Origin: an uncultured Opitutaceae bacterium
GTDB lineage: Bacteria; Verrucomicrobiota; Verrucomicrobiia; Opitutales; Opitutaceae
DNA: 64,000 bases
Assembly: GCA_903890485.1 (NCBI GenBank)
Contig: CAITBM010000116.1
Coordinates: forward strand, 1 to 64,000
Direction of reading: 5' to 3'
The translations under genes and the position numbers were made by a program. This document shows, piece after piece, positions 1 to 64,000 of this stretch. Positions within the stretch are counted from its first letter, which is position 1, and each line of letters begins with the position of its first letter. The notes below the pieces were generated by a model that saw only the letters and a program-made list of their open reading frames with translations, did no database searches and had not been told where the DNA came from.

Positions 1-74
1 ACGCTCTGTTCCCCGGCGTCCGCTTCTCGTAGGATGCGGACTTTCTCCTCTGTACTGTAGCGTTTACCTTTCAT
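1..74 (-). CDS. IS3-family transposase OrfA, N-terminal fragment
   Basis: Translation on the minus strand from ATG at 74 gives MKGKRYSTEEKVRILREADA and then GEQS before the window ends. The K-R-(Y/F)-(S/T)-x-E-E-K-x-x-I-L-R-E-A pattern is the start of the helix-turn-helix of OrfA proteins of IS3-family elements, which bind the element ends; the catalytic DDE domain is in OrfB, beyond the window. Only 24 codons are visible, so subgroup and intactness cannot be judged. Confidence 0.7.
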   Translation of the reverse strand, partial: MKGKRYSTEEKVRILREADAGEQS

Positions 75-135
75 GGTCTGGGTCCTTTATGTTGGCCCAG
101 ACCGACTCTTCAAGCGGCTCGAAGCGGCGGGATCA
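1..135 (-). mobile_element. End of an IS3-family insertion sequence (partial)
   Basis: The first 135 bases look like the left end of an insertion sequence read on the minus strand. The transposase orfA start codon lies at 74-72. Upstream of it are about 60 noncoding bases ending at a TGATCCCGCC-type terminus (minus strand, from about 135), typical of IS3-family inverted repeats that start with TG. Immediately past this point an in-frame GspE/PilB coding sequence begins without any start codon, which fits an insertion boundary. The exact terminus is inferred from this junction, because the other inverted repeat and any target duplication lie outside the window. Confidence 0.6.
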
Positions 136-1439
136 CGTCAGACGCGATCGCGATCCACTACTCGAACGAGGAGCGGCTGGAGGACAGCCTGGGGCAGCTC
201 GAGCGCTCGACCCTCTTCGACCAGCCCGAGCTGGCGGGCGACAAGCTTGCGCAGCTGGCGGAGAACAACGCCCTGGTGCAGATCCTGGACGAGATCGTGT
301 ACTACGCGATGCGGGAGCGGGCCACCGACATTCACATCGAGGCCCAGGAGATCCATTCCAGGATCCGGTTCCGCGTGGACGGCAACCTGCGCGAGATCCT
401 CACGTACTCCAGGAAGCTCCACAAGGCCCTGATCTCCAGGATCAAGATCCTGTGCAACCTGGACATCGCCGAGACGCGGATTCCCCAGGACGGGCGCTTC
501 TCCCTTCCGATCGGCAACCAGACGGCCAACTTCCGCGTGTCGACGATCCCCTCAGCTTACGGCGAGAAGGTCGTGATCCGCATCCTCGCGATGTCGGGTA
601 AGAAGTCGATGATCACGCTGGAGAAGATGATGATGTCGCAGTCGATCCTGCAGCCCTTCCGGCGCCTGATCCAGAATCCCAACGGGATCATCTTTGTCAC
701 GGGCCCGACCGGCTCGGGGAAGACCACGACGCTCTATTCGGCGCTGCACGAGATCAACACGCCCGAGCTCAACATCTCGACGATCGAGGACCCGATCGAG
801 ATCCAGCTGGAGGGGGTGACGCAGAGCCAGGTGAACCATTAGATCGACCTGAAGTTCGCCAACCTCCTGCGCGCCCTCATGCGGCAGGACCCGGACGCCA
901 TCCTGATCGGCGAGATCCGCGACCTGGAGACGGCAAAGATCGCCACGGAGGCCGCCCTCACCGGCCACATTGTCTTTGCCACCCTGCACACCAACTCCGC
1001 CCCGCAGGCAATCACCCGGCTGATCGAGATCGGCGTCGAACCCTACATGGTGGCCCCCTCCGTGATCGGCGTCCTTGCCCAGAGGCTTGCAGCCCGCATC
1101 TGCGAGAACTGCAAGGAGGCCTACACGCCCTCCCGGGAGGTGCTCTCCAAGTACTTCAAGGACGAGGGCCTGACGGACGTCACGTTCTACCGCGGCAAGG
1201 GATGCCCCAAGTGCCGCAACACCGGCTACAAGGGCCGCGTGGCGATCCACGAGCTGGTGCTGATCACCGAGGAGATCCGGGCGCTGATCAGCGAGGGCCG
1301 GAGCGTGCAGGAGATCACCAAGGCCGCGGCAAAGGTCGGCTACCGGCCCCTGCGTTACGACGGACTGAAGAAGGTCCTCCTCGGCATGACGACCATCACC
1401 GAGATCGAGCAGAACACCTCATTTGAGTGGGCCACCTAG
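136..1439 (+). pseudogene. GspE/PilB-type secretion or pilus ATPase, truncated by an IS and interrupted by TAG
   Basis: This frame encodes the C-terminal core of a type II secretion / type IV pilus assembly ATPase. Visible are Walker A GPTGSGKTTTLYSAL (about 700-745), the acidic segment around STIEDPIEI, Walker [11 protein letters not shown] (about 900-930), the histidine segment ATLHTN, and a zinc-type tetracysteine CENC...CPKC (about 1099-1215). The N-terminal domain is missing because the frame opens directly at the IS junction at about 136. A TAG at 840-842 stops translation between Walker A and Walker B, yet the same frame continues on the other side ([18 protein letters not shown]), so a single substitution, perhaps AAG to TAG, is the simplest cause. 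GTG 276 and ATG 879 could start fragments, but neither would carry a complete ATPase. Nonfunctional unless suppressed; the stop could also be a sequencing error. Confidence 0.85.
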
Positions 1440-1477
1440 ACGGCAGGACCAACGAAAACTTAAACTCCCTAAAGACC

Positions 1478-1834
1478 GTGCCTGACCTACCCTCCATTGA
1501 TCCCGAAGCCATCGCGAACCTCAGGGAGCTCAACCCCGGCGACGGAGGCGAATTCCTGCGTGAAATCATCTCAATCTACCTGGAGGACACCCCCAAGCGG
1601 ATCGAGGACCTGAAGACGACACTGAAGGCCTCCGACGTGGGCGCCTTCACCCGGGCCGCGCACACGATCAAGGGCAGCTCCGCGAACGTCGGGGCCCAGG
1701 TCCTCAGGGGCATCGCCGAGCGCCTGGAGATCATGTCCCGCAGGGACGGGCTCGGGCAGGCGGGATCGGTCGTGGCCGAGATCGAGGCCGAGTTTGCCAA
1801 GGTCTCCGTCGAGCTGGGCAAGCTGAAGAGCTAG
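1478..1834 (+). CDS. Hpt (histidine phosphotransfer) domain protein
   Basis: A small protein of about 118 residues that is essentially one Hpt four-helix domain. The phospho-accepting histidine sits in the motif AAHTIKGSSANVGA, near residue 65 from this start. Hpt proteins shuttle phosphate between hybrid kinases and receiver domains. GTG at 1478 (MPDLPSIDPEA) is chosen because the domain begins there; an in-frame GTG at 1427 would overlap the end of the ATPase remnant. No cognate kinase is adjacent. Three stand-alone receiver proteins occur elsewhere in the window (about 51 kb and 54 kb), but pairing is unproven. It converges on opgH with a 4-base overlap. Confidence 0.8.
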   Translation: MPDLPSIDPEAIANLRELNPGDGGEFLREIISIYLEDTPKRIEDLKTTLKASDVGAFTRAAHTIKGSSANVGAQVLRGIAERLEIMSRRDGLGQAGSVVAEIEAEFAKVSVELGKLKS

Positions 1835-3987
1835 CGATAGAGTGCCGTGCTCGGCACGGCTGCGAGCACGTTGTACTGCCTCATCGCCAGGCGCCACCAC
1901 TCGGCCAGGGACTCCGAGGGCAGGCTCCAGAGTTCCCGGTGCAGGTGGATCATCGACTGGGGGTCCAGGAGGAGGGCCATCTTCTCCTTGGTCGTGAACT
2001 TGCCCGGGCCCTCCCGGAGGAGCCGGAGCTGGAGCTTTGCGAACCACTCGCGCGCCACGGCGCTCGTGCGGCGCTGGCGAAGGAGCGCCACGTGCATGGC
2101 GTTGATGTAGGGGTCGAGCACGGCCTGCATGAGCCCGTAGTCGGCGCGCAGGGGCTCGAACGGGGGAAGGTGGCGGTAGCACTCCTCGAGGTTCTGGCTA
2201 AGGAGCCTGAGTTCCTCGGGCGGCTGCGTCTCCTCCGGGGTCAGAAAGATGCCGAGCTCCTTGGCGCGCCTTCCAAAGCTCGCCTTGCTGAGGAAGATGG
2301 AGACGGGAATGGAGAGGACGAGCCCGGCCAGGACGGGGCTTAGCCAGGCAAAGTAGGCCGGGATGAGGATCAGGGACGAGATGCCCCAGACCAGGCCGAA
2401 GATCGTCTGGGGGCCGTGAGTGATGATGGCTTCCCGCCAGTCGGTCCCGTCCTCGTCGGCAGAGCGCTTCTGGGTCACCCAGCCGACGCCCTGGCCCAGG
2501 AGCGTGAAGATGACGAACTTCGTGTTGAAGATCATGTTGACGGGAGCCAGGAGCATCGAGCCCAGGGTTTCCAGGACGGCGCCCAGGAGCACCCGCCAGC
2601 GCCCGCCGTAGGCGGCGGCCTCCTCGCCGCGTCCGAGGAGTACCACCACGCTCACGACCTTCGGGAGGAAGAGCAGGAGCATCGTGAGCGAGAAGAGGGT
2701 CAGGGCCTCGGGGATGTTGAGCGGGTAGCCAAAGAGGGACGTCGTGTCGGGCGGGAGCTCCGCCGGGTCAAGGTGCGCAAGCGACGCCTGGTTCACCATC
2801 TCGATTGTGCTCAGGACCAGGAAAAGCAGCCACATCGGCGAGGAAACGTAGCCCATGACCCCCATCAGCAGGTGGAAGCGGTTGGACGGGCGGAAGCCGC
2901 GGGCCGTCAGGAGCCAGGCGTGCTGGATGTTGCCCTGGCACCACCTTCGGTCGCGCTTGGCGCCCTCGATCAGCGTCGGCGGGCCCTCCTCGTAGCTGCC
3001 CTCCACGTCGAAGGCGAGCCACACGGCCCACCCGGCCTTTCGCATGAGCGCCGCCTCCACGAAGTCGTGGGAGAGTATCCTCCCCCCGAAGGGCTCGTAC
3101 CCGGGGAGCTCCGGCAGCGAGCAGTGGTCCATGAAGGGCTGGATGCGGATGATCGCATTGTGGCCCCAGTAGTTGCCCTCGTGCTGCGACCAGTAGTTGA
3201 GGCCCGCCAGGTAGATCGGGCTGTAGATCCGGTTGGCGAAGGCCTGGAGGCGCGAGTAGAGGGACTCGCCCCGGACGGTGCGCGGCGCCGTCTGGATGAT
3301 GCCCGCCGAGGGGTTCGCCTCCATCATGGTGACCAGCCGGGCGAGCGCCTCCCCGGTCATGATCGAGTCGGCGTCGAGCACGACCATGTACCGGTAGTTG
3401 GAGCCCCAGCGCCTGAGGAAGTCGGCGACATTGCCGGCCTTCTTGTTGATGGACTGCCGGCGCTTGCGGTAGAAGATCTTCCCGAACCCGCCGACCTGCT
3501 TGCAGAGCTCGACCCAGGCCACCTCCTCGCGGATCCACTGGTTCGGCTGGTTTGAGTCGCTCAGGATGAAGAAGTCGAAGTTGTCGGAACCCTGGATCTT
3601 CTGGACCGACTTGATGACGACGCGCAGCCCCTCGAAGACACGGCTCACGTCCTCGTTGAAGATCGGCATCACGATCGCGGTGGAGGCGAGCCGGTAGGGG
3701 CCTCCGGCCGGGGAAGAGACGGATATCCGGCTGCCGTCGCCGCCGCGGTTGATCACGTAGAATCCGGTAAGGGCCGTGCAGAATCCCACGGCGACGTGGG
3801 CGAAGAGCGGCACGAAGAGGCAGAGGATCACGACCTCGAGACCCGAGAGCCCGTTCGTGCCCCGCCAGTAGAGGTCGGCCACAAACCAGGTCGCCAGGCT
3901 TGTGAGGCAGAAGACCGACGAGAAGAAGACGAACCGCCTGCGGTTCAGGCGGGCGGCGTCCATTTGCTCGGTGACGAAGACTTTCAT
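1831..3987 (-). CDS. opgH: Glucans biosynthesis glucosyltransferase H
   Basis: A 718-residue inner-membrane family-2 glucosyltransferase that polymerises the beta-glucan backbone of osmoregulated periplasmic glucans from UDP-glucose. The N-terminus has two membrane helices, then the cytosolic catalytic domain with the DAD motif (VVLDADSIMTG), an acidic FVEAAL segment, and a (Q/R)xxRW-like DRRWCQGNIQH. Several more helices follow (GYVSSPMWLLFLVL, LFSLTMLLLFLP and others). Length is a little shorter than E. coli OpgH (about 847), lacking most of its long N-terminal extension. ATG at 3987 lies one base after the preceding stop. It is the last gene of the htrA-ribE-udg-opg operon; OpgG, two genes upstream, is the periplasmic partner. 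Confidence 0.95.
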   Translation of the reverse strand: MKVFVTEQMDAARLNRRRFVFFSSVFCLTSLATWFVADLYWRGTNGLSGLEVVILCLFVPLFAHVAVGFCTALTGFYVINRGGDGSRISVSSPAGGPYRLASTAIVMPIFNEDVSRVFEGLRVVIKSVQKIQGSDNFDFFILSDSNQPNQWIREEVAWVELCKQVGGFGKIFYRKRRQSINKKAGNVADFLRRWGSNYRYMVVLDADSIMTGEALARLVTMMEANPSAGIIQTAPRTVRGESLYSRLQAFANRIYSPIYLAGLNYWSQHEGNYWGHNAIIRIQPFMDHCSLPELPGYEPFGGRILSHDFVEAALMRKAGWAVWLAFDVEGSYEEGPPTLIEGAKRDRRWCQGNIQHAWLLTARGFRPSNRFHLLMGVMGYVSSPMWLLFLVLSTIEMVNQASLAHLDPAELPPDTTSLFGYPLNIPEALTLFSLTMLLLFLPKVVSVVVLLGRGEEAAAYGGRWRVLLGAVLETLGSMLLAPVNMIFNTKFVIFTLLGQGVGWVTQKRSADEDGTDWREAIITHGPQTIFGLVWGISSLILIPAYFAWLSPVLAGLVLSIPVSIFLSKASFGRRAKELGIFLTPEETQPPEELRLLSQNLEECYRHLPPFEPLRADYGLMQAVLDPYINAMHVALLRQRRTSAVAREWFAKLQLRLLREGPGKFTTKEKMALLLDPQSMIHLHRELWSLPSESLAEWWRLAMRQYNVLAAVPSTALYR

Positions 3988-3988
3988 G

Positions 3989-4597
3989 CTAGCGCGTCAA
4001 GTAGAAGATCCCGCCCAGGGCCGAGGCGAACAGGAGCCACAGGAACAGGGCCCTTAGGACGGGCCAGCGCTCGAAGCGCTCGAGCGTCTCGCCCGCGGCC
4101 TCCGTGATGAGGCCAAGGTCGATCGGGCGGGGCACCATGCTGGAGACCGCAAGGTCCGGCCCGGCTTCCAGGTGGCTGCTGCGCATCGCCTTCACGAAGT
4201 CCTCCGGCACGTTGTCCTCGTCGAGGAACGCGTACGGCCAGCGCTCGGGGCCGTCGCAGAGCAGGAGCGCCACCCGGCCGTCGACTGCGAGCCTGTCGTG
4301 GGGTTGGTCCTTTTCGTCGAGGATCTCGCCAAACCACGAGTCCATCTCGGCCTCGGTCTCCTCCGCGGCCACCATCGTGGGGACGAGCGCGGGGTGCGCC
4401 TCGTGGCGCTTGGCCGCCCTCTCCAGGATCTTCTGGATCAGGCGGCTCTGGTGGAGGCGATTGTGGATGCGGTGGGCCCGCAGGTAGTCCTCGACGCGCA
4501 CATAGGCCGCGTTCCACGACTCCATGGTTCCGGTCTTCGGCCTGAAGGCCTCGGGAAGGCCAACCGACCCCGCGCCGGGCGTGGGCTCTCCGCTCAC
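3989..4597 (-). CDS. Small single-pass membrane protein between opgG and opgH
   Basis: About 202 residues, not recognised. The start is GTG 4597, overlapping the opgG stop in a GTGA arrangement that suggests translational coupling; an internal ATG at 4525 would give 178 residues. The N-terminal two thirds are charged and helical (HNRLHQSRLIQKILERAAKR), with an acidic central stretch. The C-terminus ends in one hydrophobic helix, LRALFLWLLFASALGGIFYL, so the bulk should face the cytosol (tail anchor). Its stop is one base before opgH ATG. The position strongly implies a role in periplasmic glucan synthesis, perhaps coupling OpgG and OpgH or regulating OpgH. That is inferred from location only. 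Confidence 0.75.
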   Translation of the reverse strand: MSGEPTPGAGSVGLPEAFRPKTGTMESWNAAYVRVEDYLRAHRIHNRLHQSRLIQKILERAAKRHEAHPALVPTMVAAEETEAEMDSWFGEILDEKDQPHDRLAVDGRVALLLCDGPERWPYAFLDEDNVPEDFVKAMRSSHLEAGPDLAVSSMVPRPIDLGLITEAAGETLERFERWPVLRALFLWLLFASALGGIFYLTR

Positions 4598-6105
4598 GGC
4601 TGCCACAGGTAACTCCACGTCTCGGTGAGGACGTGGGGCGTCTTTCGCAGGAAGCAGCGCAGCTCGACGGGGCGGCCCGTCCCGTCGGGCTTGATGGCGA
4701 AGGCGACCCGCCAGGTTCCGTTGAAGGGGTTCTTCTGGATAGTCGTGTTCACCAAGGAGGCGCCGGTTCCTACGGTCACCACCGGCTGGATCAGGGGATC
4801 GGGTCCCTCCTGGACCAGGTACGTGCCCCCAAAGTCGATGAAGAAGCGCTCCAGGTTGGTCTCCTGCGTGGCGGTCCGCCCGTGGCGGGTCGCCGTCACG
4901 TAGCCGGCCGGGGGATGGACCTGGTCCATGAACCAGTGGAGCTTGTAGGTGAGCTCGATCGGCTCGCCGGCCTCGGGGAGCGTCTCCGGGACCCAGAACG
5001 AGGCGATGTTGTCGTAGGTCTCGTCCGGCGCGTGGAGCTCGACCAAGCGGACAGAGCCCTTGCCCCACTGGCCGACTGGCTCCACCCATGCGCTCGGCCG
5101 CATGTGATAGTAGGCCTCAAGGTCCTGGTAGCTCTCGAACTGGCGCTCCCTTTGCAGGAGGCCAAAGCCCCGGGGGTTCTCGTCGGCGAAGGCCGCCACG
5201 CGCGTCGCCTCGGGGTTGGTGAGCGGCCGCCAGATCCACTCCCCTGCCCCAGTGAACATCATGATCCCGTCGGAGTCGTGGACCTCGGGCCTGAAGTCGT
5301 TGTAGCTCACGTTCGTGTTCTTGCCGTGCCAGAACATGCTCGTGAGCGGGGCGATCCCCAGGACCTTGGGGTTGGCCCTGCAGTAGACGACCTCGTGGAC
5401 CTGGGTGATCGTCTCGGGTCCGGGCGTGATGGTGAAGCGGAAGGCCCCGGCGACAGACGGGCCGTCGATCAGGGCGTAGACGTTCAGGCTCTTTGCGTCC
5501 TTTGCGGGGCGCTCCACCCAGAATTCCCGGAAGACCGGGAACTCCTCGCCCCCGGGCTCGCCCGTGTTGATCGCCAGGCCGCGGGCCGAAAGGCCGTAGT
5601 AGGCCTTCTGGCAGAGGAACCTGAAATAGCTCGCGCCCTGAAATGCGCCCAGCTCGTCACCGGCCTTGTTGAGGGGATAGAGGATCCGCAGCCCCGCAAA
5701 GCCCATCGTGGACGGGACCGAGGGAATGTGGTTCTGGCCGTAGTCGTAGAGGGCCGGCGAGAAGGCGACGGGCTCCACTGAGCGGCCCGAGAGCGTGTTG
5801 ATCTGCACGGTCCTGTCGAAATTGAAGCCCGGATGGAAGAACTGGAGCTCAAAGGCCAGGCGGTCGCGGCGCCAGAGCGACTCCGACGGCCTGAAGCGGA
5901 TGTCGCGGTACTGGTCGTAGTTGAGCTTAAGGAGCGACGCCGGGACGTTGACCGGGGTCGGGACAAACGGCTTTGCCGCCAGCATCTTGGCTTCGTAGCG
6001 GAGCACCTCGAAGTCGAACACCTGGTCCGTTCCCCGGCCGCGGGAGGTCTCGGCGAGGGTGGTTCCCACGGTCACGGCCAGGAGCAGTCGGGTGAGGGTT
6101 TTCAT
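4594..6105 (-). CDS. opgG: Periplasmic glucans biosynthesis protein G
   Basis: A 503-residue MdoG/OpgG family protein, close to the usual 500-510. It starts with a signal peptide (MKTLTRLLLAVTVGTTLAET), consistent with export to the periplasm, where OpgG acts on the nascent glucan backbone. Family features visible include FDFEVLRYEAKMLAAKPF near the mature N-terminus, YDQYRDIRF, SYFRFL and the C-terminal GTWRVAFAI region. ATG at 6105 is chosen because the signal peptide begins there and it overlaps the upstream udg stop (TGATG); a longer frame to 6180 would lie inside udg. It couples through GTGA to the small membrane protein and then opgH. Confidence 0.95.
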   Translation of the reverse strand: MKTLTRLLLAVTVGTTLAETSRGRGTDQVFDFEVLRYEAKMLAAKPFVPTPVNVPASLLKLNYDQYRDIRFRPSESLWRRDRLAFELQFFHPGFNFDRTVQINTLSGRSVEPVAFSPALYDYGQNHIPSVPSTMGFAGLRILYPLNKAGDELGAFQGASYFRFLCQKAYYGLSARGLAINTGEPGGEEFPVFREFWVERPAKDAKSLNVYALIDGPSVAGAFRFTITPGPETITQVHEVVYCRANPKVLGIAPLTSMFWHGKNTNVSYNDFRPEVHDSDGIMMFTGAGEWIWRPLTNPEATRVAAFADENPRGFGLLQRERQFESYQDLEAYYHMRPSAWVEPVGQWGKGSVRLVELHAPDETYDNIASFWVPETLPEAGEPIELTYKLHWFMDQVHPPAGYVTATRHGRTATQETNLERFFIDFGGTYLVQEGPDPLIQPVVTVGTGASLVNTTIQKNPFNGTWRVAFAIKPDGTGRPVELRCFLRKTPHVLTETWSYLWQP

Positions 6106-7001
6106 CAGAGGAAAAATCCGCGCTGTTTGTCTGAGACGGGCAGCTTGGCCCTTTCCATGACCTTGAGCAAATCCTCCCAAATCATGCGCTTGGTTCGGTT
6201 TGTCGGGTTTCTAAGGATGTAGCTGGGGTGGTACGTGACCATCAGGGGCCTACCGCCGAAATCGTGCCAACGCCCGCGGACTTCGCCCAGGGCCCCGAAG
6301 GACTTGGGTCCCAGGAGGGCCTTGGCCGCCGTGGCCCCGAGGGCGACGATGAGGCCGGGCCCCACGATGTCGATCTGGGCCTTGAGGTAGGGCATGCAGT
6401 GGGCCATCTCGGCTTCCGTCGGGGGCCGGTTGCCGGTCTGGATCCCGTCAGGCCCCACCGGCAAGTCCGGGCGCCAGTTCATGATGTTGCCGATGTAGAC
6501 CTCGGCCCGGGACAGGGCCATGCCGGCGATCATCCGGTTGAGCAGCTGGCCGGCCGGGCCGACGAAGGGCTCACCCTGGACCTCCTCCTCGGCGCCGGGC
6601 GCCTCGCCGACGAACATCAGTGAGGCGTCCAGGTTGCCCACGCCGAGGACCACCTTCTTGCCCGGCCGGAGCTTGGCCCGGCACACGGGGTCCTGGGTGA
6701 CAAGTTGGAGCAGCGCGTCCCAGCGGGCCTGCTTGCTGCCGGCCGGAAGGGTGACCACCGGAATGGGGACGGCATCGGGCGCGGGCACCGCATCGGCCCT
6801 TGGGGCGGCCTGCCTCGTCGCCCCGGGCGACTCGGCCGGACTGGCCCGGGGCTCCGGGGTCGCCGCGGGCAGGGTGCGGGGCGCGCGGGCAACCGACTGC
6901 CTGAGCGCCGCGAGCCCCTCCTCGGAGACAACGACGGAGTCGACCCCGCTGGCCTTAAGGCGGCGCAACTCCTCGGTGATGGCGGTAAGCGCTAGGCGCA
7001 T
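6105..7001 (-). CDS. Uracil-DNA glycosylase, family 4-like, without Fe-S cysteines
   Basis: 298 residues. A Pro/Ala-rich, probably disordered N-terminal tail of about 95 residues precedes a family-4 type UDG domain that excises uracil from DNA. Visible are the catalytic motif GEAPGAEEEVQGEPFVGPAGQ, NIMNWRPD followed by GNRPPT, and the HPSYILRN active-site motif. The family normally binds a 4Fe-4S cluster with four cysteines. Here only two cysteines exist in the whole protein (DPVCRAK and AHCMPYL), and the usual KCRPP is NWRPD, so the cluster is very probably absent. Cluster-less members are known in some proteobacteria. ATG 7001 is two bases after the ribE stop. Confidence 0.88.
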   Translation of the reverse strand: MRLALTAITEELRRLKASGVDSVVVSEEGLAALRQSVARAPRTLPAATPEPRASPAESPGATRQAAPRADAVPAPDAVPIPVVTLPAGSKQARWDALLQLVTQDPVCRAKLRPGKKVVLGVGNLDASLMFVGEAPGAEEEVQGEPFVGPAGQLLNRMIAGMALSRAEVYIGNIMNWRPDLPVGPDGIQTGNRPPTEAEMAHCMPYLKAQIDIVGPGLIVALGATAAKALLGPKSFGALGEVRGRWHDFGGRPLMVTYHPSYILRNPTNRTKRMIWEDLLKVMERAKLPVSDKQRGFFL

Positions 7002-7003
7002 GG

Positions 7004-7609
7004 TCAGGTACGCGGCCCCCCTTGGGACATGAGGATCTTATCGACGTATTTGCCCAGCATGTCGAACTCGAGGTTGACGGGGTCCCCCGCCCTTCGGCCG
7101 CGAAGGTTCGTGGCCTCGATCGTGTGCGGGATGATCCAAACGGCAAAGGAGTCGCCCCGGACCTCGGCCACCGTGAGCGAGATCCCGTCGACCGCGATGC
7201 TTCCCTTCATCACCAGGAGCCTGCCCCCGCCCTTCGGTCCCTTGACCCCGAGGTAGTGGTCGGCGCCCCGGGGCTCGAACACCTCGACCGTGCCCGTGCC
7301 GTCGATGTGCCCCGTCACGAAGTGACCGCCAAAGCGGCCATCGGCCCTCATGCTGCGCTCAAGGTTTACCGGCGAGCCCGGCCCAAGGGCGCTCAAGTTG
7401 GTGAGGCGCCTCGTCTCCTCGAGGACATCGAAGGTGACCGTGGCCTGGTCGCTTGACACCGCCGTCAGGCAGCAGCCGTTTACGGCAACGCTCTCCCCCA
7501 CGGCGAGGCCCTGGGTCGTCGCCCGGGCGACGACCCGCAGGCGCCAGGTGCCGCCAAAGTTGACGAAGGACTCGACGGCCCCGGTTTCCTCGACGATTCC
7601 CGTGAACAT
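7004..7609 (-). CDS. ribE: Riboflavin synthase alpha chain
   Basis: 201 residues, normal length. It catalyses dismutation of two 6,7-dimethyl-8-ribityllumazine molecules to riboflavin. The protein begins with the diagnostic MFTGIVEETG and has two lumazine-binding repeats: the first includes VAVNGCCLTA and FDVLEETRRLTNL; the second includes GHFVTGHIDGTG, VDGISLTVAEV and NLEFDMLGKYV. It sits ten bases downstream of the protease-like gene and two bases before udg, so it is cotranscribed with genes of no metabolic relation. Other riboflavin genes are not in the window, and no FMN riboswitch is visible in the short upstream gap. Confidence 0.95.
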   Translation of the reverse strand: MFTGIVEETGAVESFVNFGGTWRLRVVARATTQGLAVGESVAVNGCCLTAVSSDQATVTFDVLEETRRLTNLSALGPGSPVNLERSMRADGRFGGHFVTGHIDGTGTVEVFEPRGADHYLGVKGPKGGGRLLVMKGSIAVDGISLTVAEVRGDSFAVWIIPHTIEATNLRGRRAGDPVNLEFDMLGKYVDKILMSQGGPRT

Positions 7610-7619
7610 GGTCGGGTTC

Positions 7620-9008
7620 CTAGCGCAGTTTGATCCTGAGGACCGCCGTGTCGCTACCGCGGCTCACCAGGAAGACCGTCTCGGCCCGAAGCAGGTCCCT
7701 CTCGATGTCCGAAAGCTTGGCGACGGCCGATGCGAAGTCCGCGACCTCCACCCCGTCGATCTCCCGGATCCAGTCGTCGGGCCTCAGGCCGGCGATGTCT
7801 GCGGGGCTGTTGGGCTTGACCAGGTGGGCCACCACGCCCCGCAGGTCGCTTGCCTTCGCGTGCCGGGCAATCGCGTCGCCGTAGACGAACTCGCGCGCGG
7901 TGAATCCGATCTTCTCGAAAAACTGCCTCTCGGCCTCGCGCACCAGGCGCGGCTCCTCGGCCAGCGGCGCCTTGAGCTCAATCCGGTTCGATCCCCTGAG
8001 GAGGGAGAGGGTCAGCGTGTCGCCGGGCGAGCGGGCGGCGATCAGGCGTTCCAGGTAGTCGACGACGACGCGGTCGGGCTTGAAGCGCGGGATCGGCTTC
8101 CCGTCGACCGCGAGGATGATGTCGTGGGCCTTCAGCCCGGCCTTCTCGGCGGGGCTGCCCTCGAGCACCTCGCTGACGACCGCGCCCGACTGGGACTCGA
8201 GCTTGAGGAACGAAGCGACCTCGCGGTCCATGGGCTCGAGCCCATAAGCCCCGAGCCACGCGAGGGGCCGGCCGAACACGTTGCCGGGAACCCTTCCCAG
8301 GCTCGGAAGCACCTCGGCGGCCACCAGGAACGCGCTGCTCTCCTCAATGTTGACCAGCATGACCGGCGAGCCGCCGCGGTCGGCCCCGGTGAACTCAAGG
8401 AAGGTCTGGCCGAAGGAACTCGCACCAATCCCCACGAACCTGCCCGTGGAATCGAACACCGGAAGACCCGGGCCGGCGACTTCCTGCTGGGCGATCGCGG
8501 TGCGCTGGGGCAGGGACTGGACGAGGGCCACGTGGCTCTGAAGGATATAGGGGGTGAAGTCCTCGTCCTTGTTGCGGATGCCGATGCCCCAGACCTCCTG
8601 GGCCAGGGCCACCTCTGCCGGCGCCCCCGAGCCGGCGAACTGGGTGACCGGGACAAGCCGCGCCCGGACGGAGGCGTTGGCCCGGATGAAGTGCCAGCCC
8701 GTATAGGCATCCCTCCCCAGGTATTCCGCAGGGGATCCGTCGGGATCGCCGGGGACGTAGACCTTCAGGTCGCGGATCTGCTTCGGGGAGATCCTCAGGT
8801 CGATGGCGGCCGACGGCAGGATGATCGTCCCGGCCGAGTCCACGACAGTGCCGTAGGCGATCGTCGGGCGCCTTTCCATCTCGGTCTGCGTCACGTACTC
8901 GACGGCCACCGTGCACTTCACGCGCTCGGCCCAGAGGGACGGGAGATCCGCGGCGCGCGCCGCGGAGCCAAGGATCAGGCCTAGGAGGAGGAGGGAGGTT
9001 GATTTCAC
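7620..9008 (-). CDS. Degenerate HtrA-like protein with two PDZ domains (probable pseudoprotease)
   Basis: 462 residues: a signal peptide (MKSTSLLLLGLILGSAARAA), a trypsin-like domain (about 30-250) and two PDZ domains (about 255-345 and 375-460; GSPAEKAGLKAHDIILAVDG and NSPADIAGLRPDDWIREIDG). It is a clear relative of the HtrA encoded just upstream, but none of the catalytic residues is recognisable: TNAHV corresponds to LPSAAID, TDLSLL to TGWHFI, and the serine motif GNSGGPL to GPGLPVF. It should therefore bind rather than cleave. The GTG start at 9008 overlaps the htrA stop (GTGA), implying coupled translation and possibly a mixed periplasmic complex with the active protease; the latter is inference. 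Confidence 0.85.
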   Translation of the reverse strand: MKSTSLLLLGLILGSAARAADLPSLWAERVKCTVAVEYVTQTEMERRPTIAYGTVVDSAGTIILPSAAIDLRISPKQIRDLKVYVPGDPDGSPAEYLGRDAYTGWHFIRANASVRARLVPVTQFAGSGAPAEVALAQEVWGIGIRNKDEDFTPYILQSHVALVQSLPQRTAIAQQEVAGPGLPVFDSTGRFVGIGASSFGQTFLEFTGADRGGSPVMLVNIEESSAFLVAAEVLPSLGRVPGNVFGRPLAWLGAYGLEPMDREVASFLKLESQSGAVVSEVLEGSPAEKAGLKAHDIILAVDGKPIPRFKPDRVVVDYLERLIAARSPGDTLTLSLLRGSNRIELKAPLAEEPRLVREAERQFFEKIGFTAREFVYGDAIARHAKASDLRGVVAHLVKPNSPADIAGLRPDDWIREIDGVEVADFASAVAKLSDIERDLLRAETVFLVSRGSDTAVLRIKLR

Positions 9009-10351
9009 GGCTTAAGGACAACGAGCGACACGCGCCGTTCCCGGCGAACCTCCAGGAGCGTCGGCGCAGGCTTCAGGGCATAGGCGGCCTCAAGGCCCTT
9101 CACCAGGTCGAGGGATGAAACCGGGCTGTCGTTTATCTTAGTGATGATGTCGCCCCGCGCCAGGCCCGCCACCTCGGCCGGGAACCCCCGCTGGACTCCG
9201 ATCACCAGGACCCCCGAGTCGTCGTCGAGCTGGTTTTCGCGGGCAAAGGCGCGCGAGATCTTGCGCAGGCCTACCCCCCAGGTGTCGGAGACCCACTCCT
9301 CGCCCATGCGGCTGTCGAGCCGGGTCGTCACCAGGGAGACGGTACCCTCCTTCGATCCCCGCTTGTAGGCGAAGACCAGGGTGGAGCCGACGGGAACGTT
9401 GGCGATCAGGTTCTGGATGGGGGGCAGTTCCTCGGGGAACCGGCCGTCGATCTTCTTGCCGTCAATCGAAAGGATGATGTCGCCGGCCCTCAAGCCGGCG
9501 ATGGCGGCCGGGGAGCCGGACTCGACGCTGTCGACCAGCATCCCGGTGTTGGTGGCCACGTCATAGAAGCCCTCGAGGTCCTGGAGGGCCTTCGGGACGA
9601 TTCCGACGTAACTGCGCGTGATGGAGCCGTCGCGAACCAGCCCGGCAACGATCCGCTTGGCGGTGGCCGAGGGGATCGCAAATCCCAGGTTGTTGGCCCC
9701 AAGGTAGGCGCGTGAGCTAATTCCCACGACCCGGCCGTCGTCGGTCACGAGCGGCCCGCCCGAGTTGCCCGGGTTGATCGCGGCGTCGGTCTGCAGCCAG
9801 GTGTTGAAATTGCCCGTCTCGTATCCGTCCACCCCCTCGGTGTCCTCAAAATAACGGTTGTTGTTGGAGATGATGCCCCGGGTCACCGTTCGCGTAAGGC
9901 CGTGCGGCGTCCCCACGGCGTAGACGGTCTCCCCGACGAAGAGCTTCTCGCTGTCGCCAAACTCCGCGTGCTTGAAGGTGAGGCCCCGGCGCTTCACGTC
10001 GTCCAGGTTCAGCCTGAGGAGCGACAGGTCGGTCCAGTGGTCCCACCCGACCAGGCGCGCGCCCACCCGCTCCAGGTTTGAAAGGGTGACGTTGATCTCG
10101 ACGGCCTTCGGCCCGGCGACGTGCGCATTGGTGAGGATGAGCCCGTCCTGGGAAAGGATCACCCCGGAGCCGATGCTGGCGTCTATCCTGCGCGCCCCGT
10201 CGTCGAAGTTCATCTCCCGGACGTCGATCCGCACGACCGAGTCGAGGAGCCGCTCGAAACCGGAGCTCATGGACGCCCGGGCGGGGGTGGCCAGAGAAGC
10301 CAGGGCCAGGGTCATGGCGGCCAAGATTGACCGGGAGAGCGATTGGTTCAC
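9005..10351 (-). CDS. HtrA/DegP-type periplasmic serine protease
   Basis: About 448 residues from GTG 10351, starting with a signal peptide (MNQSLSRSILAAMTLALASL then ATPARA). The trypsin-like domain has an intact triad: His77 in TNAHV, Asp108 in WTDLSLL, Ser197 in NPGNSGGPL. Two PDZ domains follow (GSPAAIAGLRAGDIILSIDG and GFPAEVAGLARGDIITKIND). It should act in periplasmic protein quality control. First gene of the seven-gene minus-strand operon. The frame is open upstream to 10423, but that would run into leuS; GTG 10351 leaves only 15 bases to leuS ATG, so any promoter must overlap coding sequence. ATG 10315 is an alternative but would shorten the signal peptide too much. Confidence 0.92.
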   Translation of the reverse strand: MNQSLSRSILAAMTLALASLATPARASMSSGFERLLDSVVRIDVREMNFDDGARRIDASIGSGVILSQDGLILTNAHVAGPKAVEINVTLSNLERVGARLVGWDHWTDLSLLRLNLDDVKRRGLTFKHAEFGDSEKLFVGETVYAVGTPHGLTRTVTRGIISNNNRYFEDTEGVDGYETGNFNTWLQTDAAINPGNSGGPLVTDDGRVVGISSRAYLGANNLGFAIPSATAKRIVAGLVRDGSITRSYVGIVPKALQDLEGFYDVATNTGMLVDSVESGSPAAIAGLRAGDIILSIDGKKIDGRFPEELPPIQNLIANVPVGSTLVFAYKRGSKEGTVSLVTTRLDSRMGEEWVSDTWGVGLRKISRAFARENQLDDDSGVLVIGVQRGFPAEVAGLARGDIITKINDSPVSSLDLVKGLEAAYALKPAPTLLEVRRERRVSLVVLKP

Positions 10352-10366
10352 TATGGCGGGTTTCAA

Positions 10367-12955
<2,589 letters not shown>

Positions 12956-13037
12956 TTTCCCCGAGCGAAGGGAGCGTGTTTCGCCCCCACCCCGCTCACA
13001 TCTCCTAAGCAATAGTACGGAGGCGATCCTCTCTTGC

Positions 13038-13057
13038 GGTGGCCCGTTAAAGCCACC
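13038..13057 (+). other. Short stem-loop in the leader of the FecR/kinase chimera
   Basis: GGTGGC (13038-13043) and GCCACC (13052-13057) form a perfect 6-bp stem with an 8-base loop, eleven bases before the GTG start at 13069. There is no T-run, so it is not a standard terminator. It could affect translation initiation of the downstream gene or be chance in GC-rich DNA. The rest of the 12956-13068 gap shows nothing recognisable. Confidence 0.3.
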
Positions 13058-13068
13058 ACATTGCAGGC

Positions 13069-13782
13069 GTGATCAAATTTCCACCCGCTTGGGTTCCCCT
13101 TTTAACCGCAGCACTGTGCATCGCCTCGGTGGCGAGCGCCCAGGAACGCAGGAAGAATCCGACGAGCAAGCTCTATGTCGCAGACCAGCTCGGCGAAGCG
13201 CAAATTGACACCGGCACCGAGATTGACGACCTGACAAAGAAGTCGGTTTATAACGCCGAGGGAAGGTCGATTGAGACCAAGGCCAACTCCAACGCCTCCG
13301 TCGTCCTCTCGAACGGAACCGGCATCTACTTTGACGTCGAAACCCGGGTGAAGATCAGCACGTTCCAGCAGGAAGCCTTCCGGCCCAACCGCGCAGACGT
13401 CGAGGATGAGCCCTCGATCTACACGACCCATCTCATGGTTGAGCACGGCGTGAGCCCGACCGAGCTGCTGGAGAACCCGGTCTTCGCGCAATTGATCGAG
13501 AGGCTGAAGAAGATCTTCGACCTGGTGGTGATCGATTCGCCACCTATGGGCGCAGTAACCGATGCCACGTTGATCGCCGAGCGCACCGACGAGGTCGTCT
13601 ACGTATGCCGGTTCAACCGGGCCTACAGGAAACACATCAAGCTCTACATCAAGGCGCTCAGGGAGGGTAAGAACGAGATCCTGGGGATCGTCTTGAACGG
13701 CCTTTCTCCAAGGCGGATCGAGTACTACTCGAACTACCGCTACTACCGAAGCTACAAGAAGTACTACGGATCGCAGACCTAG
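13069..13782 (+). pseudogene. Chimera: FecR-like exported N-terminus joined to the C-terminus of a BY-kinase
   Basis: A 237-codon open frame built of two unrelated halves. Residues 1-125 begin with a signal peptide (FPPAWVPLLTAALCIASVAS) and match the start of an exported FecR-domain protein (KNPTSKLYVADQLGEAQIDT). From about residue 128 (nt 13450) it becomes the last part of a cytoplasmic bacterial tyrosine autokinase / Wzz-type protein: SPTELLENPVFAQLIERLKK, Walker-like DLVVIDSPP, then a tyrosine-rich tail YYSNYRYYRSYKKYYG. The kinase Walker A and its membrane part are absent, and a signal peptide would send the kinase half to the wrong side of the membrane. This looks like an in-frame deletion that fused two genes, or an assembly join. 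Probably nonfunctional as a kinase; GTG start. Confidence 0.75.
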
Positions 13783-13794
13783 GGCGCCCCGGCT

Positions 13795-14643
13795 GTGTCG
13801 TCCCTCCCCTCAGCGTACCTGCCCCCCGCGTTCAATCCCAAGCTGCCGGTCGCGCTGATCGCCGGGCAGGGGATTTATCCGCAGCTGGTCGCAAAGTCCG
13901 CAAGGAAAGCTGGCCTGGCGCTGCGCCTGATCGCCTTCGAGGGGGAAACGGCCCCCGAGCTCCTCGACACGTTTGCGGAGCCGGACCGGCACTCGGTCCA
14001 CGTCGGCCAGGTGGGGAAGACCCTTAAGCTGCTCTCGGGTTTCGGCGCGGGGTACGCAATCATGGCCGGCCAAGTGACGCCGAGGCGCCTGTTTGACGGA
14101 CTGAGGCCAGACCTGAAGGCCGCACAGATCCTGATGTCGCTGAAGCGGCGCAACGCCGAGACGATCTTTGGCGCAGTGGCCAAGGAGATCGAGGCGTTGG
14201 GTGTCCACCTTCTTGACGCCCGTGCCTTCCTTGACGACCAGCTTGCAAGTGAGGGATGCATGACCGGGGGCAAGTTCCCGATCGCGAAGGAATACCTGGA
14301 CCATGGGATCCACATTGCCAAGGAGAGCGCGCGGCTGGACATCGGCCAGGGATGCGTGGTGCGCAAGGGAACGGTGCTCGCGGTCGAGGCCTTCGAGGGC
14401 ACCGACGAGATGCTGAAGCGCGCTGGCGGGCTAAAGGCCGACGAGACCCTCTTCGTTAAGACCGTGAAGGCCCGGCAGGACTTCCGCTTCGATGTCCCTT
14501 GCTTCGGGATGAAGACCTTGGAGACCATGCACACTGCGGGCCTCCACGCCGCCGCCCTGGAGGCCGGAAAAGTCCTTATCCTCGACAAACCCGCGGTGCT
14601 TGAGAAGGCCAGGTCCTGGAAGATCTCGCTCCTCGGATTCTAA
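13795..14643 (+). CDS. lpxI: UDP-2,3-diacylglucosamine pyrophosphatase LpxI
   Basis: 282 residues, GTG start at 13795. LpxI (formerly DUF1009) hydrolyses UDP-2,3-diacylglucosamine to lipid X and UMP, replacing LpxH in many bacteria, so it supports a lipopolysaccharide-containing outer membrane. Family features are the N-terminal VALIAGQGIYPQLVAKSARK, the middle MAGQVTPRRLF, and the C-terminal catalytic segment with ETLFVKTVKARQDFRFDVPC followed by GMKTLETM. It is 12 bases after the FecR/kinase chimera and 83 bases before the DUF151 gene. No other lpx genes are in the window. Confidence 0.93.
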   Translation: MSSLPSAYLPPAFNPKLPVALIAGQGIYPQLVAKSARKAGLALRLIAFEGETAPELLDTFAEPDRHSVHVGQVGKTLKLLSGFGAGYAIMAGQVTPRRLFDGLRPDLKAAQILMSLKRRNAETIFGAVAKEIEALGVHLLDARAFLDDQLASEGCMTGGKFPIAKEYLDHGIHIAKESARLDIGQGCVVRKGTVLAVEAFEGTDEMLKRAGGLKADETLFVKTVKARQDFRFDVPCFGMKTLETMHTAGLHAAALEAGKVLILDKPAVLEKARSWKISLLGF

Positions 14644-14726
14644 GAATCCCGGGCTTGGGGCCGCTTGCCCTTTGGCGCGCGGCGGTCCATGTTCGCCTGT
14701 CGCCTTCCCAAGGCGCGCAACAATTT

Positions 14727-15191
14727 ATGCAAAACGACGTTGTAGCCGTTATCGTCAAGGGTGTGGTCCCCACCCCCAACGGCTGCGCCGTGTTCCTCGG
14801 CAACGACGAAAAGATCTTCGTGATCTACGTCGACCACTTCGTCGGCAACGCTATCCAGATGACCATCGACGGCGTCAAGAAGGACCGGCCCCTGACGCAT
14901 GACCTGATTGGGAGCATTCTTGTCGGGCTGGGCACGCGGCTTGAGAGGGTAGTCATCAACGACGCCCGAGACCAGACGTTCTTCGCCAGGGTGCTCCTCA
15001 CCATGGAGAACGAACTCGGGACAAAGATCGTCGAAATCGATGCGCGCCCCAGCGACTCGATCGTCCTCGCCCTGCAGCAGAAGCGCCCCATCTACGTCGC
15101 CCGCGCGGTCTTTGACGCCGTGGAAGACAGGACCGAGATCCTCGAGCAGTGGCGCAAGCAGCAGGACGACCCAGAGTCCGAGACCCCGTGA
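14727..15191 (+). CDS. DUF151 bifunctional nuclease family protein
   Basis: 154 residues from ATG 14727 (MQNDVVAVIVKGVVPTPNGC). The body matches the bifunctional nuclease (BFN/DUF151) domain: GNDEKIFVIYVDHFVGNAI, then RPLTHDLIGSIL, and the characteristic IDARPSDSIVLALQQKRPIY. Plant and Thermotoga members have nuclease activity or structure; the physiological role in bacteria is not settled. The C-terminal 20 residues are charged and may be a tail. The stop overlaps the start of dus in a GTGA arrangement, so the two are probably coupled. Confidence 0.88.
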   Translation: MQNDVVAVIVKGVVPTPNGCAVFLGNDEKIFVIYVDHFVGNAIQMTIDGVKKDRPLTHDLIGSILVGLGTRLERVVINDARDQTFFARVLLTMENELGTKIVEIDARPSDSIVLALQQKRPIYVARAVFDAVEDRTEILEQWRKQQDDPESETP

Positions 15192-16276
15192 TCGTTCCCG
15201 ACGGATTGCCGCCAGCCCTCGCCCAGGGACAACCCCTGACGGCACTTGCGCCTATGCAGGACGTCACCGACCTGGCGTTCATGAGGGTTGTCGCCCATTA
15301 CGGGGCCCCCGATTACTTCTTCACGGAGTTTTTCCGGGTTCACGCCCAGTCCCGGCCCGAGCGGCACATCCTGCGAAGCATCGACGAGAATGCGACGGGC
15401 CGGCCGGTATTCGCCCAGCTGATCGGCGAGGACATCGCCCACATGGTTCGTACTGCGGAGGCCCTGGCCCGCCATCCGATAGCCGGGATCGACATCAACC
15501 TCGGCTGCCCCGCCCCCAAGATCTACAAGAAGAACGTGGGCGGAGGCCTCCTGAGGGACCCCGAGCGCATCAGGTCCATCCTCTCGGCACTCAGGGAGGC
15601 CGTGCCAGGCCTTCTCACCGTGAAGATGCGAATCGGCTTTGAGGACACCAGCAACCTCGACCGGGTCCTGGATATTGTTAACGACTGCCGGATCGACCTG
15701 CTGACGGTGCACGGTAGAACCGTCCGGGAGATGTACAGGAGCCTGGTCCACTACGACCAGATCGCCCGGGCGGCGGCCCGGGCGAGGTGCCCCGTGCTGG
15801 CCAACGGAAACGTGACCTCGGCCGGGAAGGCGCGTGAGGTGGTCGCCCAGACCGGTTGCCTGGGGGTGATGATTGGCCGCCACGCGATCCGCAATCCCTG
15901 GATATTCTCCCAGTGCAGGGAGCTCTTCGCGGGCCGGGAGCCGACACTGGTCACCCTGGGCGACGTCCGCGAGTACACCGAGAGGCTTTACCGGGAGACC
16001 CGCGATCCGGGTGTCCCGGAGCGTGCCCACGTGAACAAGATGAAGAAGTACCTCAACTTTGTGGGCCAGGGTGTGGATCCGCGGGGGGGATTCCTCCACG
16101 ACATGAGGCGCACGGAATCCGAGACCGAGCTTTTCGCGGTCTGCGACCGCCATCTGCTCGCGAACCCGGAAACACCGTTTGCCGTCGAGCCCTACCCCGG
16201 TGTCATTGCCCGGCCCAACTGCGAGACGCCGGGTGAGAGCGTCGACGGATGCTCCCTTGAAACGGTGACGGCCTGA
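15188..16276 (+). CDS. dus: tRNA-dihydrouridine synthase
   Basis: 362 residues. An FMN-dependent TIM-barrel reductase that makes dihydrouridine in the tRNA D-loop. Visible are the N-terminal LTALAPMQDVTDLAFMRV, the catalytic cysteine segment GIDINLGCPAPKIYKKNVGG (Cys in LGCPAP), LTVKMRIGF, LLTVHGRT, and phosphate-binding VLANGNVTS and GVMIGRHAIRNPWIF. GTG 15188 overlaps the DUF151 stop and places the barrel start correctly; the frame extends further upstream inside DUF151. Which Dus subgroup (A, B, C) cannot be decided by eye. It converges on sufT with a 15-base gap. Confidence 0.94.
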   Translation: MIVPDGLPPALAQGQPLTALAPMQDVTDLAFMRVVAHYGAPDYFFTEFFRVHAQSRPERHILRSIDENATGRPVFAQLIGEDIAHMVRTAEALARHPIAGIDINLGCPAPKIYKKNVGGGLLRDPERIRSILSALREAVPGLLTVKMRIGFEDTSNLDRVLDIVNDCRIDLLTVHGRTVREMYRSLVHYDQIARAAARARCPVLANGNVTSAGKAREVVAQTGCLGVMIGRHAIRNPWIFSQCRELFAGREPTLVTLGDVREYTERLYRETRDPGVPERAHVNKMKKYLNFVGQGVDPRGGFLHDMRRTESETELFAVCDRHLLANPETPFAVEPYPGVIARPNCETPGESVDGCSLETVTA

Positions 16277-16291
16277 CGCCCCTGCGGGGTC

Positions 16292-16819
16292 CTATTCCAA
16301 TCCCAGGGACTTTCGGCCCGCCTCGGAAATCATCCGAGGGTTCCAAATGGGGTCCCAGACGATGTGGACCTTGGCGGTCTCGACGCTCGGAAGCGCCGCG
16401 ATTTTCTTCCTCGCGTCCTCGGCGATAACTGGGCCCATGCCACAGCCGGGCGCCGTGAGCGTCATCTTCACCTCGACGGCGTTCGCACCGGAGGCTGTGC
16501 GCTCGATCGCGAGGTCATAGATGAGGCCCAAGTCGACGATGTTGACCGGGATCTCCGGATCGAAGCAGGTCTTCAGGGCCTCCCAAACGGCCTGCTCGTT
16601 GAACTCCCCGGACAGGCTGGCCCCTTCGTCCGACAGCTCCAGCCCCTCGACAAGCGCCGCATCCTCCCGCGCGATCCGGAAAAGGCCTTGGTCGGTCTGG
16701 ACCGTTACGTTGCCGCCAAGGGTCTGCACGACGTTAACCTGCGCCCCCGCGTGCAGGGTCGCGGGAGTCCCCGCGGGAATCGCTGTGGCGGGGCAGTCCT
16801 TGAGGAGAGTGTGGGCCAT
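16292..16819 (-). CDS. sufT: SufT-like Fe-S cluster assembly protein (DUF59/MIP18 domain)
   Basis: 175 residues. The C-terminal half is a DUF59/MIP18 domain (VWEALKTCFDPEIPVNIVDL then GLIYDL; TLTAPGCGMGPVIAEDARKK; VWDPIWNPRMIS), preceded by an about 75-residue N-terminal domain. This two-domain form matches SufT, which assists maturation of Fe-S proteins. The cysteine in GCGMG and the DPE motif are present. It lies 9 bases downstream of sppA, presumably in the same transcript; no suf cluster genes are in the window. Confidence 0.87.
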   Translation of the reverse strand: MAHTLLKDCPATAIPAGTPATLHAGAQVNVVQTLGGNVTVQTDQGLFRIAREDAALVEGLELSDEGASLSGEFNEQAVWEALKTCFDPEIPVNIVDLGLIYDLAIERTASGANAVEVKMTLTAPGCGMGPVIAEDARKKIAALPSVETAKVHIVWDPIWNPRMISEAGRKSLGLE

Positions 16820-16828
16820 TGGTAGGGC

Positions 16829-18631
16829 TCAGTGGATCACCAGGTCAACCGGCATGCGGGCGTAGACGCCCTTCGGGTCGTTCAGCGACCTTAGCCAGAA
16901 AAACTCGCTCTCGATTCGGTCCTTGAGCTCGCCGACCAGGCCGGTCGATTGCAGGTGCATGCTTTCGGGGGCAAAGCGGCCGAAGAGTGCTGCGATCGCC
17001 TCGGAGATGTTCCGGGACCTCGGGTATTCGTTCACCCGGAAGTGCTCGCCCAGGTTAGCCTGGTGCCCCGCGTACTTGATCGCGGCATCCAGGCCGCCGA
17101 TTTCGTCGACCAGGCCCAGCTTGAGCGCCTCGACCCCCGACCAGACGCGGCCCTGGGCGATCTCCTCGACGCGGCTTGGGGGAAGCTTTCGTCCTTCGGC
17201 AACCTTGGCGATGAATTGCCCGTAGATCCAGTCGACCATGCGCTGGAACACGGCGAGCTCCTCCTCAGTCTTGGGGCGTGTGAGTGTCAGGGAGTCCGCG
17301 AACTTGCCGGTCTTCACGCTGTCAAAGGTGACGCCGTGGTCGTTCGCAAGCTTCTGGATGTTGGGCTGGATCCCGAAGACACCGATCGATCCGGTGATCG
17401 TGTTCGGCTCGGCGAAGATCCGAGTCCCGAAGATCGAGATCCAGTAGCCGCCCGACGCGGCATAGGAGCCCATGGAGACCACGACCGGCTTCGCCGCCCT
17501 GGCCAGGCGGACCTCACGGAGGATGGTCTCGGAAGCGGTGGTGCTGCCCCCCGGGCTGTTGACCCGCAGCACGATCGCCTTGACCGAAGGATCCTGCCTC
17601 AGGCGCCGGATCTCCCGGGCGAAGCGGGCGCCGCCGATCTCGTTCTGGTCCCCCTCGCCCTCGACGATCTCCCCCTCGGCGTAGACAATGGCGACCTCGC
17701 CAGGCCCCATCGTTGTGGGGCTCCGGTTGAGTGCCGTCTTTGCGTAGTAGCTGAGCTGCACCTGCTTAAAGGTCTCCGTTGGCGAGGTGATCCCGGTGTC
17801 CTTCTTTAGCTTGTCGATCACCTCGTCGCGGTAGGCCACCCGGTCGATCAGGTGCGCCTTGAGCGCAAGGGACGGCTTAATGATCCCCTCGGCGTCGACC
17901 GTGGCCTGTATCGACTCGGCAGACACTCCGCGCGACTTGCCGACATCGGCCAGGATGGTTGCCCAGACGTCGTCCAGGAGCTTCTGGAGCTGCTCGCGGT
18001 TCTCCGGGCTCATGCTCGTGCGCGTGTAGGTCTCCACGTACGACTTGTACTTGCCGACCCGCGTCACCTGGATCCCGATCCCGTATTTCTCAAATGCCCC
18101 TGCAAGGAACCACGGCTCGCTGGCCAGGCCCGGCATGATGATCTCCCCATAGGGGTCGACGACCACGTCGTTGGCCACCGAGGCCAGGTAGAAGTCCTTC
18201 GTTGTCGCGTAGTCGATGTACGCGAGGACCGGCTTGCCCGAGGCGCGGAAGTCGCCGAGGGCGCCCCTGACCTCCTTGAGTGCCGCGTACCCGGTGCCGT
18301 AGCCGCCGGGCGACAGATTCCCCAACAGGAGGATGCCCTTGATCTTGCTGTCGTGGGAGGCGTAGCGGATGGCGCGCGTGATCGTGCGCAGCTGCATCGT
18401 GTCGGTGCGGGCCCCGGGAAAGTCGCCGAAGTCCACCGGCGGGGGCGCGTCCGTGATGTTGGTCGAAAGGTCAAAGACCAGGTACGAGCCGGACGCCACC
18501 TCGGGGGCCTTCCGCTGCTGGCCCATCGTGATGATCGCCCCGACGAAACCCACAAAGAGAAGGACCGCTCCGGTGGTGAACACGATGAGGGCCACGAGGG
18601 CGCCCATCATCGATGTGATGAAGTTCTTCAT
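16829..18631 (-). CDS. sppA: Signal peptide peptidase SppA, long (67 kDa) form
   Basis: About 600 residues with an N-terminal membrane helix (MMGALVALIVFTTGAVLLFV, about residues 8-28) anchoring it to the inner membrane. It is the duplicated type of SppA: the N-terminal half carries the lysine general base region (ATTKDFYLAS and VGKYKSYVETYTR), and the C-terminal half carries the nucleophile region (GSYAASGGYWIS, serine in MGSYAASGG; NSPGGSTTASE). It degrades cleaved signal peptides in the membrane. ATG 18631 is chosen as the residue just before the membrane helix; the frame stays open to 18775. Divergent from the 18745 gene over 113 bases. Confidence 0.93.
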   Translation of the reverse strand: MKNFITSMMGALVALIVFTTGAVLLFVGFVGAIITMGQQRKAPEVASGSYLVFDLSTNITDAPPPVDFGDFPGARTDTMQLRTITRAIRYASHDSKIKGILLLGNLSPGGYGTGYAALKEVRGALGDFRASGKPVLAYIDYATTKDFYLASVANDVVVDPYGEIIMPGLASEPWFLAGAFEKYGIGIQVTRVGKYKSYVETYTRTSMSPENREQLQKLLDDVWATILADVGKSRGVSAESIQATVDAEGIIKPSLALKAHLIDRVAYRDEVIDKLKKDTGITSPTETFKQVQLSYYAKTALNRSPTTMGPGEVAIVYAEGEIVEGEGDQNEIGGARFAREIRRLRQDPSVKAIVLRVNSPGGSTTASETILREVRLARAAKPVVVSMGSYAASGGYWISIFGTRIFAEPNTITGSIGVFGIQPNIQKLANDHGVTFDSVKTGKFADSLTLTRPKTEEELAVFQRMVDWIYGQFIAKVAEGRKLPPSRVEEIAQGRVWSGVEALKLGLVDEIGGLDAAIKYAGHQANLGEHFRVNEYPRSRNISEAIAALFGRFAPESMHLQSTGLVGELKDRIESEFFWLRSLNDPKGVYARMPVDLVIH

Positions 18632-18744
18632 GAATACCGCGAAAGCTATCCGGTTTCGGCCCTTCCACCAGTAGAAACCGCCATCACCTCTTCGTGACAC
18701 AGGAACGGATTGCATCCCCGTCCCGCCCGGGCCAATGTCCCGGC

Positions 18745-20235
18745 ATGAGCGAACAGAAGGATCTGCTGACGACAAATCAGAAGGCGCTGACCATCAACCT
18801 GGACATGCCCAAGTACGGCACGTTCGCGGAGATTGGCGCCGGCCAGGAGGTCGCCCGCGAATTCTTCCAGGCCGGCGGCGCCTCCGGGACCATTGCCAAG
18901 TCCATTTCCGCCTACGACATGGTCTTCAGCGACGCAATCTACGGGAAGGCCCCCCGCTATGTCTCGCGCGAACGCCTGAAGCTGATGCTCGACCACGAGT
19001 ACCAGCTGCTGATCGACCGGCTTTCCACGACTCGCGGGGATCGCACCACCTTCTTCGTGTTCGCCGACACGGTCGCAACGAGCAACTACAAGGGGACAAA
19101 CGAGGCCCACGGATGGCTCGGACTGCGGTTTCAGACCGAGGCCAAGGGTGAGCCGAGCGAGATCGTGCTCCACGTCCGGATGTGGGACAAGGAGGCCGTC
19201 CTCCAGCAGCAGGCGCTCGGCAAGGTGGGCGTCAACTTTCTCTACGGGGCCTTCTACTACCGTGACGACCTTGGAAAGCTGATCGAGTCGCTCAGGGACA
19301 ACCTGGGCACGGACCGAATCGAGATCGACATGCTGCGCTTCTCCGGGCCGGCATTCGCGAACGTGGACAACCGCCTGATGTCACTTTACCTGGTCAAATT
19401 CGGCCTGACCAACGCGGTCATGTTCGGGCAGAAGGGCGAGGTCCTCCAACCTTCCGAGGTCCTCCACAAGAAGGCCATCCTGGTCGAGCGCGGCAGTTTC
19501 AGGCCCGTGACCCACGTGAACGTCGACATGCTCAACTGCGCGACCGCCCAGTTCGTGCAGGAGCCCCTGGTGAAGGGCAAGGACCTGGTGGTCATCATGG
19601 AGATCACCATGAACAACCTCCTGGCGGCCGGAGCCCTCGACGCCCACGACTTCCTCTCGAGGGTCGACCTCCTGGCCGACATAGGGTTCACGGTGCTGAT
19701 CTCCAACTATTCCGAGTACTATCGCCTAACCTCGTACTTCCGCAGGTACACCAAGGAGATGATCGGGGTGACCATGGGGATCAACAACCTGCTGGAGATC
19801 TTCAACGAGAAGTACTACGAGAACCTGGAGGGCGGCATCCTCGAGTCGTTCGGGCGGCTCTTCCGCAACTCGGTGAAGCTGTACATCTACCCGATGCGCC
19901 AGGACGCCTACGAAGCCTATGTCGCGCAGAACGAATTCGGCCACGGCGTGTCGAACCATGCGTTTGCCTCGAACGTCCTGATCAACGCGAAGAACGTTAA
20001 GATCGTCGACCATCTCTCAAACCTCTACGCCCACCTGCTGGAGAACCACTATATCGACTGCATCGTCGGCTTTGACACGAAGATCCTGAGCATCTTCTCC
20101 CGCGACGTGCTCCGCCGGATCAAGGAGAAGGACCCCACCTGGGAGACCATGGTGCCGACCCCGGTTGTCGAGGCCATCAAGCGAAGGGGGCTCTTTGGCT
20201 ATGCCGAGGCGCCGGTCGCAGCGGCTGGCAAGTGA
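18745..20235 (+). CDS. Conserved protein of unknown function
   Basis: 496 residues, soluble, no signal peptide or membrane helix. It opens with LLTTNQKALTINLDMPKYGT then FAEIGAGQEVAREFF and has strongly patterned segments such as SAYDMVFSDAIYG, YVSRERLKLMLDHEY, NEAHGWLGLRFQ, NVDMLNCATAQFV and VTMGINNLLEIFNEKYY. I recognise this as a conserved bacterial family whose members carry inconsistent automatic names (nicotinate-nucleotide adenylyltransferase or TonB-dependent receptor, from memory). The HxGH signature of adenylyltransferases is not visible and there is no beta-barrel or plug, so neither name is supported. Its stop overlaps a GTG three codons upstream of the DapF-like start, so the two are coupled. 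Confidence 0.8.
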   Translation: MSEQKDLLTTNQKALTINLDMPKYGTFAEIGAGQEVAREFFQAGGASGTIAKSISAYDMVFSDAIYGKAPRYVSRERLKLMLDHEYQLLIDRLSTTRGDRTTFFVFADTVATSNYKGTNEAHGWLGLRFQTEAKGEPSEIVLHVRMWDKEAVLQQQALGKVGVNFLYGAFYYRDDLGKLIESLRDNLGTDRIEIDMLRFSGPAFANVDNRLMSLYLVKFGLTNAVMFGQKGEVLQPSEVLHKKAILVERGSFRPVTHVNVDMLNCATAQFVQEPLVKGKDLVVIMEITMNNLLAAGALDAHDFLSRVDLLADIGFTVLISNYSEYYRLTSYFRRYTKEMIGVTMGINNLLEIFNEKYYENLEGGILESFGRLFRNSVKLYIYPMRQDAYEAYVAQNEFGHGVSNHAFASNVLINAKNVKIVDHLSNLYAHLLENHYIDCIVGFDTKILSIFSRDVLRRIKEKDPTWETMVPTPVVEAIKRRGLFGYAEAPVAAAGK

Positions 20236-20237
20236 CC

Positions 20238-21089
20238 ATGCGCTTCCACAAGTACCACGCACTCGGCAACGACTACATCGTACTCGACCCCGCCGACTTT
20301 CCGGGCTGGACGACGCCGAACCTCGACCAGATCCGCGTCATTTGCCACCGCAACTTCGGCGTGGGCTCAGACGGCATTCTCTGGGGGCCCCTGCCGACGT
20401 CGAAGGCCGACTTCGGCCTGCGGATCTACAATCCGGACGGCTCCGAGGCAGAGAAGTCGGGCAACGGCCTGAGGATCTTCTCCCGGTACCTCTGGGACCA
20501 GAAGCGGGTGAGCGCGCCCACCTTCACGGTCGAGACGCCAGGCGGTGTCGTCCAGTCCGAGATCAAGGAGCAAGGCAAGCTGATCACTGTCGCCATGGGA
20601 AAGGTGAGCTTCGAGAGCTCGCGCATCCCGGTGAAGGGCCCCTCGCGCGAGGTCCTCGGGGAGACGATCGAGGTGCAAGGCCGGCGTTTCACGTTTTCGG
20701 CTGCCACGATCGGCAACCCGCACTGCGTGCTCCCCGTTGACGACCTGTCCCCGGAGCTTGCCCGGCGTTACGGTCCCGACATCGAGGTCAATCCCCTCTT
20801 CCCGAACCGAACCAACGTCCAGTTCCTGCGCGTCCTAAGCCGCGCGGCAATCCAGATCGAGATCTGGGAGCGGGGCGCGGGCTACACGCTGGCCTCGGGC
20901 AGCAGCTCGAGCGCCGCGGCTGCCGTCGCCCACAGGCTCGGCTTGGTCGACCGCTCCGTCACGGTGAACATGCCCGGCGGGCAGATCGGCATCGAGATCG
21001 GCGACGGGTTTGCGATCACCATGACTGGCACGGTGAACAAGGTGGCCGAGGGTGAGATGCACCCGCAGCTCTTCGAGGTCAAAGTCTAG
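20238..21089 (+). CDS. DapF-fold protein with both catalytic cysteines replaced by serine
   Basis: 283 residues, full DapF length, starting MRFHKYHALGNDYIVLDPAD. Diaminopimelate epimerase interconverts LL- and meso-diaminopimelate using two cysteines (E. coli Cys73 in CGNG and Cys217 in CGTG). Here the first is Ser74 (EKSGNGLR) and the second Ser220 (ASGSSSS). Other elements remain: VGSDGILWG, RIYNPDGSEAE, IGNPHCVLPV and the anion-binding GNG. It may be a slow epimerase, a related isomerase or dehydratase, or a genuinely different activity; automatic annotation as dapF would be unsafe. GTG 20232 is an alternative start, overlapping the preceding stop. Convergent with the HDOD gene. Confidence 0.85.
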   Translation: MRFHKYHALGNDYIVLDPADFPGWTTPNLDQIRVICHRNFGVGSDGILWGPLPTSKADFGLRIYNPDGSEAEKSGNGLRIFSRYLWDQKRVSAPTFTVETPGGVVQSEIKEQGKLITVAMGKVSFESSRIPVKGPSREVLGETIEVQGRRFTFSAATIGNPHCVLPVDDLSPELARRYGPDIEVNPLFPNRTNVQFLRVLSRAAIQIEIWERGAGYTLASGSSSSAAAAVAHRLGLVDRSVTVNMPGGQIGIEIGDGFAITMTGTVNKVAEGEMHPQLFEVKV

Positions 21090-21104
21090 GCCCGGTAAAG
21101 GGGT

Positions 21105-22013
21105 TCAGCTGATCGCCGAGTGCAGGGTGCAGAAGCGCTCGAGCCCGGTCTGGGCTGCCGACTCGATCTGGCTCTCGGTGACGCAAGCGATGTCGAGAAT
21201 GTTGTGGCTGCGCGACCAATAGGGGCGCTCGCCCGCCAGGGCGAAGCCGAGTCCGCAGGCTGCCCCGCTCGACAGGTTGAGCAGCGATGCCAGCCTCGGA
21301 TTGGTCGTGCTCTGCCAGGGCTCGTACTGGTTGCCGATCGCCTCGATGATCGGGGCGGGAAACCGCCACTCCCCGAGGACAAAGGCGGCGGCCTGGCAGT
21401 TGGTGAGCCCGGTGGTTGCAACCTCCCATTCGGCGAGGGCCCCGCAGGACTCGGCGACGTAGCACGGGTTCTGGGTCTTATCCTTTCTCGGCCCGACAAG
21501 GGTGATGTCGCCCTTCGACCGCATGAGGCCCGACGTGTAGGTGAGCCCGTCCAGGGCGATCTTTCCCATCGAGCGCAGCAGACCGGCGGAGTACGCCTCC
21601 TGGGAGTCCGTCCCCGCGCTCTTGGCCAGGGCCTCCATGATGAGCGCCGTCAGGAGCGAGTTCTCACGGAGTTCAGCGGCCGAAATCCCGTAGAGGCGCA
21701 GGTTTTGTTTGCTCATCTGGACCACCGCGGCAAACCCGGCGATCGTGTAGATCTCGCTCATGCCGATTCGCGCCAGGGCCTGTTCGATCGACGAATACTC
21801 CGAGCCAACGCAGTAGTAGGGGCTGTTAGCGATGCGGATGATCCGCGCTGTCAGCGCCGGATCACACCTCAGCAGGTCGATGAAATCGCTCAGGTCGACC
21901 CGCGGATCCTGGGTCATCTGGCCGATCCGCGAGAGGACCTGCGGGGCGGCCGGCATCCCCTTCATCACGTGCAGCAAGGATTCGCGAGGAACAGAATGGA
22001 CGGGAAGGCTCAT
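21105..22013 (-). CDS. HDOD domain protein
   Basis: 302 residues. An HDOD domain, a catalytically inert relative of HD phosphohydrolases found in signalling proteins, covers most of the chain: MPAAPQVLSRIGQMTQDPRV, CDPALTARIIRIANSPYY, the SIEQALARIGM segment, SAGLLRSMGKIAL (HD-like residues lost) and AAAFVLGEWRFPAPIIEAIG. No second domain is present. ATG 22013 is chosen because the HDOD homology begins soon after; the frame is open to 22082. Such proteins often work downstream of chemotaxis, c-di-GMP or motility signals, but nothing here shows which. Last gene before a 418-base gap. Confidence 0.85.
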   Translation of the reverse strand: MSLPVHSVPRESLLHVMKGMPAAPQVLSRIGQMTQDPRVDLSDFIDLLRCDPALTARIIRIANSPYYCVGSEYSSIEQALARIGMSEIYTIAGFAAVVQMSKQNLRLYGISAAELRENSLLTALIMEALAKSAGTDSQEAYSAGLLRSMGKIALDGLTYTSGLMRSKGDITLVGPRKDKTQNPCYVAESCGALAEWEVATTGLTNCQAAAFVLGEWRFPAPIIEAIGNQYEPWQSTTNPRLASLLNLSSGAACGLGFALAGERPYWSRSHNILDIACVTESQIESAAQTGLERFCTLHSAIS

Positions 22014-22431
22014 GGGTTGTTGGAAAAGGGATAAGCGCCCTTCAATTCGGGCCCGGATTCGCGCAAGCCGACCCCGGGGCATTCAACTGCCCAAATAGGA
22101 GGGTCCAAGCCCTGCGCCCGGCCGACAAAAAGGTCATCTAACTTCCATCGGACCAACATGTGCCGGGATTGAGTCGAATAACTGAAATTTACTGCTCATT
22201 TCTTGTCATTTTGGCCGCCGTGGACCCCTCATCGGGATAGCCGAATGAACGCCGCCCGCCGACAGGGCGTTGTTATCGCAACTATATAGCTCCAACCGGC
22301 CGATCTCCCACGCAACCGGCCCAATAAGGCGCTGGGCACCAATGAAACCGGCGTTTTTGACCGTTGCGCGGGCCGGGGTGGCGGGCCATCGTGGCCGTGT
22401 GACTGGTAGCGATGCCTCCAGCGGGCTGCCG
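22014..22431. other. 418-base noncoding gap between the HDOD gene and the exosortase gene
   Basis: Divergent intergenic region, clearly richer in A and T (for example around 22190-22215 and 22270-22290) than the surrounding genes, so it probably holds promoters for both sides. A TATATAG at about 22284-22290 is a possible -10 element for the exosortase side, without a convincing -35 element. No RNA gene, riboswitch or repeat was recognised. Part of it (from 22342) would become coding if the exosortase used an earlier start. Confidence 0.5.
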
Positions 22432-23994
22432 ATGTCGGCAAAGTTCAACCTTGTGGCTATGGCACTCCTTGCCGGGGCGCTCACCGTCCACCTGTGGCCG
22501 GAGTGGACCCATGATCCCGATCTTTCGCACGGGCTGCTGATGCCGGTAGCCTGCGCGCTCCTGCTTTACCTGTGCCGCCGGCCGCACGGGGGGCCCTTCC
22601 TACGGGAGCCCCACGCAGCCGCCCTCACTGCTGCGCTGGGTTTTGCGGGACTTGTCGGACTCTGGCTGGCAAGCCTGCTCGCCGTCACGGTCGACTGGTC
22701 GAGCCCCGTGGTCGACTTTGTGCTCGCGGGGTCCTTCGCCCTGGTCGGCTGCGCCGCCATCGCAGCCTTTTCCAGTGAACGGACGGCCCTGTTGCCCTTC
22801 ACCTGGACCTCCCTATCCGCCGCGCTCCTCTGGGTCCTGTGTTCGCCCCTGCCGCCGGGAAGCTACACCCGGCTCACCCTGGGGCTTCAGCTTTGGGTGA
22901 GCAGCAGCGTCATGCAGGCCCTCGACCTCCTGGGGATCGCCGCCCATCGGCAGGGCAACGTCATCGAGCTGGCGCGGGGAACGGTCGGCATCGAAGAGGC
23001 CTGCAGCGGGGTGCGAAGCTTGGTTTCGTGCGTTTTCGCCGGCGTTCTGTTCTCGGCCACTCTGGTTCGCCGGCCGTGGGCGCGGGTCCTCCTTGTGGCG
23101 CTCTCCGTGCCCCTTGCGCTCGCGATGAACTTCCTGCGATCGCTCTTCCTCACGCTCCTGGTGAACGCCGGCGTGCGGGTTGAGGGGGCGTGGCATGACC
23201 TGACCGGCTACGCCGTGCTCCTGGCCACTGCGGCGCTCCTGGTCGCGATCGCGATCGCCCTGGACCGCCCGCCGCCCCGGGAAGCCGAGGACGAATCCCC
23301 AGGTGGTCCTTCCCCAGGCACCCCCTTGCGCTCCCAGAGGGCCCTGACGGCAACCGTCTGCCTCGTCGCCTTGACCCTGCTCTTTTTCGCGGCGAACACG
23401 GCGTCCAGCCCGGATGCCGGAAAACCCGCGCCGGACCTTTTCGCTGCGCTGCCCACCTCGGCCGAGGGCTGGCAGGTGGTCACCCGAGGCGACCTCTACC
23501 GCTTTGCGGGAGTCCTCCGGACCGAGCACCTGGCGGAGCGAACCTACATCAGGCAGGGCAAGGAAGGGGCCGAGCAGGTCACCCTCTACGTGGCCTTCTG
23601 GCAGGCGGGCCAGGCCTCCGCGGGCCTCGTCGGATCCCACACTCCGGACGCCTGCTGGCCCGGATCCGGATGGACCCAGGAAGCGGTGCAAGACGGGTCC
23701 GTCGCGCTGGCGGCGGGGGCCCAGCACCTTCCCCAGGCCCAACACCGCCTCTTCCAGAACGAGGGCTACCTCCAGCACGTCTGGTTTTGGCAGGTCTACG
23801 GCGGGCAAGTAATCGACGTCGGCAACACACGAAGCGTCCCGGCGCTGGTCCGGATCGCACTGCAGTTTGGTTTCCGCAAGGCAGGCCAGCAGGTCTTCAT
23901 CCGCGTGTCCTCCAACCGTACCTGGAACGAGTTCTCGGACGAACCGTTTGTCACCGAGTTTTTTGCGCGGGCCCGGACACTCGGGCTTTACTGA
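22432..23994 (+). CDS. Exosortase fused to an EpsI-like C-terminal domain
   Basis: About 520 residues. The N-terminal 290 residues form a multi-pass exosortase with the catalytic triad visible: Cys191 in EEACSGVRSL, Arg236 in MNFLRSL, His255 in WHDLTGY. The sorting-site approach motif DPDLSHGLLMP precedes. After one more membrane helix, residues about 330-520 form a periplasmic EpsI/DUF3485-type domain (SAEGWQVVTRGDLYRF, YVAFWQAGQAS, SHTPDACWPGSGW). Exosortases cut PEP-CTERM-like tails of exported proteins in bacteria with exopolysaccharide systems; no PEP-CTERM protein was recognised in this window. ATG 22432 fits the family start; ATG 22342 and GTG 22399 are in-frame alternatives. Confidence 0.9.
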   Translation: MSAKFNLVAMALLAGALTVHLWPEWTHDPDLSHGLLMPVACALLLYLCRRPHGGPFLREPHAAALTAALGFAGLVGLWLASLLAVTVDWSSPVVDFVLAGSFALVGCAAIAAFSSERTALLPFTWTSLSAALLWVLCSPLPPGSYTRLTLGLQLWVSSSVMQALDLLGIAAHRQGNVIELARGTVGIEEACSGVRSLVSCVFAGVLFSATLVRRPWARVLLVALSVPLALAMNFLRSLFLTLLVNAGVRVEGAWHDLTGYAVLLATAALLVAIAIALDRPPPREAEDESPGGPSPGTPLRSQRALTATVCLVALTLLFFAANTASSPDAGKPAPDLFAALPTSAEGWQVVTRGDLYRFAGVLRTEHLAERTYIRQGKEGAEQVTLYVAFWQAGQASAGLVGSHTPDACWPGSGWTQEAVQDGSVALAAGAQHLPQAQHRLFQNEGYLQHVWFWQVYGGQVIDVGNTRSVPALVRIALQFGFRKAGQQVFIRVSSNRTWNEFSDEPFVTEFFARARTLGLY

Positions 23995-24034
23995 CCGGCA
24001 GGGACTGGCACGCTCGCACCTTCGCACCATACCG

Positions 24035-24661
24035 ATGGACGACGACAAGAATCCCCTCCCCTCCTGGCTGCCCTGGGCCACGACAGCGTGCCTTGCGGCC
24101 CTTGTCGCGTGCCTGGGCGAGCTGTGGATCCTAGAGAAGGCCCGGCTCGGCCTGATGCGCGACGAGAACCTCCTCACCTCGGCCGCGCTCAAGGGCGCGG
24201 AAAACCAGCTCGAGGCCGAGCACATCCTCGAGCGGCGCCTGCGCTCGACGCACGGGATCCCGGGTGGCGACGCCACCCTCGAGGTCGAACTCCTGTTGCC
24301 TCCATCGACCGGCGCTTCGCCCGGATCTCCGCCCTGGGGAGCCGTGGCATGGGAATCCGGGACGGGGAACGCCCTTCTGCGGGTTTCCGGGCTTCAGGAC
24401 GCGGGACCCGACGCCGCCTATGAGCTTTGGCTTGAGGGAACCGGGCAAGGGTATCCCTACCGGTGCTCCACCCTCGCCGCTGACGGTGCGTCCGGACCGA
24501 CCAGCTTCCAGGTGAGACCGACATATCCAGTCGCGAATGGATGTCGCTTCCTTCTGATCCTCTGCAAGAAAGAGGGCGAGACCCCTGCCGCTCTGGCCCT
24601 CCCCGAGGGTTCAATCGTACTTGCCAGCCTCCCGTACTCCCCAAAAATCACAAAACGATGA
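24035..24661 (+). CDS. Single-pass membrane protein with anti-sigma-K-like extracytoplasmic domain
   Basis: 208 residues. A membrane helix near the N-terminus (WATTACLAALVACLGELWIL) is followed by a helical segment and an extracytoplasmic domain with the pattern LLRVSGLQDAGPDAAYELWL, which resembles the RskA / anti-sigma-K C-terminal domain (the YxLWL motif). There is no N-terminal zinc-binding anti-sigma domain and no sigma factor gene nearby, so it may not be a true anti-sigma factor. It begins 40 bases after the exosortase and its stop overlaps the fabV start (ATGA), so it may support envelope sorting or simply share the transcript. Confidence 0.7.
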   Translation: MDDDKNPLPSWLPWATTACLAALVACLGELWILEKARLGLMRDENLLTSAALKGAENQLEAEHILERRLRSTHGIPGGDATLEVELLLPPSTGASPGSPPWGAVAWESGTGNALLRVSGLQDAGPDAAYELWLEGTGQGYPYRCSTLAADGASGPTSFQVRPTYPVANGCRFLLILCKKEGETPAALALPEGSIVLASLPYSPKITKR

Positions 24662-25845
24662 TCATCAGACCCAAGGTTCGCGGATTCGTGTGCGTGACGG
24701 CCCACCCAGCCGGGTGCGCCGCCCATGTGGACGAATGGATCGGGCACGTGAAGGGCAAGGGTCCCCTCAAGAACGGCCCCAAGAAGGTCCTCGTCATCGG
24801 GGCATCAACGGGTTACGGCCTGGCGTCCCGGGTAGCGGCAGCGTTTGGCTCGAACGCGGCCACACTCGGCATCTTTTTCGAGCGCCCCTCCGAGGAGGGC
24901 CGGACGGCGACCCCGGGCTGGTACAATTCCATCGGGTTCACCCGTGCGGCGCACGCCGCAGGGCTCTACGCCAAGAACATCAACGGCGACGCCTTTTCCA
25001 ACGAGATCAAGGCCCAGGCCCTTGAGACCATCAAAAATGATCTGGGCCAGGTGGACCTGGTCGTCTACTCGCTTGCATCGCCGCGGCGCACCCACCCGAC
25101 CACGGGCGTCGTGCACAAGTCCGTCCTCAAACCGGTGGGCGTCTCCTATACGAACAAGACCGTGGACACGGACAAGGGCATCGTCAGCCAGGTCACCATC
25201 GACCCGGCAAGCGATCAGGAGGTCGCCGACACGGTTGCGGTCATGGGCGGCGAGGACTGGGAACTCTGGATCAACGCGCTGAAATCGGCCAACCTCCTCG
25301 CCCCGGGGGCGCAGTCTGTCGCCTATTCCTACATCGGGCCCGAGGTCACCTGGGCAATCTACAAGAACGGGACGATCGGCATCGCCAAGAACGACCTTGA
25401 GCGCGCGGCCAAGAGCATCGACTCCATCCTCAAGGCGAACGGCGGGGGGCGGGCCTTCATCTCCGTCAACAAGGCCCTGGTCACCCAGGCAAGCTCGGCG
25501 ATTCCCGTGGTCCCCCTCTACATTTCAATCCTCTATAAGATCATGAAGGCTGCCGGCACCCACGAGGGCTGCATCGAGCAGATTCAGCGGCTTTTTGCTG
25601 ACCACATGTACTCGGCGCGCGGCCCCGTGTTTGATGAAGCTGGCCGGGTCCGGGTGGACGATTGGGAGATGAGGCCCGAGATCCAGGCCAGCGTCGCGGC
25701 CATCTGGCCGCGGGTGACCACCGAGAACCTCGCGGCGGAGACCGACATCGCCGGCTACCGGGGCGAATTCCTGAAGCTCTTCGGGTTTGGGCTGAAGGGA
25801 ATCGACTACGAGCAGGATATCGAGCCCCACATGACGATGCTCTGA
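24658..25845 (+). CDS. fabV: Trans-2-enoyl-CoA / enoyl-ACP reductase FabV
   Basis: 395 residues, the usual FabV length. It reduces trans-2-enoyl-acyl carrier protein (or CoA) with NAD(P)H in the last step of the fatty-acid elongation cycle and is typically triclosan-resistant. Visible are MIIRPKVRGFVCVTAHPAGC at the N-terminus, the nucleotide-binding VIGASTGYGLASR, VYSLASPRR, the active-site segment with the long Tyr-x8-Lys spacing (SYIGPEVTWAIYKNGTIGIA), and the C-terminal GIDYEQDIEPHM. ATG 24658 overlaps the preceding stop. No other fab genes are adjacent. Confidence 0.95.
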   Translation: MIIRPKVRGFVCVTAHPAGCAAHVDEWIGHVKGKGPLKNGPKKVLVIGASTGYGLASRVAAAFGSNAATLGIFFERPSEEGRTATPGWYNSIGFTRAAHAAGLYAKNINGDAFSNEIKAQALETIKNDLGQVDLVVYSLASPRRTHPTTGVVHKSVLKPVGVSYTNKTVDTDKGIVSQVTIDPASDQEVADTVAVMGGEDWELWINALKSANLLAPGAQSVAYSYIGPEVTWAIYKNGTIGIAKNDLERAAKSIDSILKANGGGRAFISVNKALVTQASSAIPVVPLYISILYKIMKAAGTHEGCIEQIQRLFADHMYSARGPVFDEAGRVRVDDWEMRPEIQASVAAIWPRVTTENLAAETDIAGYRGEFLKLFGFGLKGIDYEQDIEPHMTML

Positions 25846-25856
25846 GGTCCTTGCGG

Positions 25857-26609
25857 CTAGCCGGCCCCAATCCTCAGGTAGTTCTCGCGCCTCTTTCCGC
25901 TTCGCCCGCTGGCCTTGGTCCTGGTACCCGGGTCGGAGTAGGCCCTGTGACGGTATCCGGGCCGGGAGAGGTCCGCCGCACAGCGAATCTGGAAATCCTG
26001 CATCCCGGAAAAGATCTTAAGGAGTTGGTCCGGCTTCTCGTAGCGGTCCAGACCTGCGGCCTCAAGCACGGTCAGGAGCTCGTGGGTGGCCTCAAGCGTC
26101 GACAAGCAGCCCATCTGGGGCTGCTGCTTGATGACGTAGCGGCTGGCACTAAGCGGCGTGAACATGACTCGGGGCAGGCGCTGCAGGCTCGGGCTGAGCC
26201 GGAGCATCTTGCGGGCTCCGCTCCACGTTGCATCGAGAATGACCACCAGGAGCGTCTTCGGCCCCGCTTCACCTAAGAGACCGGCGAACAGGGGATGGGC
26301 CGCCCCTTCCCCCCGGGCGACGTCGGACAGATTGACAGCCGAACTTCCCGGATACAGCAGGACCGGATGGAAGCGGGGATCGGCCAAGAGGGCCTGCACC
26401 GCCTGGTCCCCGTCGAATGCCATCCCGATGTGAAGGCTGCTGTTGGGCAGGCACAGGTGGGTCAGCCGCCCGGTCGCCGCCTTCTCCTGTTTGAATTCCT
26501 TGGGGTGGATCAGGAACACGAAGCGGGTCCGTGTCACGATGGGCTCCAGGCGGGAGCACCAGCACAGCGCCTTTGGCCAGAAACATCGGTAGCACATCAT
26601 CCGCGCCAT
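25857..26609 (-). CDS. DTW domain tRNA-uridine aminocarboxypropyltransferase
   Basis: About 250 residues. DTW-domain enzymes such as E. coli TapT add an aminocarboxypropyl group from S-adenosylmethionine to uridine in tRNA. The zinc-type CYRCFWPKALCWC sits right after the start, IHPKEFKQEKAATGRL is the substrate-binding region, and the family DTW motif appears as LDATWSGARKM. The C-terminal 25 residues are rich in Arg, Lys and Gly. ATG 26609 (MARMMCYRC) is preferred; a TTG at 26630 would add seven residues. Convergent with fabV over 11 bases. Confidence 0.88.
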   Translation of the reverse strand: MARMMCYRCFWPKALCWCSRLEPIVTRTRFVFLIHPKEFKQEKAATGRLTHLCLPNSSLHIGMAFDGDQAVQALLADPRFHPVLLYPGSSAVNLSDVARGEGAAHPLFAGLLGEAGPKTLLVVILDATWSGARKMLRLSPSLQRLPRVMFTPLSASRYVIKQQPQMGCLSTLEATHELLTVLEAAGLDRYEKPDQLLKIFSGMQDFQIRCAADLSRPGYRHRAYSDPGTRTKASGRSGKRRENYLRIGAG

Positions 26610-26688
26610 AGACTCGAGAGCGAAGGGCAAAGCCCGCTACAGGCAAGAGGGATATGGTCCCGCCGGGCCGGGTCCGATCCGGTCGCCC

Positions 26689-27375
26689 TCAGGCCTCGAA
26701 ACCGTCGACGCTCGCCGAGCGCCCGTTGTCCTTGGGCCCGAGTCCCAGGATGTAGGGTCCCGCCCGCTTGGCCCATTCCTCGGCCTTGGGATAGGACCCC
26801 GCTCCGTCGGCGAAGCAGGTCCTCAGCATGTCGGTGTCGATCACCCCGGGGTTCAGAGGCACGGCAGCCATCCCCTTCGGAAGCTCCTCCGCGAGCGCCT
26901 TGGTGAGGCCCTCGATCGCCCACTTGGTGGCGCAGTACGGGGCCACGTCCGCCGAGACGCTCCTGCCCCACCCCGAACTCAGGTTCACGATGACTCCGGA
27001 GCCCCGCTCCACCATGGCCGGGACGAAGGCGCGGATCACGTTCACCGCCCCGACAATGTTCACGTTCACAACCTTCGCCACCTCCTCGGCCGGCACCTTC
27101 CAGAGCGGGGCCGGCGTGTTGATCAGGCCCGCGTTGTTGATCAGGACGTCGGGAGCCCCGAGGGATCCAAGGACCCGCTCCGACCAGAGCTGCACCTTCA
27201 CCGGCAAGGTCACGTCCACAGCGTCGAAGCTGTGGGGCTCGGGGTGCGTGAACCTAAAGTCGAAGATTGCCGGCCCGCTCCGGCCGCAGCCGGCCACGGT
27301 GTGGCCATTGGCTATGTACCACTCGGCAAGCGCGCGGCCAAGGCCGCGGGTCACGCCGGTGATGACGATCTTCAT
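26689..27375 (-). CDS. Short-chain dehydrogenase/reductase
   Basis: 228 residues, classical SDR fold. The cofactor motif is GVTRGLG at residues 7-13, NNAG is present (LINNAGLIN), the catalytic serine is in NLSSGWG and the active-site YxxxK is YCATK. The late substrate-binding part contains PGVIDTDML. The substrate cannot be told from sequence. It starts 3 bases after exbD ends, so it is cotranscribed with exbB-exbD, which does not explain its function. The last residues (GRSASVDGFEA) fit a normal SDR end. Confidence 0.9.
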   Translation of the reverse strand: MKIVITGVTRGLGRALAEWYIANGHTVAGCGRSGPAIFDFRFTHPEPHSFDAVDVTLPVKVQLWSERVLGSLGAPDVLINNAGLINTPAPLWKVPAEEVAKVVNVNIVGAVNVIRAFVPAMVERGSGVIVNLSSGWGRSVSADVAPYCATKWAIEGLTKALAEELPKGMAAVPLNPGVIDTDMLRTCFADGAGSYPKAEEWAKRAGPYILGLGPKDNGRSASVDGFEA

Positions 27376-27378
27376 GGG

Positions 27379-27777
27379 CTAGCGCGCCTGGAGGCTGAAT
27401 TTATTGAGGCCCGACGTCCGGCACGCATCCATCACGAAGGCGAGCTTCTTGAGCTGCGTGGTCTCGTCGGCCTTGATCAGCACGGGGATGTCACGGTTGG
27501 CGTCGCTCACCTGCTTTAGAAGGCCCACAAGCTGGGCGTCGCTCACGACCTTGCCGTTGAAGGAGACCACGCCGTCCTTGTCGATGCCGATCGTGACTGT
27601 GCCCTTGTACTCGCTCTTGCCCGCCGTCGCTATCTTCGGGAGGGTGATGTTGAGCATCGTCGCCGAGCGGAACTGCATCGTGACGAAGGCAAAGAAGATC
27701 AGCATCACGAGCACGTCGATCAGCGGCACGAGATTCAACTCGGGCCTCTTGCGGGTCTTCTGTCTGAATCCGCTCAT
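27379..27777 (-). CDS. exbD: ExbD/TolR family biopolymer transport protein
   Basis: 132 residues: a short cytosolic N-terminus (KTRKRPELNLVP), one membrane helix with the conserved aspartate (LVPLIDVLVMLIFFAFVTMQ), then a periplasmic domain. This is the usual ExbD/TolR plan; with the ExbB-type partner it forms a proton-driven motor that energises TonB or Tol. No TonB, TolA or receptor gene lies nearby, so the client is unknown. Start and exbB stop overlap (ATGA). Confidence 0.93.
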   Translation of the reverse strand: MSGFRQKTRKRPELNLVPLIDVLVMLIFFAFVTMQFRSATMLNITLPKIATAGKSEYKGTVTIGIDKDGVVSFNGKVVSDAQLVGLLKQVSDANRDIPVLIKADETTQLKKLAFVMDACRTSGLNKFSLQAR

Positions 27778-28346
27778 CCGCGGCCGCGGTTGATGATCCG
27801 CTCCAGCAGCACGTCAAGCTGCGCGGCATAGTTGTCGATCCGTCGCTGGAGGTATCCGCTTCCGACGAGCGAGGGGATTGCGATCGCCAGGCCGATGACC
27901 GTGGCCGAAAGGGCGAGCGCCACGCCCTTGGTGAAGACCACCGGGTCCGGCAATCCCGTGTCGGGCGAGATCTCAGAGAAGACCTGGAGGAGACCGGTAA
28001 CCGTGCCAGACAACCCGATCAGCGGCGCCGCCGCATAAATGACGTCCAGGTAAGGGACGCCCCGTTCCATCCGATTGACCTCCAGTCGGGCAAACGCCTT
28101 CAGGGAGTCCGGATCGTTGTGGTGAACCTCGGCGAATTCGACAATGCGCGAGAGGACGGTGTGGCGCCCCCCCACCAGGGGCTTGCCGTTCATGACGGCG
28201 TCGACCAGGTCCGGCGGCAGTACGGCGGCCGTCCGGAGGGCATAGATCCGCTCAAAGATGATGAAGACGGCCAGAGCCGAGCACACACCAAGGGGATAGA
28301 TAAGGAGGCCCGCCCCCTTGAAAACTTCGATCATTCCAAGTGTCAT
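27774..28346 (-). CDS. exbB: MotA/TolQ/ExbB family proton channel protein
   Basis: 190 residues with three membrane helices: one near the N-terminus (AGLLIYPLGVCSALAVFIIF) and two in the C-terminal half around the conserved APLIGLSGTVTGLLQVF and LALSATVIGLAIAIPSLVG. The GTVTGL segment is the family signature. It pairs with ExbD immediately downstream. The first gene of a three-gene transcript (exbB-exbD-SDR). The 129-base gap upstream, to leuD, shows no convincing terminator. Confidence 0.92.
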   Translation of the reverse strand: MTLGMIEVFKGAGLLIYPLGVCSALAVFIIFERIYALRTAAVLPPDLVDAVMNGKPLVGGRHTVLSRIVEFAEVHHNDPDSLKAFARLEVNRMERGVPYLDVIYAAAPLIGLSGTVTGLLQVFSEISPDTGLPDPVVFTKGVALALSATVIGLAIAIPSLVGSGYLQRRIDNYAAQLDVLLERIINRGRG

Positions 28347-28475
28347 TGTTTAAAGTGTGCCTGTAAGACGCTCCTGATTGCAAAAAGGTCCCGGAATTTA
28401 AGGACAACCGCGTCGGCCGCCAAGCTGTTTGATGGGCGGTCGATCGCAGCGCGGCCGCTGCCCCGTACCGCGGGC

Positions 28476-29078
28476 CTAGGCCGACATGTATTGCAACTTG
28501 GTGGCGATCGCCGAGGCGTCGGAGGCCCCCTCGATCAGCTCACCGATCGGGTCCCATCGGCCATTGACCAGCGCGTCGCGGGCGCTCTCGCGCACAGCGA
28601 TGGGCGCCGATTGCCCGGCAAAGGAAACCGTCTTTGCGACCAGGTCGATCACGACCGCCAGGGTCGGGTCCTTCTCGACGGCGGCAGCGATCCTAGCGAT
28701 GTCCTCGCGGCTCGCCGTGACGCACGGCATGCCCAGGGTGGTCGAGTTCCCGAGGAATATCTCGGCAAATCCCTCGGCGATCACCGCGCGGAACCCGTGC
28801 TTCTGCAGCGCCTGCGGGGCGTGCTCTCGGGAAGACCCGCAACCGAAATTCATTCCGGAGAGAAGGATGGACGCCCCCTTGAAGCGCGGCTCGTTGAGCG
28901 GATGGGGCTTATCGGACCCGTCCGCATTCTTGCGAACGTCGTAGAACAGGAACTCGCCGAGTCCGTCGAAGGTGACGCACTTCATGAAGCGCGCCGGGAT
29001 GATGCGGTCCGTGTCGATGTCATTTCCGGGGACGCAGACGGCCCGACCGGAGACGCGTGTGATTTTATCAAGTGCCAT
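28476..29078 (-). CDS. leuD: 3-isopropylmalate dehydratase small subunit
   Basis: 200 residues, normal length. With LeuC it isomerises 2-isopropylmalate to 3-isopropylmalate in leucine biosynthesis. The swivel-domain signature is visible: VPGNDIDTDRIIPARFMK and ILLSGMNFGCGSSREHAPQA. It starts 19 bases after leuC ends, the standard order. Leucine genes leuA and leuB are not in the window. Confidence 0.96.
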   Translation of the reverse strand: MALDKITRVSGRAVCVPGNDIDTDRIIPARFMKCVTFDGLGEFLFYDVRKNADGSDKPHPLNEPRFKGASILLSGMNFGCGSSREHAPQALQKHGFRAVIAEGFAEIFLGNSTTLGMPCVTASREDIARIAAAVEKDPTLAVVIDLVAKTVSFAGQSAPIAVRESARDALVNGRWDPIGELIEGASDASAIATKLQYMSA

Positions 29079-29097
29079 GGTGGAAGGAGGAAGAGGG

Positions 29098-30516
29098 TTA
29101 GTTTGCGCTCACGCCGAACACCTCGCGGGCGTCGGCCACCGAGCCGGTAACGGCCGCGGCGGCGACCATGATCGGGCTCATGAGGATCGTGCGTCCCGTG
29201 GGGCTTCCCTGGCGTCCCTTGAAGTTGCGGTTCGACGAGCTCGCGCAGAGCTGGTCGCCCACGAGCTTGTCGGGATTCATCGCCAGGCACATCGAGCAGC
29301 CCGCCGACCTCCATTCAAACCCGGCATCCCGGAAGACCTTGTCGATCCCCAGTTCGGCGCAGATAAGCCCCACGCCCTGGGAGCCGGGGACGGCGATCGC
29401 CTTCACCCCGGCGGCCACCTTTCGTCCCTTCAGGAAACGGGCGACCTCTTGGAAGTCGCTCAGGCGGCCGTTGGTACAGGAGCCGAGGAAGGCCACGTCG
29501 ATCTTCGTGCCCTTTATCGGGGCCCCCGGCTTAAGCTTCATGTAGGCCAGCGCCTCCTCGATCGAGCTCCGCTCGTCGGCGGAGGATGCCTTCAGCGGGT
29601 CGGGGATTGTCCCGGTGATCGGAACGCCCTGACCCGGGTTGATGCCCCAGGTAACGGTCGGCGCAATGTCGGCCGCGTTGATCTTCACCACGTCGTCATA
29701 GGTGCAGCCCGGATCGCTCGCGACGGCCTTCCAGCGCGCCACGGCCGAATCCCACGCGGCTCCCTTCGGCGAATAGGGCCTGCCCTTCAGGTAGGAGAAG
29801 GTGGTCTCGTCGGGATTGACGTAGCCGGCGCGGGCCCCGCCCTCGATCGACATGTTGCACACCGTCATCCGTTCCTCCATCGAGAAACGGTCGAAGACCT
29901 CGCCGGCGTACTCGTAGGCGTAGCCCGTTCCGCCGTTGACGCCGAGAGTCGCGATGATGTGGAGAATCACATCCTTTGCGTACACACCGGGCCGGAGCTT
30001 GCCGTTCACCTCGATTCGCCGGACCTTGAGCCGCCCGAGGGCCATCGTCTGGGTCGCCAGGACATCGCGGATCTGCGTCGTACCGATTCCGAATGCTATG
30101 GCTCCGAACGCGCCGTGCGTGCTCGTGTGCGAGTCGCCGCAGGCAATCGTCGTCCCGGGCTGGGTGATGCCCTGCTCGGGTCCGACAATGTGGACGATCC
30201 CCTGCTTGCCCGTGGAGCGGTCAAAGAAGGTGATCCCAAATTCCTTACAGCTGCGGCGCAGCTCCTTGATCATGGCATCGGCCAGGGGATCCGCGTAGGG
30301 CTCGCTCACCTGGTCGGTCGGGACGATGTGGTCGACGGTGGCAAACGTCCGGTGGGGCATCGCGACCTTCAGGCCCAGGTCCCGCATCATGCCGAAGGCC
30401 TGGGGGCTGGTGACCTCGTGGATCAGGTGGGTGCCGATCAGCAGCTGCGTCTGCCCGTTGGCAAGCGTGCGCACGGTGTGGGCGTCCCAGACTTTCTCGA
30501 AAAGCGTTTTGGCCAT
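29098..30516 (-). CDS. leuC: 3-isopropylmalate dehydratase large subunit
   Basis: 472 residues of the aconitase superfamily. It binds a 4Fe-4S cluster through three cysteines, visible as FLGSCTNGR and [10 protein letters not shown]. Other family motifs are [25 protein letters not shown] and [13 protein letters not shown] 30516 ([17 protein letters not shown]) has a strong AAGGGGGGC Shine-Dalgarno just upstream; the frame stays open to 30648 but that part would overlap lysR. Divergent from a LysR-type regulator across 57 bases. Confidence 0.97.
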
Positions 30517-30573
30517 GCCCCCCTTATACCACAGGGTTGCATTGTCTGGGAAATACTTGTTTGGATGGTACCG
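30517..30573. promoter_or_regulatory. Divergent leuC / lysR intergenic region
   Basis: A 57-base gap separates the start of leuC (minus) from the LysR-type gene (plus). Regulators of this class usually bind between themselves and a divergent target operon, so this is the likely operator for leuCD. I could not mark convincing -35/-10 elements or a palindromic LysR box on either strand, so the assignment rests on arrangement only. Confidence 0.4.
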
Positions 30574-31485
30574 ATGCCTAGGGAGTATCAATACCCGTTT
30601 GAACTGCGCCACCTGGTCTACTTCCGGGAGGTGGCGCGCAAACTCCATTTCAGGAAGGCCGCCGAGACCCTGGGTGTCGCCCAGCCGGCCTTGAGCCGGC
30701 AGGTCGCGCAGCTTGAAGCCTCCCTCGGCGTCCGGCTCTTGAACCGCTCGAGCCGGCGCGTAGAACTCACGGCAGCCGGGTCCGCCCTACTCGAGCGGGT
30801 GGAACCCGTCCTTGCCGCGCTCCTTCGGGTGCCCGCCGACATGAAGGCGGTCGCCGAGGGCCGCGTGGGACGGCTGCGGGTTTCGTTCACCGGCCTTGCG
30901 ATGGCAACCGTCCTCCCGGACATCCTCCGCGGCTTTCACCGCCAGTTCCCTGGGATAAGGCTTGAGCTGAACGAGTCGCCCACCTCGCTGCAGCTCGCCG
31001 CCCTGAAACAGGGCGAGATCGACTGCGGGTTCTTCCATCCCGACGGCCCCTCGCCAGGGATCGACACCATCCTCCTCCTTCGGGAGCAAAACGGGGTTCT
31101 TCTCCCCTCGGACCATCCGCTTCGGGACAAGAAAAAGCTGAGCCTTAAGGACCTCGCGAGCACACCTTTCGTCCTTTTTCCGAGGGCCAACAATCCGGGC
31201 TTCTACGACCGTGTCCTGGCCGCGTTCGCCTCGAGCGGCGTCGCCCCCCAGATCGCCGAGGAGGTCTGGCCCCGCTCAAACGGCGTGGGCCTGGTGCGTG
31301 CGGGCGTGGGCGCCACCTTTGCCGCCCCAAGCGAGTCCCGCCTTCTGCCCGACAAGGTCGTCTTCCGGGGCCTCGCGGGGCCCTCCCCGGAGAGCCGGCT
31401 TGTGGTCGGCTGGCGGACAACCCAGGCGCCGGCTCCGGCACTGGCCGCGCTCCTTAAGGCCGCGGCCGCCCAAGCGGCGGCCTAG
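30574..31485 (+). CDS. LysR-type transcriptional regulator
   Basis: 303 residues. The N-terminal winged helix-turn-helix is clear ([53 protein letters not shown]), followed by a LysR substrate-binding domain ([46 protein letters not shown]). Divergence from leuCD suggests control of leucine synthesis, though the effector cannot be read. ATG 30574 follows an in-frame ATG at 30565 that is equally possible. It converges with the MFS gene with a 4-base overlap. Confidence 0.9.
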
Positions 31486-32708
31486 GAAGCCGACTGCGCC
31501 GCGATCCGGTCGTCGATCCGGAAGGAACGAAGGGCCAAGACCAGGGCTATGAGCAGGAATGCCGAGGCCTCGTAGAAGGCGATGCCCGGTATGGTGTCGA
31601 TGAACCGGCCAAAGCTCCACGCCGCGAGGATGGGGCCAAAGATGTAGGAGAGGCTCGTGAGGCCCGAAAGAGAGCCCTGGAGCGCCCCCTGCTCGTTCGC
31701 GGGTACGTGCTTGGTGAGGAGCGACTGAGCGGCCGGGCCCGAAATGCCCCCGAGAGCGCCCAGGACGACAAGGACGTAGATCATCCAGCCCTGGGTCGCC
31801 GTGCCGTAGCCGACCATGATGATCGCCGAGGTGATGAGCCCGATCACGAGCCCCTTCCTCTCGCCCGTGACCGCTATGATGCGTCGCACCAGTCCCCCTT
31901 GGACAATCGCAGTCATGACGCCGATGAAGGTGAGGGATAGGCCGACCTGGAGCGTGCTCCAGTGGTAGCGGAACCCCATGTAAAGCACCCAGACGTTCTG
32001 CAGCATCGTGCCCGAGAAGTTGAATATAAAGTACATCCAGGCCAGGTCCACCACGCCGCGGAATCGCCGAAGCGCCAGGAGCGAGCCGATCGGGTTGGCC
32101 CTCGACCACGAGAAGGGTCTCCTGTTCTCAACGGCGAGGGACTCGGGCAGGAAGAACGCACCGTAGACGAAGTTGGCCCCGACACAGACCGCGGCGCTGA
32201 AGAACGGCAGCCTAAGGCCAAACTGGCCGAGCAGCCCGCCGATGGCTGGCCCAATCACAAAACCGAGGCCAAAGGCGGCACCCACCAACCCGAAGGCCTG
32301 GGCCCGCTTCTCAGGCGGCGTGACGTCGGCGATGTAGGCGTTGCACGCGGCAAGCGCGCCGGCAGTGGCTCCGGAGATCATGCGCGCCACGAAAAGCCAC
32401 CCCAGGGTCGGCGCAAAGCCCATGACCACGTAGTCGATCGCCGATCCCGCAAGGGCGACCAGGATCACCTTCCTGCGCCCGAACCGGTCGGAAAGGGAGC
32501 CCAGGATGGGCGACGCGATGAACTGCATGATCGCGAAGACGCCAACGAGCCACCCATAGGAATTGGATCCCTTTGCAACGCTGCCCCCGTTGAACTGCGT
32601 GATGAGCCCGGGCAGCACGGGAATGATGATCCCGATGCCTACGATCAAAAGGACCAGCGTGACGAAAATGAACCCCACTGCGGGTTTTCTCGGTTTCGGG
32701 GTGTCCAT
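31482..32708 (-). CDS. Major facilitator superfamily transporter, TetA-like (DHA1)
   Basis: 408 residues with about 12 membrane helices. The loop 2-3 signature GSLSDRFGRRKV and the TCR/Tet motif region YIADVTPPEKRAQAFGLVGA are typical of drug-proton antiporters of the TetA/BcrA type; the second half repeats the pattern (HVPANEQGALQGSLSGL). Substrate specificity cannot be decided, and a role in resistance should not be assumed. It stands alone, with 49 bases to the upstream end of the transglutaminase-like gene. Confidence 0.88.
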   Translation of the reverse strand: MDTPKPRKPAVGFIFVTLVLLIVGIGIIIPVLPGLITQFNGGSVAKGSNSYGWLVGVFAIMQFIASPILGSLSDRFGRRKVILVALAGSAIDYVVMGFAPTLGWLFVARMISGATAGALAACNAYIADVTPPEKRAQAFGLVGAAFGLGFVIGPAIGGLLGQFGLRLPFFSAAVCVGANFVYGAFFLPESLAVENRRPFSWSRANPIGSLLALRRFRGVVDLAWMYFIFNFSGTMLQNVWVLYMGFRYHWSTLQVGLSLTFIGVMTAIVQGGLVRRIIAVTGERKGLVIGLITSAIIMVGYGTATQGWMIYVLVVLGALGGISGPAAQSLLTKHVPANEQGALQGSLSGLTSLSYIFGPILAAWSFGRFIDTIPGIAFYEASAFLLIALVLALRSFRIDDRIAAQSAS

Positions 32709-32757
32709 TATCCCAATCCTTTCCGGAGGATCTCCCTTTGGAAAGCCAAAGCGTTGC

Positions 32758-34578
32758 CTAATCCTGCAAGCGGGCCATCAGCTTATCGACATCGAGCGCG
32801 AACTGGGTACCCGGTTGGACGTCCAGGGCCACCCGGGCCCGCTCGACGGCTTCCCTCGCCTGCGCCTTCATGTTGAAGAGCGCGAGGTGTTCGGCAAAGG
32901 CCACCACGATCTGGTCAAAGAAAAGCGTTCCCGCGCCGTGTCCAAACTGCGCGAGGATCGCGTTATAGGTGGCGATTTGGTTCGGAATCGGCTGCCCGGC
33001 GATGCTCCGGGTGAGGATCGACGAGGCGGTGCGGATCGCCAGGTCCGTTCGGTCTCCCTGGAAGCGCTCCGCCAGCCCCCTCTCCTCGAAGTCGGCCAGG
33101 CTGGACTCCCCCCGGGCCCGGAGGCTCTGGCACACCCGCGCCCCATACGCGACCACGAGGTCCGGGTACCTGGGATTGAACGCAAGGGAGGCCTCGCGGA
33201 TGGCGGCCTCCTGCCTGGCCGGTTCGAGCCCAAGCTTGGCATTGGTCGCGATCAGGATCTCCCAGGCGTTGATGTTGCGCTTCTCATAGTTGACGGCGGC
33301 CCTGGCGGCGCGCTCCGCCGACTGCAGGTCCCCGACCATCAGGAAGTCGCCGGCAAACTCCTCGTGGAGGCGCGACTCCATGAAGGAAGGCAGCGCCCTG
33401 AAGCGCTCGGAGAGAAACTGGAGCTCGTGGTCCGAGATCTCGAGCCAGGTCTGCGGGTCGAGCGCGATGCCGGTCAGGAGTCGCTGCTCGGCGTAGCGGC
33501 CCGCGTCCAGCCTCCACTTGTGCTCGTTGTCCAAGAAGCCGAACCAGGCGTGCCTGCCGTCCTGGCCCCCTCCCGTGAAGAAGAGGGTCGGTACCCCCCT
33601 CGCCTTTCCGACCTGGGTTGCGAAATAGGTCTGGTCGACGCAGATGCCGCCCTCGGCCTTGATCGCCTGGAGGGTGTAGGGGTGGCCCGACCAGACCATC
33701 CGCGCGTTGTCGGTAACCCGGTCGGTGCGGTAGGTGACGTCGTTGTAGGCCTCCTCGAGCTTGTCCAAGGGATGGTTGACGTTGGCGACCGCCCACGAGA
33801 GCTCCGAGGCCGGGGCCGCCACGTCGACCACGAACTTGAGCTCCTCAACCTTCAGCTTCGAGAGCCTGAAGTAGGTCCTCCCCATCTGGTCCTCCCGGAC
33901 CAGGCGGTCGAAGGTCGCCTCGGGCTTCGGGAGCTTCCTCGGGAGCGCCAGAGCCGTGACTTGGCCGTGCGGCCAGTAAGGCGGGGGGGCCACGTCGTAG
34001 ACCAGTGCTATCGCGAGCGCGAGCGACCCGTACCGGGCAAACCGGGCGGGATCCGCCCGGTAGAGGGTGTCGAGGATCGAGAAGACGTTGGGCAGGTGGT
34101 CGACCGGGCGCACGTTCGAGAAGAACTCCTCCGAGAACGCTTCGTTGGACAGCAGCCATCCCTGGAGACCCTGCGACAGCTTTAGCCCGATGGGGTCCGG
34201 GCCCGGGCTGTAGCTGCCCGCCACCCCCTCGTAGTTGAGGTGACCGTCGACGATCGCCTTGATCCATCCGTCGATAAAGACGTTTTCCGGCTCCGAGAAG
34301 AGCGCGGACCAGCGGTAGACGTGGAACCAGGCCTCGGCCGCAACAAACCGGTTCTGCTGGTAGGCCTTGACGGCCGCACGCCGGATCGGCACGACGACGG
34401 CATTCCACCCGGTGGCTGCGGCCAAGTCCCTGATTGCCTGGATCCGCGCGGGGCTCGGGGGGTCCCGGGTCTCAAGATCGGGCACCTGGAAACTTGGGGA
34501 ATCGGCGCGAACGCCGCCCGGCGCGGCCAGGACGGCGGCCAAGAGGAGCGCCGCGGCCAGGGGGCGTTTCCAGGTCAT
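32758..34578 (-). CDS. Exported transglutaminase-like superfamily protein
   Basis: About 606 residues with a signal peptide (RPLAAALLLAAVLAAPGGV). Not a named family for me. The middle contains a transglutaminase-type core: Cys in GGICVDQTYFATQVGKARGV, His in GGQDGRHAWFGFLD, and Asp in HKWRLDAGRY, in the right order and rough spacing for a Cys-His-Asp triad (about residues 305-385). The region after it (about 430-600) is alpha-helical with TPR-like spacing (AAIREASLAFNPRYPDLVVA). It may cleave or crosslink envelope proteins. ATG 34578 is chosen over TTG 34590. It is downstream of clpC, separated by strong terminators. Confidence 0.7.
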   Translation of the reverse strand: MTWKRPLAAALLLAAVLAAPGGVRADSPSFQVPDLETRDPPSPARIQAIRDLAAATGWNAVVVPIRRAAVKAYQQNRFVAAEAWFHVYRWSALFSEPENVFIDGWIKAIVDGHLNYEGVAGSYSPGPDPIGLKLSQGLQGWLLSNEAFSEEFFSNVRPVDHLPNVFSILDTLYRADPARFARYGSLALAIALVYDVAPPPYWPHGQVTALALPRKLPKPEATFDRLVREDQMGRTYFRLSKLKVEELKFVVDVAAPASELSWAVANVNHPLDKLEEAYNDVTYRTDRVTDNARMVWSGHPYTLQAIKAEGGICVDQTYFATQVGKARGVPTLFFTGGGQDGRHAWFGFLDNEHKWRLDAGRYAEQRLLTGIALDPQTWLEISDHELQFLSERFRALPSFMESRLHEEFAGDFLMVGDLQSAERAARAAVNYEKRNINAWEILIATNAKLGLEPARQEAAIREASLAFNPRYPDLVVAYGARVCQSLRARGESSLADFEERGLAERFQGDRTDLAIRTASSILTRSIAGQPIPNQIATYNAILAQFGHGAGTLFFDQIVVAFAEHLALFNMKAQAREAVERARVALDVQPGTQFALDVDKLMARLQD

Positions 34579-34621
34579 CACGGGCTCCAACTAGAACGGG
34601 TCGCCCGGCGCCCTGCGACTG

Positions 34622-34657
34622 AAAACCCCGCTCCCCTCATTCGGGGGGCGGGGTTTT
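34622..34657 (-). terminator. Strong stem-loop terminator downstream of clpC (bidirectional shape)
   Basis: AAAACCCCGCTCCCC (34622-34636) pairs with GGGGGGCGGGGTTTT (34643-34657) across a 6-base loop: a 15-pair stem with one wobble, flanked by A4/T4 tracts in both directions. It lies just past the clpC stop on the minus strand and in front of the transglutaminase-like gene, so it should end the mcsA-mcsB-clpC transcript. Confidence 0.8.
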
Positions 34658-34661
34658 GCTC

Positions 34662-34684
34662 GACGGCGGTTGGCCGTCTTTTTT
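34662..34684 (+). terminator. Second stem-loop with T6 tract next to the clpC stop
   Basis: GACGGC (34662-34667), loop GGTTG, GCCGTC (34673-34678), then TTTTTT (34679-34684). On the plus strand this is a compact intrinsic terminator; on the minus strand it forms the first stem of a tandem pair after clpC. No plus-strand gene feeds into it, so it may block antisense transcription into clpC. Confidence 0.5.
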
Positions 34685-37206
34685 CAGGGCGCCACGCCGG
34701 ACGTAGCCGCCGGCGGCGTCTTTTGCTTAAAGATAAGGACCTCTCCGTCACGACCGACCATGACCGACTCACCCTCCTTGATGTCGCCTCGTAGGATGGC
34801 CTCGGCGAGCGGGTCCTCCAGGAAATGCTCGACGGCGCGGCGCAGGGGCCGGGCGCCGTACTTCTCGTCGTAGCCCTTCTCGATAAGGAGCTCCTTGGCC
34901 TCGGCCGTGAACTCGAGCGATATTTTGCGCTCGACCAGGCGCTGGGCGAACTTGCCGATCTCCAGGTCCACGATCGCCGTCAGGTCGTGCTTGTCGAGCG
35001 GCCGGAAGAAGACGATGTCGGAGATGCGGTTGAGGAACTCGGGCTTGAAGACGCGCTTGGCCTCTTCGAGCACCTTCTCGCGCATCTTCTCGGCGTCGTT
35101 GAAGCTCGTCGTCGCGGCGGCGAAGCCCATCGAGGTCTGGCGCTGCAAAAGCTGCGCCCCGACATTGGAGGTCATGATGATGATCGTGTTGCGGAAATCC
35201 ACCGTGCGCCCCAGCGAATCGGTGAGCCTTCCGTCCTCAAGGATCTGCAGAAGGATCTGCAGCACATCGGGATGGGCCTTCTCGACCTCGTCAAACAGGA
35301 TGACGGCGTAGGGGCGGCGACGAACCGACTCGGTCAGCTGGCCGCCCTCCTCGTAGCCGACGTAGCCCGGGGGCGAACCGATCAGGCGCGACACGGAGAA
35401 CTTCTCCATGTACTCGCTCATGTCGATCTGCACCAGGGCGTCCTGCTTTCCGAACATCTGCGAGGCAAGCTGCTTGGCGGTCTCGGTCTTGCCGACACCG
35501 GTCGGACCGACAAAGAGGAACGAGCCGATCGGCCGGCGAGGGTCCTTCAGGTCCGCGCGGGAACGGCGCAGGGCTCGGGCGATGGAGCTGGCAGCAAGGC
35601 CCTGGCCGATCACGGCCTTCTGGATCTCCGCCTCAAGATTAAGGAGCTTCTCGCTCTCGCGCTTCTCCATGCGGGAAAGCGGGATTCCCGTCCAGTCGGC
35701 GACGACTTGGACCATCATCTCCTCGTCGATCGTGACGCGCTTCTCCTCACGGGCCTTCTTCCACTGTTCCGTCGCCTGCTCCTGCTTGGTGCGAAGCTGC
35801 TTCTCCTTGTCGCGGAACTTTGCGGCCTCCTCGAAGTGCTGCTCGCTGATCGCCTTCTCCTTCTGGGCGCAGACCTCCTCGATCTCCTTGGAGAGGCTCT
35901 CGATGTCAGGCGGCCGGCTGAGCGCGGCGATGCGCGCGCGGGACCCGGACTCGTCCATCACGTCGATCGCCTTGTCTGGAAGGAAACGTCCGGTGATGTA
36001 GCGGTCGGAAAGCTTGGCCGCGGACTCGAGCGCCAGGTCCGTAAACACCACCTTGTGGTGATCCTCGTACTTGCCGCGGATACCCTTGAGGATCGTGATC
36101 GTGTCCTCGACGGAGGGCGGCTCGACCTTCACCGACTGGAATCGGCGGTCAAGGGCGCTGTCCTTCTCGATGTACTTGCGGTACTCGTTCAGGGTCGTCG
36201 CCCCGACGCACTGGAGTTCACCCCGGGAAAGGGCGGGCTTGAAGATGTTGGAGGCGTCCATCGCGCCCTCGGCGGCTCCGGCACCCACGATCGTGTGCAG
36301 CTCGTCGATAAAGAGGATGACGTTTCGCGCCCTCTTGATCTCGTCCATGACGGCCTTGATCCGCTCCTCGAACTGGCCGCGGTACTTGGTGCCCGCCACC
36401 ATGAGGGCCAGGTCGAGCGTGATGACCTTCTTCTCGAAGAGAATTTCGGGAACGTTGCCTGCGGCGATCTCCTGAGCCAGGCCCTCGACGATCGCGGTCT
36501 TGCCGACACCGGCCTCGCCGATCAGCACCGGATTGTTCTTCGTCCGCCTGCACAGGATCTGGATCACGCGGCGGATCTCGTTCTTGCGCCCGACAACCGG
36601 GTCCATCTCGCCCTTGCGGGCAAGCTCGGTCAAGTCCCGGCCAAAGGCCTTCAGGGCCGGCGTCTTCACTTCCTTCTTCTCGTCGGGCTGAATGCCCGGA
36701 CGCTGGGGCGTGCCCGCCGCAGCCTCCTCGCCACCGGTCTCGGAGCCGCCCGAGAACTGGGGGTCGAGCTCCCGGAGGATCTCGTTGCGCGTCCGCTCGA
36801 TGTCGACATCGAGCGACTTGAGCACGCGGGCCGCGACGCCCTCGCCCTCTCTCAGGAGTCCGAGCAGGATGTGCTCGGTCCCGACATAGGAATGATTCAG
36901 GGCCTTGGCCTCCTTACCGGCAAGCGCCAGCACCTTCTTGACACGGGGCGTGTAGGGGATGCTCCCCTGTGCCTTCGCCTCCTGGCCCGTGCCGACCTGC
37001 TTTTCCACGGCCGCACGGACGGTTTCCAGGTCCAGGCCCATCTTCTGGAGCACGCTCACGGCGACGCCCTGCCCCAGCTTGATCAGCCCGAGCAGGATGT
37101 GCTCGGTCCCGACATAGTTGTGGTGGAAGCGGTCAGCTTCCTTGCGGGCCAGCGCCAGCACCTGCTGGGCGCGCGGCGTGAAATTGTTCATCGGTTCCTG
37201 CGACAT
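34684..37206 (-). CDS. clpC: ATP-dependent Clp protease ATP-binding subunit ClpC
   Basis: 840 residues, full ClpC length. Two N-terminal Clp repeats (residues about 5-145; [15 protein letters not shown] and [15 protein letters not shown]) precede AAA+ module 1 ([24 protein letters not shown]), a UVR-type coiled middle domain ([20 protein letters not shown]) and AAA+ module 2 ([25 protein letters not shown]). The hexamer unfolds substrates for ClpP, including phospho-arginine-tagged proteins bound by the N domain. It follows mcsB by 18 bases and ends at a strong terminator. clpP and ctsR are not in the window. Confidence 0.96.
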
Positions 37207-37224
37207 GGGTCTTGGTGCGATGGG

Positions 37225-38316
37225 TCAGTTGTTTCCGGGCGATGAGAGAGTAAAATCCGGACGGGCGAAATTGGCAAACTCGGAACGCAATCTCTCAGCG
37301 CGGAGCAGGTCCCTCTGGCCCGCCTCGAATTCGCCCTTCTGCGCGTACTGGAGGTGGCCCGGCTGGGCCTCGATGAAGAGGCGGTCCGTGACCGAGCGCT
37401 TGGCGTCCGGGAACACCCCGAGGTCCACCCCGAGGCGGATCAGCGAGAGGAGGTTCATGGCCTCGTTGGAGCTTAGAATGTGCCCATTCTGGAGGATTCC
37501 GTAGGCGCGGCCGATCTTGTCGAAAAGCTTCCCCGAGTCCTGCTCAAGCAGCCTGGCACGGGCGTTGAGCTCGTGCTCGATGATGGACTGCAGGACCCCG
37601 GAGAGGCGCTTGAGGATCTCCTCCTCGGACTCCCCGAGCGTGGTCTGGTTTGAGATCTGGAAGATGCTCCCGCTGGCGTCGGAGCCCTCGCCGAAGAGCC
37701 CGCGCACGACCATCCCAAGCTGGTTAACGGCGCGGACCACCTTCTCCATCTGGTTGGCGATCACCAGGGCCGGCAGGTGCATCATCGCCGAGGCCCTCAT
37801 CCCGGTGCCCAGGTTGGTCGGGCAGGCCGTCAGGTAGCCCAGAGTCGGGGAAAAGGCGAAGTCGAGGGAATCCTCAAGGAGGGAATCCATCTCGGTGATC
37901 GAGGCCCAGGCCTTCTTCAGCTGGAAGCCGGCCCTGAGCATCTGTATGCGGAGGTGGTCCTCCTCGTTGATCATGACCGAGAACGCCTGGTCCTTGCTGA
38001 TCACGACGCCGCTGCCCTGCTTGGAGCCCGAGAGTTCGCGGCTGATCAGGTGGCGCTCGACAAGGATCCGCTTCTCGAGCTCGCCCAGTTCGTCGACCCC
38101 TACCGCCAGGCCCCGCTTCATTGCACCGGTGGCGGTGACGGCCTCCCGGCACGCGCCGAGGATCTTCTCGCGCTGGGCAGGCTTGGCCCATCCGGGAAAG
38201 GGGTGCCCTGCCAAGTTCCGCGCAAGGCGGATCCGGGTCATCAGGACGATGGCCGACTTGCTGCTCGACGAATCGGTCAGCTCGGACGGGGTGTCGATGA
38301 GCGAACCGATGGTCAT
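37225..38316 (-). CDS. mcsB: Protein-arginine kinase McsB
   Basis: 363 residues, the same length as Bacillus McsB. A guanido-phosphotransferase fold enzyme that phosphorylates protein arginines. Visible are the nucleotide-binding VLMTRIRLARNL, INEEDHLRIQML, and the active-site segment GYLTACPTNLGTGMRASAM with the expected cysteine. The C-terminus keeps RDLLRA, matching the RDXXRA phospho-arginine-binding motif of true McsB, which supports kinase function rather than a metabolic guanidino kinase. ATG 38316 lies 4 bases after the mcsA stop; an earlier ATG 38367 would overlap mcsA. Confidence 0.93.
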   Translation of the reverse strand: MTIGSLIDTPSELTDSSSSKSAIVLMTRIRLARNLAGHPFPGWAKPAQREKILGACREAVTATGAMKRGLAVGVDELGELEKRILVERHLISRELSGSKQGSGVVISKDQAFSVMINEEDHLRIQMLRAGFQLKKAWASITEMDSLLEDSLDFAFSPTLGYLTACPTNLGTGMRASAMMHLPALVIANQMEKVVRAVNQLGMVVRGLFGEGSDASGSIFQISNQTTLGESEEEILKRLSGVLQSIIEHELNARARLLEQDSGKLFDKIGRAYGILQNGHILSSNEAMNLLSLIRLGVDLGVFPDAKRSVTDRLFIEAQPGHLQYAQKGEFEAGQRDLLRAERLRSEFANFARPDFTLSSPGNN

Positions 38317-38320
38317 CGGG

Positions 38321-38827
38321 TTAGCGCTGCTTTTGCCCGACGGCTTGTCTGACTTGGTTGATTTCATCGCGGCAGCGGGCTGCATCCTCGTAGCGCTCGG
38401 CTTTGATCGCCTCGGAGAGGTCGACCTCGAGCTGGGTTAGCTTGTCGTAGAGAGACTTCCGCTCGAGGGCCTTCTGCGGCACCTTGCCGGAGTGCACGAT
38501 CCCCTTGTGCATGCCCTCGAGCATGGGGTCCAGGATCCCCTTGAACGCACCGTAGCAGGCCGGGCAGCCGAAGCGCCCCTGCTTCTTGAAGTCGTTCGGG
38601 GTGAACCCGCACTGCTCGCACCGGACCCCGGTGGCCACGGTTGCCTCGGGGTTAAGCGACGCCTTGAGCAGCAGGTCCGCCAGGGAGAAGCCGCTCGGGT
38701 CGGTTACGCCCTTCTCCTGCGCGCAGTCCTCGCATAGGTCCACCTTGTGCACCTTGTTGTCCAGTATCTGGGTGAGGTGCACCGTGGCGGGCTTCGAGCA
38801 GAGATCGCACTTTAGCGGGTTAGCCAT
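38321..38827 (-). CDS. mcsA: McsA-type zinc-finger activator of McsB
   Basis: 168 residues with four CxxC pairs (CDLC, CEDC, CEQC, CPAC) that should bind zinc, then a helical linker and a C-terminal UVR motif (YDKLTQLEVDLSEAIKAERY then EDAARCRDEI). This is the McsA plan; in Gram-positives it activates McsB and links it to ClpC. ATG 38827 (MANPLKCDLC) is the first gene of the mcsA-mcsB-clpC operon. The 143-base gap upstream (38828-38970) has one short palindrome GCGCC-ATTGA-GGCGC at 38941-38955 and no clear promoter or CtsR operator. Confidence 0.92.
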   Translation of the reverse strand: MANPLKCDLCSKPATVHLTQILDNKVHKVDLCEDCAQEKGVTDPSGFSLADLLLKASLNPEATVATGVRCEQCGFTPNDFKKQGRFGCPACYGAFKGILDPMLEGMHKGIVHSGKVPQKALERKSLYDKLTQLEVDLSEAIKAERYEDAARCRDEINQVRQAVGQKQR

Positions 38828-38970
38828 GGATTGTGGAAGAATTTGGTATGCACCAAATGTGCCACGGCCGTCCCCATTGGGCAAGCCGCTCGCGCATTCC
38901 TGTGCCTAGTAACATTACGACGCAATTAGAGCCCTCTCAAGCGCCATTGAGGCGCACCTTCTCGCTCCGA

Positions 38971-39837
38971 CTAGAGGCGTGTTCCCTCGACGAGCACGCG
39001 TTTCTTGAACTCTGAGAGCACCTTCCGGGTGACGGGGCCCGGGATCCCGGGGCCGATTGTGCGCCCGTCAAGCTTGACGACCGGGATCACCTCGGCGCCC
39101 GATCCCGTCAGGAAACACTCGTCGGCGCACCACAGGTCGTAGCGGGTCAGGTTGGCCTCGCGCAGCGTGATCCCGAGGTCCTTGGCGACATCGATGATCG
39201 TGCTGCGGGTGACCCCCTTCAAGGCCCCCTGCGACGGGGAGGGGGTCAATAGCTCTCCCTTGTGGACGATGAAGACATTGTCCGCGGTGGCCTCGGCAAC
39301 GTAGCCCTGGTCGTTGAGCATGATGCCCTCCAGGGCCCCGGCCTGGCGCGCCTCGATCTTTGCCAGGATGTTATTGAGGTAGTTGAGCGACTTGACCGTC
39401 GAGGGGAACGCTCCCGGACCGACCCTGCGGGTCGGCACCGTGACGATGGCCAGTCCCTTTTCGTAGTGCTCCGCTGGATAGAGGGAGATCTTGCTGGCGA
39501 TAACAAAGTACGAGGGTTTCGAGCAAAGCCACGGTGCCAGGCCGAGGTCGCCCACCCCGCGGGTCGCCACCAGGCGGATGTACCCGTCCGTCAACCCGTT
39601 CACCCGGCATGTCTCGCAGACGGCGTGGCTCAACTCGGCGCGGGAGAGCGGCAGGTCGAGCATGATGGCGCGGGCCGAGTACTCGAAGCGCTCCAGGTGC
39701 TCGTCCAGGCGGAAGACGTTGCCCCCATAGAGCCTTATGCCCTCAAAGACGCCATCACCGTAGAGCAGTCCATGGTCAAAGACCGACACCTTGGCGTCGG
39801 CCTCGTCCACGAACTTGCCATCAAGATAGATCTTCAT
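38971..39837 (-). CDS. Branched-chain amino acid aminotransferase (class IV)
   Basis: 288 residues of the fold-type IV PLP aminotransferases. The N-terminus KIYLDGKFVDEADAKVSVFD and GLLYGDGVFEGIRLYGG are typical of IlvE/D-amino acid transaminase. The PLP lysine lies in VKSLNYLNNILAKIEA, and the phosphate-binding GVTRSTIIDVAKDLGI follows. Most consistent with IlvE (valine, leucine, isoleucine), but a D-amino acid or aminodeoxychorismate activity cannot be excluded by eye. Its stop is 143 bases upstream of mcsA in the direction of transcription. Confidence 0.88.
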   Translation of the reverse strand: MKIYLDGKFVDEADAKVSVFDHGLLYGDGVFEGIRLYGGNVFRLDEHLERFEYSARAIMLDLPLSRAELSHAVCETCRVNGLTDGYIRLVATRGVGDLGLAPWLCSKPSYFVIASKISLYPAEHYEKGLAIVTVPTRRVGPGAFPSTVKSLNYLNNILAKIEARQAGALEGIMLNDQGYVAEATADNVFIVHKGELLTPSPSQGALKGVTRSTIIDVAKDLGITLREANLTRYDLWCADECFLTGSGAEVIPVVKLDGRTIGPGIPGPVTRKVLSEFKKRVLVEGTRL

Positions 39838-39913
39838 CCTGCGATGCTACGATTCAGCCCAAAGTTTTGTCGAGTTCCTTGAATTCGGCGCTTTTTACCC
39901 CACAGTGCCGCCC

Positions 39914-41605
39914 ATGTCGACCGCGCCCTTCGCGCTCTCTGCAAACGCAACTTACGTCATCGGGCACCGCAATCCCGATGCCGACTCAATCTGCTCGGCC
40001 ATCGCCTACGCGGCCTACAAGGAGGCCCGCGGCGAGAGCGGCCACGTGGCTGCCCGTTGCGGCAACTCAAACGCACGGATCGACACGATCCTCGGGCGCT
40101 TTCGCCAGCCGCTGCCCGTCTATCTGAGCGACGTCTGGCCGCGGGTCCGGGACATGATGTCCTCCGACGTCGTCACGGTGCCCGAAAACGCCACTTGTGC
40201 GGAGGCCCTGGAATTAATCGACCGGCACAACATGGGGCTCCTGCCGGTCGTCGACGCGGACCGCCGGGTCGTCGGCACGATCTCCCTGCCCCACCTCGGG
40301 GGCATCTTCATCCCGAGGGTGAGCAAGCCCAAGCTCATGCGCCAGGTCCAGGGGTCCCTGGGAAACATAGTCCGGGCGCTCAAGGCCACGGTTGTGCACC
40401 TGGTCGACGAGGCCCGCCAGGAGGAGCTCTACGTGCGGCTGGGCACGATGGACATCCGGTCATTCTGGAAGATCTCCGAGCGCGACGGAATCCCGGCCGC
40501 CAACTCGCTAATCATCGTCGGCGACCGCCGCGACATTCAGCTGCGCGCTATCGAGCTTGGGCTGCGCGGGATCATTGTCTCGGGGAGCGTCCAGGTTGAC
40601 CCCGATGTCGTGGAGCGCGCCAAGGAAAAGGGCGTGAGCATCATCAGCAGCCCCTACGACTCCTCGACGACGGCCTGGGTCGTGCGCACGGCCTCGAGCA
40701 TCGAGCGGGTGATCGACCGCAATTTCAGCTCGGTCGGCCGCGACACCCGGATCAGCGAGATCCGCCGGAAGATATCAACCCTGGCCCAGCCCGCCCTGAT
40801 GGTCCTCGACGACGGCGGGGTCCTGGCCGGGATCCTCTCTAAGAGCGACATCCTTAAGCCCATACAAACCAAGCTTATCCTTGTGGACCACAACGAGATA
40901 TCCCAGGCTATTAACGGCGCCGACGAGGTGGTCGTGACGGAGATCATCGACCACCACCGCCTGGGCCCGATGAACACCCAGACCCCGATCCTCTTCATCA
41001 ACGAGCCGGTGGGCAGCACCTGCACGATCATCGCCGACATGTACCGCCGCTCGGGGCTTGTCCCCGCACCGGAGATTGCAGGCATCATGATGTCGGGGCT
41101 CATCTCCGACACCCTCCTCCTGAACAGCCCCACCACGACCCCGAAGGACGCGGAGATGCTCACGTGGCTCTCTTCGATCGCCCGCGAGGAGCCCCGGGTC
41201 CTGGCCGAGGCCATCTTTTCCTCGGGTTCGGTCATCCAGGCCAGTGCACCCGAGGCGATTGTCCAGGCAGACCACAAGGTCTATGAGGAGGAGGGCGTCC
41301 GCTTTGCGGTGTCCCAGGTCGAGGAGCTCGGGTTTGGTAACTTCTGGAGCCGTTCCAAGAGCATCGCGACCGCCCTCGACGACCTTCGCAAGAAGGAGGG
41401 CCTGTCCTTTGCGGCGCTCCTGGTGACGGACGTGAACACGCAGAATTCGCTCCTCCTGGTGAAGGGCGACCCGGAGCTGATCGAGCGGATCACCTACTCG
41501 CACGTGGAGAAGGACGAGATCTTCGACCTGCCGGGGATTGTCAGCCGCAAGAAACAGCTGATTCCCTATCTGACAAGCCTCCTGCGGGAGATCCGGGCGG
41601 CCTAG
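39914..41605 (+). CDS. CBS-domain manganese-dependent inorganic pyrophosphatase
   Basis: 563 residues of the family II (DHH) pyrophosphatases with a regulatory insert. The first half of the DHH catalytic domain is at the start (YVIGHRNPDADSICSAIAYA), then a CBS domain (DVVTVPENATCAEALELIDR), a DRTGG domain (about 180-260), a second CBS (RRKISTLAQPALMVLDDGGV), and the rest of the catalytic part (LILVDHNEISQ, EIIDHHRLG), with a DHHA2 domain at the end. CBS pairs bind adenine nucleotides and set activity. ATG 39914 is preferred over GTG 39905. Convergent overlap of 4 bases with the next gene. Confidence 0.93.
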   Translation: MSTAPFALSANATYVIGHRNPDADSICSAIAYAAYKEARGESGHVAARCGNSNARIDTILGRFRQPLPVYLSDVWPRVRDMMSSDVVTVPENATCAEALELIDRHNMGLLPVVDADRRVVGTISLPHLGGIFIPRVSKPKLMRQVQGSLGNIVRALKATVVHLVDEARQEELYVRLGTMDIRSFWKISERDGIPAANSLIIVGDRRDIQLRAIELGLRGIIVSGSVQVDPDVVERAKEKGVSIISSPYDSSTTAWVVRTASSIERVIDRNFSSVGRDTRISEIRRKISTLAQPALMVLDDGGVLAGILSKSDILKPIQTKLILVDHNEISQAINGADEVVVTEIIDHHRLGPMNTQTPILFINEPVGSTCTIIADMYRRSGLVPAPEIAGIMMSGLISDTLLLNSPTTTPKDAEMLTWLSSIAREEPRVLAEAIFSSGSVIQASAPEAIVQADHKVYEEEGVRFAVSQVEELGFGNFWSRSKSIATALDDLRKKEGLSFAALLVTDVNTQNSLLLVKGDPELIERITYSHVEKDEIFDLPGIVSRKKQLIPYLTSLLREIRAA

Positions 41606-42171
41606 GGAGAGCTCGATGCCTCCAGGTCGTGGAGCTTGGGCCCCACGACGTCGCCCAGGCGAAGGCCAGCGGAATAGACGACGGCGGCAAACCCGGCGAG
41701 CGCCAAGAGGACGATGATCGAGGCCACCCGGTGGTGTGCCTCGAAACGCTCCAGGGAGCGCATGTAGGAGCACAGCGCCAGGACCGCGGCCACGATGATG
41801 ACCGCATCGACGCTGGCGCGCTGCCAGTAGCTTCCGCCCAGGTGCAGCCACATGCCGAACTCATCGAAGGTGAGCGCCATGGCCACGCCGTAAACAAGCG
41901 CTGTCACCTCCGCCGCGCGCCCGTTTGGCCGCCGAAAGACCCCGTAGCCTCCCGCGGCTGCCAGCAGGAAAATCCCGTAGTTCAAATGGTGGACATGGGT
42001 GCCCTGCAGGAAGAAGTAGAAGTTCGGGATCTCGTGCGACATGATCAGGAACACGAACGCCCGGGCCAGGATGAACGTCAGGATGAAGCCGAAGAGGGCG
42101 AGCCTCGCCAGCTTGTGGACGTTGAGGTGGAGGACGTTGCGGGCGACCGCCTCAGGAGCCTCGTTCGTCAC
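41602..42171 (-). CDS. Multi-pass membrane protein of unknown function
   Basis: 189 residues, GTG start, about five membrane helices (LARLALFGFILTFILARAFV, LNYGIFLLAAAGGYGVF, VTALVYGVAMALTFDEF, SVDAVIIVAAVLALCSYM and a last one near 155-170). Conserved-looking polar residues sit in or next to the helices: GTHVHHLNYG, FDEFGMWLHLGG. Histidine and acidic residues inside a membrane suggest a metal or substrate site, but no function can be named. It is 17 bases downstream of lpdA and probably cotranscribed. Confidence 0.75.
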   Translation of the reverse strand: MTNEAPEAVARNVLHLNVHKLARLALFGFILTFILARAFVFLIMSHEIPNFYFFLQGTHVHHLNYGIFLLAAAGGYGVFRRPNGRAAEVTALVYGVAMALTFDEFGMWLHLGGSYWQRASVDAVIIVAAVLALCSYMRSLERFEAHHRVASIIVLLALAGFAAVVYSAGLRLGDVVGPKLHDLEASSSP

Positions 42172-42188
42172 GGCATGAAGTCCTGGCC

Positions 42189-43586
42189 CTAGATGTGGAT
42201 GGCCTCGCCGATTGAGGAGGCTGCGGCCTCCATCACGGCCTCGCTGAGGGTCGGATGAGCATGGATCGTCTGGTGCACCTCATCGACCGTCGCCTCAAGC
42301 TCCATCGCCAGGCTGTACTCGGCGATCAGCTCCGTGGCCTCGGAGCCGATGATGTGCGCGCCGTAGATCTCGCCTGTCTTCTTGTCGGCGACGACCTTCA
42401 CGAAGCCCTCGGTCTCCGCCGAGGCCACCGCCTTGCCGGACGCCGTGAACGGGAACTTGCCGATGTTGATGTCCAGGCCCTTGGCCCGGGCGGCCTTCTC
42501 GGTTAGGCCGATGCTCGCCACCTGGGGCTGGCAGTAGGTGCAGCCCGGGTAGTTCTTGATGCGCTTCGGCTTGCCGTGGCCGAACATGCCGTTGACTGCG
42601 CTCATGGCCTCGTAGGTTGCCACATGGGCGAGCCAGGGCGGCCCGATGATGTCACCGGCCCCGAAGATCCCCGGGACGGTGGTCTGGTAGTCGTCACCCA
42701 CCTTCAGGTAATTCTTCTCGAGCTCGGGCTTCAGTGTCGGGGCAAGTACCCCTTCCAGGTTGGCCACGACGCCGATCGCAGAGAGGACGACGTCGGCCTC
42801 GATCGTGTTGCGCGACTCCCCGGATACCAGGTCCACCTTGACCGAGGTCTTTCCGACCCTGAAATTCTCGCACTTGGTGTCCACGCGCATCGTTATCCCC
42901 TGCTTCTCAAACGACCTTTGGAGCGCCTTGGACACCTCCTCATCCTCAACAGGAAGAATCTGCGGGAGCATTTCGACAAGGGTCACCTTGCTGCCGAAAG
43001 CGTTGTAGAAATAGGCGAATTCGACACCGATGGCGCCGGCCCCGACTATCACGATCGACTTCGGGAAAACCTTGGAGGCGAGAGCCTCGCGGGAAGTCAT
43101 CACTCGGACGCCGTCAAACTCCAGGCCAGGGATCCGGCGCATTTTGCAACCGGTGGCAACCATGATGTTCTTGGTGCGCAGGAACTTACCCTTATGCTCC
43201 CCCGAGGTTATCGAGACCATCCCCGGGGCGTCCACACGGCCCGTGCCGACGAAGTAGTCGACCTTGTTCTTGCGGAAGAGGAACTCGACCCCCTTGGCCA
43301 TCTGCCCGGCCACGGCCCTTGAGCGCTCGTTCACCTTTGCGAAGTCAAACCCCACGTCCGTGGCGCTCAGCCCGTAGGCATCGGCCTTTTTCATCTTCTG
43401 GTAGAGCTCGGCGCTCTTCAGCAGGGCCTTGGTCGGGATACAGCCCCAGTTGAGGCAGGTACCGCCCGCCCGCTCGAGCTCGACGCAGGCCACCCTCTTG
43501 CCGAGCTGGCCGGCGCGGATGGCCCCGGCGTAGCCCGCTGGGCCTCCCCCGATGACGATCAGATCATATTCTGTGGATTCGGACAT
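42189..43586 (-). CDS. lpdA: Dihydrolipoyl dehydrogenase
   Basis: 465 residues, the E3 flavoprotein of 2-oxoacid dehydrogenase complexes and glycine cleavage. FAD site VIGGGPAGYAGAIRAGQLG, redox disulfide GGTCLNWGCIPTKALL, NAD site IVIVGAGAIGVEFAYFY, second FAD contact VPGIFGAGDI, and the C-terminal active-site HAHPTLSEAV are all intact. ATG 43586 (MSESTEYDLIVIGGG) is chosen; the frame continues upstream to 43613. E1 and E2 genes are not in the window. Confidence 0.96.
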   Translation of the reverse strand: MSESTEYDLIVIGGGPAGYAGAIRAGQLGKRVACVELERAGGTCLNWGCIPTKALLKSAELYQKMKKADAYGLSATDVGFDFAKVNERSRAVAGQMAKGVEFLFRKNKVDYFVGTGRVDAPGMVSITSGEHKGKFLRTKNIMVATGCKMRRIPGLEFDGVRVMTSREALASKVFPKSIVIVGAGAIGVEFAYFYNAFGSKVTLVEMLPQILPVEDEEVSKALQRSFEKQGITMRVDTKCENFRVGKTSVKVDLVSGESRNTIEADVVLSAIGVVANLEGVLAPTLKPELEKNYLKVGDDYQTTVPGIFGAGDIIGPPWLAHVATYEAMSAVNGMFGHGKPKRIKNYPGCTYCQPQVASIGLTEKAARAKGLDINIGKFPFTASGKAVASAETEGFVKVVADKKTGEIYGAHIIGSEATELIAEYSLAMELEATVDEVHQTIHAHPTLSEAVMEAAASSIGEAIHI

Positions 43587-43620
43587 TGCGCCAACGTGCT
43601 TGGCCCCGGCCACTCGGCAA

Positions 43621-44040
43621 CTAAATATCGATCACGTCGCCGCCCTTTGCAGCGGGGCCCTTGGGCGCGGCGGGGGGCCGGGGGCCGGGGGAGCGCATGA
43701 CGCCGTTCAGAACCATGTTGGTCAGGCTGAGCACCAAAGAGCCCCAAAGGGCGGGCCAGAACCCGGCCACGGTGAACCCGTCGACCAGGCGCCCGACAAA
43801 CAAAAAGAGGAAGGCATTGATCACGACAATACCAAGCCCCATCGTCACCAGGATGAACGGCAACGTGAACAAGACCAGGACGGGCCTGAGAATGGCGTTA
43901 AAGAAGCTGAGCAGCAGCACGGCCCAGACCAGGGAGGAGAAGTTGTCGCAATGAATGCCTGTCACCACGTGCGTCGCGATCACCACGCCAATGGCGAGGA
44001 TCATCCACCGGGTAAGGAGCTGTCCGAACGGTGAGTTCAT
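43621..44040 (-). CDS. Phage-holin-4-2 / YvlD-type small membrane protein
   Basis: 139 residues with four membrane helices (LTRWMILAIGVVIATHVV, LVWAVLLLSFFNAILRPVLV, LPFILVTMGLGIVVINAFLF, WPALWGSLVLSLTNMVLNGV). The NAILRPVL...TLP and GxGIxxINA spacing matches the holin_4_2 superfamily, which in most bacteria is a chromosomal membrane protein of unknown role, not a phage holin. A Pro-rich cytosolic tail ends in GGDVIDI. No phage genes are near. ATG 44040; lpdA follows after 34 bases. Confidence 0.82.
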   Translation of the reverse strand: MNSPFGQLLTRWMILAIGVVIATHVVTGIHCDNFSSLVWAVLLLSFFNAILRPVLVLFTLPFILVTMGLGIVVINAFLFLFVGRLVDGFTVAGFWPALWGSLVLSLTNMVLNGVMRSPGPRPPAAPKGPAAKGGDVIDI

Positions 44041-44077
44041 CGGTTGTGTCACTTTCCCCCGGTAGCACCCACGGGCA

Positions 44078-45187
44078 ATGAAAATCATTGTGCTCCAGGA
44101 TCACCTTCGCAGCGGCGGCACGGAACGCCACTCCATCCTGCTTGCCAGGGAATTCGCGCAACTGGGCCATGAAGCGGAGCTTGTCACATTCCGACCCGGA
44201 GGGAAATTGGCCCCGACTGTGACCGGCAGGCACCGCGCCCTGCAGCCCTTTGACACCGGAATCGACTGGCTGGCCCCGGGGCTTTCGGCGTCGGTGTTCC
44301 GCTCGGAGCCCGACATTGTCCTTTGCATGGGAAAGACCACCAACTGCTTTGCCGGTCGCATCCAGCGCAGGGCGATCCGACGCCATGCGTCGACCCGGGT
44401 CGTCGCGACACTTCGGGCCGGAGGGGTCCTACCCGGCTTCTACTATTCCTCGGTCAGGCAGGCCGCGCACCTGGTGACCAACAGCCGCGAGGCCAGGGAT
44501 ATCCTCGTCAAGAATCACGGGCTCGATCGGTCGAGGATCTCAGTCATCTACAATTCGCTCGTTTTCCCCGAAGCCGCCCCCACTCGCGACCTTGAGCTCC
44601 GGGCCCGCCTGGGAGCCGGCCCCAAGACCAAGGTCCTCGTTTCCGTCGGCATGTTTCGCCCCGAGAAAAATCAGCGCGCCCTGATCGAACTGGCGGCGGG
44701 CTTCCCGGAATCGTGGGACTGGCAGATGTGGATGGCCGGCGAGGGGCCGCAGAAGGCTGCCTGCGAGCGGCTGGCCTCCCGCCTCGGTGTCTCAGGGAAG
44801 GTGATCTTTCTCGGTTACCAGCCCGACCCGGCCCCGTTCTATCGCGCGGCGGACATCGCCGTGCACGCCTCCAGGGAGGAGGCCCTTTCAAACTTCCTGA
44901 TCGAGGCGCAGGCCCACGGGTTGCCCGCAGTCGCGTACCGGGCACTCGGGATCGAGGAATGCTTCGTTGCCGGCGAAACCGGCTGGATGGTCGAGCAGGG
45001 AGACGCCTCTGGCTTCAAGAAGGCGCTCGCCGGGCTCATGGGGGAACCCTCGGAGGAGACGGCTCGCCGGGCCGACCAGGCACGCCATTTCGCACGCACC
45101 TCGTTCGATCCGGCCCGCCAAGTGGCCGCCTACCTCTCCCTTTTCGAGGCATTGCTCGGAGGCCAAAACCCCGGCTCGCAACCATGA
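44078..45187 (+). CDS. Family 4 glycosyltransferase
   Basis: 369 residues, GT-B fold, GT4 type. The N-terminal domain starts with a GG motif (QDHLRSGGTERHSILLAREF) for acceptor and phosphate contacts; the C-terminal donor domain has VSVGMFRPEKNQRALIELAA, VIFLGYQPDPAPFYRAADIA and the EX7E-type nucleotide-sugar site (HASREEALSNFLIEAQAHGL). It probably adds a sugar to a surface glycan; donor and acceptor are unknown. Its stop overlaps uvrA ATG (ATGA), and it is divergent from the holin-like gene over 37 bases. Confidence 0.9.
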   Translation: MKIIVLQDHLRSGGTERHSILLAREFAQLGHEAELVTFRPGGKLAPTVTGRHRALQPFDTGIDWLAPGLSASVFRSEPDIVLCMGKTTNCFAGRIQRRAIRRHASTRVVATLRAGGVLPGFYYSSVRQAAHLVTNSREARDILVKNHGLDRSRISVIYNSLVFPEAAPTRDLELRARLGAGPKTKVLVSVGMFRPEKNQRALIELAAGFPESWDWQMWMAGEGPQKAACERLASRLGVSGKVIFLGYQPDPAPFYRAADIAVHASREEALSNFLIEAQAHGLPAVAYRALGIEECFVAGETGWMVEQGDASGFKKALAGLMGEPSEETARRADQARHFARTSFDPARQVAAYLSLFEALLGGQNPGSQP

Positions 45188-48100
45188 CGCGCCCAACGGG
45201 TGAGAAGGCCGGCGCCTCCCCCAGGAGACCGGAGTGCATACGCCTTCGCGGCGTACGCCAGAACAACCTCAAGGGCTTCGACCTGGACGTGCCGCTCGGC
45301 CAGTACGTGGTCGTCACGGGGCTGAGCGGTGCCGGGAAAAGCTCGCTCGTCTTCGAGACGCTCCACGCGGAGGGCCAGCGCCGATACGTGGAGACTTTCA
45401 GCGCCTACACGCGCCAGTTCCTGGAACTCCTCGACAAGCCGAAGGTCGACTCGATCGAGAACATCAGGCCATCGATCGCCATCGAGCAGACCAACACGGT
45501 GAAGTCCTCGCGCTCGACCGTCGGCACGATGACGGAATTGACCGACTTCTTCAAGGTGTGGTTCAGCCAAGTTGCCGAGTGTTTCGACCCGCAGACCGGC
45601 GAGAGGGTCGAGGACGACAACTCCCAAACGGTGTGGAGGAAGACGCTCGCCACCTGCGCCGGCGGCCAGGTGATCGTCGCGTTTGAGGTCTCCAAGCCCG
45701 ACAACCTCTCCTGGCCGGAAATCCTCGCGAACCTGAAGAACCAGACCTACGTGCGGGTCCTTGCACCGGGTGAGGATTCGGCTGTCCTTTCCGTCCGGAG
45801 GATCGACGACCTGATCAAGGACACCGGCCAGATCCTCGCGCAAAGGCGGTTGTTCGTGGTCCAGGACAGGGTCAAGGTGGATAAGGCCGAGATGGCGCGC
45901 TTCACCGAGGCCGTGGAAACCGCGATGCATTTCGGGCGCGGGGAAGTGCGCATCTTCGATGCGCAATCGCTCGGCGAGATCGGCCACTACTCAAAGGGTC
46001 TGCACTCGCCGAAGACGGGAAGGAAGTTCCGCCCGGCAACCCCCGCCCTATTCTCCTTCAACTCGCCTCTCGGCGCCTGCCCCAAGTGCCGGGGGTTCGG
46101 ACGCGTGATCGAGATCGACTACCGCCTCGCGATTCCCGACCGATCCCTTTCGATCGATGGCGGTGCGCTTCGGTGCTGGGACGGGGCCGTCTACAGCAGC
46201 TCGATGGACGACCTGCGCGTGTTTGCGAAGCGCAAGAAGATACCGACCCACGTCCCCTTTGAGAAACTGACCGCCGAGCAGCAGTCCTTCGTGATCGACG
46301 GCGAGCCGGGCTACGGAGAGGAGAACGGCAAGACCTGGCCGAAATACTGGTACGGGGTGAAGGGATTCTTCCGGTGGCTTGAAAAGACCACCTACAAGAT
46401 GCACGTGCGCGTCTTCCTCTCGCGGTACCGCTCGTACAACACGTGCCCCGACTGCAACGGTTCGCGCCTTCAGCCCGAGGCCCTCTGCTGGAAATGGAAA
46501 GGGTTATCGCTTCCAGAACTCTACGCCCAGTCGATCGACCGCCTGCGCGAGCTCCTCGCTGACGCGAGGCCCGCATCAGGGGGGCGACAGGCCGAGATCG
46601 CCTATGACTCGATCTCGACAAGGCTGAGCTACCTGAACGAGGTGGGCCTGGGCTACCTGACCCCGGACCGGCCGTCGCGCACCCTCTCGGGGGGCGAGGT
46701 GGAGCGGGTGAACCTGACGGGCTGCCTCGGGACTTCCCTTGTCGACACGCTCTTTGTGATGGATGAACCCAGCGTCGGGCTTCATCCCCGTGACATTGAC
46801 CGGCTGATCGCCATCATCCGGACCCTAGCGGGCGCCGGAAACTCGGTCGTCGTCGTCGAGCACGATGAGTCGATGATCACGGCCGCCGACCATGTGATCG
46901 AGATCGGCCCCGAACCTGGGGCCAAGGGTGGCCACGTGGTCTTCCAGGGCTCGGTGGACCAGATGCTTTTCGACGCGAAAAGCATCACGGGGGCCTATTT
47001 CTCAGGTAGGAAGACTGTCACAGGCCCAAAGGAGCGCAGGCCGGTGGCCAAGGACCACCCTTTCCTCACATTCAAGGGGGCGCGAAAGCACAATATTCAG
47101 GGACTGGACGTCTCGATCCCCCTCGGGCGTTTCGTCTGCCTGAGCGGCGTCTCGGGTTCCGGGAAGTCGACGATCCTAGACAACGTGATCTACCAGGGCC
47201 TCCTGGCGCTCCGGGCCCGGGTCTCTGAGGACCCCGCGCAGATAGAATCCATAGTCGGTGCTGAAGGCGTTTCCGAGGCGGTCCTCGTCGATCAGGGTCC
47301 GGTGTCGAGAACGCCGCGCTCGAACCCGGCCCTCTACGTCGAGGCATGGGACCTAATCCGCGAGCTCTTTGCCGCCACCCCCGGCGCGCAGGAGGAGGGC
47401 CTCGGGCCCTCCAGCTTTTCGTTCAACAGCGGCGACGGCAGGTGCGACCAGTGCCAGGGACTGGGTTACGAGCGCGTCGAGATGCAGTTCCTCTCGGACG
47501 TTTACGTGCCATGCCCGGTCTGCGAGGGGCGCAGGTTCAAGCCCGAGGTGCTCCAGATCCGCTGGGAGGATACGACCGTGGCGGAGGTGCTTGCGATGAG
47601 CGTCACGGAGGCCCTGGTCCTCTTCGCGGACTCGGCCCAGATCCGCCACCGCCTCTCGTTCCTTGAGTCCGTCGGGCTGGGCTACCTCTCTCTCGGCCAG
47701 CCGCTGAACACCCTAAGCGGGGGCGAGTCCCAGAGGCTCAAACTTGTCCGGTATCTTGGGGCGCTGCCCGGGGCTTCATCCGTGCTTCTCCTCTTGGACG
47801 AGCCCACCACCGGCCTCCACCGGCACGACGTGGGCAAGCTCCTTGGGGTCCTTCAATCGCTCGTCGACAGGGGACACAGCCTTGTCGTGATCGAGCACAA
47901 CACGGACGTCCTTAAATCCGCCGATTGGATCCTGGAGGTTGGTCCCGAGGCGGGAGCCGGCGGCGGCAAGATTGTCTTTAACGGCACTCCCGAGGGACTG
48001 GCCGAAGCCGCGCACGCCACGTCGCCCTACCTGCGGCAGGCGCTTGGGACGGGCAACCGAGGGGCCGCCGCCCCCGCCCCCGACCATCCCGGTGTCGCTG

Positions 48101-50805
48101 CGACTCCCGCCACATCGATCGAGATCGTGGGGGCCCGCGAGAACAACCTGAAGAACCTGTCGGTGTCGTTTCCGCTCCGGGAGCTGACGGTGGTTACCGG
48201 CGTCTCAGGGTCGGGAAAGTCAACCCTGGCCTTCGACATTGTTTTCGCAGAAGGCCAGAGGCGGTTCATGGAGTCCATGTCCCCCTACGCACGGCAGTTC
48301 GTCGAGCAATTGCCGCGCCCGGAGATCGACCGGCTCACCGGCATTCCGCCGGCCGTAGCCATCGAGCAGCGCGTGACGCGCGGTTCGCTCAAGTCGACTG
48401 TCGCCACGATCACCGAGGTCGCCCAATACCTGCGGCTCCTCTACGCTCGTCTCGGAATCCAGCACCATCCCGACACGGATCGGGCGGTGAAGCCCCTGTC
48501 GGCCGGCGCACTCAAGAAGCTGCTTGAGAAGGTCCTCGCCGCGCCCAAGGCCCGCCGCGCCAGGCACCTCTACCTTTGCGCCCCTCTGGTGCGGGGCCGC
48601 AAGGGCCACCACCAGCCGATCGCCGATTGGATCGGGAGCCAGGGGTACGACCTGATGCGCGCCGACGGCAAGCTGGTCAAGGTTGCCGCGTTTCGTAAGC
48701 TGGACCGCTACAAGGAGCACGACATCGAGGCGGTCGTGGTCGACCTTAAGGGTCATCGCAAGCCCGCCCAGGCGCTCGACCACGGGCTCGGCGTCGGCAA
48801 GGGCTCGTGCTTCCTGCTCACGGAAAAGGGCGAGATCCTTTCCTGGTTTTCCACGACGCGGACCGACGTCGAGACCGGCGAATCGTTCCCGGAGCTCGAC
48901 CCCAAGGATTTCTCCTTCAATTCATCCCGCGGCTGGTGCCCGGCGTGTCGGGGCTACGGCAGGATCTATCCCTGGATGGCCAAGCCGGACGACGACGAGG
49001 AGGATGAGAATACCGTTAGGCTGCGCCAGCTCGGCCTTGAGGGCGGAGACGAGGGAGGCGCCCTGTGCCCGGTTTGCCGTGGCGGCAGACTAAACCGCAT
49101 CTCGAGCGCCGTTAAGCTGCACTTTAAGGGAAAGAGAAGCCCGATGTCCCTGCCCGCGCTCCTCGCGAGCCCGCCCTCGGAGCTCCTGGCAAGCCTTGAG
49201 AACCTCGACCTCGACGAGCGCGGACGGATCGTTACCCGAGACATCGTGCCGCAGATCCGGGAAAGGCTGAAATTCATGGACCACGTGGGGCTCGGCTACC
49301 TCTCGCTTGACCGTCCTACAAAAACCCTGTCCGGGGGCGAGGCCCAGAGGATCCGACTCGCATCTCAACTCGGGACCAACCTGGCGGGCGTCCTGTACGT
49401 ACTCGACGAACCGAGCATCGGCCTGCATGCGCGCGACAACGAGAGGCTGATCTCGACCTTGCTCGCGCTCCGCGACAAGGGAAACACGCTCCTTGTGGTC
49501 GAGCACGACGACGAACTGATGGAGAGGGCCGACCTGATCATCGACCTGGGGCCCGCCGCCGGGATTCATGGGGGCGAGCTCCTGGCGCGGGGCACCCCGG
49601 ACGAGATCCGGGCGAACGACTCCTCCTTGACCGGCGTCTTCCTTGCGCGCGGGATCAAGCACCCACTGAAGGGGTCCTACCGCCCCGTTGGACCACGCGA
49701 CGTGGCTTGGATCGACCTGCGGGGCGCCTGCCACCGCAACCTTGCCGGATTCGACGTGAAGGTGCCCATCGGACGCCTCACGATGGTCGTGGGCCCGAGC
49801 GGGGCGGGCAAGTCGACCCTTTTCAGGGATGTCTTGGGCCCGGCAGCCGAGTTCGCCACCAAAGCCAGGAAGTCCTCGGTGACCGGGGCCGAATTCGCCC
49901 GGCAGGTCCACGAACCCGAAAAGCGCTTCAAGGAACTGCGCAACATCGGGGGCCTGCGCTCCGTGATCGAGGTCGATCAGTCGCCGATCGGCAAAACCCC
50001 GCGGTCGACCCCCGCCACCTACCTTGGCATTTTCGACCTGATCCGCTCCTTCTTCGCCTCGCTCCCGGAATCGAAGATACGGGGATACACAGCCTCCCGG
50101 TTTTCGTTCAACACCAAGGGCGGCCGATGCCAGACCTGCGAGGGAGCAGGGCGCATCCGCCTGGAGATGGCCTTCATGCCCGACACCTATCTGCCATGCG
50201 ACGACTGCGGGGGCACGCGCTACGGTCCCGAGCTCTCCGACGTGACCTGGAAGGGCAGGACGATAGGCGGCGTTCTTCAGCTGACCTTTGAGGAGGCGGC
50301 CGAGTTCTTCAGCTTCCACTCCGAGCTCTCGCAGGTCTGCCGCCTGATGGCAGACTGCGGCCTCGGATACCTGACCCTGGGGCAGAGCTCCTCGACCCTG
50401 TCCGGCGGAGAAGCGCAGCGCTTGAAGCTGGTAACCGAGCTGTCGAAGGGCCTGGCAAGCTATCGTGAGCGGAGCCGCGGCACCCTGCCCCACAATCTCT
50501 ACATCCTTGAGGAGCCCACGATCGGCCTGCACCTGAGCGACTGCGAGAAGCTGATTGGAGTCCTCCAGTCGCTCGTGGACCAGGGACACACTGTGGTCGT
50601 GATCGAGCACAACCTGGACCTGATCGCCGAGGCTGACTACGTGGTCGAAATGGGGCCCGGAGGCGGCCCAAGCGGCGGCGAATTGATCTACCAGGGGGCG
50701 CTTGAGGGCCTTCTCGGCACAAAGCGCAGCTCGACGGCCCCGTGCCTACTGGCCCGCCAGCGCACAGGCCGGTCCCGCTCCCCTAGGCGGCTAGCGCGGT
50801 CTTGA
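45184..50805 (+). CDS. uvrA: Excinuclease ABC subunit A, tandem-duplicated four-module form
   Basis: 1873 residues, twice the normal UvrA (about 940). It holds two full UvrA units, so four ABC modules: Walker A at about 46 (GLSGAGKSS), 655 (GVSGSGKST), 1006 (GVSGSGKST) and 1537 (GPSGAGKST); signatures LSGGEVER (500), LSGGESQR (844), LSGGEAQR (1382), LSGGEAQR (1739); Walker B MDEPSVGLH, LDEPTTGLH, LDEPSIGLH and LEEPTIGLH. All zinc-finger pairs are present (CPKC/CPDC, CDQC/CPVC, CPAC/CPVC, CQTC/CDDC). UvrA acts as a dimer in damage recognition for nucleotide excision repair, so this may be a covalent dimer. Module 1 departs from the LSGGE(A/S)QR consensus and module 4 has Glu for Asp in Walker B. 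Coupled to the glycosyltransferase. Confidence 0.95.
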   Translation: MTRPTGEKAGASPRRPECIRLRGVRQNNLKGFDLDVPLGQYVVVTGLSGAGKSSLVFETLHAEGQRRYVETFSAYTRQFLELLDKPKVDSIENIRPSIAIEQTNTVKSSRSTVGTMTELTDFFKVWFSQVAECFDPQTGERVEDDNSQTVWRKTLATCAGGQVIVAFEVSKPDNLSWPEILANLKNQTYVRVLAPGEDSAVLSVRRIDDLIKDTGQILAQRRLFVVQDRVKVDKAEMARFTEAVETAMHFGRGEVRIFDAQSLGEIGHYSKGLHSPKTGRKFRPATPALFSFNSPLGACPKCRGFGRVIEIDYRLAIPDRSLSIDGGALRCWDGAVYSSSMDDLRVFAKRKKIPTHVPFEKLTAEQQSFVIDGEPGYGEENGKTWPKYWYGVKGFFRWLEKTTYKMHVRVFLSRYRSYNTCPDCNGSRLQPEALCWKWKGLSLPELYAQSIDRLRELLADARPASGGRQAEIAYDSISTRLSYLNEVGLGYLTPDRPSRTLSGGEVERVNLTGCLGTSLVDTLFVMDEPSVGLHPRDIDRLIAIIRTLAGAGNSVVVVEHDESMITAADHVIEIGPEPGAKGGHVVFQGSVDQMLFDAKSITGAYFSGRKTVTGPKERRPVAKDHPFLTFKGARKHNIQGLDVSIPLGRFVCLSGVSGSGKSTILDNVIYQGLLALRARVSEDPAQIESIVGAEGVSEAVLVDQGPVSRTPRSNPALYVEAWDLIRELFAATPGAQEEGLGPSSFSFNSGDGRCDQCQGLGYERVEMQFLSDVYVPCPVCEGRRFKPEVLQIRWEDTTVAEVLAMSVTEALVLFADSAQIRHRLSFLESVGLGYLSLGQPLNTLSGGESQRLKLVRYLGALPGASSVLLLLDEPTTGLHRHDVGKLLGVLQSLVDRGHSLVVIEHNTDVLKSADWILEVGPEAGAGGGKIVFNGTPEGLAEAAHATSPYLRQALGTGNRGAAAPAPDHPGVAATPATSIEIVGARENNLKNLSVSFPLRELTVVTGVSGSGKSTLAFDIVFAEGQRRFMESMSPYARQFVEQLPRPEIDRLTGIPPAVAIEQRVTRGSLKSTVATITEVAQYLRLLYARLGIQHHPDTDRAVKPLSAGALKKLLEKVLAAPKARRARHLYLCAPLVRGRKGHHQPIADWIGSQGYDLMRADGKLVKVAAFRKLDRYKEHDIEAVVVDLKGHRKPAQALDHGLGVGKGSCFLLTEKGEILSWFSTTRTDVETGESFPELDPKDFSFNSSRGWCPACRGYGRIYPWMAKPDDDEEDENTVRLRQLGLEGGDEGGALCPVCRGGRLNRISSAVKLHFKGKRSPMSLPALLASPPSELLASLENLDLDERGRIVTRDIVPQIRERLKFMDHVGLGYLSLDRPTKTLSGGEAQRIRLASQLGTNLAGVLYVLDEPSIGLHARDNERLISTLLALRDKGNTLLVVEHDDELMERADLIIDLGPAAGIHGGELLARGTPDEIRANDSSLTGVFLARGIKHPLKGSYRPVGPRDVAWIDLRGACHRNLAGFDVKVPIGRLTMVVGPSGAGKSTLFRDVLGPAAEFATKARKSSVTGAEFARQVHEPEKRFKELRNIGGLRSVIEVDQSPIGKTPRSTPATYLGIFDLIRSFFASLPESKIRGYTASRFSFNTKGGRCQTCEGAGRIRLEMAFMPDTYLPCDDCGGTRYGPELSDVTWKGRTIGGVLQLTFEEAAEFFSFHSELSQVCRLMADCGLGYLTLGQSSSTLSGGEAQRLKLVTELSKGLASYRERSRGTLPHNLYILEEPTIGLHLSDCEKLIGVLQSLVDQGHTVVVIEHNLDLIAEADYVVEMGPGGGPSGGELIYQGALEGLLGTKRSSTAPCLLARQRTGRSRSPRRLARS

Positions 50806-51172
50806 TCGCCGCGGCGATCTGGGACGCCCTGACGGGTTTAACCAGGCAAGCCGAAAGGCCCGCGATGGCGATGCTCCGCGAGATGAACTCTGGACTCGTG
50901 TAGCCCGTCATCAGGATTCGCTTCGTCGACGGCAGCATCTCCATCACCCGGCTCAGGAAATCGAGGCCCTGTTCGCCCGGCAGCATGTGGTCGCACACGA
51001 TGACATCGTAGCTGCGCGCCGCCAAGCGCAGGTCGGCTTCCGCAGCCGAGGACGCCGTATAGAGGCGGTACGCACCTTTCAACTCCTGTCCGAGCGAATC
51101 GAGGAGGAGCGGCTCGTCGTCGACGAGCAGGACCACGGGAAGCGGAGCGGGAGCATTTTCTTGTCCCGGCAT
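50783..51172 (-). CDS. Stand-alone response-regulator receiver protein
   Basis: 129 residues, one REC domain without an output domain. The acidic pocket (LLVDDEP), the phospho-accepting Asp in VIVCDHMLPGEQGLDF, the switch threonine ILMTGYTSPEF and the conserved lysine CLVKPV are all present. It lies 6 bases downstream of the other receiver gene and overlaps the uvrA 3' end by 23 bases. No kinase is adjacent; a link to the Hpt protein at 1.5 kb is only a possibility. Confidence 0.87.
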   Translation of the reverse strand: MPGQENAPAPLPVVLLVDDEPLLLDSLGQELKGAYRLYTASSAAEADLRLAARSYDVIVCDHMLPGEQGLDFLSRVMEMLPSTKRILMTGYTSPEFISRSIAIAGLSACLVKPVRASQIAAAIKTALAA

Positions 51173-51178
51173 GGCAGG

Positions 51179-51577
51179 TCAGGAACTTGCGGCCGCGGCT
51201 TCCTGGACGACCTTGATCAGATCGGCGAGGGACACTGGCTTGAGCAGGTACCGGAAAAGTGCCGCCTCGTTCACGCTCCGGATCAGCATCTCGGGCTTCA
51301 TGTAGCCGGTGACCAGAATACGCTGCATCTGCGGGAACTCCTCGCGCGCACGTACGAGAAAGCTCATGCCGTTGCCGCCGGGCATGAGGTGGTCGGCAAT
51401 CACGACCTTGAACTTCTTCTTTTGGAGGAGAAAATCGGCCGCCCTGGCCGAAGGTGCCGTGGTGACCTCAAAATAGGGGGAAAGGGCCGACGCAAAGGCC
51501 TGCAGGATAGCCTCCTCGTCGTCGACGATCAGGATCGCGTCCAAGGCTTCGGAGGAACTGGAGTCCGCAGGATACAT
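51179..51577 (-). CDS. Stand-alone response-regulator receiver protein
   Basis: 132 residues, a single REC domain: ILIVDDEEAILQAF, Asp in VVIADHLMPGGNGMSF, Thr in ILVTGYMKPE and Lys in YLLKPVSLADL. It closely resembles its downstream neighbour (D-H-x-L/M-x-P-G and ILxTGY shared), so the pair looks like a local duplication. Lacking DNA-binding or enzymatic domains, it probably acts by binding a partner or as a phosphate sink. A 124-base gap separates it from the divergent ankyrin gene. Confidence 0.87.
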   Translation of the reverse strand: MYPADSSSSEALDAILIVDDEEAILQAFASALSPYFEVTTAPSARAADFLLQKKKFKVVIADHLMPGGNGMSFLVRAREEFPQMQRILVTGYMKPEMLIRSVNEAALFRYLLKPVSLADLIKVVQEAAAASS

Positions 51578-51701
51578 GCGCGGCAGACTAAGTTTTGCGC
51601 CGCGTTGTTGGCAAATCCAATCCCCGGAAGGTCAGGGGGATTCCCCTAGGTCTTTTGATTTGCTTCAGAACCTTCTGGGACGTTCCCTTGGGGAGCAACT
51701 C

Positions 51702-54037
<2,336 letters not shown>

Positions 54038-54048
54038 GGCATCGGACT

Positions 54049-54082
54049 GCCGCGGCGCCTGCCCTAGGCTGGCGCCGCTGGC
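54049..54082. terminator. GC-rich palindrome between convergent eno and receiver gene
   Basis: GCGGCGCC (54052-54059) pairs perfectly with GGCGCCGC (54071-54078) over an 11-base loop, extendable by GCC/GGC with one bulge. It covers the gap between the eno stop and the convergent receiver gene and includes that gene's stop codon. There is no T-tract, so it would be an atypical or factor-dependent transcription end, or a mutual block for both genes. Confidence 0.45.
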
Positions 54083-54486
54083 TTATCCTCGGCATCGCCG
54101 TCGCTATCGGCGGCGATGTTGTCGAAGGCGTCCGAAAGCATCTGCAGGACCTCCGACTTTGGCGCGTGCTTGAGCACGTAGGCCTCGGCACCCAATTCGC
54201 GCGTCTGGATCACCGTTTTCATCGTGCTCTGTGAGGAGACGATGATCACCGGAATCTTCGGATGCGCTGCCTTCAGCTTGGCGAGAACCTCGAGTCCGCC
54301 GACTTGGGGAAGGTTAATATCAAGGAGGATCACGTTTGGCTTGTGGGCCGCGGCCTGGTCCAGAGCTGCGTGGCCGTCGGCGGCCTCCCAGACGGTCTCG
54401 ATCCCAAGCTGCTTGAGGAGCATGCGGATCAGCACGCGTACGTGCGCTTCGTCGTCGATGATCAGTGCGTTGACCGGCCTAGGCAT
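54064..54486 (-). CDS. Stand-alone response-regulator receiver protein with acidic tail
   Basis: 140 residues: CheY-like REC domain (NALIIDDEAHVRVLIRMLLK, Asp in VILLDINLPQVGG, Ser in VIIVSSQS, Lys in YVLKHAPKSEVL) plus a short acidic C-terminal tail (ADSDGDAEDKP). The usual Lys-Pro is Lys-His here. ATG 54486 is chosen over TTG 54501. It belongs to a different subgroup from the two receivers at 51 kb. Confidence 0.87.
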   Translation of the reverse strand: MPRPVNALIIDDEAHVRVLIRMLLKQLGIETVWEAADGHAALDQAAAHKPNVILLDINLPQVGGLEVLAKLKAAHPKIPVIIVSSQSTMKTVIQTRELGAEAYVLKHAPKSEVLQMLSDAFDNIAADSDGDAEDKPAAPA

Positions 54487-54552
54487 GGTGCAAGGTGTCA
54501 AAATCTCCGGCCCCGATGCAAGCCTTGGCCGTGGAAGCCAGGGGCGGGGGCC

Positions 54553-55716
54553 CTACTCGACGCTCAGGATGTAGCCCCTCAGGTACTCGCTTTCGGGCAT
54601 CGAAACGAGAACGGGGTGGTCCGGCGGCTGGTGGCAGAACTCGAGTATCCTGACCCGCCTCTTGGCGTCGGCGGCGGCGCCCGCCAGGACGGATCGGAGC
54701 TCCGCGTCCTGCATATGGTACGAACAGGTGTAGGTGGCGAGGATGCCCCCGGGCGCCAGGCGCTGCATCGCCCTAAGGTTGATTTCCTTGTAGCCCCGCA
54801 ACGCCCCTTCAAGTGCCGACTTGGATTTCGCAAAAGGCGGAGGATCAAGAATCACCACATCCCACCTGGGTCCGGGTTTGTTCGCAGGATCATTGAGCCA
54901 ATCGAACACGTTGGCCACTTCGAACGTGGCCTTAACCCCGTTCCGCTCGGCGTTGCGCCGGGCCGCCTCGACGGCCTCTACGGCGCTGTCCAGCCCGAGA
55001 ACCTCGGTGGCCCCCGCTTTGCTTGCGTGGATCCCGAAGGATCCCTGGTTGCAGAAGGCATCCAGCACGCGCTTGCCGGCGCAATACTTGGCCACACGGG
55101 CATACTGGCTGCGCTGATCAAGATAGAATCCGGTCTTTTGGCCGCCCATCAGGTCGAGCCAAACGCCGAAGCCGTCGATCGACACCCATCTGGGATCCCA
55201 GGGCCGGCCGGATCGGGTATGTATCTCCTGGGGCAAGCCCTCGAGCCTGCGGATCGGCGCATCATTTCGGAAAACGATCTCCGCCGGGTGGAGGAGCCCC
55301 TCGATCAGGTCCCCAATGAGGGCCGACCGCCTCTCCATCGCCAGCGTCTGGATCTGGACCACCACGGTGTCTCCGTACTGGTCGGCCACGACGCCGGGCA
55401 GGTCGTCGGATTCAGACCAGACAAGGCGCCTGAACTCCCCGGGGGACCTTCTCGAGAGGGCCCGATTAAGGGCACTCGAAAGGTAGGCTTCGTCGAGCGC
55501 GACGTGCTCGCGGCTCAGGCGGCGCCACACGATCTGCGACCGTCCATTGCAAATCCCGCTTCCCAGGAACCGGCCAGCCCTGTCCCGGCACTCCACCACC
55601 TCACCGTCGCAATCGGCTGGCAAGGGGGCCTCCACCTCGTTCGCAAACACCCAGGGATGCCCCGTGAGCACCCTGGAATTGGCATTGGCCTTAAGTTTGA
55701 ATGCGGGAACCGGCAT
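54553..55716 (-). CDS. Class I SAM-dependent rRNA methyltransferase, RlmI-like
   Basis: About 387 residues. An N-terminal PUA-type domain (LTGHPWVFANEVEAPLP) and a Rossmann methyltransferase domain with RVLDAFCNQGSFGIHASKAG, VLGLDSAVEAVEAARRNAER and the catalytic VVILDPPPFAKSKSALEG, as in RlmI, which makes 5-methylcytosine in 23S rRNA. The C-terminal YTCSYHMQ matches the second motif of this family. The RNA target cannot be told from sequence. Start ambiguous: ATG 55716 matches the family N-terminus, and two more ATG codons occur at 55743 and 55746. Divergent from prfC. Confidence 0.9.
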   Translation of the reverse strand: MPVPAFKLKANANSRVLTGHPWVFANEVEAPLPADCDGEVVECRDRAGRFLGSGICNGRSQIVWRRLSREHVALDEAYLSSALNRALSRRSPGEFRRLVWSESDDLPGVVADQYGDTVVVQIQTLAMERRSALIGDLIEGLLHPAEIVFRNDAPIRRLEGLPQEIHTRSGRPWDPRWVSIDGFGVWLDLMGGQKTGFYLDQRSQYARVAKYCAGKRVLDAFCNQGSFGIHASKAGATEVLGLDSAVEAVEAARRNAERNGVKATFEVANVFDWLNDPANKPGPRWDVVILDPPPFAKSKSALEGALRGYKEINLRAMQRLAPGGILATYTCSYHMQDAELRSVLAGAAADAKRRVRILEFCHQPPDHPVLVSMPESEYLRGYILSVE

Positions 55717-55830
55717 TCCCGGATCATCACCGGTCGCGCCCATCATAGAAGCTAAAACTTCAGGGCTGGAAGCCTGGGCCCGAAAAGGCTTCCAAGGGGC
55801 CCGCCGCGGGATTTTACTGTCCGATTCCCA

Positions 55831-57453
55831 ATGTCCCTCCCGCCTGAAATCGCGCGCCGGCGCACCTTCGCGATCATTTCGCACCCCGACGCGGGAAAGA
55901 CGACCCTGACCGAGAAGTTCCTGCTCTACGGAAACGCCATCCACCTGGCGGGGGCTGTGAAGGATCGCAAGAACCAGAGGTCGACGACCTCGGACTGGAT
56001 GGAGCTGGAGCGCCAGCGCGGGATCTCGATCAGCTCGACCGTCCTGCAGTTCGACTACAACGGCTGCGCGGTGAACCTGCTCGACACCCCGGGCCACAAG
56101 GACTTTTCGGAGGACACCTACCGTGTGCTGACGGCCGTCGACGCCGTCCTCATGGTTATCGACGCCGCAAAGGGCGTGGAGACCCAGACCCGCAAGCTCT
56201 TCGAGGTATGCCGCCGTCGGGGCATCCCAATCTTCACGTTCATGAACAAGTGCGACCGGCCGACGCTTAACCCGATCGCCCTGGTCGATGAGCTCGAGGC
56301 CGTCCTGGGCATACAGGCTTCGCCGGTTGTTTGGCCCCTCGGCAACGGCCCCTCCTTCCGCGGCGTTTTTGACCGCCGCAACCAGCAGGTGCACCTATTC
56401 GAGCGGGTGCCCGGGGGCGCGTACAGGGCGCCCGAGAAGGTCTCCTCCCTTGAGGACCCCGCCGTTCGCGCCAAGCTCGACGATTCAACCTACGCGGACG
56501 TGTGCGAGCAGCTGGAGATGCTCGACGGAGCCGGCCATCCCTTCGACATCGAGAAGGTGCGCTCGGGCAAGCAGACCCCCGTTTACTTTGGAAGCGCCGT
56601 CAACAACTTCGGGATTGAACTCCTCTTGGACGGATTCCTGAAGGACTCGATCCCACCCCAGCCGCGATCCTCGGTAGCCGGCGGCGCGACACGGGTGGTC
56701 GAGGTCACCTCGGACAAGTTCTCGGCATTCATCTTCAAGATCCAGGCGAACATGGATCCCCGCCACCGTGACCGGATCGCGTTCATGAGGGTGTGCTCCG
56801 GCAAGTTCGAGCGCGACATGGCCGTCCTCCACGTGCAGACCGGTAAGACCGTGCGCCTTTCCAGCTCGCACAAGCTCTTCGGCCAGGACCGGGAGACGGT
56901 GGACGAGGCCTGGCCCGGCGACGTGATCGGGCTTGTGGGCCATGATGCCTTCGGGATCGGAGACACGCTCACCGCCGACCGGGGCATCCAGTTTGACGAG
57001 ATCCCGCGTTTCCCCCCCGAGGTGTTCGCGTACATCTCAAATCCGAACCCGTCGGACTCGAAGAAGTTCCGGACCGGCCTGGACCAGCTCCTGCAGGAGG
57101 GTGTGGTCCAGTCGTTCACGGCTAGGTCGGCCCCCCCGGGATCCACGCTCCTGGCCGCCGTCGGCCCCCTCCAGTTTGAAGTCGTCCAGTACCGCCTTAA
57201 GAGCGAGTACAACGCCGAGTCCCGGCTGGTCATGACCCCCTGGACAATCCTGCGCTGGATCGAGCCCCACCCTGCCCTCAGGAACCCCTCGGGCCTGATC
57301 GTGGCCTCCGGCGTGAGCTTTGGCTCGGACAAGCTCGACCAGCCGGTCGCGCTTTTCCCCAATGACTGGACCCTCCGATATTTTGTGGAGAAAAACCCGG
57401 ACCTGAAACTGCGCGAATTGCCCCTGGAGCAGCCGAGCCCGAACGGCATTTGA
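55831..57453 (+). CDS. prfC: Peptide chain release factor 3
   Basis: 540 residues, a translational GTPase that recycles RF1 and RF2 after termination. The G domain has AIISHPDAGKTTLTEKFLLY, SDWMELERQRGISISSTVLQ, LLDTPGHKDFSEDTYR and FMNKCDRPTLNPI. The RF3-specific parts follow (FGSAVNNFGIELLLDGFLK, MDPRHRDRIAFMRVCSGKF), then the C-terminal domain (VVQYRLKSEYNAESRL). ATG 55831. Length is slightly more than E. coli RF3 (529). Confidence 0.96.
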   Translation: MSLPPEIARRRTFAIISHPDAGKTTLTEKFLLYGNAIHLAGAVKDRKNQRSTTSDWMELERQRGISISSTVLQFDYNGCAVNLLDTPGHKDFSEDTYRVLTAVDAVLMVIDAAKGVETQTRKLFEVCRRRGIPIFTFMNKCDRPTLNPIALVDELEAVLGIQASPVVWPLGNGPSFRGVFDRRNQQVHLFERVPGGAYRAPEKVSSLEDPAVRAKLDDSTYADVCEQLEMLDGAGHPFDIEKVRSGKQTPVYFGSAVNNFGIELLLDGFLKDSIPPQPRSSVAGGATRVVEVTSDKFSAFIFKIQANMDPRHRDRIAFMRVCSGKFERDMAVLHVQTGKTVRLSSSHKLFGQDRETVDEAWPGDVIGLVGHDAFGIGDTLTADRGIQFDEIPRFPPEVFAYISNPNPSDSKKFRTGLDQLLQEGVVQSFTARSAPPGSTLLAAVGPLQFEVVQYRLKSEYNAESRLVMTPWTILRWIEPHPALRNPSGLIVASGVSFGSDKLDQPVALFPNDWTLRYFVEKNPDLKLRELPLEQPSPNGI

Positions 57454-57508
57454 GTCAGTACCGCGAAACCCTGTTGCCTTGATCCCAAGCACCGATTGCC
57501 TACTAGCC

Positions 57509-58525
57509 ATGTTTTTTAAGCGCCACACCTGCGCCTCCTGGATCGCTGTCGCCGCACTGAGCGCCCTTTCGGTCAATTCTGCCCTCGCCCGAACGGCCGC
57601 CTCCTACAAGGGCGCCATTGCAACCGACGCCGCTACCGGCACGGTCCTTTTCGAGGACAATGCCGACGCGGTAAGCCCACCGGCCAGCATGACAAAGCTG
57701 ATGACCTATGCGGTCCTCTTTGACGAGCTGAAGAAGGGCTCGCTGACGCTCGAAACGCCGGTGACCGTGACCCAGGAAGATGCTCGGGTCGCGGCGCTCC
57801 GCGACAGCACGGAAGTATGGCTGCGGCAGGGCGAGACGTTCCCGGTGGAGGAGCTCATCTACGCGATGATGATCCAGTCGGCCAACGACGCCGCCTACAC
57901 GCTCGCCCACAAGGCGGGCGGAACGGTGAGTGCGTTCGTAGCGCAGATGAATGCGAAAGCCCGCGAGCTCGGCATGACTCGCAGCACCTTCCGCTCGCCG
58001 CACGGCTTCCCGCCCCCAAGCAGGAGGATAGCGGAAGGCGACCTGACTACCCCCCGGGATTTTGCAATCCTCTGCCGGTACCTTTTGCTGCACACCGACA
58101 TCCTTAAATACACCTCCGTAAAGAGCCGGACCTTCGGGGCGGGGATCCGTCTGCAGCCGGTGCTGATGAATAACCATAACCACCTCCTCGGGAAGATTGC
58201 GGGTGTGGACGGCCTGAAAACGGGCTTTACGAGCGGTGCCGGTTTCTGTCTTTCGGCGACGGCCCAGCGGAACGGCAGGCGCATCATCGTCGTGATGATG
58301 GACAGCCCCGACTCGAGGACCCGCGACTTGAACGTCCAGGAACTGATCAGCGAGGCATTCGTAAAGCTTCCGGTCTCCGGACCGGCCTTCAAACAGGAGG
58401 CTCCGGGCTCTGCCCAGCCCGCGCCGAACGTGGCCCCGACTGCGCCGACCCGACCCTCGTCCACTTCCGTTGATTCAGGTGAAAGCGGGCCGGTCATCCA
58501 CCTGCCCGGCGCCAAAGGAATGTGA
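57509..58525 (+). CDS. D-alanyl-D-alanine carboxypeptidase (DacA/DacF type)
   Basis: 338 residues with a signal peptide ([20 protein letters not shown]). A low-molecular-weight penicillin-binding protein of the S11 family with all three motifs: SMTKLM (SxxK, about residue 61), SAND (SxN, near 123) and KTGFTSGAG (KTG, near 238). It trims the terminal D-Ala of peptidoglycan pentapeptides. The C-terminal tail (about 295-338) is Pro/Ala/Thr/Ser-rich, without the beta-sheet domain or amphipathic anchor of E. coli DacA, so it may be soluble in the periplasm. Followed after 1 base by hemF. Confidence 0.93.
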
Positions 58526-58526
58526 A

Positions 58527-59444
58527 ATGAGCGTCGATTTCCACGGCGTGCGAGCCTACCTGTCGGGTCTTCATGACTCGATCTGCGCCGCGCTCGAGGA
58601 AGAGGACGGCCTCGGCAAATTCTGCACCGACGAGTGGAACCGCGCGGAGGGCGGGGGCGGAAGCACCCGAATCCTCTCCGAGGGCGCCGTGTTCGAGAAG
58701 GCCGGCGTCGCCTTTTCCCATGTTGAGGGCACCACCCTCCCGCCGACCGCATCGGCCAGATACCCCGATCTCGTCGGGAAGAGGTGGATCGCTGTCGGCG
58801 TGTCCCTCGTCATCCATCCGAGGAATCCCTTCGTGCCGACCTCCCACGCCAACGTGCGATTCTTTGTCGCCAACCCCGACGCGGCAAACCCGGTCTGGTG
58901 GTTTGGGGGCGGCTGGGACCTGACACCCTACTACGGGTTCGACGAGGACACGGTTCACTGGCACAGGACAGCCAGGGACGCAGTGGCCCCGTTCGGCGGG
59001 GAGCTGCATGGGCGGTTCAAGGAGTGGTGCGACCAGTATTTCTTCCTCAAGCACCGCGGGGAGGCGCGGGGTGTTGGCGGGCTCTTCTTCGATGACTTCA
59101 ACGAGCTAGGCTTTGATCGAAGCTTTGGGCTCCTGCGCAGCATCGGCGACGCGTACATAATGGCCTACCGACCCATTGTCGCCCTTCGCAAGGCGACACC
59201 CTACGGCGATCGCGAGCGCCTTCACCAGCTGCGTCGAAGGGGTCGCTACGTCGAATTCAACCTGCTGCAGGACCGGGGCACCCATTTTGGGCTCCAGAGC
59301 GGAGGGCGGACCGAGTCCATCCTCATGAGCCTCCCTCCCCTCGTCCGGTGGGACTACGGCGCCTCGCCGGAGGCCGGAAGCCCCGAGGCCCGCCTTACCG
59401 ATCACTTTCTCAAGCCCCGCGACTGGCTGGGGCAATCCCTGTGA
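58527..59444 (+). CDS. hemF: Coproporphyrinogen-III oxidase, aerobic
   Basis: 305 residues, normal length; oxidatively decarboxylates coproporphyrinogen III to protoporphyrinogen IX with O2. Visible are [73 protein letters not shown] and the late [23 protein letters not shown] 58527 directly follows the carboxypeptidase stop; its own stop overlaps the GTG of hemE. The O2-requiring enzyme suggests the organism can live aerobically. Confidence 0.96.
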
Positions 59445-60469
59445 ACTCCCGCAATCGATTCCTCTGCGCCTGCTCTTGCGAACCCCTTGACCGGCCCCCG
59501 GTCTGGATCATGCGCCAAGCCGGCCGCTACCTCCCCGAATACCGCGAGCTGAAGGCCAAGCATGGCTTCCTGAAGATGGTCAAGACCCCGGAGCTGGCCG
59601 CGGAAGTTTCGCTCCAGCCCATCCGAAGGTTTCCCATCGACGCCACGATCCTCTTCTCGGACATCCTCGTGATCCCAGAGGCCCTGGGCCAAGGTTACAC
59701 GTTCCGCGACGAGGGAGGAATCGCGATGGAGTACCGGCTCCAAACCCGGACGATGATCGAGGCCTTGGGGCCCGCCTCTGCAGTCCCCGAGCGGCTCGCC
59801 TACGTTGGACAAGCGCTCGAAATCCTAAAGAGGGAGCTCGACGGAAAGAGGGCGCTCCTCGGCTTTGGTGGATCCCCTTGGACTCTCGCCACGTACATGG
59901 TCGAGGGTGGGAGCTCGGAGGACTTCGCCCTTGTGAAGGCGCTCTTCTACGAGGACCGCGCAACATTCGACCTGCTACTTGGAAAACTCACCGAGTCGCT
60001 GATCGCCTATTTCAAGATGCAGGTTGCCGCAGGGGCCGACGCTATCCAGATCTTCGACTCCTGGGGCGGGATTGTCGCCGGACCCGACTACGAGGCAGCG
60101 TCGCTGCGCTGGATCCGCCAAATCATCTCCGCGATGCCCCCTGGCTTTCCGATCATTATCTACGGCAAGGGGACGGGGCCGCACCTGACGGACCAAGCCT
60201 TCACGGGCGCCCGAGTCCTTAGCGTCGACTGGTCGAACGATCTTTCGGTTGTCCGGCGCAACCTGCCGGCAAACGTCGCCGTCCAGGGCAACCTGGACCC
60301 CGCCATCCTCAACACGACCCCTGATATCGCCGCGAGGGAGACCCGCAGGATTCTAGAATCGATGCGCGGCACCACCGGGCACATCTTCAACTTGGGCCAC
60401 GGCATCCTGCCGCAGGCCAAAATCCCCTGCGTTGAGGCCCTGCTCGACGCCGTCGTCACCTGGAAGTAG
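59441..60469 (+). CDS. hemE: Uroporphyrinogen decarboxylase
   Basis: 342 residues. Decarboxylates uroporphyrinogen III to coproporphyrinogen III, the step before HemF. The diagnostic [17 protein letters not shown] is at the N-terminus, [20 protein letters not shown] follows, then [17 protein letters not shown] and [11 protein letters not shown]; the C-terminus has [15 protein letters not shown] 59441 overlaps the hemF stop (GTGA), indicating coupling; the frame further upstream runs inside hemF. Confidence 0.97.
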
Positions 60470-60476
60470 GCCCGCC

Positions 60477-61835
60477 ATGAACGTCGCGATCCTTGGCGGT
60501 GGCGTAACGGGGCTGACGGCCGCCTGGCAGCTCGCCAAGGCGGGCCACAGTGTTCGGGTGCTCGAGTCGGCGGCACGCGTAGGGGGCAATATCCGCACCG
60601 AGGCGGCGGACGGCTGGCTTTCGGAGGCCGGCCCCAACTCTTTCCAGGAATCGACGCTCGAGATCGCCACCCTGATACGCGAGCTCGGCCTGGCCGTCGA
60701 ACGGATCACCACCCTGGCCGCGGCGAAGAAGCGGTACTTGGTGATGGACGGAAAGCTCCTGGCCGCGCCCGCGGGCCCGGGGGCGTTCTTCTCGACGCCC
60801 CTCTTCTCCTTTCGCACCAAGGTGAAGATCCTCTCCGAGGTGCTTCAGTCCCCGCGCAACAGGCCAGATGAGGTGAGTGTCGCCCGTTTTGTCACCGACC
60901 ATGTGGGCGCCCAGGTGCTCGAGCGCGCCGTGCAGCCGTTTATCGGGGGCATCTATGCCGGCAATTCCGAGCGGCTCTCGGCAAAATACGCATTTCCCAA
61001 GCTCTGGGAGGCCGAGAAGACAACCGGCTCCTTGATCCGCGCTGCCATCCAGGGGGCCAAGAGCCGCAAGGCGCAGGGCCTGAAAGGCTCCGCCCCGGTG
61101 ATATCCTTTAAGCGGGGTCTGCAGGCACTGACTGACGCCCTCGCAGCCAAGCTGCCGGAGGGATCCGTCGTCCTGAATGCCGATGTGAAGGCCCTGCTCC
61201 CGGGCGCAACCCGGCGCTGGGGCGTCCTCTGGGACGGTCCCACGGGGCCGACAAGCGGTGAATTCGACTTCGTCATCGCGGCCCTGCCGGCATGGAGCCT
61301 TGCACGGCTAACGTTCGGGACGGACGCAGCCACGCCCCTTGCGGCACTTGGCGCTGTCGAGTATTCGCCGGTCGCATCGCTTTTTCTCGGCTACCGACGA
61401 GACCAGGTCCGTCATCCCCTGGACGGGTTCGGGGCCCTTGTACCCCGGGCCGAGAAGCGTTCAATCCTCGGGCTTCTCTTCTCTTCAAGCCTCTTCCCGG
61501 GGCGAGCCCCCGAGGGCCATGTCGGGCTCACGGTGTTTACCGGTGGAGCCCTCCAGCCGGAGACGGCCCGGCTTCCCGAGAAGGAGCTTCTCGACCGCGT
61601 CGCTTCGGACCTGCGGGATCTCGTGGGGGCCGAGGGTCGCCCCGTCTTCACGCGCCATGTTCTCTGGAACCAGGCGATCCCGCAGTACAACTTGGGCTAC
61701 GGGCGCTTCCTGGACGCGATGACGCAGTGCGAGGCTAAGTTTCCTGGGTTCCTAGTGGGCGGGAGCGTCCGCGACGGGATAGCGCTACCGGACTGCATCA
61801 AGTCCGGGACGCAGCTGGCAAAGCGCGTGTCTTGA
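60477..61835 (+). CDS. hemY: Protoporphyrinogen oxidase, HemY-type
   Basis: 452 residues. An FAD-dependent oxidase converting protoporphyrinogen IX to protoporphyrin IX. The Rossmann fold is at the start (AILGGGVTGLTAAWQLAKAG, RVLESAARVGGNIRTE), with AVQPFIGGIYAGNSERLSAK in the middle and PQYNLGYGRFL plus GFLVGGSVRDGIALPDCI at the end, typical of HemY/HemG2. It starts 7 bases after hemE and completes a run of three consecutive heme steps. Ferrochelatase is not in the window. Confidence 0.95.
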   Translation: MNVAILGGGVTGLTAAWQLAKAGHSVRVLESAARVGGNIRTEAADGWLSEAGPNSFQESTLEIATLIRELGLAVERITTLAAAKKRYLVMDGKLLAAPAGPGAFFSTPLFSFRTKVKILSEVLQSPRNRPDEVSVARFVTDHVGAQVLERAVQPFIGGIYAGNSERLSAKYAFPKLWEAEKTTGSLIRAAIQGAKSRKAQGLKGSAPVISFKRGLQALTDALAAKLPEGSVVLNADVKALLPGATRRWGVLWDGPTGPTSGEFDFVIAALPAWSLARLTFGTDAATPLAALGAVEYSPVASLFLGYRRDQVRHPLDGFGALVPRAEKRSILGLLFSSSLFPGRAPEGHVGLTVFTGGALQPETARLPEKELLDRVASDLRDLVGAEGRPVFTRHVLWNQAIPQYNLGYGRFLDAMTQCEAKFPGFLVGGSVRDGIALPDCIKSGTQLAKRVS

Positions 61836-61842
61836 CTCACCG

Positions 61843-61876
61843 AAGGGGGTCTTTACCCTCTCTGACCCTTTTTTTT
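61843..61876 (+). terminator. Candidate intrinsic terminator between hemY and ileS
   Basis: AAGGGGGTC (61843-61851) can pair with GACCCTTTT (61864-61872) across a 12-base loop, with two G-T wobbles, and the T-run continues to 61876. This would end the heme transcript just before ileS, but ileS appears to start only 4 bases later, so its own transcript would have to begin inside or downstream of the stem, or read through it. Confidence 0.5.
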
Positions 61877-61879
61877 CTT

Positions 61880-64000
61880 TTGGCGAACGATCTCAAAGAC
61901 ACGCTGCAGCTGCCCAGGACCGACTTCCCGATGAGGGCGGCGCTCGCGCAGCGCGAGCCCGGCCGGGTGGCTCACTGGGAAAAGACCGGCCTCTATGAGG
62001 CAATCCAGAAGAGGCGCGAGGGCAGCCCGTCGTTTGTGCTCCACGACGGCCCCCCGTTCACCAATGGGGACGTCCACATCGGTACCGCGCTCAATAAGAC
62101 CCTCAAGGACGTGACGACACGCTACCGCTCGATGAAGGGATTCCGAACCCCCTTTGTCCCCGGCTGGGACTGCCACGGCCTGCCGATCGAGCAGAAGGTG
62201 GCCAAGGAGCTCCGCGACGCCAACAAGCAGGTGCCGACGCCCGAACTCAGGCGTCTTTGTGATGCCTTCTCGGAAACCTGGATCGCAACGCAGACGGCGC
62301 AGTTCAAGCGCCTCGGGGTCCTGGCCGACTGGAAGAACGCCTACAAGACCAAGGCCCCGGCATTCGAGGCCGACATCCTGAGGACTTTCGCCGCCTTTGT
62401 CGAAAAGGGCATCGTCTACCGGAGCAAGAAGCCGGTGTACTGGTCCATCCCCTTCGAGACCGCCCTTGCCGAGGCGGAGATCGAGTACAAGGAGCACTCC
62501 TCGCCTTCCATTTGGGTCCGCTTTCCCGTGCCAGCGGCCGAGGCGGAAAAATTCGGCCTGCCGGCGGGCAAACCCTTGAGCCTTGTGATCTGGACCACGA
62601 CCCCGTGGACAATCCCGGCCAACCTCGCGATCGCGCTCAATCCCGACGTGGATTATGTCGTGGCAGACCTGGGAACCGAGAGGATCATTGTCGCCGGGGC
62701 ACTGCTCGGCCAGGTATCAACCGCGGCCGGGCTGAAGACTGCTCCCGAGGTGGCGATGACCCTGCCGGGCCGGGCGATCGAGAAGCTCGCCGCGCGCCAT
62801 CCCTTCATCGACCGGGCCTCCCCCGTCGTGCTCGCCGACTACGTGACGGTGGAGAGCGGAACAGGATGCGTCCACACGGCCCCCGGGCACGGCGCCGAAG
62901 ACTACCTCACCGGGCTACGGTACGGAATGGAGATCTACTGCCCGGTGGCGGACAATGGCACCTACATCGACGACGGTCGAATCCCCGCCGAGCTGGTGGG
63001 CGTTTCGACGCTTGAGAGTGTCGAGGACCTCGAGAAGAAACGGACTAGCCAGGCCAATATCGCTGTCCTTAGGAAGCTCGACGCATCGGGGGCCCTTTTC
63101 GCCAAGCAAAAGTACACGCACAGCTACCCGCACTGCTGGCGCTCGAAGACACCCATCATTTTCCGCGCCGTCGACCAGTGGTTTGTTTCCCTGGACAAGG
63201 CCGGCTCCAGGGCGGAAGCCCTGGACCAAATCGCCAAGATCGCAGCCAACGGGGGTTGGGTGCCGGCCTGGGGCGAGGCGCGGATCCGCGGCGCTGTCGA
63301 GTCGCGCCCTGACTGGTGTGTGAGTCGCCAGCGCTCGTGGGGCGTTCCGATACCGGCTTTCTATGACGCCGATAAGAAGGCGTTCATCGATGCCGGAGTG
63401 ATCCGGGCCGTCGCCGAAAAGGTCGAGAAGCACGGGACGAATATCTGGTACGAATCCTCCCCGTCGGAGCTCCTGGCGGGGGTGACTCTCCCGGCGGGTT
63501 GGCCGGAAGCCTCCGCACTTACCTGCGGCAGGGACACCCTGGACGTGTGGCTCGACTCGGGATCCTCCCATGCCGCGGTGCTCAAACGCCACCAGGGGGG
63601 CACCTCGTGGCCCGCCGATCTCTACCTTGAGGGCAGCGACCAGCACCGCGGCTGGTTTCAGTCCTCGTTGTGGACCTCGGTCATCGCGTACGGTGCCGCT
63701 CCCTACAGGTCGGTCCTCACGCACGGATTCATCGTCGACGAGGAGCAAAAGAAGATCTCGAAGAGCTCGTCCTACCAGAAGCCGCAGACCAGTGATGCCT
63801 ACATCGCCGAGTACGGTGCGGACGTGATCCGACTTTGGATCACCTCCCAGGACTTCAGGGACGACATCCCCATCTCCAAGGAAATCCTCTCCCACGTGGG
63901 CGAAACCTACCGACTGATCCGGAACACCTTCCGCTTCCAGCTGGCTAACCTATTCGACTTCAACATTCTAACTGATGCTGTCCCGATCGGGAGCCTGGAC
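61880..64000 (+). CDS. ileS: Isoleucyl-tRNA synthetase, truncated by the window end
   Basis: The first 707 codons of a class I tRNA synthetase that charges tRNA-Ile. The HIGH signature appears as GDVHIGTALNKTLK; WIWTTT-like VIWTTTPWTIPANLAIALNP and GTGCVHTAPGHGAEDY belong to the editing domain; DQHRGWFQSSL and the KMSKS loop KKISKSSSYQKP are near the end. TTG 61880 (MANDLKDTLQLPRTDFPMRA) is inferred from the expected N-terminus; no ATG is available upstream in frame. The zinc-binding C-terminus lies outside the window. Confidence 0.93.
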   Translation, partial: MANDLKDTLQLPRTDFPMRAALAQREPGRVAHWEKTGLYEAIQKRREGSPSFVLHDGPPFTNGDVHIGTALNKTLKDVTTRYRSMKGFRTPFVPGWDCHGLPIEQKVAKELRDANKQVPTPELRRLCDAFSETWIATQTAQFKRLGVLADWKNAYKTKAPAFEADILRTFAAFVEKGIVYRSKKPVYWSIPFETALAEAEIEYKEHSSPSIWVRFPVPAAEAEKFGLPAGKPLSLVIWTTTPWTIPANLAIALNPDVDYVVADLGTERIIVAGALLGQVSTAAGLKTAPEVAMTLPGRAIEKLAARHPFIDRASPVVLADYVTVESGTGCVHTAPGHGAEDYLTGLRYGMEIYCPVADNGTYIDDGRIPAELVGVSTLESVEDLEKKRTSQANIAVLRKLDASGALFAKQKYTHSYPHCWRSKTPIIFRAVDQWFVSLDKAGSRAEALDQIAKIAANGGWVPAWGEARIRGAVESRPDWCVSRQRSWGVPIPAFYDADKKAFIDAGVIRAVAEKVEKHGTNIWYESSPSELLAGVTLPAGWPEASALTCGRDTLDVWLDSGSSHAAVLKRHQGGTSWPADLYLEGSDQHRGWFQSSLWTSVIAYGAAPYRSVLTHGFIVDEEQKKISKSSSYQKPQTSDAYIAEYGADVIRLWITSQDFRDDIPISKEILSHVGETYRLIRNTFRFQLANLFDFNILTDAVPIGSLD

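Follow-up and report, generated by a model that had tools for sequence, protein, structure and literature searches.

A DapF-like subfamily of Verrucomicrobiota with serine at both catalytic cysteine positions, probably acting as a diaminopimelate epimerase

Results

The window analysed here, a stretch of 64,000 nucleotides from an uncultured Opitutaceae bacterium (assembly GCA_903890485.1, contig CAITBM010000116.1), carries on its plus strand a dapF-like gene at 20238..21089, which starts with an ATG at 20238, runs with its stop to 21089, and encodes a product of 283 amino acids recognized by TIGR00652, PF01678 and Foldseek. The motifs of this protein are GND (residues 10-12), GSDG (43-46), EKSGNG (72-77), IGNPH (158-162) and ERGAGYTLASGSS (211-223). 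Neither of the two catalytic cysteines of DapF is present. In the alignment with E. coli DapF, Ser74 (codon TCG, 20457..20459, plus strand) takes the place of catalytic Cys73 and Ser220 (codon TCG, 20895..20897, plus strand) that of catalytic Cys217, both in E. coli numbering. An earlier note on this DNA had claimed precisely these two replacements within an active site that is otherwise kept, and both parts of that claim hold, the first on the strength of this alignment and of 80 loci of other genomes, the second because the GNG, SDG and IGNPH motifs are as it described them. A sequencing or assembly error was considered and rejected, as both serines were found in 80 of those 80 loci; furthermore, a single wrong base would explain neither codon, because TCG sits two base changes from a Cys codon. 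A decaying gene was also rejected in view of the strong purifying selection on the window gene (dN/dS of 0.105-0.184 against eight relatives).

Directly upstream, on the same strand, lies an ORF of about 500 codons (18694..20235) whose stop falls 2 bases before the dapF start, and the two are probably read as one transcript. The ORF matches no Pfam or NCBIfam model. Of the related loci examined (the best 80 of 111), 63 have a homologue of it, at 61-96% identity; where upstream sequence exceeds 1.2 kb (76 loci), the homologue lies on the same strand, within 500 bases upstream of the dapF-like gene, in 37; the predicted product is thus a conserved protein outside any family named in Pfam or NCBIfam. 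Downstream, also on the plus strand, are an exosortase with a fused EpsI-like region (22270-23994), for which XrtD is the best model although its cut-off is not reached, and an enoyl-ACP reductase of the FabV type (24541-25845).

By family models and fold the protein belongs with DapF. TIGR00652, the equivalog model for DapF, scores it at 230.7 bits along its length against a cut-off of 114.65, and PF01678 at 187.9 bits; with a score so far above the cut-off, the change in catalytic residues is invisible to the family model. Of the 17 sequence matches in the PDB, 16 are named DapF and one is an O-ureidoserine racemase. An AlphaFold model built from 38 Ser/Ser sequences (pLDDT 93.2) found its best Foldseek match in P. 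aeruginosa DapF (8qzy; TM 0.90, rmsd 1.9, 38% identity), and in the model helices 75-87 and 221-233 start right after Ser74 and Ser220, respectively, the helix starts being where the catalytic cysteines of histidine racemase are reported to lie (PMC11602996). Proline racemase (PF05544) gave no match at E 0.001, PF01678 being the only family in the Pfam search. PrpF and PhzF gave no Pfam or NCBIfam match at the same threshold, and PhzF appeared only far down the Foldseek fold list, while the model for the bifunctional DapF/glutamate racemase (NF038284) scored 57.4 bits against a cut-off of 350.

The residues that hold the substrate are also those of DapF. In the Anabaena structure the reported DAP ligands are Asn13 at the reacting end and Asn66, Asn164, Asn197, Glu215 and Arg216 at the far end (PMC12039745), which correspond to Asn11, Asn65, Asn160, Asn193, Glu211 and Arg212 of the window protein, so that ligands for both ends of DAP are in place. 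Among 175 Ser/Ser sequences (repeats included), Asn65, Asn160, His162, Asn193, Glu211 and Arg212 are invariant and Asn11 is kept in 173, the other two having gaps. Given this conservation, the pocket would still recognise a two-ended substrate whose far end is L.

What did change became apparent when 152 distinct Ser/Ser sequences (the window protein included) were compared with 91 Cys/Cys sequences, the two groups being defined by the residues at the catalytic positions and freed of identical sequences, copies of the window gene and the Streptomyces protein described below. Lys73 (codon 20454..20456, plus strand) is found in 148 of the 152, the other four having Ile, and in none of the 91, where Met prevails (84). 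Tyr216 (codon 20883..20885, plus strand) is found in 150, with Arg or His in the other two, against none of the Cys/Cys proteins (Glu in 73). Tyr at position 13 is shared by 150 Ser/Ser sequences, with two gaps, and by 9 Cys/Cys sequences, 81 of which have Phe. Position 6 is Tyr in 150 Ser/Ser sequences (two gaps) and Met in 73 of the 91; position 223 is Ser in 151 of 152 and Gly in 91 of 91; position 80 is Ile in all 152 and Cys in 88 of 91; and position 195 is Gln in all 152, as opposed to Asn (56) or Glu (30) in the Cys/Cys group. In these alignments, the change in the Ser/Ser proteins lies in the catalytic pair and its shell.

Such a shell invites the alternative that the protein is indeed a DAP epimerase, but that its acid-base pair consists of Lys73 and, on the opposite face, Tyr216 or Tyr13, with no cofactor involved. 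Alanine racemase, which uses a Lys/Tyr pair, offers a loose parallel, and these three residues arose along with the serines, as the counts above indicate. Position 73, moreover, is described as part of a loop that curves round the substrate in solved DapFs, although the same source reports no direct hydrogen bond between the loop residues there and the ligand (PMC12039745). Because Lys73 and Tyr216 do give way to other residues in a few sequences, whereas both serines are constant in all clade members read, we regard this arrangement as possible but rather unlikely. A second alternative is a DAP epimerase with a moved thiol, either Cys163, which adjoins the active-site His162, or Cys36. The former is present in 145 of 152 Ser/Ser but only 5 of 91 Cys/Cys sequences, and the latter in all 151 Ser/Ser sequences that have a residue at that position. 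However, Ala or Val replaces Cys163 in seven Ser/Ser sequences from several families, Cys36 is also found in 67 of the 91 Cys/Cys proteins, which retain their catalytic pair, and the solved Cys/Cys DapFs of Anabaena and Arabidopsis contain both cysteines. A moved thiol is therefore judged very unlikely, and the serines themselves are the preferred candidates.

DapL makes LL-DAP and LysA uses meso-DAP, and a genome with both needs an epimerase. The source genome (3.1 Mb in 144 contigs, 97% complete) encodes DapL (563.6 bits), LysA (438.7 bits) and a MurE (507.4 bits) with the DNPR motif, which we take to be that of the DAP-adding enzyme. In this 97%-complete assembly no PF01678 protein was found besides that of the window, and meso-DAP dehydrogenase (Ddh) gave no match at E 0.001, leaving a pathway that requires an LL-to-meso step with no bypass detected, and for the required epimerase the search turned up no candidate from a known family other than the window protein. 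The earlier note was right to ask where meso-DAP would come from, but the other DapF or other route that it expected is not supported, its suggested search for a second DapF with both cysteines having come back empty in this assembly. The lack of any other DapF was in fact half of what the note had said would overturn its idea.

The Ser/Ser state is not peculiar to this genome. When named genomes were scanned, an approach that picks up close relatives, the best 80 of 111 (69.6-87% identical to the window protein) were those with serine at both positions mentioned above, and their titles read Opitutaceae, Opitutae, Opitutia, single Opitutaceae genera, or Verrucomicrobia/Verrucomicrobiota. A Lacunisphaera MAG (L071) also has the Ser/Ser form. 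A split that does not depend on the catalytic residues gives the same picture: among 170 sequences that share 40% identity or more with the window protein over no fewer than 200 aligned residues, with several loci repeating one species, 169 are Ser/Ser and one, from Paenibacillus at 40% identity, is Cys/Cys. The full alignment of 273 rows (the window protein and 272 loci, repeats included) holds 176 Ser/Ser, 91 Cys/Cys and 2 Ser/Cys rows, these last being one gene at two loci, together with 4 rows in which one position is missing. Ten further Ser/Ser proteins, nine identified by alignment and the tenth by its motifs, occur in other families of the phylum (f46, f66 and f71), one of them (L295) with Val instead of Gly75. 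The Ser/Ser form is also seen in two members of f36 and in one of f52; the three other f36 members read are Cys/Cys, as are those read from the remaining families of the class to which the window belongs.

A tree of 78 rows, made without positions 73, 74, 216 and 220, placed all 44 Ser/Ser rows in one group with support of 100/100, a value that does not cover the Ser/Cys protein of G330 or Streptomyces L281, both of which were left out, as were several Ser/Ser proteins of reduced genomes (L128, L129 and L258-L263). These eight were, however, used or represented in a first tree (by L128, L129, L258, L259, L260 and L263), where they fell inside the Ser/Ser group. Seven Cys/Cys DapFs of Opitutales branched within those of the class, and an eighth (G507, L234) elsewhere among the Cys/Cys proteins. 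The simplest history suggested by this tree would be one origin of the double Cys-to-Ser change in the phylum, followed by spread and replacement among lineages; several origins within Verrucomicrobiota were considered, and the tree does not require them. The Ser/Cys protein belongs to the DapF family and is encoded by a 1.0-Mb Opitutales genome (G330, C7, about 18800-19500; a single gene, listed as both L247 and L264). Its very long branch joined another long branch in the first tree, and it may be an intermediate or a decayed form.

A distant Ser/Ser member of the DapF family (L281/L283) was also seen on plasmid unnamed2 of Streptomyces sp. NBC_01216 (NZ_CP108679.1, 27834-28778). It is about 41% identical to the window protein, lacks Lys73 and Tyr216, and its neighbours are annotated as an ornithine cyclodeaminase family protein, a threonine/serine dehydratase, a 2OG-Fe dioxygenase, an aminotransferase and a molybdopterin oxidoreductase, so that it possibly belongs to a small-molecule pathway and acts on another substrate.

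To what extent the two forms coexist was addressed by a census, tallied by hand, of 331 genomes of Opitutales with a completeness of 90% or more; the window protein has a match in 304 of them. It placed 271 genomes as Ser/Ser only, 30 as Cys/Cys only, one with both (G501), one with Ser/Cys (G330), one with a fragment showing Ser74 (G327), and 27 without a match. Most genomes were classed by score and the sequence was read directly where fetched. This was the case for 77 of the 272 Ser/Ser-bearing genomes (75 at both positions and two fragments at one) and for 21 of the 30 Cys/Cys-only genomes (L246 among these being a fragment). G507, read as Cys/Cys, would have been put in the wrong class on the strength of its score (E 3.9e-46). 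Not all first-look candidates (up to seven) were scored in each genome, so a second DapF could escape. Second matches, taken without reading the sequence, occurred in G357, G397, G426 and G294, as well as in G267 and G231 outside the order, and that of G424, at 424.5 bits, looks Ser/Ser. Under independence both forms would be expected together in about 25 genomes and were observed in one, a difference for which kinship makes a p-value meaningless. The Cys/Cys-only genomes are spread over six genera of family f1 and over f8, f77 and f19. Across the 331 genomes, the Ser/Ser form stands in for the Cys/Cys form and vice versa. In G501 both forms were read (L238/L285 and L249/L286), and G162, outside the order, likewise has one Ser/Ser and one Cys/Cys protein (L236 and L284). 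This coexistence counts against a DAP epimerase, and makes both genomes useful for testing whether the two forms share a function.

When 23 of the 27 genomes without a match were searched with the DapF model, no DapF was found. Ddh scored over its cut-off in 11 of these 23, compared to 8 of 102 genomes with DapF (Fisher p 2e-5, kinship ignored), in a panel of 125 genomes, 7 from outside the order, that was tallied by hand and is not random, as kin of the DapF-less genomes were added on purpose; one member, G203, was classed as Cys/Cys by score. All eight genomes with both DapF and Ddh are Ser/Ser. In f1 genus g3, f19 genus g204 and f16 genus g40, Ddh and a Ser/Ser DapF occur together in some genomes and Ddh alone in their kin, the pattern to be expected if acquiring the bypass permits the epimerase to be lost. 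In the other 12 of the 23, Ddh was not found either, which also counts against the DAP epimerase reading. Some of these are fragmented or of about 1 Mb, but G033 (97% complete, with DapL and a LysA match over cut-off), G314 (one contig, 95%) and G435 (four contigs, 93%) are hard to set aside. Either assembly gaps or another, so far unrecognised epimerase would account for the 12.

These 12 genomes also leave room for the proposal of the earlier note that the protein may be a different isomerase or dehydratase; it would then act on another amino acid or on a hydroxylated one, with meso-DAP coming from an epimerase of another type. Thr or Ser instead of Cys is reported to accompany dehydratase activity in the hydroxyproline enzymes of the superfamily (PMC4113996), Ser mutants of glutamate racemase are reported to eliminate chloroglutamate, and the Streptomyces relative sits amid small-molecule pathway genes. 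On the other hand, all far-end DAP ligands are invariant in the Ser/Ser proteins, the gene is nearly always present in one copy per genome, a Cys/Cys DapF takes its place in other lineages, and the window offers no catabolic gene context. With the DAP-binding residues kept in 173-175 of 175 sequences and neither another DapF nor Ddh found in the source genome, this proposal lacks support and we consider it improbable.

Discussion

DapF is the textbook example of two-thiol catalysis and has been studied as a target for antibacterials. The canonical enzyme removes the alpha-proton with one thiolate and donates a proton from the other thiol on the opposite face; as serine is much less acidic than cysteine, a Ser/Ser epimerase is chemically unexpected. 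We know of no cofactor-independent amino-acid epimerase that lacks a catalytic cysteine on both faces, and this would be the first. A search of the open-access literature, by titles and the starts of abstracts, found no description of a DapF without both cysteines. The window protein belongs to a Ser/Ser DapF-like subfamily, a non-canonical DapF that probably works as DapF does. As far as the genomes show, in fact, this subfamily would work like DapF in spite of lacking the catalytic residues that define the family, and the Ser/Ser enzyme, usually the sole copy in its genome, probably still works with a catalytic pair free of cysteine. For the window protein itself, family models and fold, retained ligands, purifying selection, pathway context and the replacement pattern among relatives together make a working DAP epimerase likely. 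In such a scheme, LL-DAP from DapL would be converted to meso-DAP by the window protein, and meso-DAP would then be passed to MurE for the cell wall and to LysA for lysine.

If the protein is a DAP epimerase, there is a good chance, of about two in three, that Ser74 and Ser220 are its acid-base pair; each lies where a central helix begins, as did the cysteine it replaces, and the two would be on opposite faces of the substrate carbon. Epimerase function and a Ser/Ser mechanism taken together are favoured by a small margin over their failure. That two serines would need help follows from the Ser/Thr and Cys/Thr relatives being dehydratases and from the impairment of Cys-to-Ser mutants of the related histidine racemase, reported to be great (PMC11602996). 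Also counting against the serines, Chlamydia DapF is reported to need both cysteines in a complementation test with Ala mutants. Such help might come from Lys73, Tyr216, Tyr13 and Ser223, gained alongside the serines, which could activate or position Ser74 and Ser220. Lys73, Tyr216 and Tyr13 would either activate the serines or replace them, and we infer that their joint appearance is the best clue. It is an even call whether the thiol chemistry of a cofactor-independent amino-acid epimerase has been given up entirely across a large bacterial group, with the alpha-proton taken and restored at a remodelled site where Ser74 and Ser220 act with, or hand over to, Lys73, Tyr216 and Tyr13. If so, the active site should not react with thiol-directed reagents. 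A natural Ser/Ser subfamily of hundreds, with Cys/Cys relatives as controls, also raises the question of what the thiols do.

These findings bear on the dispute as to whether Opitutales, once reported without DAP, make meso-DAP and how. Coraliomargarita akajimensis was reported to lack muramic acid and DAP (PMC3035286). With GC/MS, Rast et al. reported DAP in Opitutus terrae and in three strains of Lacunisphaera, nearly tenfold below E. coli, with negative thin-layer chromatography and without stated stereochemistry in the available text, which lists DapL and DapF for one strain and does not contain the word epimerase (PMC5303756). The GC/MS detection, taken with the Ser/Ser form of the Lacunisphaera MAG, speaks for a DAP epimerase; the low amounts, the negative thin-layer tests and the Coraliomargarita report speak against it. 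It could be argued from such low or undetected DAP, from the ornithine reported beside it (PMC5303756), and from a structure of E. coli DapF with its partner RppH (6d13, by entry title), that epimerization is lost or unneeded in a wall of LL-DAP or another diamino acid, the protein being kept for a non-catalytic role. We find this highly improbable, as LysA, which needs meso-DAP, is present, the active site is strictly conserved, and genomes without DapF tend to have Ddh, which is no substitute for a binding role.

The Ser/Ser protein, which we favour as a DAP epimerase, can finally be set beside known systems. With canonical DapF (TIGR00652; P. aeruginosa 8qzy, Anabaena 9mro, E. coli 4ijz) it shares the model, the fold, the DAP ligands, His162 and Glu211, as well as catalytic residues at helix starts and the pathway context; it differs in Ser/Ser for Cys/Cys, in Met73 to Lys, Glu216 to Tyr and Phe13 to Tyr, and in other shell changes. 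The bifunctional DapF/glutamate racemase of Chlamydia trachomatis, from a related phylum, is likewise a remodelled DapF, but reportedly retains both cysteines, which are needed for its racemase activity. The H. influenzae DapF variants C73S (2q9h) and C217S (2q9j) have, by their entry titles, serine at one position each in the same fold, but are laboratory single mutants with an otherwise canonical active site. The trans-3-hydroxyproline dehydratases, with Ser/Thr or Cys/Thr pairs, share the superfamily fold and the use of hydroxyls for thiols, but they remove water from hydroxyproline (PMC4113996), whereas the window protein retains the far-end ligands of DAP. A precedent for serine chemistry is 4-hydroxyproline 2-epimerase B9JQV3, a natural epimerase of the same superfamily fold reported to use a Ser93/Cys236 pair and thus one serine as an acid-base residue (PMC4113996), which however faces a single serine with a cysteine and belongs to another family with another substrate.
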